This document shows positions 1 to 64,000 of a DNA stretch of 64,000 nt, in pieces. The stretch's first letter is position 1, and each line of letters starts with the position of its first letter. Location: the NCBI RefSeq assembly GCF_000147355.1, contig NC_014506.1:992001-1056000 (forward strand), given 5' to 3'. The notes beneath the pieces were generated by a model. It was not told where the DNA came from, searched no databases, and saw only the letters and a program-made list of their open reading frames with translations. The stretch is from Sulfurimonas autotrophica DSM 16294. GTDB lineage: Bacteria; Campylobacterota; Campylobacteria; Campylobacterales; Sulfurimonadaceae. A program made the position numbers and the translations under genes.

Positions 1-1476
1 GAAGAGTATGGGAATGTTAAGGGTAAACTTATGTATTTGGAGGTATATAAAGCTCCATTTTATGATAAAGATGGAAATATCATAGGCACTGTGGGAGCAG
101 GCCGTGATATTACACAGTTGAAAAAAATCCAATTTGATTTAGAAAACAGTTTAGAAGAATTAGATACAAAAAGAGATCAATTGGAGTTTCAGGCAAATCA
201 TGATGCTCTGACCGGTTTGCCAAATCGTGTTCTTTTTATGGACAGACTAACGCAAGCAATTAAGTTAGCTAAAAGAGAAAAACAACATGTTGCAGTTCTT
301 TTCTTAGATATAGATGATTTTAAAAAGATAAATGACTCATTGGGACATCATGTAGGGGATGAAATTCTAATTGAAGTAACACAAAGAATGTTACTCAAAA
401 TGCGAAAATCTGACACACTTGCAAGACTTGGTGGTGATGAGTTTTGTATTATAATAAATAATATTAAAGATATAGATGATGTGTCCAAAATTATCGAAAA
501 TGGAATGGAGGTTTTTAGAGATCCATTTATTACTCAGGAGCATACCTTATATATAAGTATAAGTGTTGGTGTATCTTTGTACCCAAATGATGGAAAAGAT
601 GCTATTGCATTATTGAAAAATTCAGATGCTGCAATGTATAAAGCAAAACAAAATACTCGAGATAGATATAGCTTTTATGATGAAGAAATGACAAAAAAAG
701 CATACGAAAGAATTTTTCTTGAAACCGAGATGCGTAAAGCTTTTGAAAAAGATGAATTTGTTGTTTATTTTCAACCGCAGGTCCATGCAAAAACAAAGAT
801 CTTAACAGGTATGGAAGCACTTGTAAGGTGGCAACATCCTGATATGGGATTTATTTATCCTGATAGATTTATTCCTTTGGCAGAATCAACGGGAATGATT
901 ATAAAGCTTGACAGGATAGTGATGAAAAAAGCAATTTCACAATTTTCTCGTTGGAAAAAAAGCGGTCTTGAGCCAAAAAAAGTTTCTATTAATTTGACAA
1001 TGACACAATTGGCAGAAGGAGATTTTTATAAGTTTATAAAAGAGTTGTTAGAATATGAAAATGTTTCGGCAAGTGAAGTGGAATTTGAAATTACTGAAAG
1101 AGAAATTATGGGTAATCCAGATGCATCCATAAAGGCTTTAGAAAAACTTAATGAATTAGGCATATCAGTTGCTATTGATGATTTTGGAACAGGCTATTCA
1201 TCGCTAACTTATTTAAAAAGACTTCCTATTAATAAATTGAAAATTGATAAATCATTCATTGATAATATACCTAAAGATTTATCTGATTCTGCCATAGTAA
1301 AAACTATAATAAATTTATGTGAAAATTTAGAACTGCAAGTGATTGCAGAAGGTGTTGAAGAAGAAAATCAAAATGATTTTTTATTTGAAAATAATTGTGA
1401 AGATATACAAGGTTTTCTTTTTTCTCATCCAATCAATGTAAAAGATATGGAAGAATTTATAAAAAAACATACTTAA
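1..1476 (+). CDS. PAS-GGDEF-EAL cyclic-di-GMP protein, 5' truncated
   Basis: The reading frame is open from base 1, so the gene begins before the window; the ATG at 31 is internal. The first visible residues are the end of a PAS/PAC domain (the GAGRDITQ stretch). A GGDEF domain follows with an intact GGDEF signature near 431-445 and an upstream RxxD inhibitory site (RKSD), so diguanylate cyclase activity with product feedback is possible. The EAL domain starts with EALVRW near 814 and keeps DDFGTGYSS and AEGVE, which is typical of active cyclic-di-GMP phosphodiesterases. Which activity dominates cannot be told from sequence. No membrane segment is visible in the part seen. Confidence 0.93.
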   Translation, partial: EEYGNVKGKLMYLEVYKAPFYDKDGNIIGTVGAGRDITQLKKIQFDLENSLEELDTKRDQLEFQANHDALTGLPNRVLFMDRLTQAIKLAKREKQHVAVLFLDIDDFKKINDSLGHHVGDEILIEVTQRMLLKMRKSDTLARLGGDEFCIIINNIKDIDDVSKIIENGMEVFRDPFITQEHTLYISISVGVSLYPNDGKDAIALLKNSDAAMYKAKQNTRDRYSFYDEEMTKKAYERIFLETEMRKAFEKDEFVVYFQPQVHAKTKILTGMEALVRWQHPDMGFIYPDRFIPLAESTGMIIKLDRIVMKKAISQFSRWKKSGLEPKKVSINLTMTQLAEGDFYKFIKELLEYENVSASEVEFEITEREIMGNPDASIKALEKLNELGISVAIDDFGTGYSSLTYLKRLPINKLKIDKSFIDNIPKDLSDSAIVKTIINLCENLELQVIAEGVEEENQNDFLFENNCEDIQGFLFSHPINVKDMEEFIKKHT

Positions 1477-1485
1477 GGATATAAT

Positions 1486-2748
1486 TTGAATAAACAAGAT
1501 TTCAATGAAGGTCTTCTAGGCTTTTTAGATGCTTCGCCAACACCTTTTCATGCAACAAACAATATGTCGATGATGTTTGAGAATGCCGGATTTATAAAAC
1601 TCAATGAAGTTGATAAATGGGAATTGGAGGCAGGACAAAAGTATTATGTCACCCGTAATGATTCTTCTATTATCGCTTTTACTTACCCTAAAACAGATCT
1701 AAAGTATACAATGGTTGGTGTGCATACAGATTCCCCAAATCTAAAACTAAAACCTAATTCTGTTATAAAAGAGCACGGTGCTGTAAAGTTTGGAGTAGAG
1801 AGCTACGGAGGGCTTCTTTTAAACCCTTGGTTTGACAGAGATTTGTCTTTGGCCGGTCGTGTAAGTTATCTTGATTCTAATGACAGACTTCAAAGCGCTC
1901 TTATTAATGTGCAAAAGCCAATAGCTGTTATTCCATCACTTGCTATTCATTTGGATGACAAAGCGAATAAAGACAGAACTGTCAATAAACAAACCGATAT
2001 CTGTCCAATTTTGACAACAAATGAAGATTTTGATTTTGATGAGTTTATTAAGTGGCAGCTCTCAAATAACGGTATTAATGATGTAAAAGAATTATATGCG
2101 AATGAACTGAGTTTTTATGATACGCAAAAGGCTGCATTTGTAGGCTTACGAGATGATTTTATTGCAAGCGCACGACTTGATAATTTACTCAGTTGTTACA
2201 CAGGTATGCTTAGTATTTGCAGTATTAATGCAGATAAACCGATGCTTTTTATTGCAAGTGATCATGAAGAGGTGGGGAGTGAATCGACAAGCGGGGCAGG
2301 TGGCAGCTTTTTGGAAAATACTCTGCACAGAATGTTTGATGATTATGAAGAGTATATGCAGATGATAAGAGCCTCTTTAATGATTAGTGCGGACAATGCA
2401 CATGCAATTCATCCAAATTACCCTTCAAAACATGACACTAATCATGCGCCATATATAAACAAGGGGGCCGTTATAAAAGTCAACGCAAATCAAAGATATG
2501 CTTCAAACTCAACTACTATTTCGAAGTTTATGAATACGGCTTCATCGCTTCATGAGCCACTGCAAAACTTTGTGACAAGAAGTGATATGGGCTGCGGTTC
2601 TACCATAGGACCAATTACAGCAACAAGAATAGGAATAGACACAATAGATGTAGGCCTGCCAACTTGGGCTATGCACTCTATACGTGAGATTGCAGGGAGT
2701 GATGATGCACACTCTTTATATAAAATACTGATAGGACTTAGGGCCTAA
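1486..2748 (+). CDS. apeB: M18 family metallo-aminopeptidase
   Basis: A cytosolic zinc aminopeptidase of family M18 (aspartyl aminopeptidase/ApeB type) that removes N-terminal residues from peptides. The metal-site motifs are in order: GVHTDSPN (His and Asp ligands), DHEEVGSES (the catalytic Glu pair) and SADNAHAIHPNY near the C-terminus. The length of 420 residues is normal for the family. I chose the TTG at 1486 because AAGGAT lies just before it and the family N-terminus (the LGFLDASPTPFHA region) follows at once. It starts ten bases after the GGDEF-EAL gene, and its stop codon overlaps the flgS start by one base, so it may be cotranscribed with flgS. Confidence 0.92.
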   Translation: MNKQDFNEGLLGFLDASPTPFHATNNMSMMFENAGFIKLNEVDKWELEAGQKYYVTRNDSSIIAFTYPKTDLKYTMVGVHTDSPNLKLKPNSVIKEHGAVKFGVESYGGLLLNPWFDRDLSLAGRVSYLDSNDRLQSALINVQKPIAVIPSLAIHLDDKANKDRTVNKQTDICPILTTNEDFDFDEFIKWQLSNNGINDVKELYANELSFYDTQKAAFVGLRDDFIASARLDNLLSCYTGMLSICSINADKPMLFIASDHEEVGSESTSGAGGSFLENTLHRMFDDYEEYMQMIRASLMISADNAHAIHPNYPSKHDTNHAPYINKGAVIKVNANQRYASNSTTISKFMNTASSLHEPLQNFVTRSDMGCGSTIGPITATRIGIDTIDVGLPTWAMHSIREIAGSDDAHSLYKILIGLRA

Positions 2749-3731
2749 TGGCATCTATTACTCCAGAAGAACTTGATGTTTTAATTCAGCAGACCTATAA
2801 AGTAGAAAACGAGTTTAATGAACTCAAAGCATCCTATGCCCATTTGCAGGATACCGTTGAAAAAGTTGTAGAATTTTTACCTAATGCTATTTGGATTCTC
2901 AACAGCGACAACAGTGTATTTTTACAAAATTCGCATGCAAGAGAGTTATGGGAACTTCTAAAACTTTTACAATATCGTGATGAAGATTATGAAATTAAGT
3001 TTAATGCCCGCTCATACCTTGTAAAAAGTTCTTCATACAAAGATAAAATTATGCTCAGTGCAACAGATATTACAGAGCAAAAACGCAAAGAAAATCTTGC
3101 TACAATGGGGCAGATGGCAGCACATCTCTCTCATGAAATCAGAAATCCTATCGGTGCAATTTCTCTTATGAGTTCGACGTTGAAAAAACGGGTTATTCCT
3201 GAAAATATTCCTATAGTCGAAGAGATACAAAAATCGGTATACAGAATTGATAGAATAATAAAAGCAACTTTGATGTTTTCAAAGGGTGTTGAAGCTCAAA
3301 AACATGAAATTAGTTGGAGTCAGCTCAAAGAGTCCATAGATATGTCTATTACGTATTATGGATATTCTAAAGAGATAAGATTTGACTTTCCAAAAGATAA
3401 TTTTACAATGAATGCAGACAAAGATTTGCTTGAAATGTTGTTTTCAAACTTTATCACCAATGCCATAGATGCTATAGAAGAAGATGATAATGAAGACGGA
3501 CTTGTCGAAATAATATATGACAATGATGAACAATATCACATATTTAAAATTTATGACAGCGGTATAGCAATAGACAATGAAAAAGAGCTTTTTGAAGCAT
3601 TTAAAAGTACAAAAGTAAAAGGAAATGGTTTAGGCCTGGTTCTTTCCCGTCAAATAGCTGAAGCACATGGTGGGAGTGTATGTTTATATACTACTGAAAA
3701 AAAATGTTTTGAAGTAAAAATTAGAATATAA
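2748..3731 (+). CDS. flgS: FlgS-type sensor histidine kinase of the flagellar sigma-54 cascade
   Basis: A soluble histidine kinase without membrane segments: an N-terminal PAS-like region (residues 1-105), a dimerisation/phosphotransfer helix with HLSHEIRNPIG (phospho-acceptor His), and an ATPase domain with N box (FITNAIDAIEE), a degenerate D box (YDSGIAID) and KGNGLGLVLS. The combination of a cytosolic PAS kinase with MAAHLSHEIRNPIG is what I recall of Helicobacter and Campylobacter FlgS, which phosphorylates FlgR to switch on sigma-54 flagellar genes. The flgR partner is not in this window. The assignment is from memory of family features. The immediately downstream sigma-54 promoter fits the same regulon. 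Confidence 0.8.
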   Translation: MASITPEELDVLIQQTYKVENEFNELKASYAHLQDTVEKVVEFLPNAIWILNSDNSVFLQNSHARELWELLKLLQYRDEDYEIKFNARSYLVKSSSYKDKIMLSATDITEQKRKENLATMGQMAAHLSHEIRNPIGAISLMSSTLKKRVIPENIPIVEEIQKSVYRIDRIIKATLMFSKGVEAQKHEISWSQLKESIDMSITYYGYSKEIRFDFPKDNFTMNADKDLLEMLFSNFITNAIDAIEEDDNEDGLVEIIYDNDEQYHIFKIYDSGIAIDNEKELFEAFKSTKVKGNGLGLVLSRQIAEAHGGSVCLYTTEKKCFEVKIRI

Positions 3732-3740
3732 AATATATAA

Positions 3741-3757
3741 TTGGAATAACATTTGCT
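3741..3757 (+). promoter_or_regulatory. Sigma-54 (RpoN) promoter
   Basis: The sequence TTGGAATAACATTTGCT has GG of the -24 element and GC of the -12 element exactly 12 bases apart, as required for RpoN. It also matches the TTGGAA...TTTGCT form known for Campylobacter flagellar genes. It lies 32 bases before the start codon of the small gene at 3789 and just after flgS. Confidence 0.75.
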
Positions 3758-3788
3758 AACATTTAGTTAAATATAAGGGATACACTTT

Positions 3789-4106
3789 ATGATAAAAGAC
3801 AGAGATATTCTAAGTTTACTTGACCATATTAAGATTGATTCAAATACAGTTACTTGTTATTTTAAGTGTTCTCAAACAAATAAGAGTGTTGTGTCTATCG
3901 TGCCATTTGAACCTTATGATGGAAAAATAGAGTTGTCATATAAAGATATTTTACTTCATCCTCTCAAGTCATATAATAGATATTATCACACACCAATTGT
4001 CATTTATGGCAATGAAAATGAAAATACAATAGTCTATAAAGCATTTAAAAAAGTATCCAATAAATTTAGATGGAATGCACAAAATAATAAATATATTTGT
4101 CTTTAG
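3789..4106 (+). CDS. Small hypothetical protein behind a sigma-54 promoter
   Basis: A 105-residue protein I do not recognise. It has no signal peptide or membrane segment, is rich in Lys, Tyr and Asn, and contains two cysteines, at YFKCSQ and the C-terminal YICL. The start ATG is preceded by AAGGGA with suitable spacing. A near-perfect sigma-54 promoter lies directly upstream and the flgS kinase gene is its left neighbour, so a place in the flagellar or motility regulon is a reasonable inference. Nothing in the protein itself shows a function. It reads away from flgS with its own promoter. Confidence 0.7.
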   Translation: MIKDRDILSLLDHIKIDSNTVTCYFKCSQTNKSVVSIVPFEPYDGKIELSYKDILLHPLKSYNRYYHTPIVIYGNENENTIVYKAFKKVSNKFRWNAQNNKYICL

Positions 4107-4158
4107 TCTAATGGTATAAGCTGTATAGAATTTTTATATAATCTATTTTAATTACTTT

Positions 4159-4180
4159 TATCACATAAATATCACATAAG
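4159..4180 (+). promoter_or_regulatory. Two direct repeats of TATCACATAA ahead of a -10 box
   Basis: TATCACATAA occurs twice with a period of 11 bases (4159-4168 and 4170-4179). A consensus -10 element TATAAT follows at 4190-4195, about 86 bases before the cytochrome start. Paired direct repeats one helical turn apart just upstream of a -10 box are typical binding sites for OmpR-type response regulators. The bound regulator is unknown, and no such regulator gene is adjacent. Confidence 0.5.
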
Positions 4181-4280
4181 TAAAATTACTATAATATAAG
4201 TTTTTTTTATTTTTTAATCTTACCTTAAATTACAAAATTTGATACTCAATTTGATTTTAGAAAAGGGGAGATTTGAAACT

Positions 4281-6664
4281 ATGAGAAAAAATAAGATATT
4301 AGTTTCTTTGGTTGCATCAGTTGCATTTATGTCCATAACATCATCTTCTGTTTTAGCTTATGATAAGAACCCACCGTTCAAATTAGATAAGCTCAAGCAG
4401 TATACTGAAGTTGGGGCAGATGGAAAAAAATTAGAGGCTATGAGCCGAAAAATGATTACAATGTTTTTATTAATTATGAACTAGGCATGCATTGTGTTGG
4501 ATTTGAGATGAGTTACTGTTGTGTAATTCCTCCATACAACTCTATTCAGGCACAGGCTGTTGCAGCGGGCGAAAGCGGAAAATTACCTAAGCTATTAAGT
4601 CCTGATGATGATGTAAAACTTTATTATTATACTAGAGACAACTCTTATAGTGAAGGTAATAAAATGAAATACTGGTCTGTAGCAAAAGATGCAGACGGCG
4701 ATGGGCATTTTGACTCTCCGGGTGATAATGTTGCCAATTATGTTTGGACACACCTTTTTATATATAAAGATTTAGAAGGCACAAAACCTGCAGGTGCAAC
4801 AGATAAAGATCGCCTTCGTATAGGACGTCAAATTCCTGTTAACATTGACAGCGGACCTTCTGGAAAACCTCTCTCCGGTGGTTATTTGGAATATGCAGGA
4901 AAAAATGGTGGAAATATTGTCATGACAGATACACTCGTTCCCCCTGTAAAAGATGTTAAATTAGTACTTACTGCTTCTCACCTTTGGGATGCACTCGGCC
5001 TTCCTCTTACTGCTTTTAATGATACAACACGAAAAGGTACTATTCGTTCTGTAACAGAAAAAGATTTCCAACCCTTCCAGTATTCTACAGTTGAAATGCA
5101 TGACAGAACAGGAAAAGGGATGAAAAACTCTTCTGGTATGCCTGTTTCATATTTTGGTACAAACCCTGTAGATATACCAAACTGTTATGCTTGTCACTCA
5201 CGAAACGGTAAGGCAGCACAAATGGCTCGGGATGAAGGGATTAAATATTCTGACAAAGAGTATAAATACTGGAAAAGCTATCCCGATGAGAGTGAATATA
5301 TGGCAAGACTTGCGGAATCTTCTATAAATATTCTTTCATTACATGATAAACATCATGAGACAACATTTTTAAAAGACTATAGAGAGAATGCTTCGGGAAA
5401 TAGACTTGGCTCAACAGGACTTGTAAACTGTGCTGATTGTCATGGTGATAATGTATCAGGTAACTTGCAAGAACCTCGTCCTACTGCAACAGGGTACAAA
5501 GCTGTAAAAGCAATGCCTTTAAGTGAAGCAATTCACGGTTTTCACCTTGGAATGGTTCCTATGCCTGATGGCGGTGGAAGAAGTCAAGCATGTCAGTCAT
5601 GTCACCCGACACACTTTCAGAATCCGAATATGAATGATGACTCTAATCCATTTAGAGTAACAGACAGATACGGTGAAGGAAGATTTTCTAAAGGAGATAT
5701 TAGAAAATCAGGCGGCGGATGTTATGTACGTCGTGATGCGCACTCAAATCCAAATGCGAAACCACCGTTTTTCCTAAATGATTATGGAAAATGGCAATAT
5801 AAAAATGTTTCTATAAAAGATGAACATGGTAAACCTACGAAAGAGTTAAGAGGCTTATACTGTACAAACTGTCATACAAAAGCAGCACAGGCTTTTCAAA
5901 ATTATGATAATATTAAGCATGACAGTACACAGTCAGGTAAAACTCTGAGAAATAAAACACTCAAAGAGATGATTAAAGCAATATCACATGGTGATGCCAA
6001 AGCTTTTGCCGCGATTGCAGATCCTAAAACAACCGGCAATAATGAAGTTATGAAGTATTATACAGAGCACAAATCTGCAACATTGGTGAAAAATGTTGGT
6101 AAAGATGGCAAGTTAGACCTTAAACCTTGGAATCATCCAAAAGGCGGCGCTGTTCCATATGCTGCGGCATCTGGTGGTAATGACTGGTGGTTGGCAGCAT
6201 CTGAGCCGCATTGTGCGGACTGTCATGTTGCTCCGTTTGTAGAGAGTGAAACAGGTGGAAAATACTTTCCGATTGATTTGCCGAATAAATACTCTTTATA
6301 CAGATATTCAAAAGGACACGGAGACATCGCTTGTCAATCTTGTCATGAATCAACACATGGTCTGTACTCTACGAGATATGACGGAAAAGAGCGTTCTGTA
6401 GATGTTACAACTCACGAACAGGCACTTCAGTATTCTCCTGATGGTAAATATGCAGGACCTGTTACATGTTCAGCATGTCATACGGTCAATGATAAAGGTG
6501 TTCCTTTACAGCTTAAAGATACTAAGTATGCAAATGATTATTGGGCTTCTGTTACTTTGGCGCACTTTATGAGAAGTGGAGACCAAAAACTTTCAGTAGA
6601 TGAATTGGTGAAAAAATATCCATATTCTAAATCTACAAATATCGTCAAAAAAGGGTGGAAGTAG
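4281..6664 (+). pseudogene. Multihaem cytochrome c (seven CxxCH), frameshifted near the N-terminus
   Basis: A periplasmic multihaem cytochrome c read in two frames. The start ATG at 4281 follows AGGGGAG and opens a signal peptide (MRKNKILVSLVASVAF..., cleavage near VLA-YD). The frame is lost at the A5 run 4448-4452; adding one A joins it to the second frame as ...NDYNVFINYELGMHC..., giving about 794 residues. Seven canonical haem motifs are visible: CYACH, CADCH, CQSCH, CTNCH, CADCH, CQSCH and CSACH. Two further cysteine sites are unusual: SYCC near the start and GGGCYVRRDAH in the middle, where one Cys is followed six residues later by His. The substrate is unknown. A MORN protein and a ccsBA haem lyase follow directly. 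The break may be a sequencing error, in which case the gene is intact. Confidence 0.82.
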
Positions 6665-6669
6665 TATTT

Positions 6670-7353
6670 ATGAATAAATATATACATTTCATTGTATTTT
6701 TTACATGTATAAGTTCAAGCACATTAAGTGCTGAACTTGTTAAAGAGTATTTTGATAAAACCCATAAAGAGCTAAAAAGCGAAACACATTATATAGACGG
6801 TACGCATACAAAAATAGCTAAAGGAATTAAGGACGGTATAGAAAAAATTTACTATCAATCTGGCGCTTTGGCATATGTTGTTAATTATATAGATGGAAAA
6901 AGAGACGGTATTTTGACATGGTATGACAGAGACGGCAATAAACTCTCAGATGTGAGTTATAAAATGGGACTTATGCATGGACGAGAGACATCATATTATA
7001 AAGATGGAAGCATAAAGCATACTATGACGTATATTGATGACAAAAAAGAAGGCTTTTTAAAAGAGTATTATGATAACGGTATTGTTGCATTACATGTAGA
7101 GTATATTAACAATAAAAAAGAGGGCGTTCAAAAAGAATATACCTACGAAGGCAAATTATACAGCGAAGTTCTTTATAAAAATAATTATAAAGAAGGTTTG
7201 CAAAAATGGTATGATAATAATGGAAAAACAACGAAAACTGAACTATTTAAACATGACATACCGGTCAATGTTATGAAGCAAATTAAAAATAAAAATAAAG
7301 AGGCTAATATTCTAATAAACAATATTGATTTTTCTCCCCAAAAACAAAAATAA
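6670..7353 (+). CDS. Secreted MORN-repeat protein
   Basis: An N-terminal signal peptide (MNKYIHFIVFFTCISSSTLSA) is followed by about seven MORN_2-type repeats of roughly 22 residues, with the recurring pattern YxxGxxxxxxxYxxxKxxGxxxxY (for example YKDGSIKH and KKEGFLKEYYDNG). Such repeats form beta-hairpin scaffolds and are common in proteins annotated as YwqK-like; they have no catalytic role. I chose the ATG at 6670 because GGAAG precedes it and a signal peptide follows. A longer GTG start at 6655 would overlap the cytochrome stop. It sits between the cytochrome and ccsBA genes, so a role in assembling or docking the cytochrome is a guess from position only. Confidence 0.8.
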   Translation: MNKYIHFIVFFTCISSSTLSAELVKEYFDKTHKELKSETHYIDGTHTKIAKGIKDGIEKIYYQSGALAYVVNYIDGKRDGILTWYDRDGNKLSDVSYKMGLMHGRETSYYKDGSIKHTMTYIDDKKEGFLKEYYDNGIVALHVEYINNKKEGVQKEYTYEGKLYSEVLYKNNYKEGLQKWYDNNGKTTKTELFKHDIPVNVMKQIKNKNKEANILINNIDFSPQKQK

Positions 7354-7430
7354 CACTTCTTTAAGTGCTGTTTGACACTCTCTATTATCTTATTCTCAGT
7401 ATAATAATTTTTTTTTAAAAGGCTTAAATA

Positions 7431-10400
7431 ATGAAAAAAATTCTCTCTTTAATTGGTTCAATGCATACTATGGCAATTTTAATGCTTATATTTGCATTTA
7501 CCATAGGGTACGCGACTATAGTTGAAAATGACTATGGAACGATGACTGCAAAAGCAGAAATTTATAATGCGAGATGGTTTGAAGTTTTACTTGGCTTGTT
7601 GGCACTTAATCTTTCATATAATATTTATAAATTCAAGATGTATAAGCTGAGTAAAGCTCCTCTTTTTATATTTCATGTGGCATTTTTAGTCATATTGTTT
7701 GGGGCGGCAGTAACCAGATACTTTGGTTATGAAGGTACTATGCATATTCGTGAAGGAGGCACTTCTTCGTCTATTCTAAGTGCAGATCCATATATGAATG
7801 TGCAGGTGAATGAGGGTAGTGATAAAAAGCAACTCTCTAAAATTTTATATCTTTCTAAAAGAGGCAATAATGATTTTGAAGCATCTTTCAAATTTAAAGA
7901 TAAAAAAGTTGATGTAAAACTTGTAGAGTATATTCCTAATGCTATAGAAACTTTGGTGGAAGATAAAAATGGCAAAGCTATAGCTAAACTCATGATTACA
8001 GGCGGAGGTAAAGGAAAACCTGTAGCTTTGGAAGAGGGCAAGTTTTATAATGCGGGAAATTTTATCTTGGATTTTAATTCAGGTGAAGAGTTTAATAAGC
8101 CTGTTATAGCTATGTATATAAAAGACGGCACGCTGTATATGAAACACAATATGAAACTTTCTTATTTAAAAATGACTGATCGTTCTAAAGGCGATTTAAA
8201 TGCAAATGAGAATGAAATATTCAACAAAAGAGTCTTGTACAGTACTGATTTAGGTGGTTTTGTGCTACGTAACTTTATGCTGCATGCACATAAAAAAGTT
8301 GTTTCAAACCCTAAATCTATATTGAGAGCTTCAGGTGTAGATGCCCTTAAGTTTTTGGTCCGTAGTAGTGATGCGCAAAAAGAAGTGTTGGTATATGCAC
8401 AAAAAGGTCTTCAAGGTATGCCGGCTAATGTAGATATAAACGGTTTACATGTAAGTATTGCTTACGGTTCAAAAGAGATAAAAATTCCGTTTAAAATTAA
8501 GCTTCGTGATTTTCAGTTAGACAGATATCCCGGTTCTATGAGTCCTGCATCGTATGCAAGTGAAGTTGAGCTTATTGATAAAGAGATGGGTATAGATATG
8601 AAATACAGAATATATATGAACCACATTTTAGAGCATAGACATTACAGATTTTTCCAGGCTTCTTATGATATGGATGAAAAAGGAACAGTATTGTCAGTAA
8701 ATCATGATCCGGGAACATTGCCGACTTATATAGGCTATTTTTTATTGGCACTTGGTATGTTTTGGGCACTTTTTTCAAAAAAACACAGATTTGCGAAGCT
8801 CTCGGCAAAAGCAAAAAAAGCAAGTGAATGTAAAATCGTTCCGGCATTGCTTATTGCAGGGTTAGCGTTTGCTGTTACACCGGGAAAGGCTGCCGAGCTT
8901 GATCCGGCGATTAAAACAATACTCTCTTTTGATAAAAATCATGCGCAAAAATTTGGACACTTGGTAGTGCAAGATACAAAAGGACGTATGAAGCCTATAG
9001 ACACGCTCTCTTTGGAAGTGTTGGCAAAAATACACAGAAGTGCTACATTAAAAGTCGGCAAAACAGAGTTAAGCTCAAATCAGGTTCTTCTTGGAATGAT
9101 GATACGTCCTGATATATATAGAGATATAAAACTCATTCAAACAAATGATGAAAAAATAAATGAAGCTATCGGTGTACGAAAAGATGCAAAATATGCTTCT
9201 TTTGCTCAATTCTTTCAAGACCCTGAAGGTATGAGAGGGTATAAAATTTTAAATCTTGTTGATGAAGCTTCAAGAAAGGCACCAAAAGACAGAAATAAAT
9301 TAGACAAAGCTGCTCTAAAAATTGATGAAAAAGTGAATGTTGTATATATGGTTTTTACAGGTTCACTCCTGAAAATTTGGCCTAAACCAAATGATTTAAA
9401 TAACAAATGGTATGCAACAATTGAAGCTTTAAAAACTTTTGATGCCGAGCAGGCTTTAAAAGTCAGAACGATAGCCATAGAGTATTTTACGGCTGTTGAT
9501 GCCGCTCTTTCAAGTGGAGACTGGAGTAAAGCTGATACAGGATTGAAAAAGATAGATGAATATCAAAAGTTTTACGGTTCAGCAGTTTATCCGAGTGAAA
9601 ATAAAATAAAAGCAGAAATTTTTTACAATCACTCAAATATTTTTGAAATTCTTTGGCCATTATATTTTATAATGGGTTTTGTACTGTTGATTTTGAGTTT
9701 TGTAAAAATTTTAAAGCCTAAATTTCAAATGGAAAAAATCACAAAGCTTTCTTTAGGACTTTTAGCCATTTTCTTTATTGTACATACGCTTGGGCTTACT
9801 CTTCGATGGTATATTTCAGGGCATGCACCATGGTCAAATGGTTTTGAGTCAATGACATATATCGCGTGGGCAACAGTTTTGGCAGGATTTATCTTCTCTA
9901 AACAGTCACCGATAACGCTGGCATCCACCTCAATTTTGGCAGGTTTGATTCTGTTTGTAGCACATTTAAGCTGGATGAATCCACAGATTACAAATCTTGT
10001 ACCTGTACTTAATTCTTACTGGCTCAGTATACATGTATCGATGATTACGGCAAGTTACGGCTTTTTAGGGCTTGGCGCTCTGCTTGGATTTATTACTCTG
10101 ATTCTGTTTATAGTGAAAAATGATAAAAATGACAAACAGATATCACTTTCAATTAAAGAGTTGAATGCAATCAATGAAATGAGTTTGATGATAGGGCTCG
10201 TTCTATTGACTGTTGGAAATTTTTTAGGCGGTGTCTGGGCAAATGAATCATGGGGTAGATACTGGGGATGGGATCCAAAAGAGACTTGGGCATTAGTGAC
10301 TATTTTGGTTTATGCCGTTGTTGTACATGTAAGATTTATTAAATCTATCTATAATGATTTTAATTACAGTGTTATTTCACTTTTAGCCTTTACCTCAGTT

Positions 10401-10553
10401 TTAATGACTTACTTTGGAGTAAATTATTATCTTGCAGGTATGCATTCATACGCAAAAGGCGACCCTGTTCCTATTCCTGACTTTGTTCCGGTAACGTATG
10501 CCATAGTATTTGTAATCATTGCACTTGCCTTTAGAAACAGAAAATTAGCATAG
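7431..10553 (+). CDS. ccsBA: CcsBA fused cytochrome c synthase (System II haem lyase)
   Basis: A 1040-residue inner-membrane protein that exports haem and attaches it to CxxCH cysteines of cytochromes c. The N-terminal ResB/CcsB half has membrane helices near residues 5-30, 50-65 and 75-95, a long periplasmic region and a helix near 430-450. The C-terminal CcsA half has at least six helices and the tryptophan-rich haem-handling motif around WGRYWGWDPKETW near residue 940. Fusions of this size are characteristic of Campylobacterota. Wolinella has several paralogues with separate specificities: NrfI for CxxCK, and CcsA1 for the CX15CH motif of MccA. The position right after a cytochrome with odd cysteine sites suggests a dedicated lyase, but that is inference. 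AAAAGG precedes the ATG. Confidence 0.93.
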   Translation: MKKILSLIGSMHTMAILMLIFAFTIGYATIVENDYGTMTAKAEIYNARWFEVLLGLLALNLSYNIYKFKMYKLSKAPLFIFHVAFLVILFGAAVTRYFGYEGTMHIREGGTSSSILSADPYMNVQVNEGSDKKQLSKILYLSKRGNNDFEASFKFKDKKVDVKLVEYIPNAIETLVEDKNGKAIAKLMITGGGKGKPVALEEGKFYNAGNFILDFNSGEEFNKPVIAMYIKDGTLYMKHNMKLSYLKMTDRSKGDLNANENEIFNKRVLYSTDLGGFVLRNFMLHAHKKVVSNPKSILRASGVDALKFLVRSSDAQKEVLVYAQKGLQGMPANVDINGLHVSIAYGSKEIKIPFKIKLRDFQLDRYPGSMSPASYASEVELIDKEMGIDMKYRIYMNHILEHRHYRFFQASYDMDEKGTVLSVNHDPGTLPTYIGYFLLALGMFWALFSKKHRFAKLSAKAKKASECKIVPALLIAGLAFAVTPGKAAELDPAIKTILSFDKNHAQKFGHLVVQDTKGRMKPIDTLSLEVLAKIHRSATLKVGKTELSSNQVLLGMMIRPDIYRDIKLIQTNDEKINEAIGVRKDAKYASFAQFFQDPEGMRGYKILNLVDEASRKAPKDRNKLDKAALKIDEKVNVVYMVFTGSLLKIWPKPNDLNNKWYATIEALKTFDAEQALKVRTIAIEYFTAVDAALSSGDWSKADTGLKKIDEYQKFYGSAVYPSENKIKAEIFYNHSNIFEILWPLYFIMGFVLLILSFVKILKPKFQMEKITKLSLGLLAIFFIVHTLGLTLRWYISGHAPWSNGFESMTYIAWATVLAGFIFSKQSPITLASTSILAGLILFVAHLSWMNPQITNLVPVLNSYWLSIHVSMITASYGFLGLGALLGFITLILFIVKNDKNDKQISLSIKELNAINEMSLMIGLVLLTVGNFLGGVWANESWGRYWGWDPKETWALVTILVYAVVVHVRFIKSIYNDFNYSVISLLAFTSVLMTYFGVNYYLAGMHSYAKGDPVPIPDFVPVTYAIVFVIIALAFRNRKLA

Positions 10554-10568
10554 ATATGATAGACTTTA

Positions 10569-10690
10569 GGCAAGGTTGAAACCTTGCTTCCGAAAAGCTT
10601 GAAACTTTTTCGGAATTCAGGTTTTCAAACACTAAAGTGTGAGTTATAAAAAACTAAATTTTTTCGGAACCTAGGTTTTAACCTAGGCTA
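10569..10690. repeat. Cluster of three palindromes between genes
   Basis: The gap after ccsBA is filled by inverted repeats. GCAAGGT-TGAA-ACCTTGC lies at 10570-10587. TTCCGAAAAG...CTTTTTCGGAA lies at about 10588-10615. CCTAGG is repeated around a short loop near 10670-10687. The arms resemble each other loosely (AGGTTGAAACCTT, AGCTTGAAACTTT). The first two could fold as an RNA terminator, though there is no clear T run. The density suggests a REP-like dispersed palindromic element. Confidence 0.5.
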
Positions 10691-10722
10691 AAATATATCT
10701 GTAATATAAAGAGGAAATACCC

Positions 10723-11427
10723 TTGGAGTTTAAAGGTTTTAGTAAAAAAACACTTCCATTTTTAGAATCAATACGCAAAAATAATAATAAAGAGTGGTTT
10801 AGTGCCCATAAAAAAGAGTATGAAGAACTCATTTTAAATCCATCTCGTGCTTTTGTTACAGAGATGGGAGAACACCTTCAAGCTCTCGAACCTTTTATAA
10901 ATGCAATCCCAAAAATAAATAAATCTCTCTATAGAATCTATCGTGATACAAGACGCCCCAATGCACTAGCTATGCCTATTAAAGAGCGAATAGGTGTTAT
11001 ATTTTGGCAGGGAAATACTAAAAGAATGCAAAGTTCATCATTTTATTTACACTTTTCCCCTGATGAACTCTATGTGGCTGTCGGTGTGAGATGGTTTGAA
11101 AAACCTATGCTTGATGCTTTTCGAGAAACTATTAAAAATGATGATAAACGTACCCAACTTGCAAAAATACTTGAAGATATAAAAGCCAAAGACAAAGGAT
11201 ATACGCATCTTGAAAAGGGCTATAAACGTTACCCTAAAGGATTTTCTGCAGATATGGCACATGCTGATTTGAGTCTCTATAAAGGTATGGCAACATATAA
11301 GATGCTTGACCCGCATCTCATCGAAGACGGGGATAAACTTATAAATACACTTTATAAAATCTATGAGGATATGCTGCCTTTGCAGCAGTTTATGTATGCA
11401 GTGAGCCTCAGAGTTGAACATGACTAA
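10723..11427 (+). CDS. DUF2461 (TIGR02453) family protein
   Basis: A cytosolic protein of 234 residues matching the DUF2461/TIGR02453 family by its opening (FLxxIxxNNNKEWFxxHKxEYEE), the YRIYRDTRR segment and the C-terminal DKLI...YKIYEDMLPL region. The biochemical function of the family is not known to me. The start is TTG at 10723, preceded by GAGGAAA at the right distance, and places the conserved F-K-G-F-S-K-K-T-L-P-F-L opening at the N-terminus. Its stop overlaps the next gene by eight bases, which points to translational coupling with the cupin gene. Confidence 0.85.
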   Translation: MEFKGFSKKTLPFLESIRKNNNKEWFSAHKKEYEELILNPSRAFVTEMGEHLQALEPFINAIPKINKSLYRIYRDTRRPNALAMPIKERIGVIFWQGNTKRMQSSSFYLHFSPDELYVAVGVRWFEKPMLDAFRETIKNDDKRTQLAKILEDIKAKDKGYTHLEKGYKRYPKGFSADMAHADLSLYKGMATYKMLDPHLIEDGDKLINTLYKIYEDMLPLQQFMYAVSLRVEHD

Positions 11428-11719
11428 TATTTTTGATTATGAGTTGCCTAAACCTGACAGTGAACATTTTAAAACTCTCCTCAAAGAAAAAAATGTAGAG
11501 ATAAAAACAGTAGTAAGCAACGCACTGAAAACACCGCAGACATTTGTTGATAAGAAAGACGAATGGGTAGTTGTCTTAAAAGGCTGTGCAAAATTAGAAA
11601 TAAATGGTATAGTACACAAATTAAAAAGCGGAGACACTTTGTTTATAGCCGCAAATACAAAGCATACACTGCTTAAAACAAAAAAAGTTGTTGTCTGGCT
11701 GAGTGTATATATAGGATAA
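11420..11719 (+). CDS. Small cupin-domain protein
   Basis: A cupin-fold protein of 99 residues. The central part shows the cupin pattern: VVLKGCAKLEINGIVHKLKSG followed by DTLFIAANTKHTLLKT, with the G-D and the late His of motif 2. Motif 1 is reduced, so metal binding is uncertain. I chose the ATG at 11420, inside the end of the DUF2461 gene, over a TTG at 11414. The hemH start follows its stop by three bases, so the order DUF2461, cupin, hemH, HAD phosphatase reads as one operon. A sugar, metal or regulatory role cannot be chosen from sequence. Confidence 0.8.
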   Translation: MTNIFDYELPKPDSEHFKTLLKEKNVEIKTVVSNALKTPQTFVDKKDEWVVVLKGCAKLEINGIVHKLKSGDTLFIAANTKHTLLKTKKVVVWLSVYIG

Positions 11720-11722
11720 AGA

Positions 11723-12673
11723 TTGAAAAAAGAAGCAATAGTTTTACTGAATATGGGTGGACCGAACAACCTGAATGAAGTTGAAATATTTTTAAAAAAT
11801 ATGTTTGCAGATAAAAACATACTTACTATGAAAAGCAGCCTTGTAAGAAAAATGGTGGGTGGGCTGATAGTTTTTAACCGCACAGAGTCTTCTCAAGAAA
11901 TTTACAGAGAGCTTGGCGGAAAATCACCTATTGTCGGACATACAAAAAAACTTGTGCAAAAACTGCAAAAAAAACTCGGTGAAAAATTTATTGTCGATTT
12001 TGCTATGCGCTACACTCCACCTTTTGCATGTGCAGTGGTGGATCGTTTAAACAAAGAAGATATTGATAAAATATATCTTATTCCAATGTATCCGCAGTAT
12101 TCTACAACGACGACAAAGTCATCGCTTGAAGACTTCGAAGAGTGCTATCATAATAGTAAAGGCAATGCGCTTTTAGTGGAAATAAAACATTTTTTTGAAA
12201 ATACAACATATAATAATGCTGTAATTGAAAGCATCAAAAAAAGGGTAGGAGAGAGTGAATATCGTGATTTTGATATTATTTTTTCTGCACACGGGCTGCC
12301 TCAAAAGATTATAGATGCCGGTGATGTGTATGAAAAACATGTTAACCGTCATGTAAGCATTTTAAAAGAGATGATGCAGCAAGAGGAGATGGAGTTTCAT
12401 AATGTTCATTTGGCATACCAGTCAAAAGTAGGGCGGATGCAATGGCTGACACCTTCACTTGAAGAGAAGCTAAAAACGGTCAGAAACAGAGGCGTTATTA
12501 TTTTTCCTATTGCTTTTACTATTGATAACTCAGAAACAGATTATGAACTAGATATTGAGTATAGAGAAATTGCCCAAGAGTTAGGTTTTAAAGACTATCG
12601 TGTATGTAAATGTCCAAATGACAGCGACTTGTTTGTAGATGCTTTGGCTGAAGTTTATAAGAAGATGAAGTAA
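11723..12673 (+). CDS. hemH: Ferrochelatase
   Basis: Inserts ferrous iron into protoporphyrin IX, the last step of protohaem synthesis, at the membrane surface. The family markers are present: LLNMGGPNNLNEVE at the N-terminus, AMRYTPP, the catalytic His in FSAHGLPQKI and the acidic motif DNSETDYELDIEY. The length of 316 residues fits the bacterial form. The start is TTG at 11723, three bases after the cupin stop and preceded by AGGATAAAG. Its stop overlaps the next ATG by one base. Location a few genes from the haem lyase and cytochromes fits local demand for haem. Confidence 0.95.
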   Translation: MKKEAIVLLNMGGPNNLNEVEIFLKNMFADKNILTMKSSLVRKMVGGLIVFNRTESSQEIYRELGGKSPIVGHTKKLVQKLQKKLGEKFIVDFAMRYTPPFACAVVDRLNKEDIDKIYLIPMYPQYSTTTTKSSLEDFEECYHNSKGNALLVEIKHFFENTTYNNAVIESIKKRVGESEYRDFDIIFSAHGLPQKIIDAGDVYEKHVNRHVSILKEMMQQEEMEFHNVHLAYQSKVGRMQWLTPSLEEKLKTVRNRGVIIFPIAFTIDNSETDYELDIEYREIAQELGFKDYRVCKCPNDSDLFVDALAEVYKKMK

Positions 12674-13305
12674 TGCAGAAAATAGTTATTTTTGACATGG
12701 ACGGTACGTTGATTGATTCGAAAAAAGATATTACTATATCAGTAAACTATGTAAGAAAAATTAATCATAATCTGCCGCCGCTCGGTGAAGAGTTCATAGT
12801 AGATGCGATTAACAAAGAAGTGCGAAATCTGCCTAAACTTTTTTATAATACCGAAGTCTATGAAACAGCTGACAGAGAGCTTTTTGAAAAGCATTATAAA
12901 GAGCAGTGTATAGAACATCCTTACCTGTATGAAGGGGTAAAAGAGATGCTCGAAGCTTTACATGTAAATGGGGTAAAACTTTCTGTGGCGACAAATGCAC
13001 CGACACAATTTGCATTGACAATGCTTAAGCATTTACATGTAGCTGATATGTTTGATATGATAGTAGGGGCAGACAAAGTAAAGGCATCAAAACCCAATCC
13101 TGATATGATACATAAAATTTTGAATTTTTATCATTATGATAAGTCTAAAGACAAAGCTTGGATGGTTGGAGATAACTCGAAAGATATAAAAAGTGCGAAT
13201 AATGCCGAAATTGGAGCAATTTTTGCAGCATGGGGCTTTTCTGCACATGGCACTCATTCTGTGATTGTGAAGCATCCCAAGGAAATATTGGATATTGTTT
13301 TATAG
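12673..13305 (+). CDS. HAD-family phosphatase, phosphoglycolate phosphatase-like
   Basis: A HAD hydrolase with a C1 cap. Motif I is FDMDGTLIDS (nucleophile Asp), motif II is ATNAPTQ, motif III is the Lys in ASKPNPDM, and motif IV is MVGDNSKDI. The cap lies at about residues 18-85. The layout is that of phosphoglycolate phosphatase (Gph) and related sugar phosphatases; the exact substrate is not fixed by the motifs. The ATG overlaps the hemH stop (TAATG), indicating translational coupling. Confidence 0.88.
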   Translation: MQKIVIFDMDGTLIDSKKDITISVNYVRKINHNLPPLGEEFIVDAINKEVRNLPKLFYNTEVYETADRELFEKHYKEQCIEHPYLYEGVKEMLEALHVNGVKLSVATNAPTQFALTMLKHLHVADMFDMIVGADKVKASKPNPDMIHKILNFYHYDKSKDKAWMVGDNSKDIKSANNAEIGAIFAAWGFSAHGTHSVIVKHPKEILDIVL

Positions 13306-13345
13306 AAAATTATGATACAATAAAAGCAACTAAAAGGGAGAGAAA

Positions 13346-14560
13346 ATGCTCCATGATGATTTGATGATAGCTTTTATTGTAATGGGCATTTTGTTTTTAA
13401 GACAAATAGTTATTTTAAAACGTCCAAATAAAATTAATTATGCTCCCTTAATACTTGGTGTCGGCGCGATTGGCAGTATTGTCCATTTTATTATTCATAC
13501 CCAAAATACAAATATTTTACTTCTTATAAGAGAATCCCTCTTTCCTCTGTTATTTGCTTTAATTCTGTATGTAATAATGAATATTCTTCATCAAACACAG
13601 CAATCGCAACTTGCAAAAACACAAGAAGAATTTATAAAAGTTTTACTGCAACAAATGAATCAGCTTAAAAGCTTTTTACTTGATATTGAAAAAAGAATAG
13701 CAATCTCACGCTCTGAAGACAGAAATGCTCAAGAAGAAATTCGTGAAAAATTTAAAGAAGACATAAAAGCATTAGATAGCATACAGTTAAATCAAACAAA
13801 ACTGATTAATAAGTTTGATATGATGGAAAATATATCTAAAGATGTCAGTAAATCATTTAATTATTTCAGTGAAGTGAAATTGCCGGAGCTTGATAACATA
13901 GTTCACACGCATATAGACATATTAAGAGTGGCAGAACAAGACCACTATAAAAAACTGCAAAACTTACTTAATGAAGCACTTGACAACAGATTTAATTTTA
14001 CAAATGAAATTAATGAAGTTAAGGTTAAGTTGGATGAACTTAAAATGATGGCAGGTGATATTTCACAAGACATTGTTTCACAAACGTCATCTAAATTATC
14101 CACTTTAACAAAAGCTTTTGAAAATGAAATATTGCTTTTAAAATCTCATGCAAGCAGTATGGATACAACATTAAGTGAGAGTGAAAACAGATTAGTAAAT
14201 GTAAAAAATCAAAGTGAAATGATAATTAAGCAAATGATATTATCGGTAAAAAATATGCACGAACTTGAATCTAAAACAGCAGATTTGCCTAAAATATTTT
14301 CTCAATTTAGTAGTTTAATCGAAGATATAGAAGCAATAAAATCAGATTATGTTAAATCACAATCACAACTTGGTAATATTTTGAAAACTTTAGAATCCTC
14401 AACGGCAGATGAATTATACAAAATGAATGAAAAATTAGAAAATTCATTAGAAAAATTAAGCGAACACTATGCCAAAATTGATAGTGATAAAGCACAAAAT
14501 GTAAATTTACTGGCCAAAAAAGCACAGCTTAAAAAAGGCTATAGTGAGTTGGAGAAATAG
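13346..14560 (+). CDS. Membrane-anchored coiled-coil protein, hypothetical
   Basis: A protein of 404 residues. The first 85 residues hold about three membrane helices (residues 5-22, 32-50 and 60-82). The rest is a long, charged, Leu/Ile/Lys/Glu-rich coiled coil (about 90-395) reminiscent of the signalling rod of chemoreceptors, but without the conserved chemoreceptor hairpin tip. No enzymatic motif is visible. AGGGAG stands before the ATG. It stands alone between the hemH operon and sorAB, all on the same strand. It may be a structural or scaffold protein; I do not recognise a named family. Confidence 0.75.
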   Translation: MLHDDLMIAFIVMGILFLRQIVILKRPNKINYAPLILGVGAIGSIVHFIIHTQNTNILLLIRESLFPLLFALILYVIMNILHQTQQSQLAKTQEEFIKVLLQQMNQLKSFLLDIEKRIAISRSEDRNAQEEIREKFKEDIKALDSIQLNQTKLINKFDMMENISKDVSKSFNYFSEVKLPELDNIVHTHIDILRVAEQDHYKKLQNLLNEALDNRFNFTNEINEVKVKLDELKMMAGDISQDIVSQTSSKLSTLTKAFENEILLLKSHASSMDTTLSESENRLVNVKNQSEMIIKQMILSVKNMHELESKTADLPKIFSQFSSLIEDIEAIKSDYVKSQSQLGNILKTLESSTADELYKMNEKLENSLEKLSEHYAKIDSDKAQNVNLLAKKAQLKKGYSELEK

Positions 14561-14626
14561 CTTTTTTAAGTCATTTTAAATATTTATAGATATAATCCAA
14601 AATAAATAATAATTATAAGGAAAAAT

Positions 14627-15826
14627 ATGAAAAGAAGAGAATTTCTCAAAACTTCTATAGCTGCTTCTGCTGCTATTTTAAGTACAACTACATTATCAGC
14701 TGGCGAAACACGTCAGCCTATTGATAACAGAAAAGTGTCTGATATGGCTTTTCCTCAAAAAAGACCATTAATTACTTACTCAGACAGACCTCCACTTTTG
14801 GAATCACCAAGAAGTACATTTGCAAGAGGGATTACACAAAATGATGAATTTTTTGTAAGATGGCATCTTCCGGATATTCCAACTCATATAGATACAGATT
14901 CTTACACCATTAAAATAGATGGTCTTGTAGAACAAGATTTGGAAATTTCTCTTAAGGAATTAAAAAATGATTTTGAACAGGTAGAAGTTACGGCAGTGCT
15001 ACAGTGTGGTGGAAATTCTCGTTCGGCTTTTACACCGATTCCTGGCGGTATTCAGTGGGGTAGTGGTGCTATGGGTTGTGCAAAATGGAAAGGCGTTAGA
15101 TTAAGTGACCTTTTAAATCGTGCAGGATTGAAAAAAGATGCACATTGGATAGGCTTCAACGGACTTGAAAAAGCAGCTTATTATAAAACACCGAATTTTG
15201 TCAGAGAGCTAGAACTCACAGAACTTGATGATCATGTTATTGTTGCTTATCAAATGAATGGTGAAGATTTACCTTATTTAAATGGTTTTCCACTTCGTTT
15301 GGTTCTTCCTGGATATTATTCAGACAGCTGGGTTAAAATGTTAAGTAATATTACCGTAACAGATAAATATAAATCTCTTTTCTTTATGGATATGGCATAC
15401 AGAGTTCCAGACAATAAATGTGAATGTGAAACACCCGAGCATCATTTTAAGCCTACAAAGCCGATTACAAATATGAACGTAAAGTCAGTCATTGGTTACC
15501 CTGAAAATGGTATGAAAGTATATCATAACTCTCATGTTGTTGTGCGTGGTGTAGCCTTTGATGACGGACATGGAATTAGAGAAGTTTTAGTCTCTGTTGA
15601 TGGTGGTAAAACATGGGATAAAGCAGAGCTAAAACAAGAAAATGGACGATATGCATATACAGAGTTTAGATATGCCTATAAGCCCGCAGATTATGGAAAA
15701 GTAACATTTATGACAAAAGCGGTAAATCGTCTCGGAGATGAGCAGCCATTTGCAAAAGATATTGGATGGAACCATGGTGGATACAAATATAATGGTATTG
15801 ATGAAGTTACAGTAGAAGTGGTTTAA
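14627..15826 (+). CDS. sorA: SorA-type sulfite dehydrogenase, molybdenum subunit
   Basis: A periplasmic molybdopterin enzyme of the sulfite oxidase family that oxidises sulfite to sulfate and passes electrons to cytochrome c. A Tat signal peptide opens it (KRREFLK with the twin arginines, then a hydrophobic stretch ending in LSAGE). The Mo-binding domain contains the ligand Cys in VLQCGGNSRSAF. The C-terminal immunoglobulin-like dimerisation domain contains VSVDGGKTWDKAEL. The length of 399 residues is normal. AAGGAAAAAT precedes the ATG, and TATAAT at 14591-14596 is a possible -10 box. The next gene encodes the partner cytochrome. Other enzymes of this family act on nitrate or sulfoxides, but the pairing with a small cytochrome favours SorAB. 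Confidence 0.88.
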   Translation: MKRREFLKTSIAASAAILSTTTLSAGETRQPIDNRKVSDMAFPQKRPLITYSDRPPLLESPRSTFARGITQNDEFFVRWHLPDIPTHIDTDSYTIKIDGLVEQDLEISLKELKNDFEQVEVTAVLQCGGNSRSAFTPIPGGIQWGSGAMGCAKWKGVRLSDLLNRAGLKKDAHWIGFNGLEKAAYYKTPNFVRELELTELDDHVIVAYQMNGEDLPYLNGFPLRLVLPGYYSDSWVKMLSNITVTDKYKSLFFMDMAYRVPDNKCECETPEHHFKPTKPITNMNVKSVIGYPENGMKVYHNSHVVVRGVAFDDGHGIREVLVSVDGGKTWDKAELKQENGRYAYTEFRYAYKPADYGKVTFMTKAVNRLGDEQPFAKDIGWNHGGYKYNGIDEVTVEVV

Positions 15827-15835
15827 GGAGAAAAA

Positions 15836-16144
15836 ATGAAAAAATTATTATTAATAGCAATACTATCTGTTAGTTCACTGTTTGCACAGGTAAAAGGTGA
15901 TGTCGAAGTACCATATATATCATATCAGATAAAAATGGGTAAAGGTTTTGATGCCGTACAGGCAAACTGCTTGATGTGCCACTCTTTTGGTTACATTATA
16001 AACCAAGGCCCACAATCACGCGATTTTTGGGCGAAAAAAATTGAAAAAATGGTAACACATTTTAAGGCACCGATAACAAAAGAAGATGCGGGGATTGTGA
16101 CGGATTATTTATTTAAACATTATGGTAATGGTAAACTAAAATAA
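15836..16144 (+). CDS. sorB: SorB-type monohaem cytochrome c subunit
   Basis: A small periplasmic cytochrome c of 102 residues with a signal peptide (MKKLLLIAILSVSSLFA) and one haem site, CLMCH. The axial ligand may be one of the Met residues in KIEKMV or KMGKG. AAGGAG stands before the ATG and only nine bases separate it from sorA, so they form one operon. By analogy with Starkeya SorAB it accepts electrons from the Mo centre and passes them to the respiratory chain. A perfect hairpin follows its stop. Confidence 0.85.
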   Translation: MKKLLLIAILSVSSLFAQVKGDVEVPYISYQIKMGKGFDAVQANCLMCHSFGYIINQGPQSRDFWAKKIEKMVTHFKAPITKEDAGIVTDYLFKHYGNGKLK

Positions 16145-16158
16145 TTTTACAAAAAAAA

Positions 16159-16198
16159 GAAGCAAATTCTAAAGTACATATAGTTTAGAATTTGCTTC
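16159..16198. terminator. Perfect 15-bp hairpin after sorB
   Basis: GAAGCAAATTCTAAA at 16159-16173 is the exact reverse complement of 16184-16198, with a ten-base loop. A run of eight A precedes it, so on the minus strand the hairpin is followed by a T run. It can end transcription entering from the right and, less canonically, the sorAB message. Confidence 0.75.
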
Positions 16199-16298
16199 CC
16201 TTCATTAAAATATCATCAATATTTCATAAAACTATAAAAAAAGCTATGAGTGAAGTCGAAGGAAATATTAGTGTATTAAAAGTTATAATTTTCTTTAG

Positions 16299-16409
16299 CT
16301 AACTTTTTATTTTTTTTTTTGATTTTAAAACAAAAAAGAATATTCCTGCGATAATTAAAAAAATACCCATTCTTATAGTAAGTGTTGTTAAATCAGTTGT
16401 TTCATTCAT
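16299..16409 (-). CDS. Possible 36-residue single-helix membrane peptide
   Basis: An ORF from ATG (complement of 16407-16409) to TAG (complement of 16299-16301). It has a short polar start (MNETTDLTTLTIR), one hydrophobic helix (MGIFLIIAGIFFFVL) and a basic tail (KSKKKIKS), which is the normal topology of a small inner-membrane protein. AAAGA lies upstream but the ribosome site is weak. It ends between the sorB terminator and the first att copy, just outside the island. Without homologues it may be chance. Confidence 0.35.
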   Translation of the reverse strand: MNETTDLTTLTIRMGIFLIIAGIFFFVLKSKKKIKS

Positions 16410-16438
16410 AATAAGTCTTTTGTTTGAGAATTTAAATT

Positions 16439-16459
16439 GTGGATGGGGTAGAGGGATTC
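16439..16459 (-). repeat. att copy 1: 21-bp duplicate of the tRNA-Gln 3' end
   Basis: GTGGATGGGGTAGAGGGATTC is identical to 22658-22678, which is the 3' half of the T arm, the acceptor strand and CCA of tRNA-Gln read on the minus strand. The sequence diverges immediately after. It marks the left boundary of the island next to sorAB. Confidence 0.85.
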
Positions 16460-16504
16460 TACCCAATCCTATATCTGGTACTTTAAGAGATACTATATAA
16501 AATA

Positions 16505-16525
16505 GTACCCCTATGTGTACCCCTA
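16505..16525 (+). repeat. Tandem GTACCCCTA pair near att copy 1
   Basis: GTACCCCTA occurs at 16505-16513 and 16517-16525, period 12, some 46 bases inside the left att copy. It fits an integrase arm-binding site by position and spacing; see the similar pairs at 17373, 17622 and 22570. Confidence 0.45.
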
Positions 16526-16539
16526 AAAATTATAGTGAC

Positions 16540-16821
16540 CTATAACTCAGCCTTGTATTTTTTAATACCTGCAATAGTGATTGTGGATTTTTCTTCATCA
16601 ACTTTATACACTATTGTATAACCCTTGTAAATTAAGTCTCTTATATCTTCATCATCAAAGTAAATTGACTTTCTGCACTTGTAGGGCATATTTACAATAT
16701 TTGAGATTTGTTTATCTAGTTGATTCCTAAATCCTAAAGCTCTATTCTTACTATCAAAAGATATAAACTTCATTATCTCTTGAAGTGATGTTGTGTATTT
16801 TTTACTTCTAACTATTCGCAC
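16540..16821 (-). CDS. ParE/RelE-superfamily toxin
   Basis: A 93-residue protein with the ParE/RelE fold pattern: an N-terminal helix pair (SLQEIMKFISFDSKNRALGFRNQL) followed by beta strands ending in DLIYKGYTIVYKVDEEKSTITIAGI. ParE members inhibit gyrase and RelE members cut mRNA on the ribosome; the basic catalytic residues of RelE are not clear here, so the ParE branch is favoured. The start is GTG; its first G is the last base of the antitoxin stop (TAGTG), so the two are translationally coupled. It lies on the island and probably helps to keep it. Confidence 0.82.
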   Translation of the reverse strand: MRIVRSKKYTTSLQEIMKFISFDSKNRALGFRNQLDKQISNIVNMPYKCRKSIYFDDEDIRDLIYKGYTIVYKVDEEKSTITIAGIKKYKAEL

Positions 16822-17075
16822 TATAAAGACTTTTCAAAAGCTTCCATCTCATTTTCATACTGCTCTTGGCTTAATAGTTCTGTTTTACCACTCTCTATAT
16901 CTTCTAAAGTTTGATGAAAATAAGCTTTATCTTCTTGAAATTGCTTCGAGTTCAGATAATCATCTTTTTTATCTGCAAGGCTCACAAGATAATCATTTAT
17001 TTTTGATTGCATATCTACACCAGCATTCACAAGCTTTTGATAAACATCATCTTGAATATTTAAAGATATTTGCAT
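16821..17075 (-). CDS. Antitoxin partner of the ParE/RelE-type toxin
   Basis: An 84-residue protein placed directly upstream of the toxin, with a one-base overlap. The N-terminal MQISLNIQDDVYQKLVNAG resembles a ribbon-helix-helix DNA-binding segment. The rest is an acidic helical tail (DDYLNSKQFQEDKAYFHQTLEDIESG), as expected for the toxin-wrapping part. I start it at 17075 because GAGG lies six bases ahead; an upstream ATG at 17087 has no such signal. Such antitoxins normally repress their own operon. Confidence 0.8.
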   Translation of the reverse strand: MQISLNIQDDVYQKLVNAGVDMQSKINDYLVSLADKKDDYLNSKQFQEDKAYFHQTLEDIESGKTELLSQEQYENEMEAFEKSL

Positions 17076-17087
17076 AATAAACCTCAC

Positions 17088-17468
17088 TTTTTAATCTAAA
17101 GAAGTATATCATAGATTAATTGATACTCTGATAATATACAAGCAAAACCTCTCTTTTTTACACTTGTTACTATAAATAATAAAATAATATAAACTTATAC
17201 TTTATTTTTCTAGATAATATTAACTACTAGTTAAATTTGCTCTATCTATATAGACACTTTCAAGAAAATTGCATTTATGATTTGAACTTAGGCTCATAAG
17301 AAAATTATTGAACAGGAGCTTTTTTTAGAATAGTTGTCGTGTTTGATAAGTGGTTTAGATTGATTATATAAGTGTCAGTAAAATTGTCAGTAAAAATCCT
17401 ATAAAATCAACTGACAGTTGTTAAATCAGTTTATTAAAAGTGCCTGTTTTATGGGAGTTTAGAAGTTG
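17088..17468. other. Gene-free AT-rich stretch between toxin-antitoxin and att copy 2
   Basis: I see no credible ORF here. It should contain the antitoxin promoter at its left end. Its right end carries the TGTCAGTAAAA pair described separately. Otherwise it is AT-rich without recognisable structure. Confidence 0.6.
17373..17395 (+). repeat. Tandem TGTCAGTAAAA pair near att copy 2
   Basis: TGTCAGTAAAA at 17373-17383 is repeated at 17385-17395, period 12. An inverted core CTGACA follows at 17411-17416. It lies about 75 bases left of the middle att copy and may be an arm-type integrase site of the 1-kb part of the island. Confidence 0.45.
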
Positions 17469-17491
17469 TGAATGGGGTAGAGGGATTCGAA
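17469..17491 (-). repeat. att copy 2: internal tRNA-Gln 3'-end duplicate
   Basis: GTG-A-ATGGGGTAGAGGGATTCGAA matches 22658-22681 with one substitution and shares 19 identical bases (17473-17491) with the tRNA gene. It extends two bases further into the T loop than copy 1. It marks the junction between the two parts of the island and lies about 165 bases ahead of the integrase gene. Confidence 0.85.
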
Positions 17492-17621
17492 TCCACGAAT
17501 ATCACTCTTTTCACATCCTTTCAAACCTTGTAAACCCTCTTTATTTTAGGTATTGTAGCATACTTCTTCTTTTTTCCTAATTTGGCAATTATTTGCGTTT
17601 TCCACATATTTTAGACATAAT

Positions 17622-17647
17622 TGTGGAAACTTTTTGTGGAAACTTTT
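17622..17647 (+). repeat. Perfect 13-bp tandem repeat in the integrase leader
   Basis: TGTGGAAACTTTT occurs twice back to back (17622-17634 and 17635-17647), immediately before the integrase ribosome site GGAG. It lies on the island side of att copy 2. A role as integrase arm site and autoregulatory operator is plausible. Confidence 0.6.
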
Positions 17648-17656
17648 GGAGTATTT

Positions 17657-18826
17657 ATGGCATTTAGAAAATTAAAGCAGAAAAAATATACTGGTATAAC
17701 AGAATACTTTAATCCTAATTCTGATGATAAAGAAACAAGAGCATTATATATATCATATAGAGATGTAAGTGGAACTTCAGTTAAGAAAAAACTTGAAACA
17801 CTAGACCTTGTAAAAGCAGGTAAAATTTTATCTGATATTAAACATGAGGTTGAAAGGGAAAAGAAACTACTAAGTGCCGAAGAAAGAGATTTTACTCGAC
17901 AATCCATAAAAAATAAACTTACTTTAGACCAAATAGTAGAATGGTATTTCGGTCAACGTAAAGCTAAAGATAATATTAAAGATTACCAAGCTTATAAAAA
18001 TAGGATAGCTCCTATATTGGGTTCTAAGATAGCAACTAAAGTTACTACAGACGATATTCAAAAGCTTCAAGACAAACTGATTAAAAAGTATGCCCCAAAG
18101 ACTACAAATGAAACTATAAATAGCTTGAGAGCTTTGTATAATAAAGCAATTAAAAAAAAAGAGGTTAGTAGGTTCCAATCCTGTAGTTATAAGTAGTGAT
18201 GATATTCAAAAAATTGAACAAAATACTGAACCAGGGAAAGTACTAACAAACGAAGAATTAGAACTAATGTTTAATACATTTAAAAATGGAGATTATGATT
18301 TAGAAATTCAACCTAGACCTACATTATATCTATTCTCTAAAATATTGTACTTTACTGGAGCAAGGCCTAGTGGTGTGATTGATATTCAGGTAAAACATTG
18401 TAACTTTGATGAAAATAAGATTACTATCAAAGCTATGAAAAAAGGAAAAAGCTATCAGGCTCAGGTAAGACTAGAGTTAATGGAGCTAATTAAAGAGTGG
18501 ATTTCAGAACATAGTCTTGGTTTTAACGATTATATATTTTATCCACAGCAGACTTTCATAAGAACAGGGAAAGGTAAAGATAAGGCTACCGCTTACAGTG
18601 GATACAGAAAGCAAGGTCAACAAGTTTTTAACAAAATTTTTAATGTAGGAATACCAAATACAGAGTTAATGCATCGTGTTTCATTTTACAGTTTAAGAAG
18701 AACTGCTGGCACAAAAGTTTATAAGGCAAAAGGAATAATGCACGCTATGTTGTTCTTAAATCATACATCAGTCAAAACTACTCAAATGTAGCAGGAGATA
18801 TGGAAGGGATTGCAGATATTCTTTAA
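17657..18826 (+). pseudogene. Tyrosine recombinase (integrase), two frame breaks
   Basis: A phage-type integrase read in pieces. The start ATG at 17657 follows GGAG. Residues 1-75 are the arm-binding region and 80-170 the SAM-like core-binding domain (IVEWYFGQRK...). The frame is lost at a run of nine A (18152-18160); eight A would restore ...KKKRLVGSNPVV... and lead into the catalytic domain. That domain shows the first Arg in TGARPSG, a Lys in MKKGKS, the box MHRVSFYSLRR and LNHTSVKTTQM. A second break at 18789, one base short, turns the nucleophile Tyr codon into a stop; restored, the end reads ...QMYAGDMEGIADIL. As given, no active enzyme can be made. Confidence 0.85.
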
Positions 18827-18882
18827 CTCTATTAAAGTAGTAATTATGCTAAAATTAAGATTAATATAAAAAAGAGAAATAA

Positions 18883-19854
18883 ATGAATTATGCACCACCA
18901 TTTAAAATCACTACTAAAATAATTGACTTAATCAGTAAGATCAGTTTGAATATTGGAAAACTTGAGGTAATTGATTCATCATCTACTCTACCTCTGCTGA
19001 GGAAAGTAAATCAAATTAGAACAATTACTGGAACACTTCAAATAGAAGGTAGTAGTCTTGATGAAGAGAGAATTACTGCACTTATTGAAGGGAAGAGAGT
19101 TTTAGGTAAAGTTGATGAGATAGCAGAAGCAAATGGTGCTATTGCTTTATATAAACAGATTGATAATTTGAATTATAAAGATGAACAAGAACTTTTAAAA
19201 TCACACAAGGTTTTGATGGATGAACTTTTAAAAAATGCTGGAACATATCGAACAAAAGATGTAGGTGTGGGTGGCGAAGGTGGTGTAGTTCATGTTGCAC
19301 CTCCTAATGGACATATACCAAAGCTTATGAGTGACCTATTTGATTGGTTAAGTACAACAGATGAACATCCTTTAATTGTAAGTAGCGTATTCCACTATGA
19401 GTTTGAGTTTATACACCCTTTTATAGATGGTAATGGGAGAATGGGAAGATTTTGGCAGAGTTTGATTCTTTATAATTGGAACAACTATTTTAGTGTTATT
19501 CCTATTGAGAGTATCATAAGGGACAAACAGCAGGAATACTATAATGTGCTTGAAGAGTGTGGAAGCAGTGGAGAGAGTACACTGTTTATAGAATTTGCAC
19601 TTCAATCAATTTTGGAAGCAATTGATAAGGTCGGCAATAGAGTCAGTAATAAGGTCGGTAATCTAACTGATAATCAACAAATGATACTTGAACAGATTCA
19701 ACTTAATAATAAAATATCTGCATCTAAACTATCTGATATTGTAGGTATTTCAAAAAGAAAGATTGAAGAAAATTTAGCCAAACTAAAAGAGCAAGGGATT
19801 TTACAAAGAGTTGGTGGAACTAGAGGTTACTGGGAATTACTGGCAGTAATTTAA
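18883..19854 (+). CDS. Fic-family AMP-transferase with C-terminal winged helix
   Basis: A 323-residue Fic protein. The N-terminal helical part contains an inhibitory motif of the form (S/T)xxxE(G/N), TLQIEG, so it is class II, autoinhibited. The Fic core has HPFIDGNGRMGR with the catalytic His near 19413-19450. A C-terminal helix-turn-helix/winged domain (residues about 255-320: ASKLSDIVGISKRKIEENLAKL) probably binds DNA. Fic enzymes move AMP, or other nucleotide parts, onto Ser/Thr/Tyr of target proteins. Its own start has GAGA upstream. It lies on the island between the dead integrase and the IS3 copy. The target is unknown. Confidence 0.9.
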   Translation: MNYAPPFKITTKIIDLISKISLNIGKLEVIDSSSTLPLLRKVNQIRTITGTLQIEGSSLDEERITALIEGKRVLGKVDEIAEANGAIALYKQIDNLNYKDEQELLKSHKVLMDELLKNAGTYRTKDVGVGGEGGVVHVAPPNGHIPKLMSDLFDWLSTTDEHPLIVSSVFHYEFEFIHPFIDGNGRMGRFWQSLILYNWNNYFSVIPIESIIRDKQQEYYNVLEECGSSGESTLFIEFALQSILEAIDKVGNRVSNKVGNLTDNQQMILEQIQLNNKISASKLSDIVGISKRKIEENLAKLKEQGILQRVGGTRGYWELLAVI

Positions 19855-19974
19855 AATATGAATAAATATAGCAAAAGTAGACAATCTTTAAATGACATAT
19901 ACCAAATAGACCTTTGATGTGGCTACACTAATTCATACTTAGAATATTTAGCGATTCTGAGATAAAATATCAGT

Positions 19975-20316
19975 ATGAGTAAGGATAAGAACAAGATGAG
20001 AAATAGTAAATACACCAGAGAATTTAGAGATTCTAGTGTTCAATTGGTGATAAATTCAGACGAATCAACTGCAAAAATTGCCAAAGATTTAGATGTGAAC
20101 GAGAAGACTCTTTATAATTGGGTTAGGGAATATAAAAAAGCCAATAATATTCCTATATTTCCAAGGGGTTATTCTGCTTCTGAAGATGGAAAGAAGAACA
20201 TAAAAGAGACAGCAGAAGAAGAGAACAAACGCTTACGAGCAGAGAACAAATTACTCAAGCAAGAAAGAGACATTTTAAAAAAGGCAACAGCGTACTTTGC
20301 AAAAGAAGTTCTGTAA
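19975..20316 (+). CDS. IS3-family transposase OrfA
   Basis: A 113-residue protein with an N-terminal helix-turn-helix (YTREFRDSSVQLV...STAKIAKDLDVNEKTLYNWVREYKK) and a C-terminal leucine-zipper-like helix (EENKRLRAENKLLKQERDILKKA). It binds the element ends. The heptamer A-AAA-AAG at 20277-20283 sits in the zero frame (TTA AAA AAG). A minus-one slip there leads without a stop through VKYAWIQKNK into OrfB, giving the OrfAB transposase. Without slipping, OrfA ends at 20316. Confidence 0.93.
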   Translation: MSKDKNKMRNSKYTREFRDSSVQLVINSDESTAKIAKDLDVNEKTLYNWVREYKKANNIPIFPRGYSASEDGKKNIKETAEEENKRLRAENKLLKQERDILKKATAYFAKEVL

Positions 20317-20342
20317 AATACGCATGGATTCAAAAGAATAAA

Positions 20343-21194
20343 ATGAACTTCAATATTACAGTAATGTGCAAAGTTTTAAAAGTTGACAAATCAAGCTTTT
20401 ATCATTGGATAAAAGCGGGTTGTATTGTTAAAAAAGTTGATGAAAAGCTCAATGAACTCATAGAAATAATATTTGTTCAAGGAAGGCAGAACTACGGTAC
20501 AAGACGCATCAAAGAGAAACTGAAACAAAGATATGGATTTCTTGTTTCAAGACGCCGTATAGGCGATATTATGAAGGACTTGGGGCTTGTCGCAAAGACC
20601 AAAAAGCGATATAAAATCAATACAACAAATTCAAATCACAATCTACCAATTGCACCCAATCTCTTAGAGAGAGATTTTTATGCTTCTACTCCAGATGAGA
20701 AATATGTTGGAGATATAACTTATATTCCAACAAATGAAGGCTGGCTCTATTTAGCCACTGTCATAGATTTGTACTCAAGACGAATAGTCGGTTGGTCAAT
20801 GGATGATACCATGAAAGTTTCACTTGTAAATGATGCCCTAAATATGGCATTAATCAGCCGAAAACCGCCAAAAAGTTTAATTTGGCATACAGATAGAGGC
20901 AGCCAATATGCTTCTTATGCGCATAAAGATTTATTGCAAAAATATGGAATCGTTCAAAGCATGTCAAGAAAGGGTAATTGTTGGGATAACGCAGTAGCAG
21001 AGAGCTTTTTTCATACCTTGAAAACTGAACTTGTTTACCATGAGATTTATGAAACAAAATCTCAAGCTAATCAGAGTATTTTTGAATGGATTGAAGTTTA
21101 TTACAATAGACAAAGGATGCATAGTTCAAATAATAATTTGTCACCTGTCGAGTTTGAAGAAAAAATGATGTTACAGGTTGAAACAGCAGCTTAG
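20343..21194 (+). CDS. IS3-family transposase OrfB (DDE catalytic part)
   Basis: The catalytic half of the IS3 transposase, 283 residues: a helix-turn-helix-21 type segment (NYGTRRIKEKLKQRYG), then the rve integrase core with all three acidic residues in VGDITYI, HTDRGSQYAS and WDNAVAESFFHTLKTE. It is made mainly as the OrfAB fusion through the minus-one shift in orfA, since the frame stays open upstream of this ATG. It is intact, so this element may still be mobile. Confidence 0.95.
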   Translation: MNFNITVMCKVLKVDKSSFYHWIKAGCIVKKVDEKLNELIEIIFVQGRQNYGTRRIKEKLKQRYGFLVSRRRIGDIMKDLGLVAKTKKRYKINTTNSNHNLPIAPNLLERDFYASTPDEKYVGDITYIPTNEGWLYLATVIDLYSRRIVGWSMDDTMKVSLVNDALNMALISRKPPKSLIWHTDRGSQYASYAHKDLLQKYGIVQSMSRKGNCWDNAVAESFFHTLKTELVYHEIYETKSQANQSIFEWIEVYYNRQRMHSSNNNLSPVEFEEKMMLQVETAA

Positions 21195-21332
21195 ATATAT
21201 TTGTTCTGAGTATGATATAGGGTTGACATATCATGCAGTCAAGAAAACTTTTTAAGCAATCAAGAGAGTTTCATAAAGTAATAGTTAATATGAATTAAAC
21301 TTATTTGTTTATATATTCAAAAATGCTAATAT

Positions 21333-22533
21333 ATGTTTATGAGAAAGTTGACACATAAAGAAAAGAAAAATAAAGTTAGAACGCTAAGTAGTTGGATAGG
21401 AAGAATAAATAGCCGTTTAACTTTTATTGAAAACATAGATGAATATGTAAAAAGAAATATTGATGAGACTAACGTAAGTTTGAAAAAAGAAAATATTATT
21501 TCATATTTTAATAGGTGGATAGAAGAGCCTTCATCATTTGTTATCCCTATGTATATAAATGATTTTAAATTAGAACAGAGTAATTTTAAAACTATAGAAT
21601 CTATTGATAGTTACATAGAAAAAATAGATAACATAGCTTCTACCTATTCCGGTTCAGACACACTTGTAGGGAATCAAATAGAGTTTGATTTGTACTTTAG
21701 AAGATATCTAAGTCTTTTGCAAAGTAGAGCAAGTTATGAACGAGAAGCAATGATTGATTACAGTCCAGAAGTCACTAAAATTAAAAGCACACTCGTAAAA
21801 CATGAGAAAAGTTTAGAAAATCTAGATAATAAAAAAACATATACTATATCTCAAATAAATAAAGGAATTAAGCAAAAAGAAGATCATTCAGAACGAATAA
21901 AAAAGGTTACTAAAGAAATTGAGAATAAATTTAATACATTGAAATTACATATAGAAAATTTATATCAAAATAGAAAAGGAAAAAAACGATTAGAAAAGTT
22001 TATGCGAGGGGAAAGTGAATATGAGATTTATACTATAAATTGGGAAGAGTATACAGTAGAAACAATTACAGAGGATGCTCTTATTCCTTTTGCACAAAAA
22101 GAAAAAAAACGTAAAGTATGGATTAAAAAAACTATTTCAAATATTAGGACACTCAAAGATAAACTTAATAAATATCAACATGAATTTGATGAATACCTAA
22201 TTGAGTCGGGCTCTATAGGAGAAAAAATAGTTAGACAATGGCTTATAAATAAAAATATTGAGTTTGAAGAGCAGAAACGATTTTCAGATTGTATAGATAA
22301 ATCAACATTACCATTCGATTTTTTTCTCCCTACTTTAAAAATACTTATAGAATTTGATGGTGCTCAGCATTATATGGCTATAGAACTTTTTGGTGGAGAA
22401 GTGGGTTTTATAGATAGGAAACGAAAAGATGCGATTAAAACTAAGTGGGCTGAAAAATAGTGAATATAAACTTTTTAGAATTCGTTATGATGAAAATGTG
22501 GAACTAGCTTTAAAGACAATATTAATAATGTAA
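21333..22533 (+). pseudogene. Coiled-coil protein with C-terminal PD-(D/E)XK-like nuclease domain, 3' frameshift
   Basis: The protein is about 400 residues long when repaired. Residues 1-300 are charged and helical, probably coiled coil. The C-terminal part (IGEKIVRQWL...LPFDFFLP...LIEFDGAQHY) has the Asp and the E-x-D-G-x-Q-H pattern of DUF559/Vsr-like nuclease folds. The frame stops at 22460 after an A5 run (22453-22457), but the next frame continues as SEYKLFRIRYDEN... to a stop at 22533, exactly the strand such domains need. Two extra bases, or one fewer, restore it. It may be a defence or homing-type nuclease; I do not recognise the family of the N-terminal part. Confidence 0.6.
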
Positions 22534-22569
22534 AAAAATGTATCAAAATGAGTGTTTTTTTAAGTAATA

Positions 22570-22588
22570 GGTAGCAATAGGGTAGCAA
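22570..22588 (+). repeat. Tandem GGTAGCAA pair near the right att copy
   Basis: GGTAGCAA at 22570-22577 recurs at 22581-22588, period 11, about 70 bases inside the right border of the island. It is comparable in placement to the other three tandem pairs and may be an arm-type site. Confidence 0.4.
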
Positions 22589-22658
22589 AAAGTCTTTATC
22601 TGTAAACTTAAAGTAGCTAAGAAGTGCTTATTTTAGGGATTTAAAGAGTGTTATCGGG

Positions 22659-22733
22659 TGGATGGGGTAGAGGGATTCGAACCCCCGAATACCAGTACCA
22701 AAAACTGGTGCCTTACCGCTTGGCGATACCCCA
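22659..22733 (-). tRNA. tRNA-Gln (anticodon TTG)
   Basis: Read on the minus strand the gene starts TGGGGTATCGCC and ends in TACCCCA, T and CCA, so CCA is encoded (22659-22661). The acceptor stem TGGGGTA/TACCCCA pairs fully. The anticodon stem CCAGT/ACTGG holds the loop TTTTGGT with anticodon TTG. The T arm GGGGGTTCGAATCCC is normal. Its 3' end is the integration target of the island. The weak U1-A72 pair is typical of bacterial tRNA-Gln. Confidence 0.97.
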
Positions 22734-22752
22734 ATGCTTTGTAGAAAAAAAT

Positions 22753-22829
<77 letters not shown>

Positions 22830-22952
22830 GTGTTTCAAACACTTTCACTCTGTGTTTGTGAGCGAAATTATAGACAAAAATCTCTTTTATGTCAAGAGTT
22901 TTTTGTTAAAAATATTAAATTTTTTTTGAACTCTTTTTAATGAATATTTTCC

Positions 22953-22958
22953 TATAAT
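22953..22958 (+). promoter_or_regulatory. Candidate -10 box for ribBA
   Basis: TATAAT stands 38 bases before the ribBA start. No good -35 box is seen, which is usual for sigma-70 promoters of Campylobacterota. Confidence 0.4.
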
Positions 22959-22995
22959 AAAGAAAATAAAAAATATTAATAAATAAAGAGAAAAT

Positions 22996-24024
22996 ATGAA
23001 ACCGATAGAGAGAGTTTTACAGGCTATAGAAGATATTAAAAAAGGCAAGATGGTAATTATGATTGATGATGAAGACAGAGAAAATGAGGGTGACTTGGTT
23101 TATGCTGCTGCTTTTTCAACTCCTGCACATGTAAACTTTATGGCAACGCATGCACGAGGGCTTATATGCGTTGCTCTGTCTAAATCTATTGCAGACAGAC
23201 TCAATTTAAATCCTATGGTGAGTTCAAATACATCTTCATATGAGACTGCTTTTACTGTTTCTGTGGATGCAAAAGATGCTTTGACAGGTATTTCTGCAAA
23301 AGAGCGTGATGATACTATAAAAATACTGGCTAATCCTATTTCAAAGCCGGATGAGCTGGTAAAACCGGGACATATTTTTCCTTTGATAGCAAAAGAAGGC
23401 GGTACGCTTGTGAGAACGGGGCATACAGAAGGTTCCGTTGATTTATGCCGTTTGGCAGGGCTTAACGAGGCCGGTGTGATTTGTGAGATTATTAAAGATA
23501 ACGGTGAGATGGCTCGTCGGGATGATTTAGATATTTTTGCAAAAAAGCATGATCTGCATACGGTGTTTATTTCCGATATTGTTGAATACAGACTTGCCAA
23601 TGAAAGACTCGTAAAAGAGATAGATGTGCAAGAGATAGAGTTTTTCGGTGTAAAAGTACAGCGACATACATTCCAAGACCATGACGGCATTCATCATACG
23701 GCTATACTTTTTTACAATGCAGGTGAGGTTGCCAATGTAAGAGTTCATAACGTTATACCTGATTGTGAACTGCTTTTAAATCAAGACAAATATAATAATC
23801 TTATTAACTCTATAGAATATCTCAAGCAAAACAGTGGTTTATTGGTTTTTATCAACAAAACGAACCATCAGGACAATGCAGCTATGAAAGAATTCGGCAT
23901 CGGTGCGCAGATTATCAAATCTTTCGGTGTTTCAAAGATGAACCTGATTACTTCTATGAAAAAAACTGATTTTGTCGGGCTGGGTGGATTCGGGCTGGAA
24001 GTAAATGAAATTATAGATATTTAA
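22996..24024 (+). CDS. ribBA: RibBA: DHBP synthase with degenerate GTP cyclohydrolase II domain
   Basis: Residues 1-200 are 3,4-dihydroxy-2-butanone-4-phosphate synthase, which makes the four-carbon unit of riboflavin from ribulose 5-phosphate. DDEDRENEGDL, ATHARGLICVAL and RTGHTEGSVDL carry its substrate and metal residues. Residues 210-342 have the outline of GTP cyclohydrolase II (VRVHN start), but the three zinc cysteines expected after this point are missing and the GDLRCDC region is replaced by IPDCELLLNQDKYNN. That half is therefore unlikely to be catalytic; a similar state is known from Helicobacter relatives. A separate ribA should exist elsewhere. The stop overlaps the apbE start. 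Confidence 0.92.
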   Translation: MKPIERVLQAIEDIKKGKMVIMIDDEDRENEGDLVYAAAFSTPAHVNFMATHARGLICVALSKSIADRLNLNPMVSSNTSSYETAFTVSVDAKDALTGISAKERDDTIKILANPISKPDELVKPGHIFPLIAKEGGTLVRTGHTEGSVDLCRLAGLNEAGVICEIIKDNGEMARRDDLDIFAKKHDLHTVFISDIVEYRLANERLVKEIDVQEIEFFGVKVQRHTFQDHDGIHHTAILFYNAGEVANVRVHNVIPDCELLLNQDKYNNLINSIEYLKQNSGLLVFINKTNHQDNAAMKEFGIGAQIIKSFGVSKMNLITSMKKTDFVGLGGFGLEVNEIIDI

Positions 24025-24956
24025 TGCATAAATTGTTACTCATTGCATGTTTGTTTCTTACATGTAATGCAGATATACAGATGACACAGCGTTCAAAAGT
24101 AATGATGGGGACCTTTGTGTCTGTTTCTGTTGAGAGGGGGCATAAAGAGCTTATAAAACAATCCTTTGAAATAATAAAAGGAGTTGAGAGCTCTCTCTCT
24201 TCTTACAAAAAAACATCTCCTATTGCTAAACTCAATAAAAATAAAGAAGCAGACTTAGATGCCTATAGCTATGAATCATTAAAGCTCTCTTTGCAATACT
24301 ATAACGAGACAGGCGGTTATTTTGATATTGCCGTAGGAAAGATTACAAAAGATTTATACCATTTTGGCGAAAAAGAAAGAGTAGCTTCTTCTAAAGAGCT
24401 GCAAAAAAGTTCTACATCTATCGGCGGGCTTGTATTTGATAAATCAACGGCATATATTAATAATACTATAAAAATAGACCTTGGAGGTATGGGCAAGGGG
24501 TTTGGCGTTGATAAAGTCAGTGCATTTTTAGTGAAAAACAGCGTTAAAAAAGCCGTCATAGCTTTAAGCGGTGATATTCGATGTATAGGTACATGTAAGA
24601 TTGCTGTAAATAATCCTTTGGATGCAAATCAGCCTTTGGCCCTTTTTACAATGAACAACAGCGGTGTGAGTACGAGCGGAAATTATAACAGATATATTAA
24701 GAGTCCAAAATACAATCATCTTATAAATCCTAAAACAAAACAATCAGAACAAAATTTTTTCTCTGTCACACTTGTTTCAAACCTGCCATCGGCTACACTT
24801 GATGCATATGCAACGGCTGTGAGTGTTATGCCTGTAAAAAAAGCATATGCTTTTTTAAACTCTCAACCTTTGGCATATATAATTTTACAAGCAGATAAAA
24901 AACTTATAGTCAGTCAAAATATTATCCACTATATAAGTGATTTAAAATTGAAATGA
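24024..24956 (+). CDS. apbE: ApbE: FAD:protein FMN transferase
   Basis: A periplasmic enzyme of 310 residues that attaches FMN from FAD to Thr/Ser of exported flavoproteins. It has a signal peptide (MHKLLLIACLFLTCNA), then the family features: MMGTFVSV, FDIAVG, the flavin-binding IDLGGMGKGFGVDKV, ALSGDIRCIG, and the metal-site region SATLDAYATAV. The ATG overlaps the ribBA stop by one base, so flavin supply and flavin transfer are coupled. Its 3' end overlaps the convergent cytochrome gene by 15 bases. A likely substrate with a flavinylation motif is encoded at 26980-27513. Confidence 0.93.
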   Translation: MHKLLLIACLFLTCNADIQMTQRSKVMMGTFVSVSVERGHKELIKQSFEIIKGVESSLSSYKKTSPIAKLNKNKEADLDAYSYESLKLSLQYYNETGGYFDIAVGKITKDLYHFGEKERVASSKELQKSSTSIGGLVFDKSTAYINNTIKIDLGGMGKGFGVDKVSAFLVKNSVKKAVIALSGDIRCIGTCKIAVNNPLDANQPLALFTMNNSGVSTSGNYNRYIKSPKYNHLINPKTKQSEQNFFSVTLVSNLPSATLDAYATAVSVMPVKKAYAFLNSQPLAYIILQADKKLIVSQNIIHYISDLKLK

Positions 24957-26045
24957 TTGCGTTTTTAACACTCTTATTTTGCTGAGCTCTTTATCATTTT
25001 GAAGATGCAGTTCTTTTGCCGCTTTGTTGGAAATAAGTCGAAAGCCGAGTGTAATGATGACTTTGTCTTCTTTTTGGAGTTTTGTATTATATTTGACATT
25101 CTTTTTTGCGTAAATGAGTGTATCTTTTAAAACTTTTTTTGCTTCAAACGGCATACTTTGGGTGCCGTTTTTCCCAAAAATACGTGTGAAAATGTATGGT
25201 TTTAAAGAAATAGTTTTATCCCCTCTTCTGATTTGAATATCAAGAACACCTTCTCTGTATGCCTGTCCAAAGAGAGCATGATTAGCTTGGTTTATAATTT
25301 TTACATCAAAGCCATTGCTGTTTTTTTCTACTGTTAAATCTATATATTTGCCAAGAGTTTCACTAAAGATATGTACACCTGCTATACCGTGATAAGCGTG
25401 CGTTTTACTGTCTCTAAGTGTTGTTTTACTGCCCATGATTTGCGGCATGTGACACGATATGCATGTATGCTTGTCTTTTTTGTCTATGTAGGCATCTAGC
25501 ATTATAATATCAAAATCATTACTATTATTTACATGTGAATGACATCCCATACAGACATTGCCGTTATAGTAGTTTTCATTGTTGTATTCTATTTGATGAT
25601 AAGGAGAATTTTTAGAATGTTTTACGAGTCCAAAGAAAGAGCTTGTTGTCTCGTACTTTACTTTTGATTCATTTTTTTTATCTGCTTGTGCTGTGTAAAA
25701 GTCCTTTTTCTCGCCGCTAAGTATGTTTTTGTTGGCTTTATCACCTTCTTGAACATCTTTTATGGTGTGACAGTAAATACATGAAATAGGAGCTTCTTTT
25801 TCTTCACGTGGAGTCTTTGCACTTGGTGAGTGGCAGCTCTTACAATTGTTTTTTTCTTTATTTTTATGCTCTTTTTCAAAAAGAGCTTTATATGTTTTAT
25901 CGTTAGCAAGTGATGACTTTCTGTGAATAGAGTTGTAGTATTCTTTGTAAATAAGAGGATGGCATTTTTGACAAACTTTATTGTCATTTGCAAAAGAGAC
26001 GTTACATGTAAGTATAATCAGTGAGAGTAATATAAGTGTTTTCAT
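24942..26045 (-). CDS. Periplasmic pentahaem cytochrome c
   Basis: A 367-residue protein with a signal peptide (MKTLILLSLIILTCNVSFA) and five haem motifs in the first 210 residues: CQKCH, CKSCH, CIYCH, CMGCH and CISCH. The pattern of the haem part (CxxCHPxIYKEYYNSIHRKS...) is like the cytochrome c554/c552 family. The last 150 residues have no haem site and look like a beta-rich domain. It is the last gene of the porin operon on the minus strand, 18 bases after the membrane protein gene. It probably moves electrons across the periplasm between the membrane proteins and the FMN protein or an outside partner; the direction is unknown. Confidence 0.9.
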   Translation of the reverse strand: MKTLILLSLIILTCNVSFANDNKVCQKCHPLIYKEYYNSIHRKSSLANDKTYKALFEKEHKNKEKNNCKSCHSPSAKTPREEKEAPISCIYCHTIKDVQEGDKANKNILSGEKKDFYTAQADKKNESKVKYETTSSFFGLVKHSKNSPYHQIEYNNENYYNGNVCMGCHSHVNNSNDFDIIMLDAYIDKKDKHTCISCHMPQIMGSKTTLRDSKTHAYHGIAGVHIFSETLGKYIDLTVEKNSNGFDVKIINQANHALFGQAYREGVLDIQIRRGDKTISLKPYIFTRIFGKNGTQSMPFEAKKVLKDTLIYAKKNVKYNTKLQKEDKVIITLGFRLISNKAAKELHLQNDKELSKIRVLKTQSFQF

Positions 26046-26063
26046 AAGAAATATTGTAGCGGA

Positions 26064-26513
26064 TTAATCATAAATTATACTTTTAAAAAGAATAAATATT
26101 CCATATAAAATAATAAAATTAAAGAAAAAATAGGTAATTAATTTGATAAAAATAAAAAAATCAAGCCCAAAAATAATCAAAAAAGGAGAAAAAAGCTCCA
26201 AAAAGGCGGTTATAAATGCGCTGTAAATTATTATTTGCATCTCTTTAGTATCTCTTTTGCCCGTAAAAATTAAAAAATGCAGCACAACCATGACAAAAAG
26301 CCCAAAAGCAAAAATATGAGGCACTATTATTTTTAAAAGACCGTTAAAAGTTTTTGCTGTAGAAAAAGCAGCTTCACTGCCAAGATAATACTGCCGGATG
26401 CTCTCATATGAAAAGCCTATTTTATCGGCAAAAATAAGCGCTGCACTGACAAGCAGTAAAACAGTAAAAAGTAAAAACCAGCCTATTGCATATTTGTAGG
26501 CTTTACTCGGCAA
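26064..26513 (-). CDS. Four-helix membrane protein of the flavin-cytochrome operon
   Basis: A 149-residue integral membrane protein with four hydrophobic helices (about residues 10-30, 62-85, 95-118 and 122-146). The second helix has two His residues 13 apart (VPHIFAFGLFVMVVLHF), a spacing close to that of haem-b ligands in some quinone-reactive cytochromes; this is only a hint. It starts with TTG at 26513, overlapping the stop of the preceding membrane gene by 11 bases. I do not recognise the family. A role as quinone-reactive or anchor subunit for the cytochrome is inference from position. Confidence 0.75.
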   Translation of the reverse strand: MPSKAYKYAIGWFLLFTVLLLVSAALIFADKIGFSYESIRQYYLGSEAAFSTAKTFNGLLKIIVPHIFAFGLFVMVVLHFLIFTGKRDTKEMQIIIYSAFITAFLELFSPFLIIFGLDFFIFIKLITYFFFNFIILYGIFILFKSIIYD

Positions 26514-26979
26514 AATTAAGTTCCCATAAGGATTTTAGTGCCATGTAAAATGCAATAACATGCCAGGAAAAAAAACATACTAAGTATATACCTATAAATT
26601 CTGCAGAGTAAAAATAAGCAGCTGTTAATGCAATAGGGCAGAGTATGCCAAATACCATTAAAAGATTCATTATAAGTATTGTATTTTGTTTTTTGTACAA
26701 GAGGCGTATAAAAACAGCACTCAAGGTCAGAAGCAGCATCATCAAAAAGAAAATCTGAATATGTATAAATTCCAAAAACACAGACTTGTTCATGGGGTCT
26801 AAAAATTCATCTGCATTGCCAAAAAGTGTTGTACTGACTGTATGAATACTTAAGCCGAGTGTATGATTTTTTACAAATATATCAAAGATAAGATAAAGCA
26901 TTATAAAAATTAAAAGCCCGTTGAGCAGAGGCTTCATACCTTTGTCTTGTTTGACATTTTTTATAAGAGTAAAACGCAA
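26503..26979 (-). CDS. Second four-helix membrane protein of the flavin-cytochrome operon
   Basis: A 158-residue protein with four predicted helices (about 17-36, 68-92, 100-120 and 126-148). Histidines are embedded in helix 2 (FLEFIHIQIFF) and helix 4 (FFSWHVIAFY), so intramembrane haem is possible. The start is uncertain: TTG at 26979 directly follows the FMN-protein stop, and an ATG at 26937 (MKPLLNG) is an alternative with AAAGG very close to it. It overlaps the next gene by 11 bases. Family unknown to me; its partners suggest a membrane electron-transfer subunit. Confidence 0.72.
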   Translation of the reverse strand: MRFTLIKNVKQDKGMKPLLNGLLIFIMLYLIFDIFVKNHTLGLSIHTVSTTLFGNADEFLDPMNKSVFLEFIHIQIFFLMMLLLTLSAVFIRLLYKKQNTILIMNLLMVFGILCPIALTAAYFYSAEFIGIYLVCFFSWHVIAFYMALKSLWELNFAE

Positions 26980-27513
26980 TTATTTTTCTTGTAAAAGTTC
27001 ATTGTAGATTGCAAAGGCAATGCGTGAGCCGTCGGTTATACTTCTGGCACTAAGAGTCGCTCCCGTAATGGTAGGAATATCACGTGAGAGCTTGAGCATT
27101 TTATTTGTCGGTATATTTTGAAACTGAGAAGTCCATGTTTTAGAAGGAATGTATTCGTGAGGCTCGTTAAAAGCGATGACTTCTATACCTTTTAATACAC
27201 CATCTTTTGTAATAAGGTACATAACTACCGCATTTTTAGAACGAACCTTTTTATTGATTAAAATACCGTACCCTAAAATTTTTCCACGTTTCTCGGCTAT
27301 ATAGATACGATAAATTTTTGTTTGCAGTTTTACTTTTGCACTGGATTGTATCTTTTTAAACATAGCAGAAGAGAGCAGAATATTTTTTTTACGTATTGTC
27401 GCTGTTTGAGAGTAATTTTCTTTCATTGCATCTATCGGGGAGAGTAAAACTTCCGCCGATAGAGAATTTGTAAGAGAGAAAATGAGTAAAGACAGGAGAA
27501 GAATATGCTTCAT
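26980..27513 (-). CDS. Secreted FMN-binding domain protein, probable ApbE substrate
   Basis: A 177-residue exported protein: signal peptide MKHILLLSLLIFSLTNSLSA, then one FMN_bind domain (residues 60-175). The segment GILINKKVRSKNAVVMYLIT leads to the motif PTITGATLSARSIT, where the Thr of TGAT is the expected site for covalent FMN, as in NqrC and RnfG. Those relatives belong to multi-subunit ion pumps, none of which is seen here. It stands second in the operon after the porin, and apbE is encoded convergently 2 kb away. It is a probable periplasmic flavin electron carrier. Confidence 0.88.
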   Translation of the reverse strand: MKHILLLSLLIFSLTNSLSAEVLLSPIDAMKENYSQTATIRKKNILLSSAMFKKIQSSAKVKLQTKIYRIYIAEKRGKILGYGILINKKVRSKNAVVMYLITKDGVLKGIEVIAFNEPHEYIPSKTWTSQFQNIPTNKMLKLSRDIPTITGATLSARSITDGSRIAFAIYNELLQEK

Positions 27514-27557
27514 TTTTTATCTCGCTTTTATAAATTTTTTATGATTATATCAAAACT

Positions 27558-28781
27558 CTAGAAAATAAAACCAAGAGAGACACTAAATGTATCAGAATCT
27601 ATTTTTGTATTTGCTAAATCATTATTTGCCATTGCATAATCCATTTTAAGAACAACCTGCTCATGTGGAAAGAAGTTCACACCGACTGTTGTCGTATCAA
27701 CAGAGTCAAAACCTGTTCCGTTTGCGAGTGTTTCTTGAGGATTTATCGTCTCATACTGAATAAACACCGGTAATTTTTTCTCAATTGATGTCAGGCTAAG
27801 TACATCAAAACTGGCATTAATATAACCGCCGCTCATATCTTTAACCTGTGTACCTGTTGTCTCAGAACGACTTGTTTGCGTATATGTACCATATACTCTA
27901 GCACCGTTATATTCATAGTTTAGGTGAACATCGTACATTGTTATTTTACTATCAGCATAAAGAGATGCACCGACGAGTAAACCGTTTATACCGGTATAAT
28001 CAATACGCCCGACACCTGCAAAACCGGGATTTGCAACTTCAAAAGAACCCCCGCGACCTGACCGTAACCATTTCGCACCTGCTGTATCATCGGGCTGTAA
28101 CGCACTGACACCTGCTAGTTTATATTCAATATCATCCGTAATATTACCATAGAGCATGGCACCGCTTTCATTCCAGGTAGTAGGAATAAGATACTTTGAT
28201 GTCTGCGGGCGCTGTACTGTTGTAAAGAGTGTCGGTTCATGTCTTTGATTGATTAATCCTACAGGCATTAAAAAGTTACCCAGACGTACATTAAAGTTTT
28301 TGTTTATCAAAAAATCAAGATACATAAATTCAACAAGAACTTCATCACCGCCGCCGTCAGCAGTAACACCGCCGCCTTCATACTCTATTTCTGTATTTAA
28401 AATAATATTATCACTGAATTTGTATCCTAAATACATAATGAGTCTTTTTACCTGTGTCTCAGAAGAATCAGCACTGTTATCATCTGAATCAGTATTCGCA
28501 TAATACATTTCACCGTATCCGCCGATACTTAAAGGTGATTTTGAATAATAGATTTTAGAAGCTGCAGCACCTAACCCGCTGTGAGATTGTTTTGTATCAA
28601 CAGTTGTATAACTGAAACCTGTTTTTAAATCACTTGTCTCGTCTATAAGAGACTGTGTTGTCTCTTTAAGCTGCTTTATCTCTTCTTTGAGCATTTGTAT
28701 ATCTGCTTTATCATCCCCGAAAGAGGCACTACTTACTAATAACATACTCGCTAATGCTAGTGAGATTTTTGATTTATTCAT
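27558..28781 (-). CDS. Outer-membrane porin with N-terminal coiled coil
   Basis: A protein of 407 residues with signal peptide MNKSKISLALASMLLVSSASFG and a short coiled coil (DIQMLKEEIKQLKETTQSL) that can bind peptidoglycan or trimerise. A beta-barrel follows with alternating strands and the terminal aromatic signature SVSLGFIF. It resembles phosphate-selective (OprO/OprP) porins such as those of other Campylobacterota; the transported solute cannot be told. I chose 28781 because AAAAGGATT lies before it; the frame extends upstream to 28868 without a signal. It heads the operon with the flavin and cytochrome genes. Confidence 0.88.
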   Translation of the reverse strand: MNKSKISLALASMLLVSSASFGDDKADIQMLKEEIKQLKETTQSLIDETSDLKTGFSYTTVDTKQSHSGLGAAASKIYYSKSPLSIGGYGEMYYANTDSDDNSADSSETQVKRLIMYLGYKFSDNIILNTEIEYEGGGVTADGGGDEVLVEFMYLDFLINKNFNVRLGNFLMPVGLINQRHEPTLFTTVQRPQTSKYLIPTTWNESGAMLYGNITDDIEYKLAGVSALQPDDTAGAKWLRSGRGGSFEVANPGFAGVGRIDYTGINGLLVGASLYADSKITMYDVHLNYEYNGARVYGTYTQTSRSETTGTQVKDMSGGYINASFDVLSLTSIEKKLPVFIQYETINPQETLANGTGFDSVDTTTVGVNFFPHEQVVLKMDYAMANNDLANTKIDSDTFSVSLGFIF

Positions 28782-28874
28782 TGCTAATCCTTTTAATGTG
28801 ATTATGATATTTACTATCAAAATCTTTTTGAATGGAGAAAGTGTATAATATTTTTTTATAAATGTCAATAGTTA

Positions 28875-28889
28875 TGATAATTATTATTA
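28875..28889. promoter_or_regulatory. Near-consensus Fur box between divergent genes
   Basis: TGATAAT-T-ATTATTA differs from the 7-1-7 inverted repeat TGATAAT-N-ATTATCA at one base. On the minus strand it ends six bases before a perfect TTGACA (28863-28868) leading to the porin operon. On the plus strand it covers the -35 region of a TATAAT at 28911-28916 ahead of the gene at 28942. Iron control of one or both sides is possible. Confidence 0.5.
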
Positions 28890-28941
28890 AAATATAATCA
28901 AATTCTTTGATATAATAAAGAAAAAATTAGATTGAGAGTTT

Positions 28942-29664
28942 ATGAGAGAAATATTTATAAGAGATGAAGACGGCAGTAAAGTATATATAGAAGTTGATTT
29001 AAATGCATATGCATATAGTAATAAGTATGGATGGTTATTGAGTGTATTTATAAAGTTTGATGCTTTAGATGAAAGTGTAGAGGGATTTGAAGAGTTTTTA
29101 GATGCAAAAGAGTCGTTAATCATCACACTGGAGCATGAAGAAAAGGCTAAATATGTCGGTTCACGCGTTGTAGATGGCTGGAGTGAACTCTATTTTTATG
29201 CGGCTGATTCAAAAGGCTTGGATTTTGTCGTAAAAAGTATTTTACAACCGGCAAATTATGTGTATGAAAGTAATGTGGTTCGTGATTCCAAATGGGATTT
29301 TCATTATCGCAATCTTGCTCCGACTGAATTAGAATTATGCCATATACAGAGTGAAAAGATAATCTTTTTACTTCAAGAAGAGGGTGATAATTTAGAAATT
29401 CCCAGAACAGTGGAACATTATGTTTCATTTACAACGCCGACACAAAAAAATAGATTTATAAATTCATTAGAACTTGAAGGTTTTAGCTTTAAAGATGAAA
29501 TCAGCAGTGATGAATTTGAGCATGGTGTAGCTCTTGTCAAAACTCATGCTGTTACATCAGAGGAAATACAAAAAGTTGTAAACGAGCTCTTTGAAGTAAT
29601 TAAAAAAGAGCAGGGATATTATGAAGGCTGGAGTACACTTTTAGCACAAGATGAGAATGTTTAA
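28942..29664 (+). CDS. DUF695 plus RraB-like domain protein
   Basis: A cytosolic protein of 240 residues without membrane segments. Residues 1-125 fit DUF695 (WxxELYFYAADSKGLDF, SKWDFHYRNLAPTELE). Residues 130-235 fit the RraB family (DNLEIPRTVEHYVSF...FINSLELEGF...YYEGWSTL), whose E. coli member inhibits RNase E. Campylobacterota generally lack RNase E, so the RraB-like part should have another target. The start follows GAGAG, and TATAAT at 28911 is the likely -10. It overlaps the next gene by 14 bases and opens the operon with the acyltransferase and dgkA. Assignment is from recognition of the pattern. Confidence 0.7.
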   Translation: MREIFIRDEDGSKVYIEVDLNAYAYSNKYGWLLSVFIKFDALDESVEGFEEFLDAKESLIITLEHEEKAKYVGSRVVDGWSELYFYAADSKGLDFVVKSILQPANYVYESNVVRDSKWDFHYRNLAPTELELCHIQSEKIIFLLQEEGDNLEIPRTVEHYVSFTTPTQKNRFINSLELEGFSFKDEISSDEFEHGVALVKTHAVTSEEIQKVVNELFEVIKKEQGYYEGWSTLLAQDENV

Positions 29665-31486
29665 GATAGCAGGTGTTATTAACTACATAGTTGTAGTTTT
29701 TATGAACGCTTTTACTGACCTTGGGCATAAAATAATTATACAAAACACTATATTTAAGGTCTATGACGGCAGTACACAAATAGTACTGACGGCAATTGTG
29801 AATGCCTTGGTATTGCTTCCTTTTATTTTGGTTTTTTCTCCTTCGGGCTTTTTAGCTGACAGATTTCCTAAAAATAAAATAATGGAGTATTCTGCTGTTT
29901 TTGCTGTTGTTATTACTTTAGGAATTACCTATGCGTATTATCACGGTTATTTTATTTTTGCATTTATTTTGACTTTTTTACTTGCTATGCAGAGTGCAAT
30001 TTACGGACCTGCAAAGTATGGCTACATAAAAGAGTTAGTGGGCGTAAAGTTTCTCAGTAGTGGCAACAGTGCCGTTCAGGCGACAACAACAGTTGCAATT
30101 TTGGGCGGTATTATTTTTTACACGGTTCTTTTTGAAGGGATGTATAATGATTTATTAATAACAGAGTCCCAAATTTTACAAGCTATTGCTCCTTTGGGCT
30201 GGCTTTTGGTGATTGGTTCGGTGGTAGAGTGGTTTTTGGCCTCCAAACTGCCAAATAAAATGATAGAAGCCAGTAAACGTGATTTTAAACTGAGAAAATA
30301 TATGGGCGGTGTCTATTTATTTAAAAATCTTAAAACAGTGACAAGAAATAGAGAAATTTTTGAGGCAATTATTGCACTCAGCCTTTTTTGGTCTATATCG
30401 CAGGTTGTTTTGGCGGTATTTGGCGAGTATGCCAAAGATGTGTTACATGTAACCAATACTATTTTTGTTCAAGGTGTTATGGCACTCGCGGGTATAGGCA
30501 TTGTTACAGGCTCTATTATGGTTTCAAAACTTTCAAGATTTTATATTAATGTGGGATTAGCCGGAATTGGTGCAACGATTATAACAATTATAGTTTTTAT
30601 AGTTCCCTTTTTGCATTCAATGGTACTGATGGCAGTTGTATTTACATTATTTGGTATTTTTGCGGCATTTATCTTGGTTCCGTTAAATGCAAGAATTCAG
30701 TATTTGGCTTCACGTGTACATTTAGGCATTATTTTGGCGGCAAATAATTTTATACAAAATATTTTCATGTTCTCCTTTCTTACCATAACAACACTCTTTG
30801 CATATTTTGGTATGAATGCCGAGCTGCTTTTTTATTTAATGACTTTTGTAGGTATTTATTTGGTACGTAATTTGTATAAAAGGTATGCTGTGGACATGTT
30901 TTGGTCATTGATGGGCTTATTTTCAACACTAAGACATGAATATATATATGCCGGTTTGGAGAACATACCGCAAGATAAAGCTGTTTTACTGCTTGGTAAC
31001 CATGTGAGCTGGCTTGATTGGATTATATTGCAGCTTCCACTGCAAAGACGTATCAATTATATGATGGACAAAGATATTTATAATTGGAAGTTTTTTCATC
31101 CGATTTTTAAAAAAGGAGAAGCAATTGCTCTCTCGCCTAAAGCTTTTAAAGATGCCATTAAAGAGGCTCATAAAAGATTGCAAAACGGGAGTGTTGTAGC
31201 TCTGTTTCCAGAAGGTGAAATAACACAAGACGGAGAAATACACGAATTTCACAGAGGATACGAGCTTATTCCTAAGGATTACGACGGTGTGATAGTGCCA
31301 TTTTATATAGATAAAGGAATATTTGGAAGTTCTTTTACAAAATATAAACCAAAAAACAGTAAAAGAAATATTTTTAAGCGCAGAATAGTTAAAATCTATT
31401 TCGGAAAACTTCTGCCAATTGATATAAAAGCAAAAGAATTACAAGATATAATTTTAAAAATGAGAGAAAAATATGAAGCTGAATAA
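29651..31486 (+). CDS. MFS transporter fused to 1-acylglycerophosphate-type acyltransferase
   Basis: A 611-residue membrane protein. Residues 1-410 carry about 12 helices of an LplT-like major-facilitator transporter (motif SGFLADRFPKNK after helix 2). Residues 420-610 are a PlsC-type acyltransferase with NHVSWLDW (catalytic His-Asp) and FPEGEI. In E. coli, LplT flips lysophospholipids and Aas reacylates them; here transporter and acyltransferase are one chain and the acyl-ACP ligase part of Aas is absent. It probably recycles lysophospholipids. The start is ATG at 29651, with an alternative at 29657. The end overlaps dgkA by 14 bases. Confidence 0.9.
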   Translation: MRMFKIAGVINYIVVVFMNAFTDLGHKIIIQNTIFKVYDGSTQIVLTAIVNALVLLPFILVFSPSGFLADRFPKNKIMEYSAVFAVVITLGITYAYYHGYFIFAFILTFLLAMQSAIYGPAKYGYIKELVGVKFLSSGNSAVQATTTVAILGGIIFYTVLFEGMYNDLLITESQILQAIAPLGWLLVIGSVVEWFLASKLPNKMIEASKRDFKLRKYMGGVYLFKNLKTVTRNREIFEAIIALSLFWSISQVVLAVFGEYAKDVLHVTNTIFVQGVMALAGIGIVTGSIMVSKLSRFYINVGLAGIGATIITIIVFIVPFLHSMVLMAVVFTLFGIFAAFILVPLNARIQYLASRVHLGIILAANNFIQNIFMFSFLTITTLFAYFGMNAELLFYLMTFVGIYLVRNLYKRYAVDMFWSLMGLFSTLRHEYIYAGLENIPQDKAVLLLGNHVSWLDWIILQLPLQRRINYMMDKDIYNWKFFHPIFKKGEAIALSPKAFKDAIKEAHKRLQNGSVVALFPEGEITQDGEIHEFHRGYELIPKDYDGVIVPFYIDKGIFGSSFTKYKPKNSKRNIFKRRIVKIYFGKLLPIDIKAKELQDIILKMREKYEAE

Positions 31487-31838
31487 ACCAAAACACAACC
31501 TTTATAGAAATGGCATGTATGCAGTCGAGGGTTTTATAGATATTGTGAAAAATGAAACATCTTTTAAATGGCAGCTTTTAATGCTTTTTGTAATGGGTAT
31601 TGTTGCTTGGATCCTGCCTGTAGGCTTTGTGCATTCTAGCATACTTTTTATGTCTCTTTTTATACCTGTTTTAGCAGAAGTGGCAAACTCTGCCATAGAA
31701 AGAGTTGTAGATTTGGTGACAAGTGATTATCATATTTTAGCCAAACAGGCAAAAGATGCCGGTGCGACTTTAGTTTTATTGAGCTTAGTAGTCACATTGA
31801 TGATATGGATTTTTACTTTAATAGATGCTTTTGCATAG
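31473..31838 (+). CDS. dgkA: Diacylglycerol kinase
   Basis: A small three-helix inner-membrane kinase of 121 residues that phosphorylates diacylglycerol to phosphatidic acid. The DgkA marks are visible: an N-terminal amphipathic segment (YAVEGFIDIVKNETSFKWQ) and the active-site helix ELANSAIERVVDL in the form EVANSAIERVVDLV, with KDAGATLVLL after it. The gene overlaps the acyltransferase gene by 14 bases, a sensible pairing for phospholipid turnover. The carboxynorspermidine operon follows after 12 bases. Confidence 0.95.
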   Translation: MKLNKPKHNLYRNGMYAVEGFIDIVKNETSFKWQLLMLFVMGIVAWILPVGFVHSSILFMSLFIPVLAEVANSAIERVVDLVTSDYHILAKQAKDAGATLVLLSLVVTLMIWIFTLIDAFA

Positions 31839-31850
31839 GGAGAATTTATA

Positions 31851-33029
31851 ATGAATACGACTTTAATTATAGGTGCAGGCGGTGTGAGCCGTGTTGTAGT
31901 ACATAAATGTGTGCAAAATGCAGATGTCTTTGGAAAAATAGTGCTTGCAAGCAGAACAAAATCAAAATGTGATGATATAAAATCAGAGCTGCCTGATGCA
32001 GACATTGAGACTTATGCTCTTGATGCTGATAATACGCAGGAAATTACAGATTTGATAAACAAAGTCAAAGCAGATATAGTGATAAATGTTGCATTGCCGT
32101 ATCAGGATTTGACGATTATGGATGCCTGTATTGCAACGAAGACAGATTATTTGGACACTGCAAATTATGAACATCCGGATGAAGCAAAGTTTGAATATAA
32201 ACTCCAATGGGCAAAAGATGAAGCTTTTAAAAAAGCAGGTATTATGGGACTGCTTGGCAGCGGCTTTGACCCGGGTGTAACGAATGTATTTTGCGCATAT
32301 GCACAAAAACATTACTTTGATGAGATTCATACCATAGATATACTTGACTGTAATGCAGGGGACCATGGTTACCCTTTTGCAACAAACTTCAACCCTGAAA
32401 TAAATCTTCGTGAAGTCTCCGCAAACGGACGATATTGGGAAAACGGCAAATGGATAGAGACAAAGCCTATGGAAATAAAAATGGTGTGGGATTATCCTGA
32501 AGTAGGTCCTAAGGATAGCTATCTGCTTTACCATGAAGAGATGGAGTCGTTAGTCAAACACATTAAAGGTTTAAAACGTATTAGATTTTTTATGACTTTT
32601 GGCGCGAGTTATCTTACTCATATGAAATGTCTACAAAATATCGGCATGCTTGGTATAGAGCCTGTTGAATATAAAGGGCAAAAGATAATTCCGATAGAGT
32701 TTTTAAAAACACTGCTGCCTGATCCTGCTTCTCTTGGATCACGCACAAAAGGAAAAACAAATATCGGGATTGTGGCAGAGGGTATAAGAGACGGCAAAAA
32801 GAAAAAGATCTATATATATCAAGTTAGTGATCATGAAGCGTGCTACAAAGAAGTTAATTCTCAAGCCGTATCTTATACAACAGGTGTACCGGCAATGGTA
32901 GGTGCAAAACTGATGCTTGAAAAAGTTTGGTACAAAGAAGGTGTGCATAATATGGAAGAGTTTGATCCGGATCCATTTATGGAAGAACTAAATAAGCAGG
33001 GGCTTCCATGGAAGATTCAAGAATTGTGA
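31851..33029 (+). CDS. Carboxynorspermidine/carboxyspermidine synthase (saccharopine dehydrogenase family)
   Basis: An NADPH-dependent enzyme of 392 residues that joins aspartate semialdehyde to a diamine to form carboxyspermidine or carboxynorspermidine, the first step of the alternative polyamine route of Campylobacterota and Vibrio. The N-terminal Rossmann motif is IGAGGVSRVVVHK. The family segments YLDTANYEHPDEA and GSGFDPGVTNVFCAYA follow, then the C-terminal ATYTTGVPAM-like region. GGGAG precedes the ATG. The second enzyme of the pathway (decarboxylase) is encoded at 34704, with two HDOD genes between. The diamine used cannot be told from sequence. Confidence 0.92.
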   Translation: MNTTLIIGAGGVSRVVVHKCVQNADVFGKIVLASRTKSKCDDIKSELPDADIETYALDADNTQEITDLINKVKADIVINVALPYQDLTIMDACIATKTDYLDTANYEHPDEAKFEYKLQWAKDEAFKKAGIMGLLGSGFDPGVTNVFCAYAQKHYFDEIHTIDILDCNAGDHGYPFATNFNPEINLREVSANGRYWENGKWIETKPMEIKMVWDYPEVGPKDSYLLYHEEMESLVKHIKGLKRIRFFMTFGASYLTHMKCLQNIGMLGIEPVEYKGQKIIPIEFLKTLLPDPASLGSRTKGKTNIGIVAEGIRDGKKKKIYIYQVSDHEACYKEVNSQAVSYTTGVPAMVGAKLMLEKVWYKEGVHNMEEFDPDPFMEELNKQGLPWKIQEL

Positions 33030-33035
33030 AAATAG

Positions 33036-33863
33036 ATGACTTTTAACAATATAGTCAACGGTATTGATTCATTGCCTCCTTTGTCAGATGCTGCAAATAT
33101 AGTGCAGTCGCTGTATAGTTCGGGAGTTGAAAATATCGACGTGAAAAGGCTGATTAAAGTCATTGAATCCGATGCAATGCTGAGTGCCAATATATTAAAA
33201 ACCATAAATGCACCTTTTTTTGGCATGCGTAATAAAATAACTAGCATACCAAGGGCAATTCCCCTAATAGGTGCCAGACGAATACAAATGCTAGTTGTTA
33301 ATTATGCTATAAGAGAACATGTCAAAGCTGATCCAAGTATATATGGCTTTAATAATTTACAATTCAATGAAATTTGTCACCTCCAAAGTGCACTGTTGTT
33401 TCAATGGTATTCTAAAATAAATTTAAAAGATGCACAATATCTAACTTCATTGGCTTTGATGATGGAAAGTGGGAAATTAATTCTTGCAAAAGAAGTGATA
33501 GAAAGTGATTATGTCGGTGAATTTAGAAAATACTTTAATGAATGTCAAAATATTCAAGAATTTGAAAAAAGCCTTATTGGTACAACTTCTTATTATCTGA
33601 GTGCATTGTTATTTCAACATTGGAATTTAGATGAAAAATATATAAGAGTGTTAAAGGCTCTAGACTCAGACAACGAAGATGATCTTCAGATTTTATTTTA
33701 TGCTAATATTATAGAGATAATACGCGTAAGTATAAATGTAAAAGATATATTATCCGACACTGCAATCAGCAACGCTTCTATATTAGTAAAAGAATTGGGG
33801 ATGGATGATGAAATATTTATTACTGTAGCGAATGAAATTAAAGAAAACTACTTGAAATTATAA
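33036..33863 (+). CDS. HDOD-domain protein (first of a tandem pair)
   Basis: A cytosolic signalling-type protein of 275 residues whose core (LPPLSDAANIVQSLY...ESDAMLSANILKTINAPFFG...IPRAIPLIGARRI) is an HDOD domain, a non-catalytic relative of HD phosphohydrolases. The C-terminal 100 residues are helical without known signature. HDOD proteins often work with cyclic-di-GMP or two-component pathways. It starts seven bases after the synthase gene and is paralogous along its length to the next gene, so a local duplication is clear. Confidence 0.88.
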   Translation: MTFNNIVNGIDSLPPLSDAANIVQSLYSSGVENIDVKRLIKVIESDAMLSANILKTINAPFFGMRNKITSIPRAIPLIGARRIQMLVVNYAIREHVKADPSIYGFNNLQFNEICHLQSALLFQWYSKINLKDAQYLTSLALMMESGKLILAKEVIESDYVGEFRKYFNECQNIQEFEKSLIGTTSYYLSALLFQHWNLDEKYIRVLKALDSDNEDDLQILFYANIIEIIRVSINVKDILSDTAISNASILVKELGMDDEIFITVANEIKENYLKL

Positions 33864-33873
33864 GGAATATAAA

Positions 33874-34707
33874 ATGAATTTTGAAGCGATTGTAAGCACT
33901 ATTGATTCTTTGCCTCCATTATTAGATACGACACTTATAATAAACAAGTTGTATGCAGATGGTGATGAAAACATAGATATCAGAAAGCTTATAGTTGCGA
34001 TTGAATCTGACTCTCTTTTAAGTATTAATATTTTAAAAATGGTTAATTCTCCTTTATATGGTTTGTCTCAGCAGATAGTTTCTGTAACGCAAGCAGTGAC
34101 TCTTTTTGGAACACAAAAAATTTATGGTTTGGCTTTGGCTTATTCTATAAATAACATTGTTCGTGCAAATATCAGACCCTATGGAGTTACAAACAGAGTA
34201 TTTAATGATATAAGCCATTTGCAAAGTAGGTTAGTTTCACAATGGTTTTCCAAAATAGATAAGAAAACGGCAAAATATTTATCACCTTTGGCTTTAATAA
34301 TGGAGTCAGGCAAGCTCATTTTGGCAAAAGAGATAGTGAGTGCTTCACAAATTAAAGAATTTAATCTCGCTTTATCAATGAGCGAAAATATACCTCGGTA
34401 TGAAAATGATATTTTTGGAACTTCTTCTTATTATGTTGGCGGCTTACTTTTTGAGCATTGGAATCTTAATCCCAGATATGTTGATATTCTTAAAAGTTTG
34501 GATTTTGAATATGAATCTAAGACAAAAATAGATGTACATGTAGATATATTGGATATAGTGAGAACAGCTATAAATATAAAAGAAATTCTAAATGAAAAAT
34601 CAATTGCCAAAGCCTCCGAAATGGTAGAAGAATTAGGCTTTAATGTAGATAACTTTATAGATACGGCAGAAGAAATACAAATGGCATATATTGGAAATAG
34701 CAGATGA
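33874..34707 (+). CDS. HDOD-domain protein (second of a tandem pair)
   Basis: A 277-residue paralogue of the preceding gene: same order of segments (IDSLPPLLDTTLIINKLY...IESDSLLSINILKMVNSPLYG...VTQAVTLFGTQKI), same length, and the same MESGKLILAKEI and GTSSYYVGGLLFEHWNL stretches later. The conserved second half suggests that both bind a similar partner. AAGGAATATAAA precedes the ATG. Its stop overlaps the decarboxylase start (ATGA), so it is translationally coupled to polyamine synthesis. Confidence 0.88.
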   Translation: MNFEAIVSTIDSLPPLLDTTLIINKLYADGDENIDIRKLIVAIESDSLLSINILKMVNSPLYGLSQQIVSVTQAVTLFGTQKIYGLALAYSINNIVRANIRPYGVTNRVFNDISHLQSRLVSQWFSKIDKKTAKYLSPLALIMESGKLILAKEIVSASQIKEFNLALSMSENIPRYENDIFGTSSYYVGGLLFEHWNLNPRYVDILKSLDFEYESKTKIDVHVDILDIVRTAINIKEILNEKSIAKASEMVEELGFNVDNFIDTAEEIQMAYIGNSR

Positions 34708-35843
34708 GTCAAATAAGTACGCCTTGTTATATATGTGAAGAAGAACTTTTAGAAAAGAATTTAAAAATTTTAGAATATGTACAGCAGCAAAGCGGTGCCA
34801 AAATTATTTTGGCACTCAAAGGTTTTGCCATGTGGAGCACTTTTGATTTGGCGGCAAAATATTTAAAAGGCTGCACGGCAAGCGGATTATATGAAGCTAA
34901 ACTCGCACGTGAAGAATTTTGCAAATATAATAAAAATGCAGAAGTTCATACTTATTCCCCGGCCTATAAAGAAGAAGAAATAGAAGAAATAGCCAAAATT
35001 TCTGATCATATAGTCTTTAATTCTCCAAATCAATTACAAAAATATATTTGTAAAGTCAAAGAAATAAATCCAAATATTCATGTTTCGTTAAGAGTTAATC
35101 CTGAAGTTTCATCTTCACCGGTCGATATCTATAACCCATGCGGTTTATACAGCAGACTGGGAACAACACTACAAAATTTTGACGAAAAAGTACTTAAATA
35201 TATAGATGGACTCAATTTTCATGCCCTTTGTGAGCAAAATGCAGATGCACTTGAAGAAGTTTTGGCAGCTTTTGAAGAAAAATTTGCAAAATATTTTACA
35301 AATCTGAAGTATATTAATTTCGGCGGAGGACATCATATTACTAAAAAAGACTATGATGTTGAAAAACTTATTTGGATAATCAAAGAATTTCGAAATAAAT
35401 ATAATGTTGATGTTTATTTAGAACCTGGTGAAGCAGTCGGTTGGGAAACAGGCTATCTTGAATCGACAGTTTTAGATGTGTTTGAAAACGGTATGAATAT
35501 AGCTATACTTGATACATCGGCAGAAGCTCATATGCCTGATACATTGGCAATGCCGTATCGAGCAGAGGTTAGAGGTGCCGGCGTGGCAAATGAGAAAAAA
35601 TATACCTATCGATTAGGGGGAAATACCTGTCTTGCCGGAGATATTATGGGTGATTATTCTTTTGATGCACCTTTACATGTAGGCGATACTATTATATTTG
35701 AAGATCAAATTCATTATACTTTTGTGAAAAATACTACTTTTAACGGTGTTAAGCTTCCATCTTTGGCAATAAAGCGTAAGAATGGAGAGATTGAGATTAT
35801 AAAAGAGTTTGGGTACGAAGATTATAAAAATAGGCTTTCATAA
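34704..35843 (+). CDS. nspC: Carboxynorspermidine decarboxylase
   Basis: A PLP enzyme of the alanine racemase-fold decarboxylase group, 379 residues. The PLP lysine is in LALKGFAMW. The segment GLNFHALCEQ and the Gly-rich FGGGHHITK bind the cofactor phosphate, and EPGEAVGW and the Cys-containing GNTCLAGD are the C-terminal active-site motifs. It removes CO2 from carboxynorspermidine or carboxyspermidine to give the triamine. It overlaps the second HDOD gene by four bases. Confidence 0.94.
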   Translation: MSQISTPCYICEEELLEKNLKILEYVQQQSGAKIILALKGFAMWSTFDLAAKYLKGCTASGLYEAKLAREEFCKYNKNAEVHTYSPAYKEEEIEEIAKISDHIVFNSPNQLQKYICKVKEINPNIHVSLRVNPEVSSSPVDIYNPCGLYSRLGTTLQNFDEKVLKYIDGLNFHALCEQNADALEEVLAAFEEKFAKYFTNLKYINFGGGHHITKKDYDVEKLIWIIKEFRNKYNVDVYLEPGEAVGWETGYLESTVLDVFENGMNIAILDTSAEAHMPDTLAMPYRAEVRGAGVANEKKYTYRLGGNTCLAGDIMGDYSFDAPLHVGDTIIFEDQIHYTFVKNTTFNGVKLPSLAIKRKNGEIEIIKEFGYEDYKNRLS

Positions 35844-35851
35844 TTTTTGTG

Positions 35852-36859
35852 TTAAAGTTTATTGCCAAAATTACCGAAATAGATATTTATTAAAAACGTT
35901 ATTGCATAGTTAGCTTGATAATCGTTTTCTTTATGAAAGTTTAGTGAAGGGCTTATCTCATAAAAAAACCATTTTTTCCATACGTTTTTTCTGAAATTCA
36001 CTACAGTGGTATAATTATTTATGCCACTATACTCTTGGGAAGATAGATTCATTTTATATTTTGTATTTCCAGAAAATATTTCAGATATATTTAGAGCAGT
36101 CTTTTTGTTGAAATTCCAGTAATATTGAGCAGAAATATCATAATCCATTCCTGTCAGTTTTGTTCGTGTCTCTCTATGTAAAGCAATTCTAAAGAGTGCT
36201 TTATCCATGAGTGTTCTGTCAAAATAAAGATACGTGGCTTCTTTGAAATCATCTTTTGTCGAATATTCGAAAATTTGCATCGGTTCTATTTCCCAGTTGC
36301 CAGTAGTAAATTTTTTAAAATATCGGGCTCTGATAAATGGGTATAATCTCCTAATTCCTATCGAGTACTTACTCTGAATCTTATAGTAGTCTGCTCTAAA
36401 ATATTCCATTCCCACTTCGGTATGTGAATCTTTATTTCCTTCTATATTAGTATTGGTATTACTCTCATTCACGCTTTTTATAAAGAGGTTAAGTTTTTTA
36501 TTTGTTCGTTTTAAAGCAATATGTGCATTGACACTCATTGTGTTGGTATGCCCATATTTAGATTGAAACTTGGTATTGAAATTTACACTCACAAATGATT
36601 CATCTGTTTCATTTATATATTTTTCATTTTTAAAGAAATTATCAATAGCATTAGTTGAATTTTTAGAATTATCACGTTTATTCTGTGCATTTTTATCTGT
36701 AAAAAGTGTATTTATTCCTTGGTCTAAAGTGCTTGAATAATCCGTTACTTTGTTCGAAATTATTTTATGTGTTGTATCAATATAGGATGAATTAGTATCT
36801 ACATCCTCAGCATAAAGGTTAAAGAGGTATAGACAACAAAGTAATAAAATAAGTTTCAT
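35852..36859 (-). CDS. Probable outer-membrane barrel protein, hypothetical
   Basis: A protein of 335 residues from the chosen start at 36859, where AGGAAA stands upstream and the signal peptide MKLILLLCCLYLFNLYA begins; the frame reaches back to 36889. After a low-complexity Ser/Thr/Asn segment (residues 20-90), the rest shows alternating aromatic and polar residues like an outer-membrane barrel (SVNFNTKFQSKY, KKTALNISEIFSGN, NYAITFLINIYFGNFG). I do not recognise the family. It converges on nspC with eight bases between the stops and is divergent from the methyltransferase gene. Confidence 0.68.
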   Translation of the reverse strand: MKLILLLCCLYLFNLYAEDVDTNSSYIDTTHKIISNKVTDYSSTLDQGINTLFTDKNAQNKRDNSKNSTNAIDNFFKNEKYINETDESFVSVNFNTKFQSKYGHTNTMSVNAHIALKRTNKKLNLFIKSVNESNTNTNIEGNKDSHTEVGMEYFRADYYKIQSKYSIGIRRLYPFIRARYFKKFTTGNWEIEPMQIFEYSTKDDFKEATYLYFDRTLMDKALFRIALHRETRTKLTGMDYDISAQYYWNFNKKTALNISEIFSGNTKYKMNLSSQEYSGINNYTTVVNFRKNVWKKWFFYEISPSLNFHKENDYQANYAITFLINIYFGNFGNKL

Positions 36860-36948
36860 AACAAAATTTCCTAAAGAGTTATATTTCAAGATATATATAA
36901 TAAAATTTCTATATAATAATCTATAAAAAGATTATAGCAAGGTTTACT

Positions 36949-37503
36949 ATGCAAGAAGATAAAGAACGTTGGAATATACGCCATGTTGAAAAGCCAATGC
37001 GAACAAATGTGGAACCGATTGTCGAAAAATATGTAGAGATGGCAAATGTGGGCAAAGCTTTGGATATTGCTTGCGGAGTTGGTAGGAATACACATTTTTT
37101 GGCAGAAAAAGGCTTTAGTGTTGATGCGGTTGATTTGAGTGATTATGCGCTTTCTCAAGTGAAAAATGATGCAAAAATAAAAAAAATAGAAGTTGATTTA
37201 GATAGTTATAATTTGCAGAAAAATGAGTATGATTTGATTGTAAATATTAACTATCTCAGTAGACGATTGCTCCCTCAAATTAAAGAAGCACTTAAACCAA
37301 ACGGTTTACTGATATTTGAAACTTTTATTGTGGCGCACGGTGATTTTAATCAACCGGCAAACCCTGAATATCTTTTAAGAGTCAATGAACTTTTACATGC
37401 CTTTATCGGACTTGATATTGTTTACTATGAAGAAAAAGATGACATAAACCTAAGAGGTGAAAATACTCGTGTTGCCTCTCTTGTTGCCAGAAAAAGATGC
37501 TAA
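36949..37503 (+). CDS. Class I SAM-dependent methyltransferase
   Basis: A 184-residue methyltransferase of Methyltransf_11/TehB type. Motif I is ALDIACGVGRNTHFLAEKG, motif II VDAVDLSD, and motif IV DLIVNINYLSRRLL. The C-terminal part (YLLRVNELLHAF...LVARKR) resembles TehB-like proteins, which methylate small oxyanions such as tellurite or thiols. The substrate cannot be read from the sequence. AAGG precedes the ATG. It is followed directly by a DNA glycosylase gene. Confidence 0.87.
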   Translation: MQEDKERWNIRHVEKPMRTNVEPIVEKYVEMANVGKALDIACGVGRNTHFLAEKGFSVDAVDLSDYALSQVKNDAKIKKIEVDLDSYNLQKNEYDLIVNINYLSRRLLPQIKEALKPNGLLIFETFIVAHGDFNQPANPEYLLRVNELLHAFIGLDIVYYEEKDDINLRGENTRVASLVARKRC

Positions 37504-37516
37504 GAGCTTTGTTTAC

Positions 37517-38119
37517 ATGTACAGTAATTCTTTAGAAATATACAATTTTTTACAAGAGAAAAGTTTACTGCAAAATTCTCCAAAACAGTGGTGGCCAAAT
37601 GCCGGAACATTTGAAGTGGTGGTGGGTGCAATTTTAACGCAAAATACAACTTGGAAAAATGTAGAAAAATCTTTAAAAAATTTAAAAAATTATATGGATT
37701 TAGATGCTTTTACCTCTTTACATGTAAAGGTACTAAAGGAGCAAATACGCCCAAGCGGATTTTACAATCAAAAAGCTCCAAGACTTTTGGCACTTGCTGC
37801 AAATATTAAAAATGAATTTCATGATTTTGAAACATTTCAACAAGAGGTGACAAGAGAATGGTTGCTTTTACAAAAGGGCATAGGAGAAGAGAGTGCAGAT
37901 GCTATTCTTTGTTATGGCTGTTTTAGAAATGAAATGGTTGTGGACAGTTACACGAAAAGGCTGTTAAAAACATTTGATATCGAATTTAAATCCTATAAAC
38001 AATATAAAGAGTTTTTACAATATGATTTAGAAAAGGCCTTTACATGTAAAGAACTAAATCTGGTCTATTCACGATTTCACGGTATGATTGTAGAATATAA
38101 CAAACTGTATAAATTATAA
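37517..38119 (+). CDS. magIII: MagIII-type 3-methyladenine DNA glycosylase
   Basis: An HhH-GPD superfamily DNA glycosylase, about 200 residues. AFEVVVGAILTQNTTWKNV-like N-terminal sequence, the helix-hairpin-helix LLLQKGIGEESADAILCYG, and the catalytic Asp in VVDSYTKRLL are present. The four cysteines of an iron-sulfur cluster found in endonuclease III are absent, as in Helicobacter MagIII, which removes 3-methyladenine. I use the ATG at 37517 (MYSNSLEIYNFLQ); the frame runs back to 37457 inside the methyltransferase gene, but without a ribosome site. Its stop overlaps the recO stop by six bases. Confidence 0.88.
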   Translation: MYSNSLEIYNFLQEKSLLQNSPKQWWPNAGTFEVVVGAILTQNTTWKNVEKSLKNLKNYMDLDAFTSLHVKVLKEQIRPSGFYNQKAPRLLALAANIKNEFHDFETFQQEVTREWLLLQKGIGEESADAILCYGCFRNEMVVDSYTKRLLKTFDIEFKSYKQYKEFLQYDLEKAFTCKELNLVYSRFHGMIVEYNKLYKL

Positions 38120-38752
38120 TCCTTCAAGCAATACACTCCAAAGTCTGTTTACTTCTGTATTACTAAGAAACAGAGAAGATTTGTTTTCAAAGAGTTCGTT
38201 GAGCCCTTTTTTATTGATGGCCAAAGTATGTGAGCACTGTTCATGTGTCGGCAGGTATGCACGTAAAAGAGAAACATCTTCTTCGATTTTTTTAGAACAT
38301 AAAAAACAGTGCATATCTTTATGCAGCCGTCCCTCATGCTCTAAAAGTTTGACATAGGCTTCAACGGCTACGCGTTTAGGATTTTGTTTGTCCCAGTTTT
38401 TCGACGCCTGTTCTACCAAGTCAAAATAAAAAGAACCGATATCTTCAGAATCTTTAAGATGTTTATAAAAAAGACCCAAAAAATCTTGCCATAAACGTAA
38501 AAGTTTATAATCATTGATCCAACTATATCCGATATGTATAACATCTTTAAGTCTTGCTATAGTAGATTTGGCAGATGCCTCTGTTTCATAATCAATTTTA
38601 AAACCGAGATTTATAACTCCATGGCGTGCACCATAGAACCTATAAAGGGTATCTAAGCTCTTTTGTGATAAAATACTTACTATTAAATCTTCATCTTTGA
38701 CACGATTTAAGTTGATGATAAAACCTTGCACCTCATTGCTTCCTATATACAC
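38114..38752 (-). CDS. recO: Recombination mediator RecO
   Basis: A 212-residue DNA repair protein that loads RecA with RecR on single-stranded DNA. The N-terminal OB fold begins VQGFIINLNRVKDEDLIVSIL. The helical part follows, then a reduced zinc site (CFLC ... EQC). The divergent sequence is like the RecO proteins of Campylobacterota. It is convergent with the glycosylase gene and divergent from gltB across a 160-base promoter region. Confidence 0.85.
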   Translation of the reverse strand: MYIGSNEVQGFIINLNRVKDEDLIVSILSQKSLDTLYRFYGARHGVINLGFKIDYETEASAKSTIARLKDVIHIGYSWINDYKLLRLWQDFLGLFYKHLKDSEDIGSFYFDLVEQASKNWDKQNPKRVAVEAYVKLLEHEGRLHKDMHCFLCSKKIEEDVSLLRAYLPTHEQCSHTLAINKKGLNELFENKSSLFLSNTEVNRLWSVLLEGL

Positions 38753-38910
38753 ACTTTGTGAATTTTTTTAAAATATTTTACAGTTATTATGCTTATTTAA
38801 ACCAAAAGAAAGTATAATTTATCTGCTTTGTCTTAAATAGACTAAGTTTCTTTAAAAAGAGATTAAATTTATATGTTTTTCGTATAAAATTTACAAATTT
38901 GGGAGTTGAA

Positions 38911-41900
38911 ATGATTGAACATCATGATTTATTAAGATCATTTAAGGATAATTGTGGTTTTGGTCTTGTTGCCAATATCAAAAACAGACCTTCACATAAA
39001 GTGCTTAATGATGCAGTTACTGCATTAGAGCGTATGATGCACCGCGGTGCTGTTGCTGCAGATGGAAAAACAGGGGACGGAAGCGGTTTACTTCTTTCTA
39101 TGCCGGAAGAATTTTTGAGAGCAGAAGCAGAAGCCAAAGGTATCGAATTGCCGAGTCAGTTTGCAGTGGCTAGTATTTTTACAAAGAATAAAAAACAGTT
39201 AGATGCTCTAGAAGCAATTTGCCAAAATAACGATTTAAAAGTAGTACTTTCTCGTGATGTACCGGTTAACACCAATGCACTGGGTGATCAAGCACTTGTT
39301 TCACTGCCTCATATTGTACAGCTTTTTATCGTTCCTAACTCAATCATGGCAACAAACAGATTTGATGCTCTTTTATATCTTTCTCGCAAAGAAGCCGAAC
39401 ATGAACTCGGCAGTGACAGAGATTTTTATATAGCTTCTATGAGTTCAAAAGTTCTTTCTTATAAAGGACTTGTTATGCCTACGCATATTAAAGAATTTTA
39501 CATAGATTTACAAAATGAAAACTTTAAAATATCTTTTTCACTTTTTCACCAAAGATTTTCAACAAACACGCTTCCCCAATGGCGTCTTGCACAGCCGTTT
39601 CGTGCCGTGGCTCATAATGGAGAGATTAATTCTGTTGAGGCAAACCGTATCAATGTTGCTATTAAATCAGAATCAATCAAAAGTGAAGTGTTTAGTGATG
39701 AAGAAATTAAAAGACTGCTTCCTATTTTACAGCCTGATTCTTCTGACAGTGCTTCAGCCGATAACTTTTTTGAATTTTTAATTGTCAATGGAATGGATTT
39801 TTTCAAGGCTGTACGTGCAGTGATTCCTGCTGCATGGCAAAATGCTCCGCATATGGATCCTGAACTTCGTGCATTTTATGAATATTATTCAACTGTTTTT
39901 GAAGCATGGGACGGTCCGGCAGCATTTTCAGTTACAGACGGCAGATATATCGGATGTGTACTTGACAGAAACGGTTTACGCCCTTCTAAATATATAGTAA
40001 CAAAAGATGATAACCTTTTAATAGCTTCAGAATACGGTGTTGTTGACATTTCCGAAGAAGATATAAAAGAGCGTGGACGTCTGCAGTCAGGTGAAATGCT
40101 TGGACTTGATCTGAAATTCGGAAAACTTCTTAAAAGTCACCAAATTGATGATTATTTAAAAGGTGCCAACCCTTATATGAAGTGGCTCAATGAGCATATG
40201 ATTTACTTGCAAGAGCATGTAGAAGAACAGTATAGTACATGTAGAGAGATGGATGAAGATGCTTTAATAAGAAGACAGCGATATTTTAATGTGACACAAG
40301 AAATCGTAGAACAAGTCATTGAACCTATGATAAAAGAGGGCAAAGAGGCAGTCGGTTCTATGGGTGATGACACTCCACTTGCGGCTTTTTCACAAAAACA
40401 ACGAAATTTTACAGACTTTTTCAAACAAAAATTTGCTCAGGTGACAAATCCGCCGATAGATTCTATTCGTGAAAAAGTTGTTATGAGTTTAAATACAGGT
40501 TTCGGTGAAGTGCACAATATTTTAGATGAAATTCCGTCACATGCACATAGATTAAAATCTATTTCTCCGATTATTACAAGTGAAAAACTTGAAGTTCTTA
40601 AATCATTCGGTGAGGAAACATCTCCTAGATATCAAGAATTTTACAAAAATGCTACTTTCTCAACCGCATATAAGTCAGACTTAAAAGCTTCACTGGAAAG
40701 CTTAGTTAAAAAAGTAATTTCAGCAGTTGAAAATGATGGAATAAGAATAGTTATTTTAGATGACAGTGAGTTTAGCGAAGAGAACAAAGTTATTCCAATG
40801 GCAATGGCGATAGGGCGTTTAAACATTGCTCTACTCAAAGCAAAAGTACGCCATTTGGTCTCTTTGATTGCTTCAACAGGTGAAGTTATTGATTCACACA
40901 GTGCGGCAGTACTGCTCGGTTATGGTGCCTCTGCGATTTACCCTAATGTACTTTTTGCAACAATTGCATCACAGCTTGAAAGATCAAAATCATTAAATCT
41001 AACATGCGCAGATGCTTATAAATCTGTACACACGGCACTTAACAGCGGACTTTTGAAAATTATGTCAAAAATGGGTATTGCAACTATTGCTTCATATAGA
41101 AATTCCGGTCTTTTTGATGTAATGGGGCTCCATAAAGATATAGTAAAAGAGTGTTTTGAAACGTCTAACTGTACGCTTAGCGGACTCACATACAGTGATA
41201 TTGATGAGAGACTTGAAAAAGCGCATAAAGCTGCTTTTAAAACGAATGGCTTTAATAAAATATTCCCATTGAATATCGGTGGATATTATAAGTTTTATAC
41301 AGGGCAGGAACACCATGATTTCGGTCCTGCAGTTATTCATGCTATTCATGATGTCTCTAAAAATCCTTCACAGGAAAATTTTGACAAATTGAAAAATCTC
41401 GTTAATAAACGCGGATTAAAATTTATTCGTGATTTCTTTGATTTAAAATCAGATAGAAAACCGATTGATATCTCGGAAGTTGAATCAAAAGAGCTTATAT
41501 TTAAACGTTTTGCCTCGGCAGCGATGAGTTTAGGCTCTATCTCTCCTGAAGCCCATGAAACAATTGCTATTGCAATGAACAGAATCGGAGGTCAATCAAA
41601 TTCTGGTGAAGGAGGGGAAGATAAAGCACGTTTTGGAACCGAGAGAGTTTCAAAAATTAAACAGGTGGCATCTGGACGTTTTGGTGTTACTCCTGCATAT
41701 CTTCGTTCAGCAGAGGAAATTCAAATTAAAGTAGCACAAGGTGCAAAACCTGGTGAGGGAGGGCAGCTTCCTGGTCATAAAGTGACACCGTTAATCGGTA
41801 AACTGCGTCATACTGTGCCGGGTGTTACACTGATTTCACCGCCGCCACATCATGATATTTATTCTATTGAGGATTTGGCACAGCTTATTTTTGATATGAA

Positions 41901-43350
41901 ACAGGTAAACCCTAAAGCACGCATTGCTGTAAAACTTGTATCTACTGTTGGCGTTGGAACCATTGCAGCAGGTGTTGCAAAAGCGTATGCAGATAAAATT
42001 ATTATATCTGGTGGAGACGGCGGTACAGGTGCTGCACCGTTAAGTTCTATTAAATTTGCCGGAAATCCTTGGGAAATCGGTCTCTCTGAAGCACATAACG
42101 CTCTCAAAGCAAATAATCTTCGTGGTCTTGTTGAAGTACAAACAGACGGTGGATTAAAAACAGGACTTGACATTGTAAAAGCCGCTCTTTTAGGTGCTGA
42201 ATCTTTTGCATTCGGTACAGGTGTTTTAACGATTGTCGGCTGTAAAATGCTTCGTATCTGTCATGTCAACAAATGTTCAGTGGGTATTGCAACACAAAAT
42301 GAAAAACTTCGCCAAGAGTTCTTTAAAGGACATGTTGATCAGGTTATAAACTACTTCACATATCTTGCTGAAGATGTAAGAGCAATTATGGCTGAACTTG
42401 GCTACAAAACAATGGAAGAGATGATAGGCCGTGTTGATTTACTCGCGGTTAAAGATGATACATTTGCAAAGAAATTTGATTTTTCTGCTGTTTTACATGA
42501 AGAAGAGGGTGTAAATACTCATCAGCAGCCGTTTAATCCTCCATTTGATGATAACGAGTTTGAAAAAGATGTGCTCAAAGAAGCTATGAATGCAATTAAA
42601 CATCCAGAACACCCGATAAGAATTCAAAGAGAAATTCAAAATATTCATAGAAGTTTTGGTGCACGTATCTCTGGCGAAATTGCACAGTATTACGGTGATG
42701 AGGGACTCAAGCAAGATACTATTAAAATAAGTCTCAGCGGTGTAGCAGGTCAGGCACTTGGTGCATTTTTGATTCCGGGTGTTTCAATTTATCTTGATGG
42801 TGTAGCAAATGATTACATTGGAAAAGGTATGCACGGTGGTAAAATAATTATAACATCACAAAATGAGGGTGAACAATTCTCTGCAGGTGGAAATACGTGT
42901 CTTTACGGTGCCACAGGCGGTAAACTTTACATTTCAGGAAGTGTCGGTGAGCGTTTTGCTGTTCGTAACTCAGGTGCATTTGCAATCGTTGAAGGTACGG
43001 GAGACAATGCTTGTGAGTATATGACAGGTGGTGTGGTTGTAATTCTTGGAAAAACTGGTATTAACTTTGGTGCCGGAATGACAGGCGGTGTAAGTTTTGT
43101 TTATGATGAAGATCATAATTTTATAGAAAATGTCAATGGTGAACTTGTTGAAGCCGTAAGAATTGATACGGATGAAGGTGATGAAGCAAGACATTATTTA
43201 AAACGTTTACTAAAAGATTATTTAGTAGAAACAAAAAGTCAAAAAGCACAGGATTTACTTGAGAACTTTAGAGTAGAAGTAAGAAACTTCTGGCTGGTAA
43301 AACCTAAAAACTTAACAAAACTACCTCTTAATCTAGAGAACGGAGACTAA
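38911..43350 (+). CDS. gltB: Glutamate synthase large subunit
   Basis: A 1479-residue enzyme that transfers the amide of glutamine to 2-oxoglutarate. The class II amidotransferase domain begins with Cys in FKDNCGFGLVANI near residue 15, which should become the N-terminus after processing. The central domain, the FMN-binding alpha/beta barrel with PGEGGQLPGHKV and GGDGGTGAAPLSS, and the iron-sulfur cysteines in CKMLRICHVNKCSVG follow, then the C-terminal beta-helix (GATGGKLYISG). I chose the ATG at 38911 because GGGAG stands six bases before it; a TTG at 38899 would overlap that signal. gltD follows after one base. Confidence 0.97.
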   Translation: MIEHHDLLRSFKDNCGFGLVANIKNRPSHKVLNDAVTALERMMHRGAVAADGKTGDGSGLLLSMPEEFLRAEAEAKGIELPSQFAVASIFTKNKKQLDALEAICQNNDLKVVLSRDVPVNTNALGDQALVSLPHIVQLFIVPNSIMATNRFDALLYLSRKEAEHELGSDRDFYIASMSSKVLSYKGLVMPTHIKEFYIDLQNENFKISFSLFHQRFSTNTLPQWRLAQPFRAVAHNGEINSVEANRINVAIKSESIKSEVFSDEEIKRLLPILQPDSSDSASADNFFEFLIVNGMDFFKAVRAVIPAAWQNAPHMDPELRAFYEYYSTVFEAWDGPAAFSVTDGRYIGCVLDRNGLRPSKYIVTKDDNLLIASEYGVVDISEEDIKERGRLQSGEMLGLDLKFGKLLKSHQIDDYLKGANPYMKWLNEHMIYLQEHVEEQYSTCREMDEDALIRRQRYFNVTQEIVEQVIEPMIKEGKEAVGSMGDDTPLAAFSQKQRNFTDFFKQKFAQVTNPPIDSIREKVVMSLNTGFGEVHNILDEIPSHAHRLKSISPIITSEKLEVLKSFGEETSPRYQEFYKNATFSTAYKSDLKASLESLVKKVISAVENDGIRIVILDDSEFSEENKVIPMAMAIGRLNIALLKAKVRHLVSLIASTGEVIDSHSAAVLLGYGASAIYPNVLFATIASQLERSKSLNLTCADAYKSVHTALNSGLLKIMSKMGIATIASYRNSGLFDVMGLHKDIVKECFETSNCTLSGLTYSDIDERLEKAHKAAFKTNGFNKIFPLNIGGYYKFYTGQEHHDFGPAVIHAIHDVSKNPSQENFDKLKNLVNKRGLKFIRDFFDLKSDRKPIDISEVESKELIFKRFASAAMSLGSISPEAHETIAIAMNRIGGQSNSGEGGEDKARFGTERVSKIKQVASGRFGVTPAYLRSAEEIQIKVAQGAKPGEGGQLPGHKVTPLIGKLRHTVPGVTLISPPPHHDIYSIEDLAQLIFDMKQVNPKARIAVKLVSTVGVGTIAAGVAKAYADKIIISGGDGGTGAAPLSSIKFAGNPWEIGLSEAHNALKANNLRGLVEVQTDGGLKTGLDIVKAALLGAESFAFGTGVLTIVGCKMLRICHVNKCSVGIATQNEKLRQEFFKGHVDQVINYFTYLAEDVRAIMAELGYKTMEEMIGRVDLLAVKDDTFAKKFDFSAVLHEEEGVNTHQQPFNPPFDDNEFEKDVLKEAMNAIKHPEHPIRIQREIQNIHRSFGARISGEIAQYYGDEGLKQDTIKISLSGVAGQALGAFLIPGVSIYLDGVANDYIGKGMHGGKIIITSQNEGEQFSAGGNTCLYGATGGKLYISGSVGERFAVRNSGAFAIVEGTGDNACEYMTGGVVVILGKTGINFGAGMTGGVSFVYDEDHNFIENVNGELVEAVRIDTDEGDEARHYLKRLLKDYLVETKSQKAQDLLENFRVEVRNFWLVKPKNLTKLPLNLENGD

Positions 43351-43351
43351 A

Positions 43352-44734
43352 ATGCGTGAATATTTAAATACTGAAAGAATTGAGGCGGCAAAGAGACTGG
43401 TTGTTGACAGAACCAAAGATTTTGGTGAAATTTATGAAGTCTTCGACAAAGATGAAGCAGCAACGCAGAGTGAGCGATGTATTCAATGCGGGGATCCGTT
43501 TTGTTTAAATAAATGTCCTTTACACAATTATATTCCTCAATGGCTGAAATCTATAGCTGAAAAAGATTTGGAATTTGCATTTAAGCTCTCAAATGAGCCT
43601 TCTCCATTCCCTGAAGTAATGGGAAGAGTATGTCCTCATGACAGACTTTGTGAAGGTGATTGTACACTAAATGACGGTCACGGTGCTATTACTATCGGTT
43701 CTGTTGAAACACATATCACAGAATTAGGCTTCAAAGCAGGGTACAAACCTGAGTTTCCGGGTATTACAACTGATAAAAAAGTTGCGGTTATAGGAAGCGG
43801 ACCGGCAGGCCTTTCCGCTGCAACCTATCTTTTACGTTCTGGAGTTGCTGTTACAATGTATGAAAGAAGTGACCGTGCAGGCGGGCTTTTAACATATGGT
43901 ATTCCTAACTTCAAGCTTGATAAAAAGGTAGTTGAGAGACGTATAAAACTGCTAGAAGAGGCAGGACTAAAACTGGTACTCAACAGTGAAGTAGGGCGTG
44001 ATATTGATTTTGAGACTATAGCTAATGAGCATGATGCAATGTTCATCGGTGTCGGTGCTACAAAAGCCAAAAGTGCTAGAATTACGGGTGAAAATGCTTC
44101 AAATGTTTATAAAGCCATGGATTATTTGACTAATATTCAAAGAAAAAATTTCAAACAAACATATGATAAAAAATTTGACTTTAAAGATCTAAATGTAGTT
44201 GTCATCGGCGGCGGTGATACGGCTATGGATTGTTTAAGAACTGCAAAACGTGAAGGTGCAAAATCTGTTACATGTTTATACCGTCGCGATGAAAAGAATA
44301 TGCCGGGATCTAAAAAAGAGTATAAAAATGCTATGGAAGAGGGTGTAGATTTTACATTTTTAGTTTCTCCAAAAGAGATTATAGTAAATGAGCAGGGACG
44401 TGCTGTAGCTGTAGAAGTTGTTAAAACAACCTTAGGTGCAAAAGATGAATCTGGACGTCAATGTATGGAAGAAATTAAAGGTTCTGCATACAGAGTAAAT
44501 GCCGATGTAGTTATAATGTCACTTGGATTTGATCCTGTTGTTCCGCCTTTCTTGGCTGAAAACGGTATAGAGACAAATTCATGGGGTGGGATTATTGTAG
44601 ATGAAGAAACACATGAGACAACAACACCCGGTATATATGCCGGCGGTGACTGTTTCCGCGGTGCTGATTTGGTTGTAACGGCAGCTTTTGACGGTCGTGA
44701 AGCAGCTAGAAGTATCATAGACTCTTTACTCTAA
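43352..44734 (+). CDS. gltD: Glutamate synthase small subunit
   Basis: A 460-residue FAD/NADPH flavoprotein that feeds electrons to GltB. The N-terminal iron-sulfur region has CIQCGDPFCLNKCPLHN and later CPHDRLCEGDC. The FAD motif is IGSGPAGLSAA, the NADPH motif VVIGGGDTAMDC, and the final FAD segment GIYAGGDCFRGADLVV. The gene starts two bases after the gltB stop. A strong terminator hairpin follows. Confidence 0.97.
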   Translation: MREYLNTERIEAAKRLVVDRTKDFGEIYEVFDKDEAATQSERCIQCGDPFCLNKCPLHNYIPQWLKSIAEKDLEFAFKLSNEPSPFPEVMGRVCPHDRLCEGDCTLNDGHGAITIGSVETHITELGFKAGYKPEFPGITTDKKVAVIGSGPAGLSAATYLLRSGVAVTMYERSDRAGGLLTYGIPNFKLDKKVVERRIKLLEEAGLKLVLNSEVGRDIDFETIANEHDAMFIGVGATKAKSARITGENASNVYKAMDYLTNIQRKNFKQTYDKKFDFKDLNVVVIGGGDTAMDCLRTAKREGAKSVTCLYRRDEKNMPGSKKEYKNAMEEGVDFTFLVSPKEIIVNEQGRAVAVEVVKTTLGAKDESGRQCMEEIKGSAYRVNADVVIMSLGFDPVVPPFLAENGIETNSWGGIIVDEETHETTTPGIYAGGDCFRGADLVVTAAFDGREAARSIIDSLL

Positions 44735-44740
44735 TAATTC

Positions 44741-44779
44741 AAACAGATTTACTCATTTTTAATGGGTAAATTTGTTTTT
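44741..44779 (+). terminator. Rho-independent terminator after gltBD
   Basis: AAACAGATTTACTCATT (44741-44757) pairs with AATGGGTAAATTTGTTT (44761-44777) through a three-base loop, with two G-T wobbles, and runs into TTTTTC. It ends the gltBD transcript. Confidence 0.85.
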
Positions 44780-44814
44780 CTTCTAAAAAAATTCTTCAAA
44801 ATCAGCATTAATTT

Positions 44815-44822
44815 GCTATAAT
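44815..44822 (+). promoter_or_regulatory. Extended -10 promoter of accD
   Basis: TGCTATAAT has an extended TG and a perfect -10 TATAAT at 44817-44822, about 30 bases before the accD start and just after the gltBD terminator. Confidence 0.6.
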
Positions 44823-44853
44823 AGAGTCTATTTATATAATTTAAGGATTTTTT

Positions 44854-45699
44854 TTGAATTTACTAAACCTTTTTACTAAAACATTTGATAATAAACAACC
44901 CGAAAAAGCTGAAGCAGGTTCTCACTGGATAAAATGTAAATCATGCCACTCTTTAATGTACTACAAAGAAGTTGAAAACCAAAATTATGTATGTCCTAAA
45001 TGTGGATATCATATTCGTATAGGCGTAAAAGAAAGATTGAAAATGCTTGCAGATGAGGGCACATTTGTAGAATATGATGAGTCACTTGAACCTGTCGATC
45101 CACTGAAGTTTGTTGATAAAAAACCTTATAAAAAAAGACTTGAAGAAGCTTATACAAAAACAGGGCGAAATTCATCTGTGGTAAGCGGTGAATGTAAAAT
45201 GAACAGTGTTGATGTACAGCTTGTCATTTTTGATTTTGCATTTATGGGCGGTTCATTAGGCTCAGTTGAAGGTGAAAAAATTGTCCGTGCGGCTGAGAGA
45301 GCTATTGAGAAAAAGCAGGGTTTGATTATTTTAAGTGCTTCGGGCGGTGCAAGAATGCAGGAATCTACTTTTTCACTTTTACAAATGAGTAAAACATCTG
45401 CAGCTTTAGCAAAACTTTCAAACCATAGACTGCCTTTTATATCAGTGCTTACAGACCCTACAATGGGTGGAGTGAGTGCATCTTTTGCAAATCTTGGTGA
45501 TATAATTATAGCAGAGCCGGGTGCTTTGGTCGGTTTTGCAGGACAAAGGGTAATTGAGCAGACTATCGGTTCAGAACTTCCTGATGGATTTCAAAGAGCT
45601 GAATTTTTACTCGAACACGGTTCTATAGATATGATAGTAAATAGAAATGAGTTGAAAAAAACTCTTTCTGATATGCTTACTTTATTAAAAAAAGATTAG
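44854..45699 (+). CDS. accD: Acetyl-CoA carboxylase carboxyltransferase subunit beta
   Basis: A 281-residue subunit that, with AccA, moves carboxyl from biotin to acetyl-CoA to give malonyl-CoA. The N-terminal zinc ribbon has CKSCH and CPKCGYH. The crotonase-fold core shows [23 protein letters not shown] and [12 protein letters not shown]. The start is TTG at 44854, with AAGGA seven bases upstream. It starts the run accD-thiE-rlmH-dksA-47095-dusB, closely spaced and all on the plus strand. Confidence 0.97.
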
Positions 45700-45700
45700 T

Positions 45701-46264
45701 ATGAGACTTTATGCGTTATGCGACCAAGATATGCTTAATGAGAAAGGAATTTCTCTTGAGACATTTTTAGATATTGCAAAATCACATAATGCAGAAGTTA
45801 TACAATATAGAAATAAAAATGCAGATATTGCTTTTATAAAAGAGCAGTTAATTAAAATAAGACAACAATATGACGGTTTTTTAATAGTCAATGATGCGTA
45901 TGAACTTGTAGAGTTTTGTGACGGTGTACATGTAGGTCAGGAAGATTTAAAGAAAATTGATGAAGATGTACTTAAAGCAGTTAAAATTTTGCGCAGTGTC
46001 ATTAAAGAAGATAAAATTCTAGGTATCTCAACACACAACGAACAAGAAGTACTCAAAGCAAACACGATGGATTTAAACTATATCGGTCTGGGCGCTTACA
46101 GAAATACATCTACAAAGAAAGATATTATAAATGTTCTTGGTGAAAGTCTGGATACTATTGCGGCAAAATCAAAACATCATGTAGCAGCGATAGGCGGTGT
46201 AAAATTGCATGATAAATTTGAGCATGCTGTGTATAATGTTATAGGAAGCGGTTTACTTAAATGA
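45701..46264 (+). CDS. thiE: Thiamine phosphate synthase-like protein
   Basis: A 187-residue TIM-barrel protein of the ThiE family, which joins the thiazole and pyrimidine moieties of thiamine. The motifs are [54 protein letters not shown] and the final AAIGGVKL...VIGSGLLK. It is a little shorter than usual (about 200-210), and the usual T-K-GPT phosphate segment is replaced by AYRNTSTK. Some relatives are TenI regulators, so activity is likely but not certain. It starts one base after the accD stop and overlaps rlmH by four bases. Confidence 0.85.
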
Positions 46265-46719
46265 ATGTAGAAATTGTTTCCATCGCAAAAAAAGAAAAAT
46301 CATTATATGACCCATTATATAAAGATTTGACAAAAATGATATCACGATTTGCGACAGTCAAAGATACAGAAATTTATTCAAAAGATGTAACAAAAGCACA
46401 CACAATTTCCCCACAAGCTGCTCAAAAAGCATATACCAAAGCTTTAGAAGCTTATATTGGGAAAGATTTCTGTATAACTTTGCATCCGGATGGAAAATTA
46501 ATCGACAGTTTTGAGTTTAGTAAGCTATTAAATGATAAAATGTCCGTGAAATTTTTTATTGGCGGGGCTTATGGTTTTGAAAAAGATTTTTTAGATCAAA
46601 GTAACGCTGTAATTAGTTTGGGCAAGATTACAATGAGTCATAAAATTGCCAAGGTAGTTTTGTTAGAACAGATATATAGAGGTTTTTCTATACTAAGTAA
46701 CCATCCATATCATAAATAA
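46261..46719 (+). CDS. rlmH: 23S rRNA pseudouridine-1915 N3-methyltransferase RlmH
   Basis: A SPOUT-class methyltransferase of 152 residues that methylates pseudouridine 1915 of 23S rRNA. The knot region FFIGGAYGF and the C-terminal [18 protein letters not shown] are diagnostic. It overlaps the thiE stop by four bases (ATGA). Confidence 0.96.
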
Positions 46720-46732
46720 AAGGGAAGTATAC

Positions 46733-47083
46733 GTGCAAGCAAGTGAGTTAAATTATTTTAAAGACATATTACTAAGTCGTAAAGAGCAAATTGAGAAAAA
46801 TATTAATGGTGTAAGTACAGAGCTTAGTGAAATAAATGCATCAGATTTAAATGATGAAGGTGATCACGCTTCAGCAAATAATAATTCTATGGTAGAAAGT
46901 GCTATAATAGAACAGCAGAAAAAAGAATTAAGTGAAATAGATAAAGCACTTTCTAAAATCACAAACGGCGGTTATGGTATTTGTGAAATGTGTGAAGATG
47001 ACATAGGATTTCAAAGATTAAAAGTGAAACCTCATGCTGTTTATTGCATTGACTGTAGAGAAATCGTAGAAAAATCTAAATAA
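46733..47083 (+). CDS. dksA: DksA/TraR-type transcription factor
   Basis: A 116-residue protein that binds the RNA polymerase secondary channel and works with ppGpp in the stringent response. A long coiled coil (residues 5-75) has the acidic tip LNDEGDHASAN. The C4 zinc finger is CEMCEDDIG...YCIDC. The start is GTG at 46733 with GGAAG in front. It is somewhat shorter than E. coli DksA (151), as usual in Campylobacterota. Confidence 0.92.
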   Translation: MQASELNYFKDILLSRKEQIEKNINGVSTELSEINASDLNDEGDHASANNNSMVESAIIEQQKKELSEIDKALSKITNGGYGICEMCEDDIGFQRLKVKPHAVYCIDCREIVEKSK

Positions 47084-47094
47084 AGGGTTGAAGA

Positions 47095-48114
47095 ATGTAT
47101 ATTAAAAGGTACACAATAGCTGCATTGGTCTGGATAGGACTTGTGGGTTGGTATGTTTATGCATATGTAACACAAGAGAGTATAAGTATTGACTTATTCG
47201 GTATTCCTATGCCGTCATTATCAATTGCTTTATGGGTAATTATACCAATTTTCATCTTGTATCTTGCAAGTGTTGCCCATATGACATTTTATTCAATGAT
47301 AGGTAATTTTAGATTACGCAAATATGAAAAAGATTATGAAAAACTTATTAATGCTGTTGTTGATGCTTATCTTGGTAAAAAAGAACGAAATTACAGCTTC
47401 AAAACTGATAGATATAGACTATTGGGAACATTACTGCAAAACAGCATCATATATCCGACCGATAATATGATAGGAAAAATAGATGATGAGAAAATTAATA
47501 CAGTCTTAAAAGTAATTCAAGATATAAAAAATGGTGAAGTTGCTGACTTAAAATCATACAATTTACCATCTGACAATGAATTAGTTATACAAAATGAGAG
47601 AAATAGATATAAAAAAGATCAAATTAATGCAGAATCTCTTTTATCTAACTGTACAAAATATGATGACAGTTTATGCAAAGAAGTTTATGTTGATTATGTT
47701 AAAACTGCATCACTAAACGGCATTAAGAAGTATAAAGGTTTTTTAACAAAAGAAGCATTACATATAATCCTTTCTAGAATTAATGCTGATGAGAACACTT
47801 TGGAAATAAGCAATGAAGAGCTTATTGATTTATTCAAAAAATCAGACTTAAGTAAAAAAGATTATATTGAAATTTCATCTATTCTTTCCAAAGGTGGAAT
47901 GATTCCTGAACAAAGAATGAGACTTTTTGAGATTTTATCTGATGAAGATGAAGATGCGATGGATGCTTATTTATACACGCTTTATGATTTAGAGATGATA
48001 GCACCTGCCAATGCTATACTTGATAATTCTCAGCCAAATGAATATCAAAATTTTAAAGCTTACCGGGCACTTAAAGAGTGTGGTAAAAACTTTAGTATAG
48101 ACATGTTCATATAA
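47095..48114 (+). CDS. Membrane protein with cytosolic helical domain, hypothetical
   Basis: A 339-residue protein with two N-terminal membrane helices (residues 8-26 and 42-65) and a large, acidic, mainly helical domain in the cytosol. The latter contains repeat-like helices (SKKDYIEISSILSKGGMIPEQRMRLFEILSDED). No enzymatic motif is seen. It stands between dksA and dusB with 11 and 2 base gaps, so it is surely in the operon. I have no family name for it, but a similar protein in this position would be expected in related genomes. Confidence 0.75.
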   Translation: MYIKRYTIAALVWIGLVGWYVYAYVTQESISIDLFGIPMPSLSIALWVIIPIFILYLASVAHMTFYSMIGNFRLRKYEKDYEKLINAVVDAYLGKKERNYSFKTDRYRLLGTLLQNSIIYPTDNMIGKIDDEKINTVLKVIQDIKNGEVADLKSYNLPSDNELVIQNERNRYKKDQINAESLLSNCTKYDDSLCKEVYVDYVKTASLNGIKKYKGFLTKEALHIILSRINADENTLEISNEELIDLFKKSDLSKKDYIEISSILSKGGMIPEQRMRLFEILSDEDEDAMDAYLYTLYDLEMIAPANAILDNSQPNEYQNFKAYRALKECGKNFSIDMFI

Positions 48115-48116
48115 TA

Positions 48117-49070
48117 ATGAAAGAAAATCTCTCCTTTGATAAGCCTTTATATGTATTAGCTCCATTAGCGGGCTTTACTGATCTTCCTTTTAGAAGTGTG
48201 GTGAAAAAATTTGGAGCAGATTTAACAGTGAGTGAAATGTTAAGTTCAAATGCATTGGCTCATGGTTCGCAAAAGACTCTGCATATGCTTGAAAAATCTT
48301 CTTTGGAAGATCCTTATTCTGTTCAAATTGCCGGTGCTGATGTTGATATAGTACGAAGTGCTGTTGAGATTTTAAATGAGCAGGAAGGTATTGATATTAT
48401 TGATCTGAACTGTGGTTGTCCTGTCCCAAAAGTTGTCGGACACGGCAGCGGAAGTTCCCTTCTTTTAGATCTTCCATTAATGGGAGAAATTATTAAAACC
48501 ATCAAAGATACATCCAATAAAAGCATGACCAGTGTGAAAATAAGACTAGGTTTTGAAGAGAAAAAGCATGTTGATATTGCAAAAGTTGTACAAGACAGCG
48601 GGGCAGACTTTATTGCGGTTCACGGAAGAACACGTGCAGGAAAATTTAAAGCTGCTGTTGATTATGATGCCATTAGAGAGATAAAAGAGGCTGTAGATAT
48701 TCCCGTGATTGCAAATGGTGACATAGACTCTTATGAAAAAGCCAAATGGGTGCTTGAACATACCGGTGCAGACGGTGTTATGATTGGCCGAGGTGCAGTT
48801 GGCGCTCCATGGATATTTCATCAGCTCAAAACAGGCAATGAACATATTGAGCAGAGTCTTAAACACGAAATTATCATGGAGCATTTCGATAAAATGATAG
48901 AATTTTACGGACAGCACGGTGTTGCAATGTTTAGAAAACATACGCATACTTATTCTAAAGGCTATCGCGGTGCATCTGCCTTAAGAAATGAAGTAAATTC
49001 AATCGATGATATTGCAACATACCGCTCAGTAATAGATGATTTTTTTAAAAACAACGAGATGACACTGTAA
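48117..49070 (+). CDS. dusB: tRNA-dihydrouridine synthase
   Basis: A 317-residue FMN enzyme that reduces uridines in the D loop of tRNA with NADPH. The barrel motifs are LAPLAGFTDLPFR, the active-site Cys in DLNCGCPVPKV, VKIRLGF, FIAVHGRTRAGKF and IANGDIDSYEKA...DGVMIGRGAVGAPW. The latter and the helical C-terminus fit DusB. The gene overlaps the following gene by one base. Confidence 0.93.
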   Translation: MKENLSFDKPLYVLAPLAGFTDLPFRSVVKKFGADLTVSEMLSSNALAHGSQKTLHMLEKSSLEDPYSVQIAGADVDIVRSAVEILNEQEGIDIIDLNCGCPVPKVVGHGSGSSLLLDLPLMGEIIKTIKDTSNKSMTSVKIRLGFEEKKHVDIAKVVQDSGADFIAVHGRTRAGKFKAAVDYDAIREIKEAVDIPVIANGDIDSYEKAKWVLEHTGADGVMIGRGAVGAPWIFHQLKTGNEHIEQSLKHEIIMEHFDKMIEFYGQHGVAMFRKHTHTYSKGYRGASALRNEVNSIDDIATYRSVIDDFFKNNEMTL

Positions 49071-50224
49071 TGTTAGAAATTTCTGAGTCAATTAAAAATT
49101 TAGAAAAAGAAGATATTGCAGATAATTTACTGCATTATGTTTACAATACAAAACATCTGCTCTCTTTAATTAAGAAAGGAATTGACTTACAAGATCCATC
49201 TTATCTAAGTTCATACCGCTCCTTTGAAGGAGAAGTATATGAAAATTTCATTTATGAAAAACTCTTACGATATGCAGAGGAAAATGACTATATAACAAAG
49301 TTTGTGCTTAAAGGATTTCATCAAAGTAAATGTAAAGCCTATGCAAACACTCTCTCCATAAGTGAAAAAGAGCAAATTGTTTACAGAACAAAGAGCCGTG
49401 AAATAAGTGAATTTGATGCAATGTTTATTACAAAAAACAATGAACTTTATTTTGTTGAGATGACGTTAGTGAAGTCAGTATTGAAACTGCGCCGCCGCCT
49501 AAGAAAGAAAAAGGCACTTTTAGAGATTATTTTTCCAAACTATACAATTAAATCATTGATAATTTTAAATGAAGGTGCTACAGGCGCTAAACAGTTTCCT
49601 TCTTATTGTAAAGTATGGTTTACAAAAGAGTTTTCTGCTGCAGAAGTTTTAGAATATATCACTAAACTCGATAAACAAAAACTTTTACCAAAAGATAAAA
49701 TAAATTCTAAAAAAATGATAGAAGCACATACCTTAAAACTGTATCCGTTTAGATATTATAATACTATGAGCTGGATAACAAAAACAATACGTGCAAATAA
49801 AAAATACGTAATAGATATGAACTTCTTAATGAATGATAAAATTCAAAGATATCATGATTTGTATAATAAATTTTATATTGGCTTCCTGACAATCAAAGAT
49901 GTGAAAAATTTACTCAATCTAAAAGAGGGTGAATATGCAGAAGAACAAAGAGTAGTCGTCGCATTAGAAAAAAAACATTCTAATGAGATTATTGTAACTT
50001 ATTATATTCAAACAACTCGCAAAAATCTCTATTTATACAGCTTTAATGATAGCAAAGTTGTAAAAGAGAAAAAAGACCCTTATGGAATTACCGTGACAGA
50101 GGTCTTTCATATTAATAAACTGATGGATGAGAGTTATTTGTTAAATATGTCTCAGGTCAATACAATAAAAAAATTACTCAAAGAACGATTTAAAAGAGAT
50201 GCCAAAAAATCAAAAAAAATCTAA
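49070..50224 (+). CDS. Hypothetical protein with possible PD-(D/E)XK nuclease core
   Basis: A 384-residue cytosolic protein. The N-terminal third has the order E (GEVYENFIYEKLL), D (SEFDAMFI), E-x-T (LYFVEMTLVKS) followed by a strongly basic stretch (KLRRRLRKKKALLE). This spacing is reminiscent of restriction-endonuclease-like folds of the Card1/DUF1887 type. The rest contains no motif I know. It is coupled to dusB (one-base overlap), which suggests an RNA or DNA related task. Its 3' end overlaps the convergent GGDEF gene by 15 bases. Function open. Confidence 0.65.
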   Translation: MLEISESIKNLEKEDIADNLLHYVYNTKHLLSLIKKGIDLQDPSYLSSYRSFEGEVYENFIYEKLLRYAEENDYITKFVLKGFHQSKCKAYANTLSISEKEQIVYRTKSREISEFDAMFITKNNELYFVEMTLVKSVLKLRRRLRKKKALLEIIFPNYTIKSLIILNEGATGAKQFPSYCKVWFTKEFSAAEVLEYITKLDKQKLLPKDKINSKKMIEAHTLKLYPFRYYNTMSWITKTIRANKKYVIDMNFLMNDKIQRYHDLYNKFYIGFLTIKDVKNLLNLKEGEYAEEQRVVVALEKKHSNEIIVTYYIQTTRKNLYLYSFNDSKVVKEKKDPYGITVTEVFHINKLMDESYLLNMSQVNTIKKLLKERFKRDAKKSKKI

Positions 50225-50968
50225 TTCTTCATTTTTATGCATTGTAACCTGGTTTCTTCCGGCTGCTTTGGCCTCATAGAGGGCATCATCTGCCATTGTG
50301 TAAAAACCATTTTCATCCACCATTTCATTTTTAAAATCAACGACTAGTAAGCCAATAGAAACAGTAATATATTTTGAAACCTGTGAATTAGAATGGGGAA
50401 TTTGAAGTTTTTCTATATTTTTTTTGACAAGTTCGGTAAAAGCAAATGCTTTTTTTTCATCTTCTGTAGTAAACAAAATGGCAAATTCTTCTCCACCGAG
50501 CCTAAACACAAAATCGCTTGCTCTTTTTGAAGAGTTTTTTAAAGTATTTGCGACTGCTACAAGTACATTATCACCCGCTTTATGACCATAACTGTCATTA
50601 TATTTTTTAAAATAATCAATATCAATCATCATAAATGCCAAATGTGTTTTATCACGTTGAGAACGCTTTATCTCGCGTATTAGTATTTTATTAAAATATC
50701 GTCTGTTGTACAGATTTGTGAGAGGATCAGTTATAGCCATTTGTTGAAATTTTTTTTTCTCGGTAATATCATATCTGACTATGACTTCTCCTATTTGTTG
50801 TCCATCATCATCAAGTATAGGCATTATGCTATTTTGAAACCAAATCTCATGTCCCTCTTTTTCTATATATTTCAGTTCACCTTCGAGTGATTCTTTTTCT
50901 GTTAATGTATCTTTAACTTTTTTAACAAATTCTAAGGGCATTTTATATTCGTTATTATTGTTTTTCAT
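50210..50968 (-). CDS. PAS-GGDEF diguanylate cyclase
   Basis: A soluble protein of 252 residues. Residues 30-85 are the second half of a PAS/PAC domain (EKEGHEIWFQNSIMPI...VRYDITEKKK). Residues 90-245 are a GGDEF domain with DPLTNLYNRRYF, MIDIDYFKKYNDSYGH, the active GGEEF, and an RxxD inhibitory site (RASD) five residues upstream, so an active, feedback-controlled cyclase is expected. The PAS part is short and may lack its first strands. It is convergent with the gene at 49070 and lies after the fliO gene on the same strand. Confidence 0.92.
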   Translation of the reverse strand: MKNNNNEYKMPLEFVKKVKDTLTEKESLEGELKYIEKEGHEIWFQNSIMPILDDDGQQIGEVIVRYDITEKKKFQQMAITDPLTNLYNRRYFNKILIREIKRSQRDKTHLAFMMIDIDYFKKYNDSYGHKAGDNVLVAVANTLKNSSKRASDFVFRLGGEEFAILFTTEDEKKAFAFTELVKKNIEKLQIPHSNSQVSKYITVSIGLLVVDFKNEMVDENGFYTMADDALYEAKAAGRNQVTMHKNEELDFF

Positions 50969-50992
50969 AAAGACAATTGTAGCATAATTTTC

Positions 50993-51889
50993 TTACTGCA
51001 TCTCATAAGCTATATTTGCTGCTCTTTCTTTATAGGCTTGCAGAGGCTCTTGTTTTTCTTCTGTTTGTGATTTACCCAAAAAGTTTTCTAAATCTTCATG
51101 TCTGCTTTGTAAAATTTCATCAAACTCTTTTTGTGATGTCGGCTTATTGTCTGTAAATTTATCTAGTAGAATATTACTGTTACCCATAAGAACCAAATAA
51201 CTTTGGTTGCCAAAGTCAAGCATTACAACGCTGTTCTTATCATCTATGGCTTTTTGAAATCGTATACTGACATTTTGTGCTGCCATATTGACATTACTCG
51301 GTGTAGTTGATTCTTGTGTGTTTTTAAACAGCCAGTTATTTGGTGTTTGTGTATTTGCAGGCATTGGTTTCATCTTTTTCTTTATGTATAAAAGTATGAA
51401 AATTCCAAGTACCAAAATAGCAATAACAACATAATAGCTTTGAGACATATTATCATCTTTTTTTGTGGGCAATGTGCTTAGTGAGTTTGTAGGTATTGCG
51501 TTAGCTGTAGTAGCTGTTGATGACTTTACAGCTGTTTTGTCAGTAAATCTTAATCTAAGCCCATAAGCATCGGATGTTTTGGATGCTGTAAGCCTTGTTG
51601 ATGGCGCAATAGATGCAACAATAAGGGTTTCATTATTCATGGGTGTAATAGTCAAGGAATGCAAGTACTGAGAAGAAACTTTTTTGATTTTTGGTGATTC
51701 TATTGTCGCATCTTCAAGCTTTAGTATAATTTTTGATTTGCTGACACTTTGTTTTATCTGCCCGGTGTAGGGTGTATCGAAAGTAATCATAACATCAGCT
51801 CTGTCGGTTCTCTCATAAATATTATAGCTTAAAATTTTAGAAGCGTACAGGGAAAAAGGCAGTAAAAACAGTAATAAAAATTTAATCAT
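50993..51889 (-). CDS. fliO: FliO-like flagellar export membrane protein with periplasmic AMIN-like domain
   Basis: A 298-residue protein: signal-like first helix (MIKFLLLFLLPFSLYA), an AMIN-like beta domain in the periplasm (residues 20-115: VMITFDTPYTGQIKQ...LRLRFTDK), one membrane helix (YYVVIAILVLGIFILLYI) and a cytosolic tail with VRFQKAI..VVMLDFGNQSYLVLMG, the FliO core. Helicobacter FliO has the same large periplasmic domain and its gene also neighbours fliN. It would stabilise FliP in the flagellar export gate. Its start overlaps the fliN stop by four bases. Confidence 0.8.
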   Translation of the reverse strand: MIKFLLLFLLPFSLYASKILSYNIYERTDRADVMITFDTPYTGQIKQSVSKSKIILKLEDATIESPKIKKVSSQYLHSLTITPMNNETLIVASIAPSTRLTASKTSDAYGLRLRFTDKTAVKSSTATTANAIPTNSLSTLPTKKDDNMSQSYYVVIAILVLGIFILLYIKKKMKPMPANTQTPNNWLFKNTQESTTPSNVNMAAQNVSIRFQKAIDDKNSVVMLDFGNQSYLVLMGNSNILLDKFTDNKPTSQKEFDEILQSRHEDLENFLGKSQTEEKQEPLQAYKERAANIAYEMQ

Positions 51890-52200
51890 AATCTCTCTTT
51901 AGATAGGTAATAGAGTACAGCACTTGAATCAAGTACTTCATTTATACGGATTGCAAGGTTTTTTTCATACACCATGACTTCACCTTTGCCTAAAATACGC
52001 CCGTTTACATAAGACTCAACACTTTCACCCGCGGGTTTTTTCAAATCAATAATAGAACCTTTTTCAAGTTTCAAAACTTCTGCCACAGTCAGCTCAGTCT
52101 CTCCCAAATCAGCAACAAATTCAACTTCCATGTCTAAAATACCGGAGTAATCCATCCATGAAAGCTCTTTTTTCGGATCAAATTCTTTTGTATTAGACAT
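51886..52200 (-). CDS. fliN: Flagellar motor switch protein FliN
   Basis: A 104-residue C-ring protein of the SpoA (surface presentation of antigens) family: DMEVEFVADLGETELTVAEVLKLEKGSIIDLKKPAGESV, followed by NGRILGKGEVMVYEKNLAIRI. It binds CheY-P and FliH. The length is typical. It overlaps the upstream CheX-like gene by eight bases and fliO by four, so the three form one operon. Confidence 0.95.
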   Translation of the reverse strand: MSNTKEFDPKKELSWMDYSGILDMEVEFVADLGETELTVAEVLKLEKGSIIDLKKPAGESVESYVNGRILGKGEVMVYEKNLAIRINEVLDSSAVLYYLSKERL

Positions 52201-52618
52201 CTAGTTCCTTAATGGCAATGATAAGTTCATCATTATCTATATAAATGACTTTGAGTTCGTCATAGTCAAAATCAAACATTCCGATTTTTTCAAAATGAGG
52301 TGTTCCTATAGTGTAAGGCATTCCTAATTCTTCAGCAATTACTTTAGCACTTCCAACGATGAGATTGGCAGTTTCGAGTGTCATATCTTTGAGTGTGTTT
52401 TCATTGCTTTTATCTTCTTCTAAAAACAGTTTTGAAACTCTTTGCATAAAATCATTGTCAGAAGCAATATATATTCTATTTTTGCTCCCGTCTTGTGCTT
52501 GTATATCTATGTAAGCAATAAGTGTTCTCTTATCTGTCGGGGCTTCTTTTATTTCGCATGAAGCCCCAATTTGATGCGTACAAAAATTTTCTGCTGCTTC
52601 TTTTACACTGTTTAACAT
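52193..52618 (-). CDS. CheX/CheC-like protein of the flagellar switch operon
   Basis: A 141-residue protein similar to CheX-type phosphatase domains (SNENTLKDMTLETANLIVGSAKVIAEELGMPYTIGTPHF). The E-x2-N pair that CheX and CheC use to dephosphorylate CheY-P is present as ETAN. It may thus dephosphorylate CheY-P at the motor, or only be structural as in FliY. I use the ATG at 52618, with AAGGG six bases ahead, over a TTG at 52624. It is the first gene of the fliN-fliO operon. Confidence 0.8.
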   Translation of the reverse strand: MLNSVKEAAENFCTHQIGASCEIKEAPTDKRTLIAYIDIQAQDGSKNRIYIASDNDFMQRVSKLFLEEDKSNENTLKDMTLETANLIVGSAKVIAEELGMPYTIGTPHFEKIGMFDFDYDELKVIYIDNDELIIAIKELDV

Positions 52619-52744
52619 AATCAACCCTTATAAGACTTTTTGCAAGAAGTCTATTAATTCATAGATTATACTTGAACGAAACACAAAGTAAAATTAAACT
52701 ATTATTTATATTGGGGTATAATTCCAAAAAAGTTATGGATAGAG

Positions 52745-53476
52745 ATGATTGAACTAATATTGCTCGGTGCTTCTGTCGGTTTATTGTCCGGACTCTTCGG
52801 TATAGGCGGCGGAACTATTTTAGTGCCGCTGCTGTTAATACTTGGATATGAGACAAAAATCGCCATCGGCATTTCTGTTGTTCAGATGGTTTTTAGTTCC
52901 ATTTATGGAAGTTATTTAAACAATAAAAAAGGCACACTCGATGTTGTAATGGTTGTAATTATTGGGCTTGGAGGCTTTTGTGGCGCGCTTTTAAGTGGTA
53001 GTATCACTTCAAGTTTCAGCGATAAGACATTAGAGATGGTGTTTTTTACGTTTGCTACGTTTGCGCTTTTACGCCTTTTTATGAAAACACATGATTATAA
53101 GCACGAGAAAAAAATAAATAAAGCAGTACTCTTTGTTATAGGCTTTGTAACAGGTGCAATAAGTATGGCTATTGGTGTAGGTGGGAGTTTGATTTTAGTA
53201 CCTATACTTGTAGGGTTTTTGCATGTACCCTTGAAAAAGGCCACATCTGCAGGACTGTTTTTTGTTGTATTTTCATCTGTTTCAGGATTGATATCACATA
53301 CACTTCATGGTCATGTTGATTATGAAAGCGGAATAATTATAGGTTTAGCATCGCTTGTAGGTGTTTATACAGGTGTACATTTAAAGCATCATATTTTAAA
53401 TGTATCTGTTCAAAGAAAACTCTTAATTGTTCTTTATCTAATTATAGTATTGTATTTACTCTATAGAATTTTTTGA
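52745..53476 (+). CDS. TauE/SafE-family sulfite/organosulfur exporter-like permease
   Basis: A 243-residue membrane protein with about eight helices in two homologous halves, each starting with a glycine-rich motif: SGLFGIGGGTILVPLLL and AISMAIGVGGSLILVPILV. This is the TauE/SafE (DUF81) family, some members of which export sulfite or sulfoacetate, others being unknown. TATAAT at 52717-52722 is the likely -10 box. uvrA follows after seven bases. A link with sulfite oxidation by SorAB is conceivable but not shown by position. Confidence 0.9.
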   Translation: MIELILLGASVGLLSGLFGIGGGTILVPLLLILGYETKIAIGISVVQMVFSSIYGSYLNNKKGTLDVVMVVIIGLGGFCGALLSGSITSSFSDKTLEMVFFTFATFALLRLFMKTHDYKHEKKINKAVLFVIGFVTGAISMAIGVGGSLILVPILVGFLHVPLKKATSAGLFFVVFSSVSGLISHTLHGHVDYESGIIIGLASLVGVYTGVHLKHHILNVSVQRKLLIVLYLIIVLYLLYRIF

Positions 53477-53483
53477 GGTATAA

Positions 53484-56309
53484 ATGAAAAAAAAAGATGT
53501 AATTAAAATCACGGGTGCAAGAGAAAATAATTTAAAAAATATTAATTTAACAATTCCTAAAAATGAGCTTATTGTTATGACAGGTTTAAGCGGTAGCGGT
53601 AAGTCAACCTTGGCTTTTGATACACTCTATGCAGAGGGTCAGCGCCGCTATATGGAATCACTCTCTTCTTATGCAAGACAGTTTTTGGACCGTGTAGGTA
53701 AACCTGATGTCGATAAAATAGAAGGGCTTACACCCGCTATTGCGATTGATCAAAAAACAACGTCAAAAAATCCGCGTTCTACTGTTGGAACGATAACGGA
53801 AATATATGACTATTTTAGACTTTTATATGCCCGTGTAGGTATTCAGTATTGCCATAAATGTGGAAAAAAGATTTCTCAAATGTCGGCTTCTGACATTATC
53901 GGCGAGGTTGCAAAACTCCCAGAGGGTGCAAAACTTGTGCTTATGGCACCGCTTGTGAGAGAAAACAAAGGTGCATATGCAGATTTGATTGAATCTCTTG
54001 TGCATAAAGGTTATGTCAGAGCGCAAATTGACGGTGTAATGGTACGCCTTGATGAAGAGATAGAACTTTCAAAAACTAAAAAGCATACTATTAAGGTCGT
54101 TATAGACAGAGTTATAGTCAAAGAAGAGAACAAAGAGAGAATTGCATCAGATGTTGAAAAAGCGCTCAAAGAGAGCTATGGTGAGCTTGAGATAGAAGTG
54201 CTCAATCATGAAGGATTAAACTGTCCTCAGCATATTCACTACTCTGAGCATAACGCCTGCTTTGATTGTAAAATAAGTTTTGAACCGCTCGAACCTTTGA
54301 GCTTTTCTTTTAACTCTCCTAAAGGAGCCTGCAGTGAGTGTGACGGTTTAGGGATTCGCTATGCACTTGATATTGACAAAATTATTGATTCTGATTTAAG
54401 TATTGAAAAGGGTGCCGTGAAAATCGTTTACGGTTTTAACAAAGGCTACTATTTTACATTTTTAAAAGGTTTTTGTGCGCATAATGACATCGATATTACT
54501 GTGCCATATTCTGAACTGCCGGTATATCAGCAAAAAGCAATACTGCATGGAAATATAGATGAAGTGGAATTTTTGTGGAAAAATCATAAAGTTAAGAGAA
54601 TCTTTCCGGGTATCATCCGTATAGCGTATGATATGTTAAAAGACGAAAAAGAGTTAGCTGATTATATGAGTGAAAAGGTTTGTGATGTTTGTGGTGGACA
54701 CAGGCTTAAAAAAGAGTCTTTGGCGGTAAAAGTAGCCGATACACAAATAGCACAATTGCTTGAAATGCCTATAGCCAAAACCTATGAATTTTTTGCCAAT
54801 GAAGAAAACTTTTCATACTTTGATGCGCAATCGAGAATGATAGCCGAGCCGATACTAAATGAGATAAAAGAGAGACTCTTTTTTCTTTATGATGTAGGAC
54901 TTGGGTATATCACCTTAGGGCGTGATGCAAGAACTATAAGCGGGGGTGAGGCACAAAGAATTCGTATAGCATCGCAAATCGGCTCAGGACTTACCGGTGT
55001 TATGTATGTGTTAGACGAGCCAAGTATTGGACTGCATGAGCGTGATACATTAAAGCTTATCAGAACATTAAGAAGTTTACAGGAAAAAGGCAACAGTGTT
55101 ATAGTCGTTGAACACGATAAAGAGACGATAGAAAATGCCGATTTTATCGTAGATATTGGCAGCGGTGCGGGAAAATTCGGCGGGGAAGTTGTTTTTAGCG
55201 GAACGTTAGAAAAGCTTAAAAAAGCAAAAACTTTAACGGCTGATTATCTTTACGGTCGTAAGAAAATAGAATATTTTTACAGACGCCCTCAAGACAAATG
55301 GATAGAAATTAAAAATGTAACTATCAACAATATTGAGAATTTGAGTGCCAAAATTCCACTAAATAACTTTGTCTGTATCACCGGAGTTAGCGGAAGCGGA
55401 AAAAGTTCACTTATGCTGCAGACTCTACTGCCAACAGCGAGAGAACTGCTTAATCATGCACGCAAAGTCAATAAAGTTGCCGGTGTTGAAATAACTGGAC
55501 TAGAACATGTAGACAAAGTAATATATCTTGATCAAAGCCCAATCGGAAGAACTCCAAGAAGTAACCCTGCAACCTATACAGGTGTTATGGATGAAATTCG
55601 CAACCTCTTTGCGCAAACAAAAGAGAGTCAGATTCGTGGCTATACTGCATCAAGATTCTCGTTTAATGTTAAAGGCGGACGCTGTGAGAAGTGTCAGGGT
55701 GAAGGTGAGAACAAGATTGAGATGCACTTTTTGCCTGATATTATGGTCAAGTGTGATGCCTGTAAAGGACAGCGCTACAATCAGCAGACTTTGGAAGTTT
55801 TTTACAAGGGTAAAACGATTGCGGATGTACTTGCTATGAGCGTGGATGAAGCATTTGAATTTTTCAAACCTATTCCTAAAATACACCAAAAAATGAAAAC
55901 ACTTGTAGATGTTGGACTTGGATATATTACGTTGGGGCAAAATGCCGTAACACTCTCCGGCGGTGAAGCTCAAAGAATCAAACTCTCTAAAGAGTTAAGC
56001 CGCAAAGATACGGGAAAAACTTTGTATATACTTGATGAGCCGACTACGGGTCTGCATTTTGCGGATGTTGACAGACTGACAAATGTACTGCATAAGTTTG
56101 TTGAACTTGGTAACTCTATGCTCATTATCGAACATAACCTTGATATGATAAAAAATGCCGATTATATTATAGATATGGGCCCTGAGGGCGGCAGCGGCGG
56201 CGGGCTGATTATAGCTGAAGGCTCACCGGAAGCGTTGGCAAAAAACCATAAAAAAACAGGTTCTTACACCGGTGAATATCTTGAAAAAGAACTGCTTTTG
56301 CATCAGTGA
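53484..56309 (+). CDS. uvrA: Excinuclease ABC subunit A
   Basis: A 941-residue DNA damage sensor of nucleotide excision repair. Two ABC ATPase modules have Walker A GLSGSGKST and GVSGSGKSS, signature ISGGEAQR and LSGGEAQR, and Walker B in VLDEPSIGLH and ILDEPTTGLH. Three zinc modules contain CHKCGKK, CDVCGGH and CEKCQGEGENK...CDACKGQ. The length and order are standard. A solitary IS3 end lies 14 bases after the stop. Confidence 0.98.
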   Translation: MKKKDVIKITGARENNLKNINLTIPKNELIVMTGLSGSGKSTLAFDTLYAEGQRRYMESLSSYARQFLDRVGKPDVDKIEGLTPAIAIDQKTTSKNPRSTVGTITEIYDYFRLLYARVGIQYCHKCGKKISQMSASDIIGEVAKLPEGAKLVLMAPLVRENKGAYADLIESLVHKGYVRAQIDGVMVRLDEEIELSKTKKHTIKVVIDRVIVKEENKERIASDVEKALKESYGELEIEVLNHEGLNCPQHIHYSEHNACFDCKISFEPLEPLSFSFNSPKGACSECDGLGIRYALDIDKIIDSDLSIEKGAVKIVYGFNKGYYFTFLKGFCAHNDIDITVPYSELPVYQQKAILHGNIDEVEFLWKNHKVKRIFPGIIRIAYDMLKDEKELADYMSEKVCDVCGGHRLKKESLAVKVADTQIAQLLEMPIAKTYEFFANEENFSYFDAQSRMIAEPILNEIKERLFFLYDVGLGYITLGRDARTISGGEAQRIRIASQIGSGLTGVMYVLDEPSIGLHERDTLKLIRTLRSLQEKGNSVIVVEHDKETIENADFIVDIGSGAGKFGGEVVFSGTLEKLKKAKTLTADYLYGRKKIEYFYRRPQDKWIEIKNVTINNIENLSAKIPLNNFVCITGVSGSGKSSLMLQTLLPTARELLNHARKVNKVAGVEITGLEHVDKVIYLDQSPIGRTPRSNPATYTGVMDEIRNLFAQTKESQIRGYTASRFSFNVKGGRCEKCQGEGENKIEMHFLPDIMVKCDACKGQRYNQQTLEVFYKGKTIADVLAMSVDEAFEFFKPIPKIHQKMKTLVDVGLGYITLGQNAVTLSGGEAQRIKLSKELSRKDTGKTLYILDEPTTGLHFADVDRLTNVLHKFVELGNSMLIIEHNLDMIKNADYIIDMGPEGGSGGGLIIAEGSPEALAKNHKKTGSYTGEYLEKELLLHQ

Positions 56310-56322
56310 AAATTTAGCAAAC

Positions 56323-56351
56323 TCTGAGTATGATGTAAGGTTAACATATCA
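56323..56351 (+). repeat. Solitary IS3-family terminal repeat after uvrA
   Basis: TCTGAGTATGATGTAAGGTTAACATATCA matches the right end of the IS copy at 19915-21234 at 26 of 29 bases, same orientation. No transposase lies beside it. It is either a scar of a deleted copy or a short non-autonomous remnant. Confidence 0.8.
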
Positions 56352-56377
56352 GCTTGGAGTATCTATCCTATGTGATG

Positions 56378-57640
56378 CTATAAAAGAATCTTCTCAAAAC
56401 TTTCATTTACTTTTTTCATTACATCATCAATATTTTCACCGCCTTTTACTTCTATAGAAAGATGTGCTGGTTTATATAGTATATTAATTTTATCTGATTT
56501 AACATCTTCTTTTGCAACGCTTATTAAACTTATTTTATTTACTACTTTTTCTACAAGTCCATGCATCTTTTCATCCCGAACCATAACAAATTTATTATGC
56601 CCGTAATAAGCTACAAAAATATTATGCTCATCAAGTTCTTTTTTATTGGTTTTAAATACATGTGCAACATTTTTATCTATAGTGTTTCTGATATCTCGAC
56701 CATACCATTTAACCATTTTATCAATATTCTCAATTCTTATTATGTCAATAATAAAAGTAAAATAATTATCAAGACGGTGTTCAATATCTGCTGTTGCTGC
56801 ATAAACATTTGCCAACCCTGTTTTCGTGTTAATGTTAATAAGTTGTTCCTCGTCGGTAATATCTGTAAAAGATATGACATACTTATCTTCATTATCTACT
56901 TTTTTGTATTTAAGAAGATATATTTTATCTTCCAGCCCTTTTTTCATTATTGCTTTAAAGAGTTCACTATCATGTGATTCAAGTAACTGAGTAAGTTCTA
57001 CATTACTGTTAACATCTATATAGCCTTTATGAATTTCAAACAGTGAGGGCAGACTCTTAACCTCCGTATGGCATGACTCCATACTTTCATATCCTGACAT
57101 CTCTAAAAATTGTTTATTTACCTGTGTCACTATGCCTTTATCTATAATAACAACACCATGTTCTATCATATCAACGATCGTCTGTGTCTCTGCGATCTTG
57201 TCATCTATTTTCTTTTGAAGAATCTGGTTCTGTTTTTTATTATAAATAAATTCACTTATTTTATAGAGTACTACCAAGAATTTCTTATGATTAAATGGTT
57301 TAAGTACAAACTTATCAATTCCGTTATCAATTAATTCTATGAGATATTGTGGTTCATTATAGGCAGAGGTAATTATGATTTTTTGCTCTTCATTGATTTC
57401 TTTAATTTTATGAACCATTTCAATACCGTTCATCTTTGGCATGTTTATATCACTTATAACAATGTCATAAGTTCCGGTCTTATAGAGTGCAAGGCCATCT
57501 TCACCATTATCAGCCAGATCAATTACAGGAAAGAAACGGCTCAAAAAATCATGTATCTCCTCTTGAATATTTTTATCATCTTCTACGTATAATACTTTTA
57601 TATCTGCAGCATATTTTATTAACTTGCTTATTGTAATCAT
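56378..57640 (-). CDS. Response regulator with PAS and degenerate GGDEF domain
   Basis: A 420-residue protein. Residues 5-125 are a receiver domain with VLYVEDD, phospho-acceptor Asp in ISDINMPKMNG, TSAYNE and LKPFN. Residues 160-265 are a PAS domain (VDMIEHGVVIIDKGIV). Residues 275-400 have the outline of GGDEF, but the signature is YGHNKF and the DxLTGLPNR start is NTKTGLANVY, so cyclase activity is unlikely. It may bind cyclic-di-GMP or GTP, or only a partner. I chose the ATG at 57640 with GAGG in front. It is divergent from a histidine kinase gene that probably phosphorylates it. Confidence 0.88.
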   Translation of the reverse strand: MITISKLIKYAADIKVLYVEDDKNIQEEIHDFLSRFFPVIDLADNGEDGLALYKTGTYDIVISDINMPKMNGIEMVHKIKEINEEQKIIITSAYNEPQYLIELIDNGIDKFVLKPFNHKKFLVVLYKISEFIYNKKQNQILQKKIDDKIAETQTIVDMIEHGVVIIDKGIVTQVNKQFLEMSGYESMESCHTEVKSLPSLFEIHKGYIDVNSNVELTQLLESHDSELFKAIMKKGLEDKIYLLKYKKVDNEDKYVISFTDITDEEQLININTKTGLANVYAATADIEHRLDNYFTFIIDIIRIENIDKMVKWYGRDIRNTIDKNVAHVFKTNKKELDEHNIFVAYYGHNKFVMVRDEKMHGLVEKVVNKISLISVAKEDVKSDKINILYKPAHLSIEVKGGENIDDVMKKVNESFEKILL

Positions 57641-57739
57641 ATTCAACCTCATATACAAAAAAGAAAACAGTTTTTCTTTAAATTAAGATAAAACATTATA
57701 TCATAAAGTTGTTTTTATGATAATTGCAAAGGATCTACT

Positions 57740-59563
57740 ATGAATAATTTATTGGAAGTAATGCAACTTTCTAAAGGTATAGTCTTTAAATATTTTTTTA
57801 TTTTTTTATCAGTCATCACTATAGTTGAAATTCTAGTTATGATTTTCTTATATTTTTTCAATTTAAATTCAGTATGGATTGAAGCACCTCTTGATGCGTT
57901 TTTACTATCACTTTTTTCATATCCAATTTTAGTGTTCAGTGCTATAAAACCATTTTTTAAAGAGATGAATAACAGTTTAATGCAAGAGCTAAACTTGCGC
58001 ACAAAAGAACTTAAAAACAGTAGTAAAAAATTGGAGTTTCATCAAAATTATCTTCAAGATATTATTGATGCTATTCCAAATATTATGATTGTAACTGATG
58101 GTCATAATATTGTTAAGGTAAATCGTACAATGTTGAAGTTTACAGGCTTTGATACATTGCAAGCATTCAAACAAAAGCATGAGTGTATCTGTGAGTTTTT
58201 TATAGAAGAGAATAGTTGTCTTATGCCATTTATGGAAGGTCTTATGTGGTTGGATTATATCCTATCAAAACCGGCTAATATACATGAAGTCTCGATGATG
58301 CATAATGATAAAGTACATCGCTTTATTATTCAAGCAAAAACCTTAGATTTTGATGAAACGAATCACTCTGTGGTGACATTTACTGATGTCACAGAGATTG
58401 AAGGAATAAAAAAGCAGTTAAACAGTAGTAATAAAATTCTTTTAGAGAATGAAGAAAAATTTAGAGCTATTACAAACTCTGCACTGGATGCGATTATTAT
58501 GCTTGACAACAGAGGTAAATTAATATTTTGGAATCCAAAAGCTAAAGATATGCTTGGCTATGAGGAAGAGGAAATAATGGGAAAAGATTTTCACAAAATT
58601 GTAGCTCCAAAAGCTTTTCATGAAGCTTCTAAAGTAGCATATGAAAAATTTGCCCGCACAGGAGAGGGAGCGGTTCTTGGTCAAATTTTAGAACTTAGTG
58701 CTATTAAAAAGGGAGGTCACGAGTTTCCTATATCATTAATACTTAGCGGTGTACAGATTGATGGAGAGTGGCATAGTATAGGATTTATGCGTGACATTAC
58801 AGAACGTAATAAACTCCAAGGTGAAATCAAACAAAAAGATGAGATTATGCTGGCTCAGTCACGCCAAGCGGCGATGGGAGATATGATCAGCATGATTGCC
58901 CATCAGTGGAGACAGCCTATCACAGCCATTAGTATGGGGGCACAGAACTTACAGGTAGATATAGAGATGGGTGATATTGACCCTGGTCGATTTGATACTA
59001 AACTGGCAAAAATTGTTGAGCTAACTACATTTTTATCAAAAACTATAGATGACTTTAGAGATTTTCTTAAACCTAACAAAAAACCAGATACTCAAATGCT
59101 CTCAACAATAGTTAAAGGTACTCTTAGTATTGTTGAAAAAAGTCTAGAAAATAATAATATAATTCTAAAACAATCATTGGAAGATGATATAGAAATCACT
59201 ACATTTTCAAATGAAGTGATTCAGGTGTGCATAAATATCATAAATAATGCTAAAGATATTATAAAAATAAAAGAGATGGATAATGGAACTATCTCCTTAA
59301 AGATAAGTCATGATGAAGAGACAGCAACATTTGAAATATGTGATAATGCGGGTGGAATACCAGAAGATATATTACTAAGAATATTTGAACCATATTTTTC
59401 TACTAAAGAGGAAAAAGGTGGTACTGGACTTGGACTTTACATGTCAAAGATGATAGTTCAAGGGCATCTAAAAGGTATTTTAGATGTATATAACAGTGAA
59501 GAAGGTGCCTGCTTTCTTATCTCAGTTCCACTTAAACATGATGAAGAAAAATCAGATGATTGA
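57740..59563 (+). CDS. Membrane PAS sensor histidine kinase
   Basis: A 607-residue kinase. Two membrane helices (about residues 12-34 and 45-65) precede a helical linker, two PAS domains (about 100-225 with IDAIPNIMIVTDG, and 245-365 with ITNSALDAIIMLDNRGKL), the HisKA segment MIAHQWRQPITAISM with phospho-acceptor His near residue 391, and the ATPase domain with N box NIINNAKDII, DNAGGIPE and GGTGLGLYMSK. The HQWRQP form is common in Campylobacterota. Response regulators with similar receivers lie on both sides; the downstream one overlaps by eight bases and is probably its partner. AAAGGA precedes the ATG. Confidence 0.92.
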   Translation: MNNLLEVMQLSKGIVFKYFFIFLSVITIVEILVMIFLYFFNLNSVWIEAPLDAFLLSLFSYPILVFSAIKPFFKEMNNSLMQELNLRTKELKNSSKKLEFHQNYLQDIIDAIPNIMIVTDGHNIVKVNRTMLKFTGFDTLQAFKQKHECICEFFIEENSCLMPFMEGLMWLDYILSKPANIHEVSMMHNDKVHRFIIQAKTLDFDETNHSVVTFTDVTEIEGIKKQLNSSNKILLENEEKFRAITNSALDAIIMLDNRGKLIFWNPKAKDMLGYEEEEIMGKDFHKIVAPKAFHEASKVAYEKFARTGEGAVLGQILELSAIKKGGHEFPISLILSGVQIDGEWHSIGFMRDITERNKLQGEIKQKDEIMLAQSRQAAMGDMISMIAHQWRQPITAISMGAQNLQVDIEMGDIDPGRFDTKLAKIVELTTFLSKTIDDFRDFLKPNKKPDTQMLSTIVKGTLSIVEKSLENNNIILKQSLEDDIEITTFSNEVIQVCINIINNAKDIIKIKEMDNGTISLKISHDEETATFEICDNAGGIPEDILLRIFEPYFSTKEEKGGTGLGLYMSKMIVQGHLKGILDVYNSEEGACFLISVPLKHDEEKSDD

Positions 59564-61250
59564 TTTAAAAAAACTCCAAGAATTTACAGAAGATATGAAA
59601 GTTCTTTATGTAGAGGATGACAAGTTAATCCGTGTAGAGATACAAGAATATCTAGAGAGATTTTTTCCTGTAGTAGATTTGGCAGATAATGGAGAAGAAG
59701 GGTTACAGCTTTATAATAAGGGTAATTATGACTTAGTTATCAGTGATATCAATATGCCAAAAATGAATGGTATTGAGATGTCAAAGGCGATCTTGCAAAA
59801 GAATCCAAATCAGGCTATTATCATCAATTCTGCGTATAATGAAGCGGAGTATCTTTTAGAACTCTTTAATGCAGGGATTGAATACTATGTGCTTAAACCG
59901 GTTAATATTAAACAGTTGGCTAAAATACTTTATAAAATTGCCGAAGCAAATCACAATCAAAAAATAGCTAAGATGTATAAAGACTTAACTGCAGAGAATA
60001 TTGAAGAGACCAAAGGTGATGTTTATATAGATAGTCTAACTGGTCTTAACAACTTATCTTCTTTTATGAACAATATTACTGCGCATGACAGTAGTAAAGT
60101 TGAATTCAATATATTAATATTTCTTGATATTGATAATCTTCAAGGTATTAATGATTTGTATGGAACTGATGCCGGCAATAAAATTATTGTTGATTTTGCA
60201 AATTTTTTAAAGAGTTTTGCTAATGAATTCTCTTATAAAATCTACCATGTGACTGGTGATCAATTCATTTTACTTGATCAAGCTGCTTATATTGATACGG
60301 AAAAGTATGAGGAGGAGTTTAAAAACCTGCAAGAGCAAATAAGACTTTTTAGTGTATATCTTGCTGAAGCGGACAAAAAGATTGATATTAATGCCACAAT
60401 TGGTATGTCACTAGGGCAAGATTACTCATTTGAGCATGCTGATATGGCACTTAAAAGCGCGAAAGAGAATCATCAATCTTATGCAGTATACAATACCTTA
60501 CTTGATACAAAAGAAAAAATGAAGCAAAAAATTGAGTGGCAATATAAAATCATTAAAGCGCTTGAAAATAACCGTATAGTTCCAGTATTTCAACCCATAG
60601 TTGACATCAATGGTGATATTGTCAAGTATGAAGCATTAATGAGATTAGCGGAGCTAGAAAATGGTGAAGAGAAGTTGTATTCTCCTGACCATTTTATGGA
60701 GATTGCGCATCAAAGTAAATATTACAGTGCAATTTCATGTATGATGATTTATACAGTACTTGATTCTTTTAAAACACATGAACATACTATCTCTATAAAT
60801 TTGTCATATACAGATATCCAAAATAAAACATTTATGAATAGTATCTATAATAGAATAAAAGAGGAAAAAATAGGTAATAGAATTATTGTTGAAATTCTTG
60901 AGAGTGAGAATATTCAAGATTATCAAATATTAAAAGACAGTATTTTGAAATTCCGTAAACTTGGTGTAAAAATTGCAATTGATGATTTTGGTAGTGGTTA
61001 TTCAAATTATAAACAAATTTTAGAGATTAATCCTGAATATATAAAGATAGATGAAAGCCTTGTTAAAAATATAGATGTAGACTCACATGCGTTTATTTTA
61101 ACAAAGTCTATCGCTTCATTTTTTCATGAGCTCGATGCTACAATAATTGCTGAACATGTGCATAACAAAGAGATTTATGATATTTTGAAAAAATTTGAGG
61201 TTGATCAGTTCCAGGGTTATTATTTTTACGAACCAATGAGAAATATATAG
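59556..61250 (+). CDS. Response regulator with degenerate GGDEF and EAL domain
   Basis: A protein of 564 residues. The receiver domain (residues 5-125: VLYVEDD, ISDINMPKMNG, NSAYNE, LKPVN) is closely similar to the one encoded at 56378-57640. The GGDEF domain (160-310) has IDSLTGLNNLSSF but TGDQF at the signature, so it is likely inactive. The EAL domain (330-560) has YEALMRL, the metal residues in NLSYTDIQ, DDFGSGYSNY and AEHVH in place of AEGVE, and is probably a phosphodiesterase. I start it at 59556, overlapping the kinase stop by eight bases; ATG at 59538 or 59541 is also possible. The kinase should control cyclic-di-GMP breakdown here. Confidence 0.9.
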   Translation: MIDLKKLQEFTEDMKVLYVEDDKLIRVEIQEYLERFFPVVDLADNGEEGLQLYNKGNYDLVISDINMPKMNGIEMSKAILQKNPNQAIIINSAYNEAEYLLELFNAGIEYYVLKPVNIKQLAKILYKIAEANHNQKIAKMYKDLTAENIEETKGDVYIDSLTGLNNLSSFMNNITAHDSSKVEFNILIFLDIDNLQGINDLYGTDAGNKIIVDFANFLKSFANEFSYKIYHVTGDQFILLDQAAYIDTEKYEEEFKNLQEQIRLFSVYLAEADKKIDINATIGMSLGQDYSFEHADMALKSAKENHQSYAVYNTLLDTKEKMKQKIEWQYKIIKALENNRIVPVFQPIVDINGDIVKYEALMRLAELENGEEKLYSPDHFMEIAHQSKYYSAISCMMIYTVLDSFKTHEHTISINLSYTDIQNKTFMNSIYNRIKEEKIGNRIIVEILESENIQDYQILKDSILKFRKLGVKIAIDDFGSGYSNYKQILEINPEYIKIDESLVKNIDVDSHAFILTKSIASFFHELDATIIAEHVHNKEIYDILKKFEVDQFQGYYFYEPMRNI

Positions 61251-61287
61251 TTCCGTCATTGTGCTGATAAAGGAGGGGTTTTATTTA

Positions 61288-62850
61288 GTGGTTTATATAT
61301 ATTTTATTTATGGTTTGTCATTTTTTTCATTTGGTCTTGCAGTGTTGCTGTATCCTAAAATGTCGGCTTTTATCAAGCTGGGTGCGCATTTTTGGCTAAT
61401 TGGGGTGTTTGGCATTATTCATGGAATAAGTGAATGGATTGATATGTTTGCATACATTGAGCAGACTAAAACACCAGTGGTTGAAATGGCTAGTTTTGTC
61501 ATTCTACCGCTTTCGTTCCTGTTTTTATTATATTTTGGGCTGATTTCTCTTTCAGAACAAAAAAAAGTATCATATACCCATATTAAATTTGTGGTAGGCA
61601 CTCTTCTTCTGATGTTTGCAGTGTTTTCTTTTCAAAGCGACAACCTCTATCTGGAAGGAAATGTATGGGCACGGTATCTATTTGGTATCCCCGGAATCTT
61701 TCTAACCTCATATGTACTTTTTATGCAAAAAGATGCACAAGGGATTGAAACCCTTATCTCAGCCAAAGTTTACTTATTCATTTTGAGTTTTTCTTTTTTC
61801 TTTTATGGAATTTTTGCAGGAATTGTTGTTCCAAAAGCACCAATATTAATGGCTTCAATTATAAACTACACAACATTTCAAGAATACTTCGGAGTGCCGG
61901 TTCAGGTATTTCGTTCCTTTTGTGGTGTAGTTTCCGCATTTGCTGCTATTGCTTTATTTCAACTCTTGCGACAAAGAACGGAAATGGATATGTTGAAGCT
62001 CTCAAGTGCAATTGAGCATAGTGGAGATAGTGTTGTAATAACAGATAGAAACGGAGTTATTGAATATGTAAATTCTGCATTTGAACAACAAACAGGTTTT
62101 ACAAAAAAAGAGGCAATTGGTAAAAAGCCAAATATTGTAAAATCTGGAAGGCACTCTATTGACTTTTACAGAAATGAATTATGGGCAACTATACTATCTA
62201 AAAATATATTCAGAAGCTATATGTTAAACAAAAAGAAAAATGGTGAGCTTTACCATGAGTACAAAGCAATTGCACCAATTGTTGATGCAAAAGGTAATAT
62301 AAGCTATTTTGTATCAACAGGAAAAGATGTTACCGAGCAGATGTTATTGGAAGAGAAGCTTAGAGAGTTAGCTGCAATTGACAAGTTGACAGGTATCTCA
62401 AACCGTCTTAGATTTGATGAAGTACTTCAATTTTCTATAGATAGGGCGAAACGCTATAAAGTAAATCTGTCAGTCATCTTATTTGATGTAGATAAATTTA
62501 AAAAAGTAAATGATACATATGGGCATCTTTGCGGTGATGATGTTCTAAAAATGATTGCTAAGATTGGGCATGATAGTATCAGAAAAAGTGATTTGATTGC
62601 GCGTTGGGGCGGGGATGAGTTTATCATACTTCAGTCAGACATTCCATCAGATGAAGCACAAATTTTGGTAGAGCGTTTAAGACACAATATAGAATCATAC
62701 AACTTTAAAGATGTTGGAAAAGTTACTGTAAGTTTTGGAGTGACACATTTTAAAGAAGATGATACGAAAGAGTCATTAATAAAGCGAGCGGACGATGCAC
62801 TTTATGAAGCTAAAGAACACGGAAGAAATAGAGTCGAAGTAATAAAATAG
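61288..62850 (+). CDS. Membrane PAS-GGDEF diguanylate cyclase
   Basis: A protein of 520 residues. The N-terminal 225 residues hold about seven helices, a membrane sensor module. A PAS domain follows (about 245-360: IEHSGDSVVITDRNGVI...VSTGKDVTEQM), then a GGDEF domain with DKLTGISNRLRF, FDVDKFKKVNDTYGH, RKSD inhibitory site and intact GGDEF. It is an active cyclase by motifs. I prefer GTG at 61288, behind the strong AAGGAGG at 61270-61276; the longer frame from 61261 contains that signal within its coding region. It follows the EAL response regulator at a short distance. Confidence 0.9.
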   Translation: MVYIYFIYGLSFFSFGLAVLLYPKMSAFIKLGAHFWLIGVFGIIHGISEWIDMFAYIEQTKTPVVEMASFVILPLSFLFLLYFGLISLSEQKKVSYTHIKFVVGTLLLMFAVFSFQSDNLYLEGNVWARYLFGIPGIFLTSYVLFMQKDAQGIETLISAKVYLFILSFSFFFYGIFAGIVVPKAPILMASIINYTTFQEYFGVPVQVFRSFCGVVSAFAAIALFQLLRQRTEMDMLKLSSAIEHSGDSVVITDRNGVIEYVNSAFEQQTGFTKKEAIGKKPNIVKSGRHSIDFYRNELWATILSKNIFRSYMLNKKKNGELYHEYKAIAPIVDAKGNISYFVSTGKDVTEQMLLEEKLRELAAIDKLTGISNRLRFDEVLQFSIDRAKRYKVNLSVILFDVDKFKKVNDTYGHLCGDDVLKMIAKIGHDSIRKSDLIARWGGDEFIILQSDIPSDEAQILVERLRHNIESYNFKDVGKVTVSFGVTHFKEDDTKESLIKRADDALYEAKEHGRNRVEVIK

Positions 62851-62963
62851 ATGTTTTTTCTTCAAATTCGAGAGGTGATAAATTAAACTTTTTGCTGGTC
62901 TCAAAAGAGTTAAAGTTGTATCAAAACAATGAATTAGTGCTATAATTATTTAAAGGAATATAT

Positions 62964-64000
62964 ATGTATCTGCATAATGAATTAATTATTTTAGGTTTAA
63001 TTTTTATTAATATTGTCATTATATTTTATATATATAAATTTTTTAAAAATAAATATAAAATACAAATAAAAGAGCTTCAGGAACAGGTTGCTACTTTAAA
63101 GAAACAAGAAGCTCCAGCACTTACACAAGATAAATATACTGATACAAAAAAAAGTTTTGTATCAGAACAAATTAAAAAAATGGAAGCGCTTGAAAAAGAA
63201 CTTGCAAAGCAAAAAAAACGTGTTTATGATATTAAAACAATTGCAAAAGAAGCCTCAGATATTAAATCGAAATTTTTGTCAAATGTTAAAACAGAGTTGC
63301 GTACACCGCTTAATGAGATTATTATAAATGCCGGTGTTTTAAAAAAAGAACTTCAAAATACCCAAACATCCCAATATGCACAAAATATTTTCAATGCAGG
63401 GAATCACTTGCTTGAACTAGTCAATAAAATACTAAAATCCACAAATATGCAAAACAATAGTTTTAAAATTGAAGAACATGCTGTGGATATTGTTAAATTA
63501 ATCTCAGATATTGTCGAAGAAGAAAAAAATAATGCAGTGAAAAAAGAATTGCAGCTAAGCATTCAGGTAGATCCAAATGTGTCGCATTCTTTGATTTTAG
63601 ATGCCAAGAAAGTTAAAGAAATAGTACAAAATTTAGTACAAAATGCCATAAAATTCACACAAGATGGTTATGTAAAAGTTATAATCAGCGCTGATGAAAC
63701 AAATATTCTTAAAAATTCTTTGAATCTTTCTATAAGTGTAGAGGATAGTGGAGTGGGTGTCGATTCCACCAATCAAAAGAAAATATTTGAAGCATTTGGC
63801 AATGAAAACATAGCCTTAGGTCTCTCTATAAATAAAAAAATGGCTCAACTAATGCATGGGGATATTACTTATAAAAATAATAATCAAAAAGGTTCGATAT
63901 TTACTTTATATTTGCCTAGTATTGAAATCGCACTTAATGATGCTACGGTTACATGTAAAGAGGATTATAATATCGATTTTGCACTTATAAAGCCCGATGG
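62964..64000 (+). CDS. Histidine-kinase-like protein lacking the phospho-acceptor His, 3' truncated
   Basis: The frame is open to the end of the window (345 residues visible). One membrane helix (residues 7-25: ELIILGLIFINIVIIFYIY) is followed by a coiled coil (35-110). The HisKA helix reads FLSNVKTELRTPLNEI, where kinases have S-H-E-L-R; the His is Thr. The ATPase domain keeps N box LVQNAIKFTQDG, DSGVGVD and ALGLSI. After residue 325 a receiver-like region (IDFALIKPDG) may start. It resembles hybrid kinases but cannot autophosphorylate in the usual way. AAAGGA lies before the ATG. Confidence 0.82.
   Translation, partial: MYLHNELIILGLIFINIVIIFYIYKFFKNKYKIQIKELQEQVATLKKQEAPALTQDKYTDTKKSFVSEQIKKMEALEKELAKQKKRVYDIKTIAKEASDIKSKFLSNVKTELRTPLNEIIINAGVLKKELQNTQTSQYAQNIFNAGNHLLELVNKILKSTNMQNNSFKIEEHAVDIVKLISDIVEEEKNNAVKKELQLSIQVDPNVSHSLILDAKKVKEIVQNLVQNAIKFTQDGYVKVIISADETNILKNSLNLSISVEDSGVGVDSTNQKKIFEAFGNENIALGLSINKKMAQLMHGDITYKNNNQKGSIFTLYLPSIEIALNDATVTCKEDYNIDFALIKPD

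Follow-up and report, generated by a model that had tools for sequence, protein, structure and literature searches.

A locus of Sulfurimonas autotrophica DSM 16294, found in the 64,000-nucleotide stretch of DNA analyzed here (the window, part of a genome of 2,153,198 bases in a single contig), appears to encode a genuine and conserved system for electron transfer in the envelope, with a Fur-type operator at its promoter. We predict that it represents flavinylated extracytosolic electron transfer with a new membrane component, in an iron-related role that itself has precedent. The reading that we favor, and consider fairly probable, is that of a Fur-controlled, flavinylated, assimilatory ferric reductase that is fed by a new, split cytochrome b-like pair of membrane proteins and serves FeoB. 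At the sequence level, the features that carry this reading are the conserved gene unit, the dedicated pairing of ApbE with an FMN-binding protein, the Fur-type boxes, the paralogy of the two membrane proteins, and their conserved histidines.

The minus strand carries, in this order, genes for a porin, the FMN-binding protein (FMNb), the membrane proteins TM1 and TM2, and a pentahaem cytochrome; ribBA and apbE, on the plus strand, point towards this row, apbE and the cytochrome gene overlapping at their 3' ends (Table 1). All seven ORFs of the original prediction were recovered where it had placed them, with a one-base overlap between ribBA and apbE, and its reading of the proteins held as well: the motif TITGATLSAR is present in the translated FMNb, the count of haem-binding motifs makes the cytochrome pentahaem, and AlphaFold2 predicts both TM1 and TM2 to be four-helix bundles. 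The longest ORF of the porin extends over 27558-28868, with the ATG at 28781, preceded by AAAGGA, being the likelier start.

Table 1. Genes and putative regulatory elements of the locus (window coordinates)
Feature	Position	Strand	Description
ribBA	22996..24024	+	riboflavin biosynthesis; NCBIfam PRK09314, E 5e-161
apbE	24024..24956	+	FAD:protein FMN transferase; PF02424, E 4e-56
pentahaem c-type cytochrome	24942..26045	-	five CxxCH in translation; Pfam Cytochrome_C7/C554
TM2	26064..26513	-	four-helix membrane protein; H66 and H79, both in helix 2
TM1	26503..26979	-	four-helix membrane protein; H73 in helix 2, H140 in helix 4
FMN_bind protein (FMNb), periplasmic	26980..27513	-	PF04205, E 3e-5; signal peptide
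outer-membrane porin, Porin_O_P-like	27558..28781	-	PF07396, E 1e-6; first gene of operon
second Fur-type box TGATAGTAAATATCA	28805..28819	-	12/14 matches; between promoter and start codon
promoter-like TTGACA-17-TACACT	28840..28868	-	
Fur-type box TAATAATAATTATCA	28875..28889	-	13/14 matches; directly upstream of -35

The gene unit and its flavin transferase

A single-sequence search detected homologs of TM1, including a few weak ones, in 26 of 60 relatives, and a profile search did so in 40 of 349 genomes of the order (11 of 86 genera); these 40 carry seven family labels (f1, f3, f4, f6, f7, f15, and f18). A phylum-wide sample of 397 genomes yielded 38 with TM1, all from this same order of Campylobacterota; none were found on plasmids, and a pattern-limited scan with FMNb beyond the phylum recovered close relatives alone. 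Among the loci inspected, the typical unit consists of porin, FMNb, TM1, and TM2, with a convergent apbE beside it; the porin comes first in most loci, and apbE lies on the opposite flank of the unit in genus g26 and in locus L098. Because the flanking genes vary between families, the kept gene order does not reflect mere inertia. Judging from these neighborhoods, the locus is a conserved system, with porin-FMNb-TM1-TM2 as the core and apbE alongside on the opposite strand; these five genes recur in several sulfur-oxidizing and related bacteria.

The proposal that six neighboring genes form one system thus stands for the core unit with ApbE, which is kept under unrelated flanks in seven families, but not for ribBA and the cytochrome. 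The ribBA gene adjoins the unit in most Sulfurimonas loci but in none of the inspected loci from other families, and is a lineage-specific neighbor of the window's genus rather than a part of the system. Apart from the window, only six close relatives (L028, L035-L038, and L052) have the pentahaem cytochrome in the row, and it is absent from most loci. Because members of the same cytochrome family sit at places unlinked to the unit in many other genomes, the window's cytochrome looks recruited and would be an accessory component. As core parts, both genes are ruled out by the comparative neighborhoods.

The window's genome encodes exactly one ApbE and exactly one FMN_bind protein. Within the set of 349 genomes, ApbE is present in all 40 with TM1 compared to 30 of the 309 without it (Fisher p 9e-34, the kinship of the genomes not being corrected for), and by coordinates the distance from apbE to TM1 is at most about 3 kb in 34 of the 40. 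These observations support an ApbE dedicated to the FMN protein of the unit. FMNb contains an RnfG/NqrC-like domain (E 5e-8 for its profile against RnfG structures), with an N-terminal signal-like stretch in place of the membrane anchor, and all 18 homologs compared, from several families, keep G151, A152, and T153. Given the RnfG-like domain and the invariant GAT, covalent FMN is expected, T153 being the predicted attachment site; a PF04205 score above the cut-off and the adjoining apbE complete the sequence signature of an FMN_bind protein flavinylated by ApbE.

Fur-type operator and iron-related neighbors

We defined a Fur-type site as a 7-1-7 arrangement, TGATAATnATTATCA, with at least 12 of 14 matches and at most 250 bases upstream of an ORF. 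By such consensus counting, sites precede 35 of the 39 porin ORFs, compared to 26 of 568 other ORFs and 2 of 38 apbE genes (Fisher p 9e-36 for porin against other ORFs; the genomes are related, so that the counts lack phylogenetic independence). Among the other ORFs with high scores, several are divergent neighbors on the same intergenic stretch as the porin box. With at most one mismatch, the site occurs at three places in the window's genome, namely, the porin promoter, that of an exported-protein-feoA-feoB operon, and a position inside nosZ, so that the only other near-perfect intergenic copy lies ahead of feoAB; each of these two iron promoters holds two boxes. When two mismatches are allowed, there are 39 matches per strand genome-wide against 36 in a reversed control, and accordingly, position and conservation carry the argument, whereas lone weak boxes mean little. 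Neither ribBA nor the pentahaem cytochrome gene has a Fur-type box of its own. The predicted operator at the promoter, common to the feoAB promoter of the same genome, would place the operon in a Fur regulon, and it is probably switched on when iron is short. The porin-like protein encoded ahead of feoAB has no detectable relation to the window's porin.

Iron-related genes also flank the unit in distant copies. In L101, FMNb-TM1-TM2 follow genes for a DUF4198 protein, a FezC-like small protein, an HMA_2 P-type ATPase, another HMA_2 protein, and Fur, and the gene for the FezC-like protein has a Fur-type box; by gene content, this cluster is ferrosome-like. Next to the unit of L093 are genes for two imelysins, DHOR, CCP_MauG (a MauG-like peroxidase), and a regulator of the Fur family; the apbE of L088 has a TonB receptor gene beside it; and the surroundings of the unit in L097 include mntP and a cation efflux gene. 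The window's genome encodes two FeoB. There is no iron permease among the genes of the core unit, and nothing in the sequences of its proteins names iron as the substrate; the iron role draws its support, which is good, from the regulation of the operon and the neighboring genes. The Fur-type operator and these neighbors, which had been overlooked, point to iron assimilation over a general or respiratory route.

The alternative that survives best, although unlikely, is such a respiratory or extracellular route, in which electrons would pass from quinol through TM1-TM2 to the FMN protein and the pentahaem cytochrome, and on to an acceptor, for example, ferric or sulfur compounds. The linkage of the cytochrome to the unit in the window and six relatives fits this route, as does the apparent interchangeability of flavinylated proteins and cytochromes in respiratory systems (PMC8238504). 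However, the patchy occurrence of the cytochrome, the lack of an outer-membrane cytochrome conduit in the unit, and the Fur-type boxes with the iron-related neighbors are better suited to assimilation. It is also improbable that, under iron limitation, the flavin protein feeds a periplasmic enzyme encoded elsewhere, in the manner of NosR or MsrQ, with no iron being reduced. N2O reductase, a peroxidase, and methionine sulfoxide reductase would be candidates for such an enzyme. In favor, the operon of L088 is divergent from nosZ, with a Fur-type box between them; di-haem peroxidase-like genes lie within the L093 cluster; and the window's genome contains nosZ but no second FMN_bind protein. Against this stand the distance between nosZ and the locus in the window's genome, the absence of nosZ from the other neighborhoods inspected, and the consideration that no iron would be saved by a membrane pair that carries haem.

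The membrane pair and the proposed mechanism

TM1 and TM2 are paralogous (hhalign E 8e-8; the TM1 profile retrieves TM2 of the same genome at 6e-11), and histidines are the most conserved membrane residues of both. In TM2, H66 and H79 are the only invariant residues across 18 of 18 sequences spanning families; in TM1, H73 is invariant (18/18) and H140 is present in 16 of 18, being missing from two distant copies, L055 and L101. By the positive-inside rule, TM1 H73 and TM2 H66 would be buried four to five residues below the outer face of the membrane, and TM1 H140 and TM2 H79 would sit at a distance of seven to nine residues from the inner one. Because the depths are paired, the simplest reading is one haem at each depth, both between the subunits: the four histidines are placed such that two b-haems could be held there, and the idea of the two proteins as a haem-carrying pair is thus plausible. 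A TM2 homodimer, as in FezC, is an alternative arrangement that we do not prefer to this one.

Profile and structure searches assigned the two proteins to no family. Neither protein matches Pfam or NCBIfam, and, homologs included, there is no match to PF12801, PF01794, PF03929, or PF02683 in Pfam-A; Foldseek returned no significant match for the models (pLDDT 86 for TM1 and 83 for TM2, each subunit folded alone). Comparison of the TM1 and TM2 profiles with cytochrome b and DUF4405 gave nothing significant (for TM2 against DUF4405, hhalign probability 3.7 and E 0.011), PF14358 (DUF4405) has no match in the window's genome at 0.001, and a PDB profile search with TM2 produced nothing meaningful. 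In a VIA search with the TM2 model, cytochrome b6f/bc1 chains were among the better matches, covering all four helices at Z about 6-7; middling Z values are common for helical bundles, and for these, values below 13 may reflect a common arrangement only. The best VIA matches of TM1, to alpha-catenin, TRPV3, and mPGES1, were rejected as sharing, by appearance, only a helix bundle. Homologs of TM2 show weak, isolated matches to cytochrome b561. Cytochrome b of the b6/bc1 type has, within a single chain, a pair of histidines on each of helices B and D; here, a pair within one helix is found in helix 2 of TM2 only, TM1 having one histidine each in helices 2 and 4. The membrane pair, unnamed in the curated libraries searched, is by these comparisons the new element of the locus. 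Whether it constitutes a new class of membrane electron carrier, that is, a heteromeric, split di-haem b cytochrome that originated by gene duplication and, in Campylobacterota, is the membrane donor to a ferric reductase under Fur control, we consider an evenly balanced question.

A different function of the pair, to which we assign little probability, is that of a metal permease, with the histidines binding Fe2+ released by the FMN protein and the pair moving it inward. The Fur-type control, the iron-related neighbors, and a conserved acidic periplasmic loop of the pair (GNxxxF..P) are compatible with this function, haem in TM1-TM2 being itself a prediction. However, helix histidines 13 residues apart, at depths that match the two of the partner, are a haem b-like arrangement; no transporter family was matched; FeoB is already present; and with TM1-TM2 as a permease, the FMN protein would have no recognized electron donor in the unit.

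Under the ferric reductase reading, iron shortage would release Fur from the operator and allow transcription of porin-FMNb-TM1-TM2, and ApbE would place FMN on Thr153 of the periplasmic FMNb. TM1 and TM2 would form a heteromer with two b-haems, one above the other, the outer held by TM1 H73 and TM2 H66 and the inner by TM1 H140 and TM2 H79. Electrons would flow from the membrane quinol pool through TM1-TM2 to the FMN protein; ferric iron or small ferric complexes would enter through the porin and be reduced by the FMN protein, and Fe2+ would be taken up by FeoB. In the window's subclade, the pentahaem cytochrome c would be added as a further periplasmic carrier. We infer the haem, the quinol donor, the ferric iron acceptor, and the direction of flow from the features described above; covalent FMN on FMNb, haem in TM1/TM2, and ferric iron as the acceptor are the predictions of this scheme. 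Most likely, the system converts insoluble iron into a form that the cell can take up.

Relation to known systems

Surveys of flavinylation describe NapH-, MsrQ-, PepSY-, DsbD-, and Nqr/Rnf-like membrane partners, as well as flavinylated systems linked to iron transporters and iron assimilation (PMC8238504), to which DUF4405/FezC cytochromes were added later (PMC11334425). The TM1-TM2 pair is not described in the available sections of either survey; Campylobacter is named twice in the main text of PMC8238504 and never in PMC11334425, and no published description of the locus was found in the open-licence literature. The original claim of a system with no obvious named counterpart survives in that no Nqr/Rnf, NapH, MsrQ, PepSY, DsbD, or DUF4405 component was recognized in it, but published work already connects flavinylation with iron assimilation (PMC8238504), which makes the role less unprecedented than had been implied. 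Riboflavin-linked ferric reduction is known in C. jejuni, where a review calls its mechanism unknown, and in H. pylori, where it is described as not fully elucidated and where low iron induces ribBA along with more extracellular iron reduction (PMC6041382). The locus is a concrete ferric reductase candidate from the same phylum. It adds a membrane protein family that is absent by name from the curated libraries searched and offers a common role for genes that many marine genomes carry as an FMN protein lacking annotation, a pair of hypothetical membrane proteins, and an orphan ApbE.

The FMN-binding domain of FMNb is that of RnfG and NqrC, and the attachment motif [S/T]GAT is common to all three, but RnfG and NqrC have a membrane anchor, whereas FMNb, the sole FMN_bind protein of its genome, has a signal peptide; the unit contains no Rnf or Nqr partner subunits. 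P19/FTR1 iron uptake with an FMN-binding or thioredoxin-like partner is known in Campylobacter and likewise involves a redox protein of the envelope for which a part in iron assimilation has been proposed, but the unit here lacks P19 and FTR1, and its membrane proteins are different.

The MsrQ-like and PepSY-like clusters are similar in combining ApbE, a flavinylated extracytosolic protein, a membrane haem protein (predicted here), and links to iron, and Fur control of the PepSY-like clusters in two species is comparable to the Fur-type boxes described here (PMC8238504). Unlike these clusters, the core unit is free of PF01794, PepSY, DUF2271, and VIT1, and the operon includes a porin. The DUF4405/FezC cytochromes resemble the pair in being membrane proteins encoded beside apbE, with paired conserved histidines and a link to iron, and helix 2 of TM2 has a similar H-x(12-13)-H pattern (PMC11334425); the distant copy L101 even adjoins a ferrosome-like cluster with a FezC-like protein. 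TM1 and TM2 differ from DUF4405 and from cytochrome b in the lack of a profile match to PF14358 or cytochrome b. Moreover, whereas DUF4405/FezC cytochromes consist of one six-helix protein or a homodimer (PMC11334425), the histidines here are divided between two paralogous four-helix subunits.

Ferrosome-like genes and Fur-type boxes

In the locus of one relative (L101), a ferrosome-like cluster, consisting of Fur, an HMA_2 protein, a weakly matching DUF2202-like protein, an HMA_2 P-type ATPase and an 85-aa FezC-like protein, is directly followed by DUF4198 and then the FMNb-TM1-TM2 unit. In the window, the unit and a divergent DUF695/RraB gene have a common intergenic stretch bearing predicted Fur-type boxes; the position of this gene beside the stretch is conserved in many Sulfurimonas loci, and the gene may be iron-controlled as well. 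Elsewhere in the same genome, two Fur-type boxes lie upstream of a gene for a 433-aa exported protein with no Pfam match, possibly a feo-linked outer-membrane protein, which is followed by feoA-feoB. Another box lies within nosZ; in a relative (L088), the unit and nosZ are divergent, with a box in between.

Coordinates of the features, in the numbering of each locus
Feature	Locus	Position	Genome position
Ferrosome-like cluster, DUF4198 and FMNb-TM1-TM2 unit	L101	2121-9434	
DUF695 + RraB gene, divergent	window	28942-29664	
feoA-feoB and preceding exported-protein gene	L158	1776-5506	503275-507005
Fur-type box within nosZ, one mismatch	L159	2502-2516	1971501
Frame-broken ribBA and TM1	L052	5609-6633 and 9123-9595	
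TM1-TM2 same-frame junction regions	L097	8594-9499	
	L098	8393-9307	
	L100	8123-9028	

Gene integrity and the TM1/TM2 junction

Judging by eye, two successive ORFs shortly upstream of the locus (window 19975-21194) resemble the HTH orfA and DDE orfB of an IS3-type transposase pair. In L052, from the single-contig genome G011, frame breaks split ribBA and TM1 alike, reflecting either sequencing errors or recent decay. Whereas TM1 and TM2 overlap in the window, in three relatives (L097, L098 and L100) TM2 begins right behind the TM1 stop codon, in the same frame.
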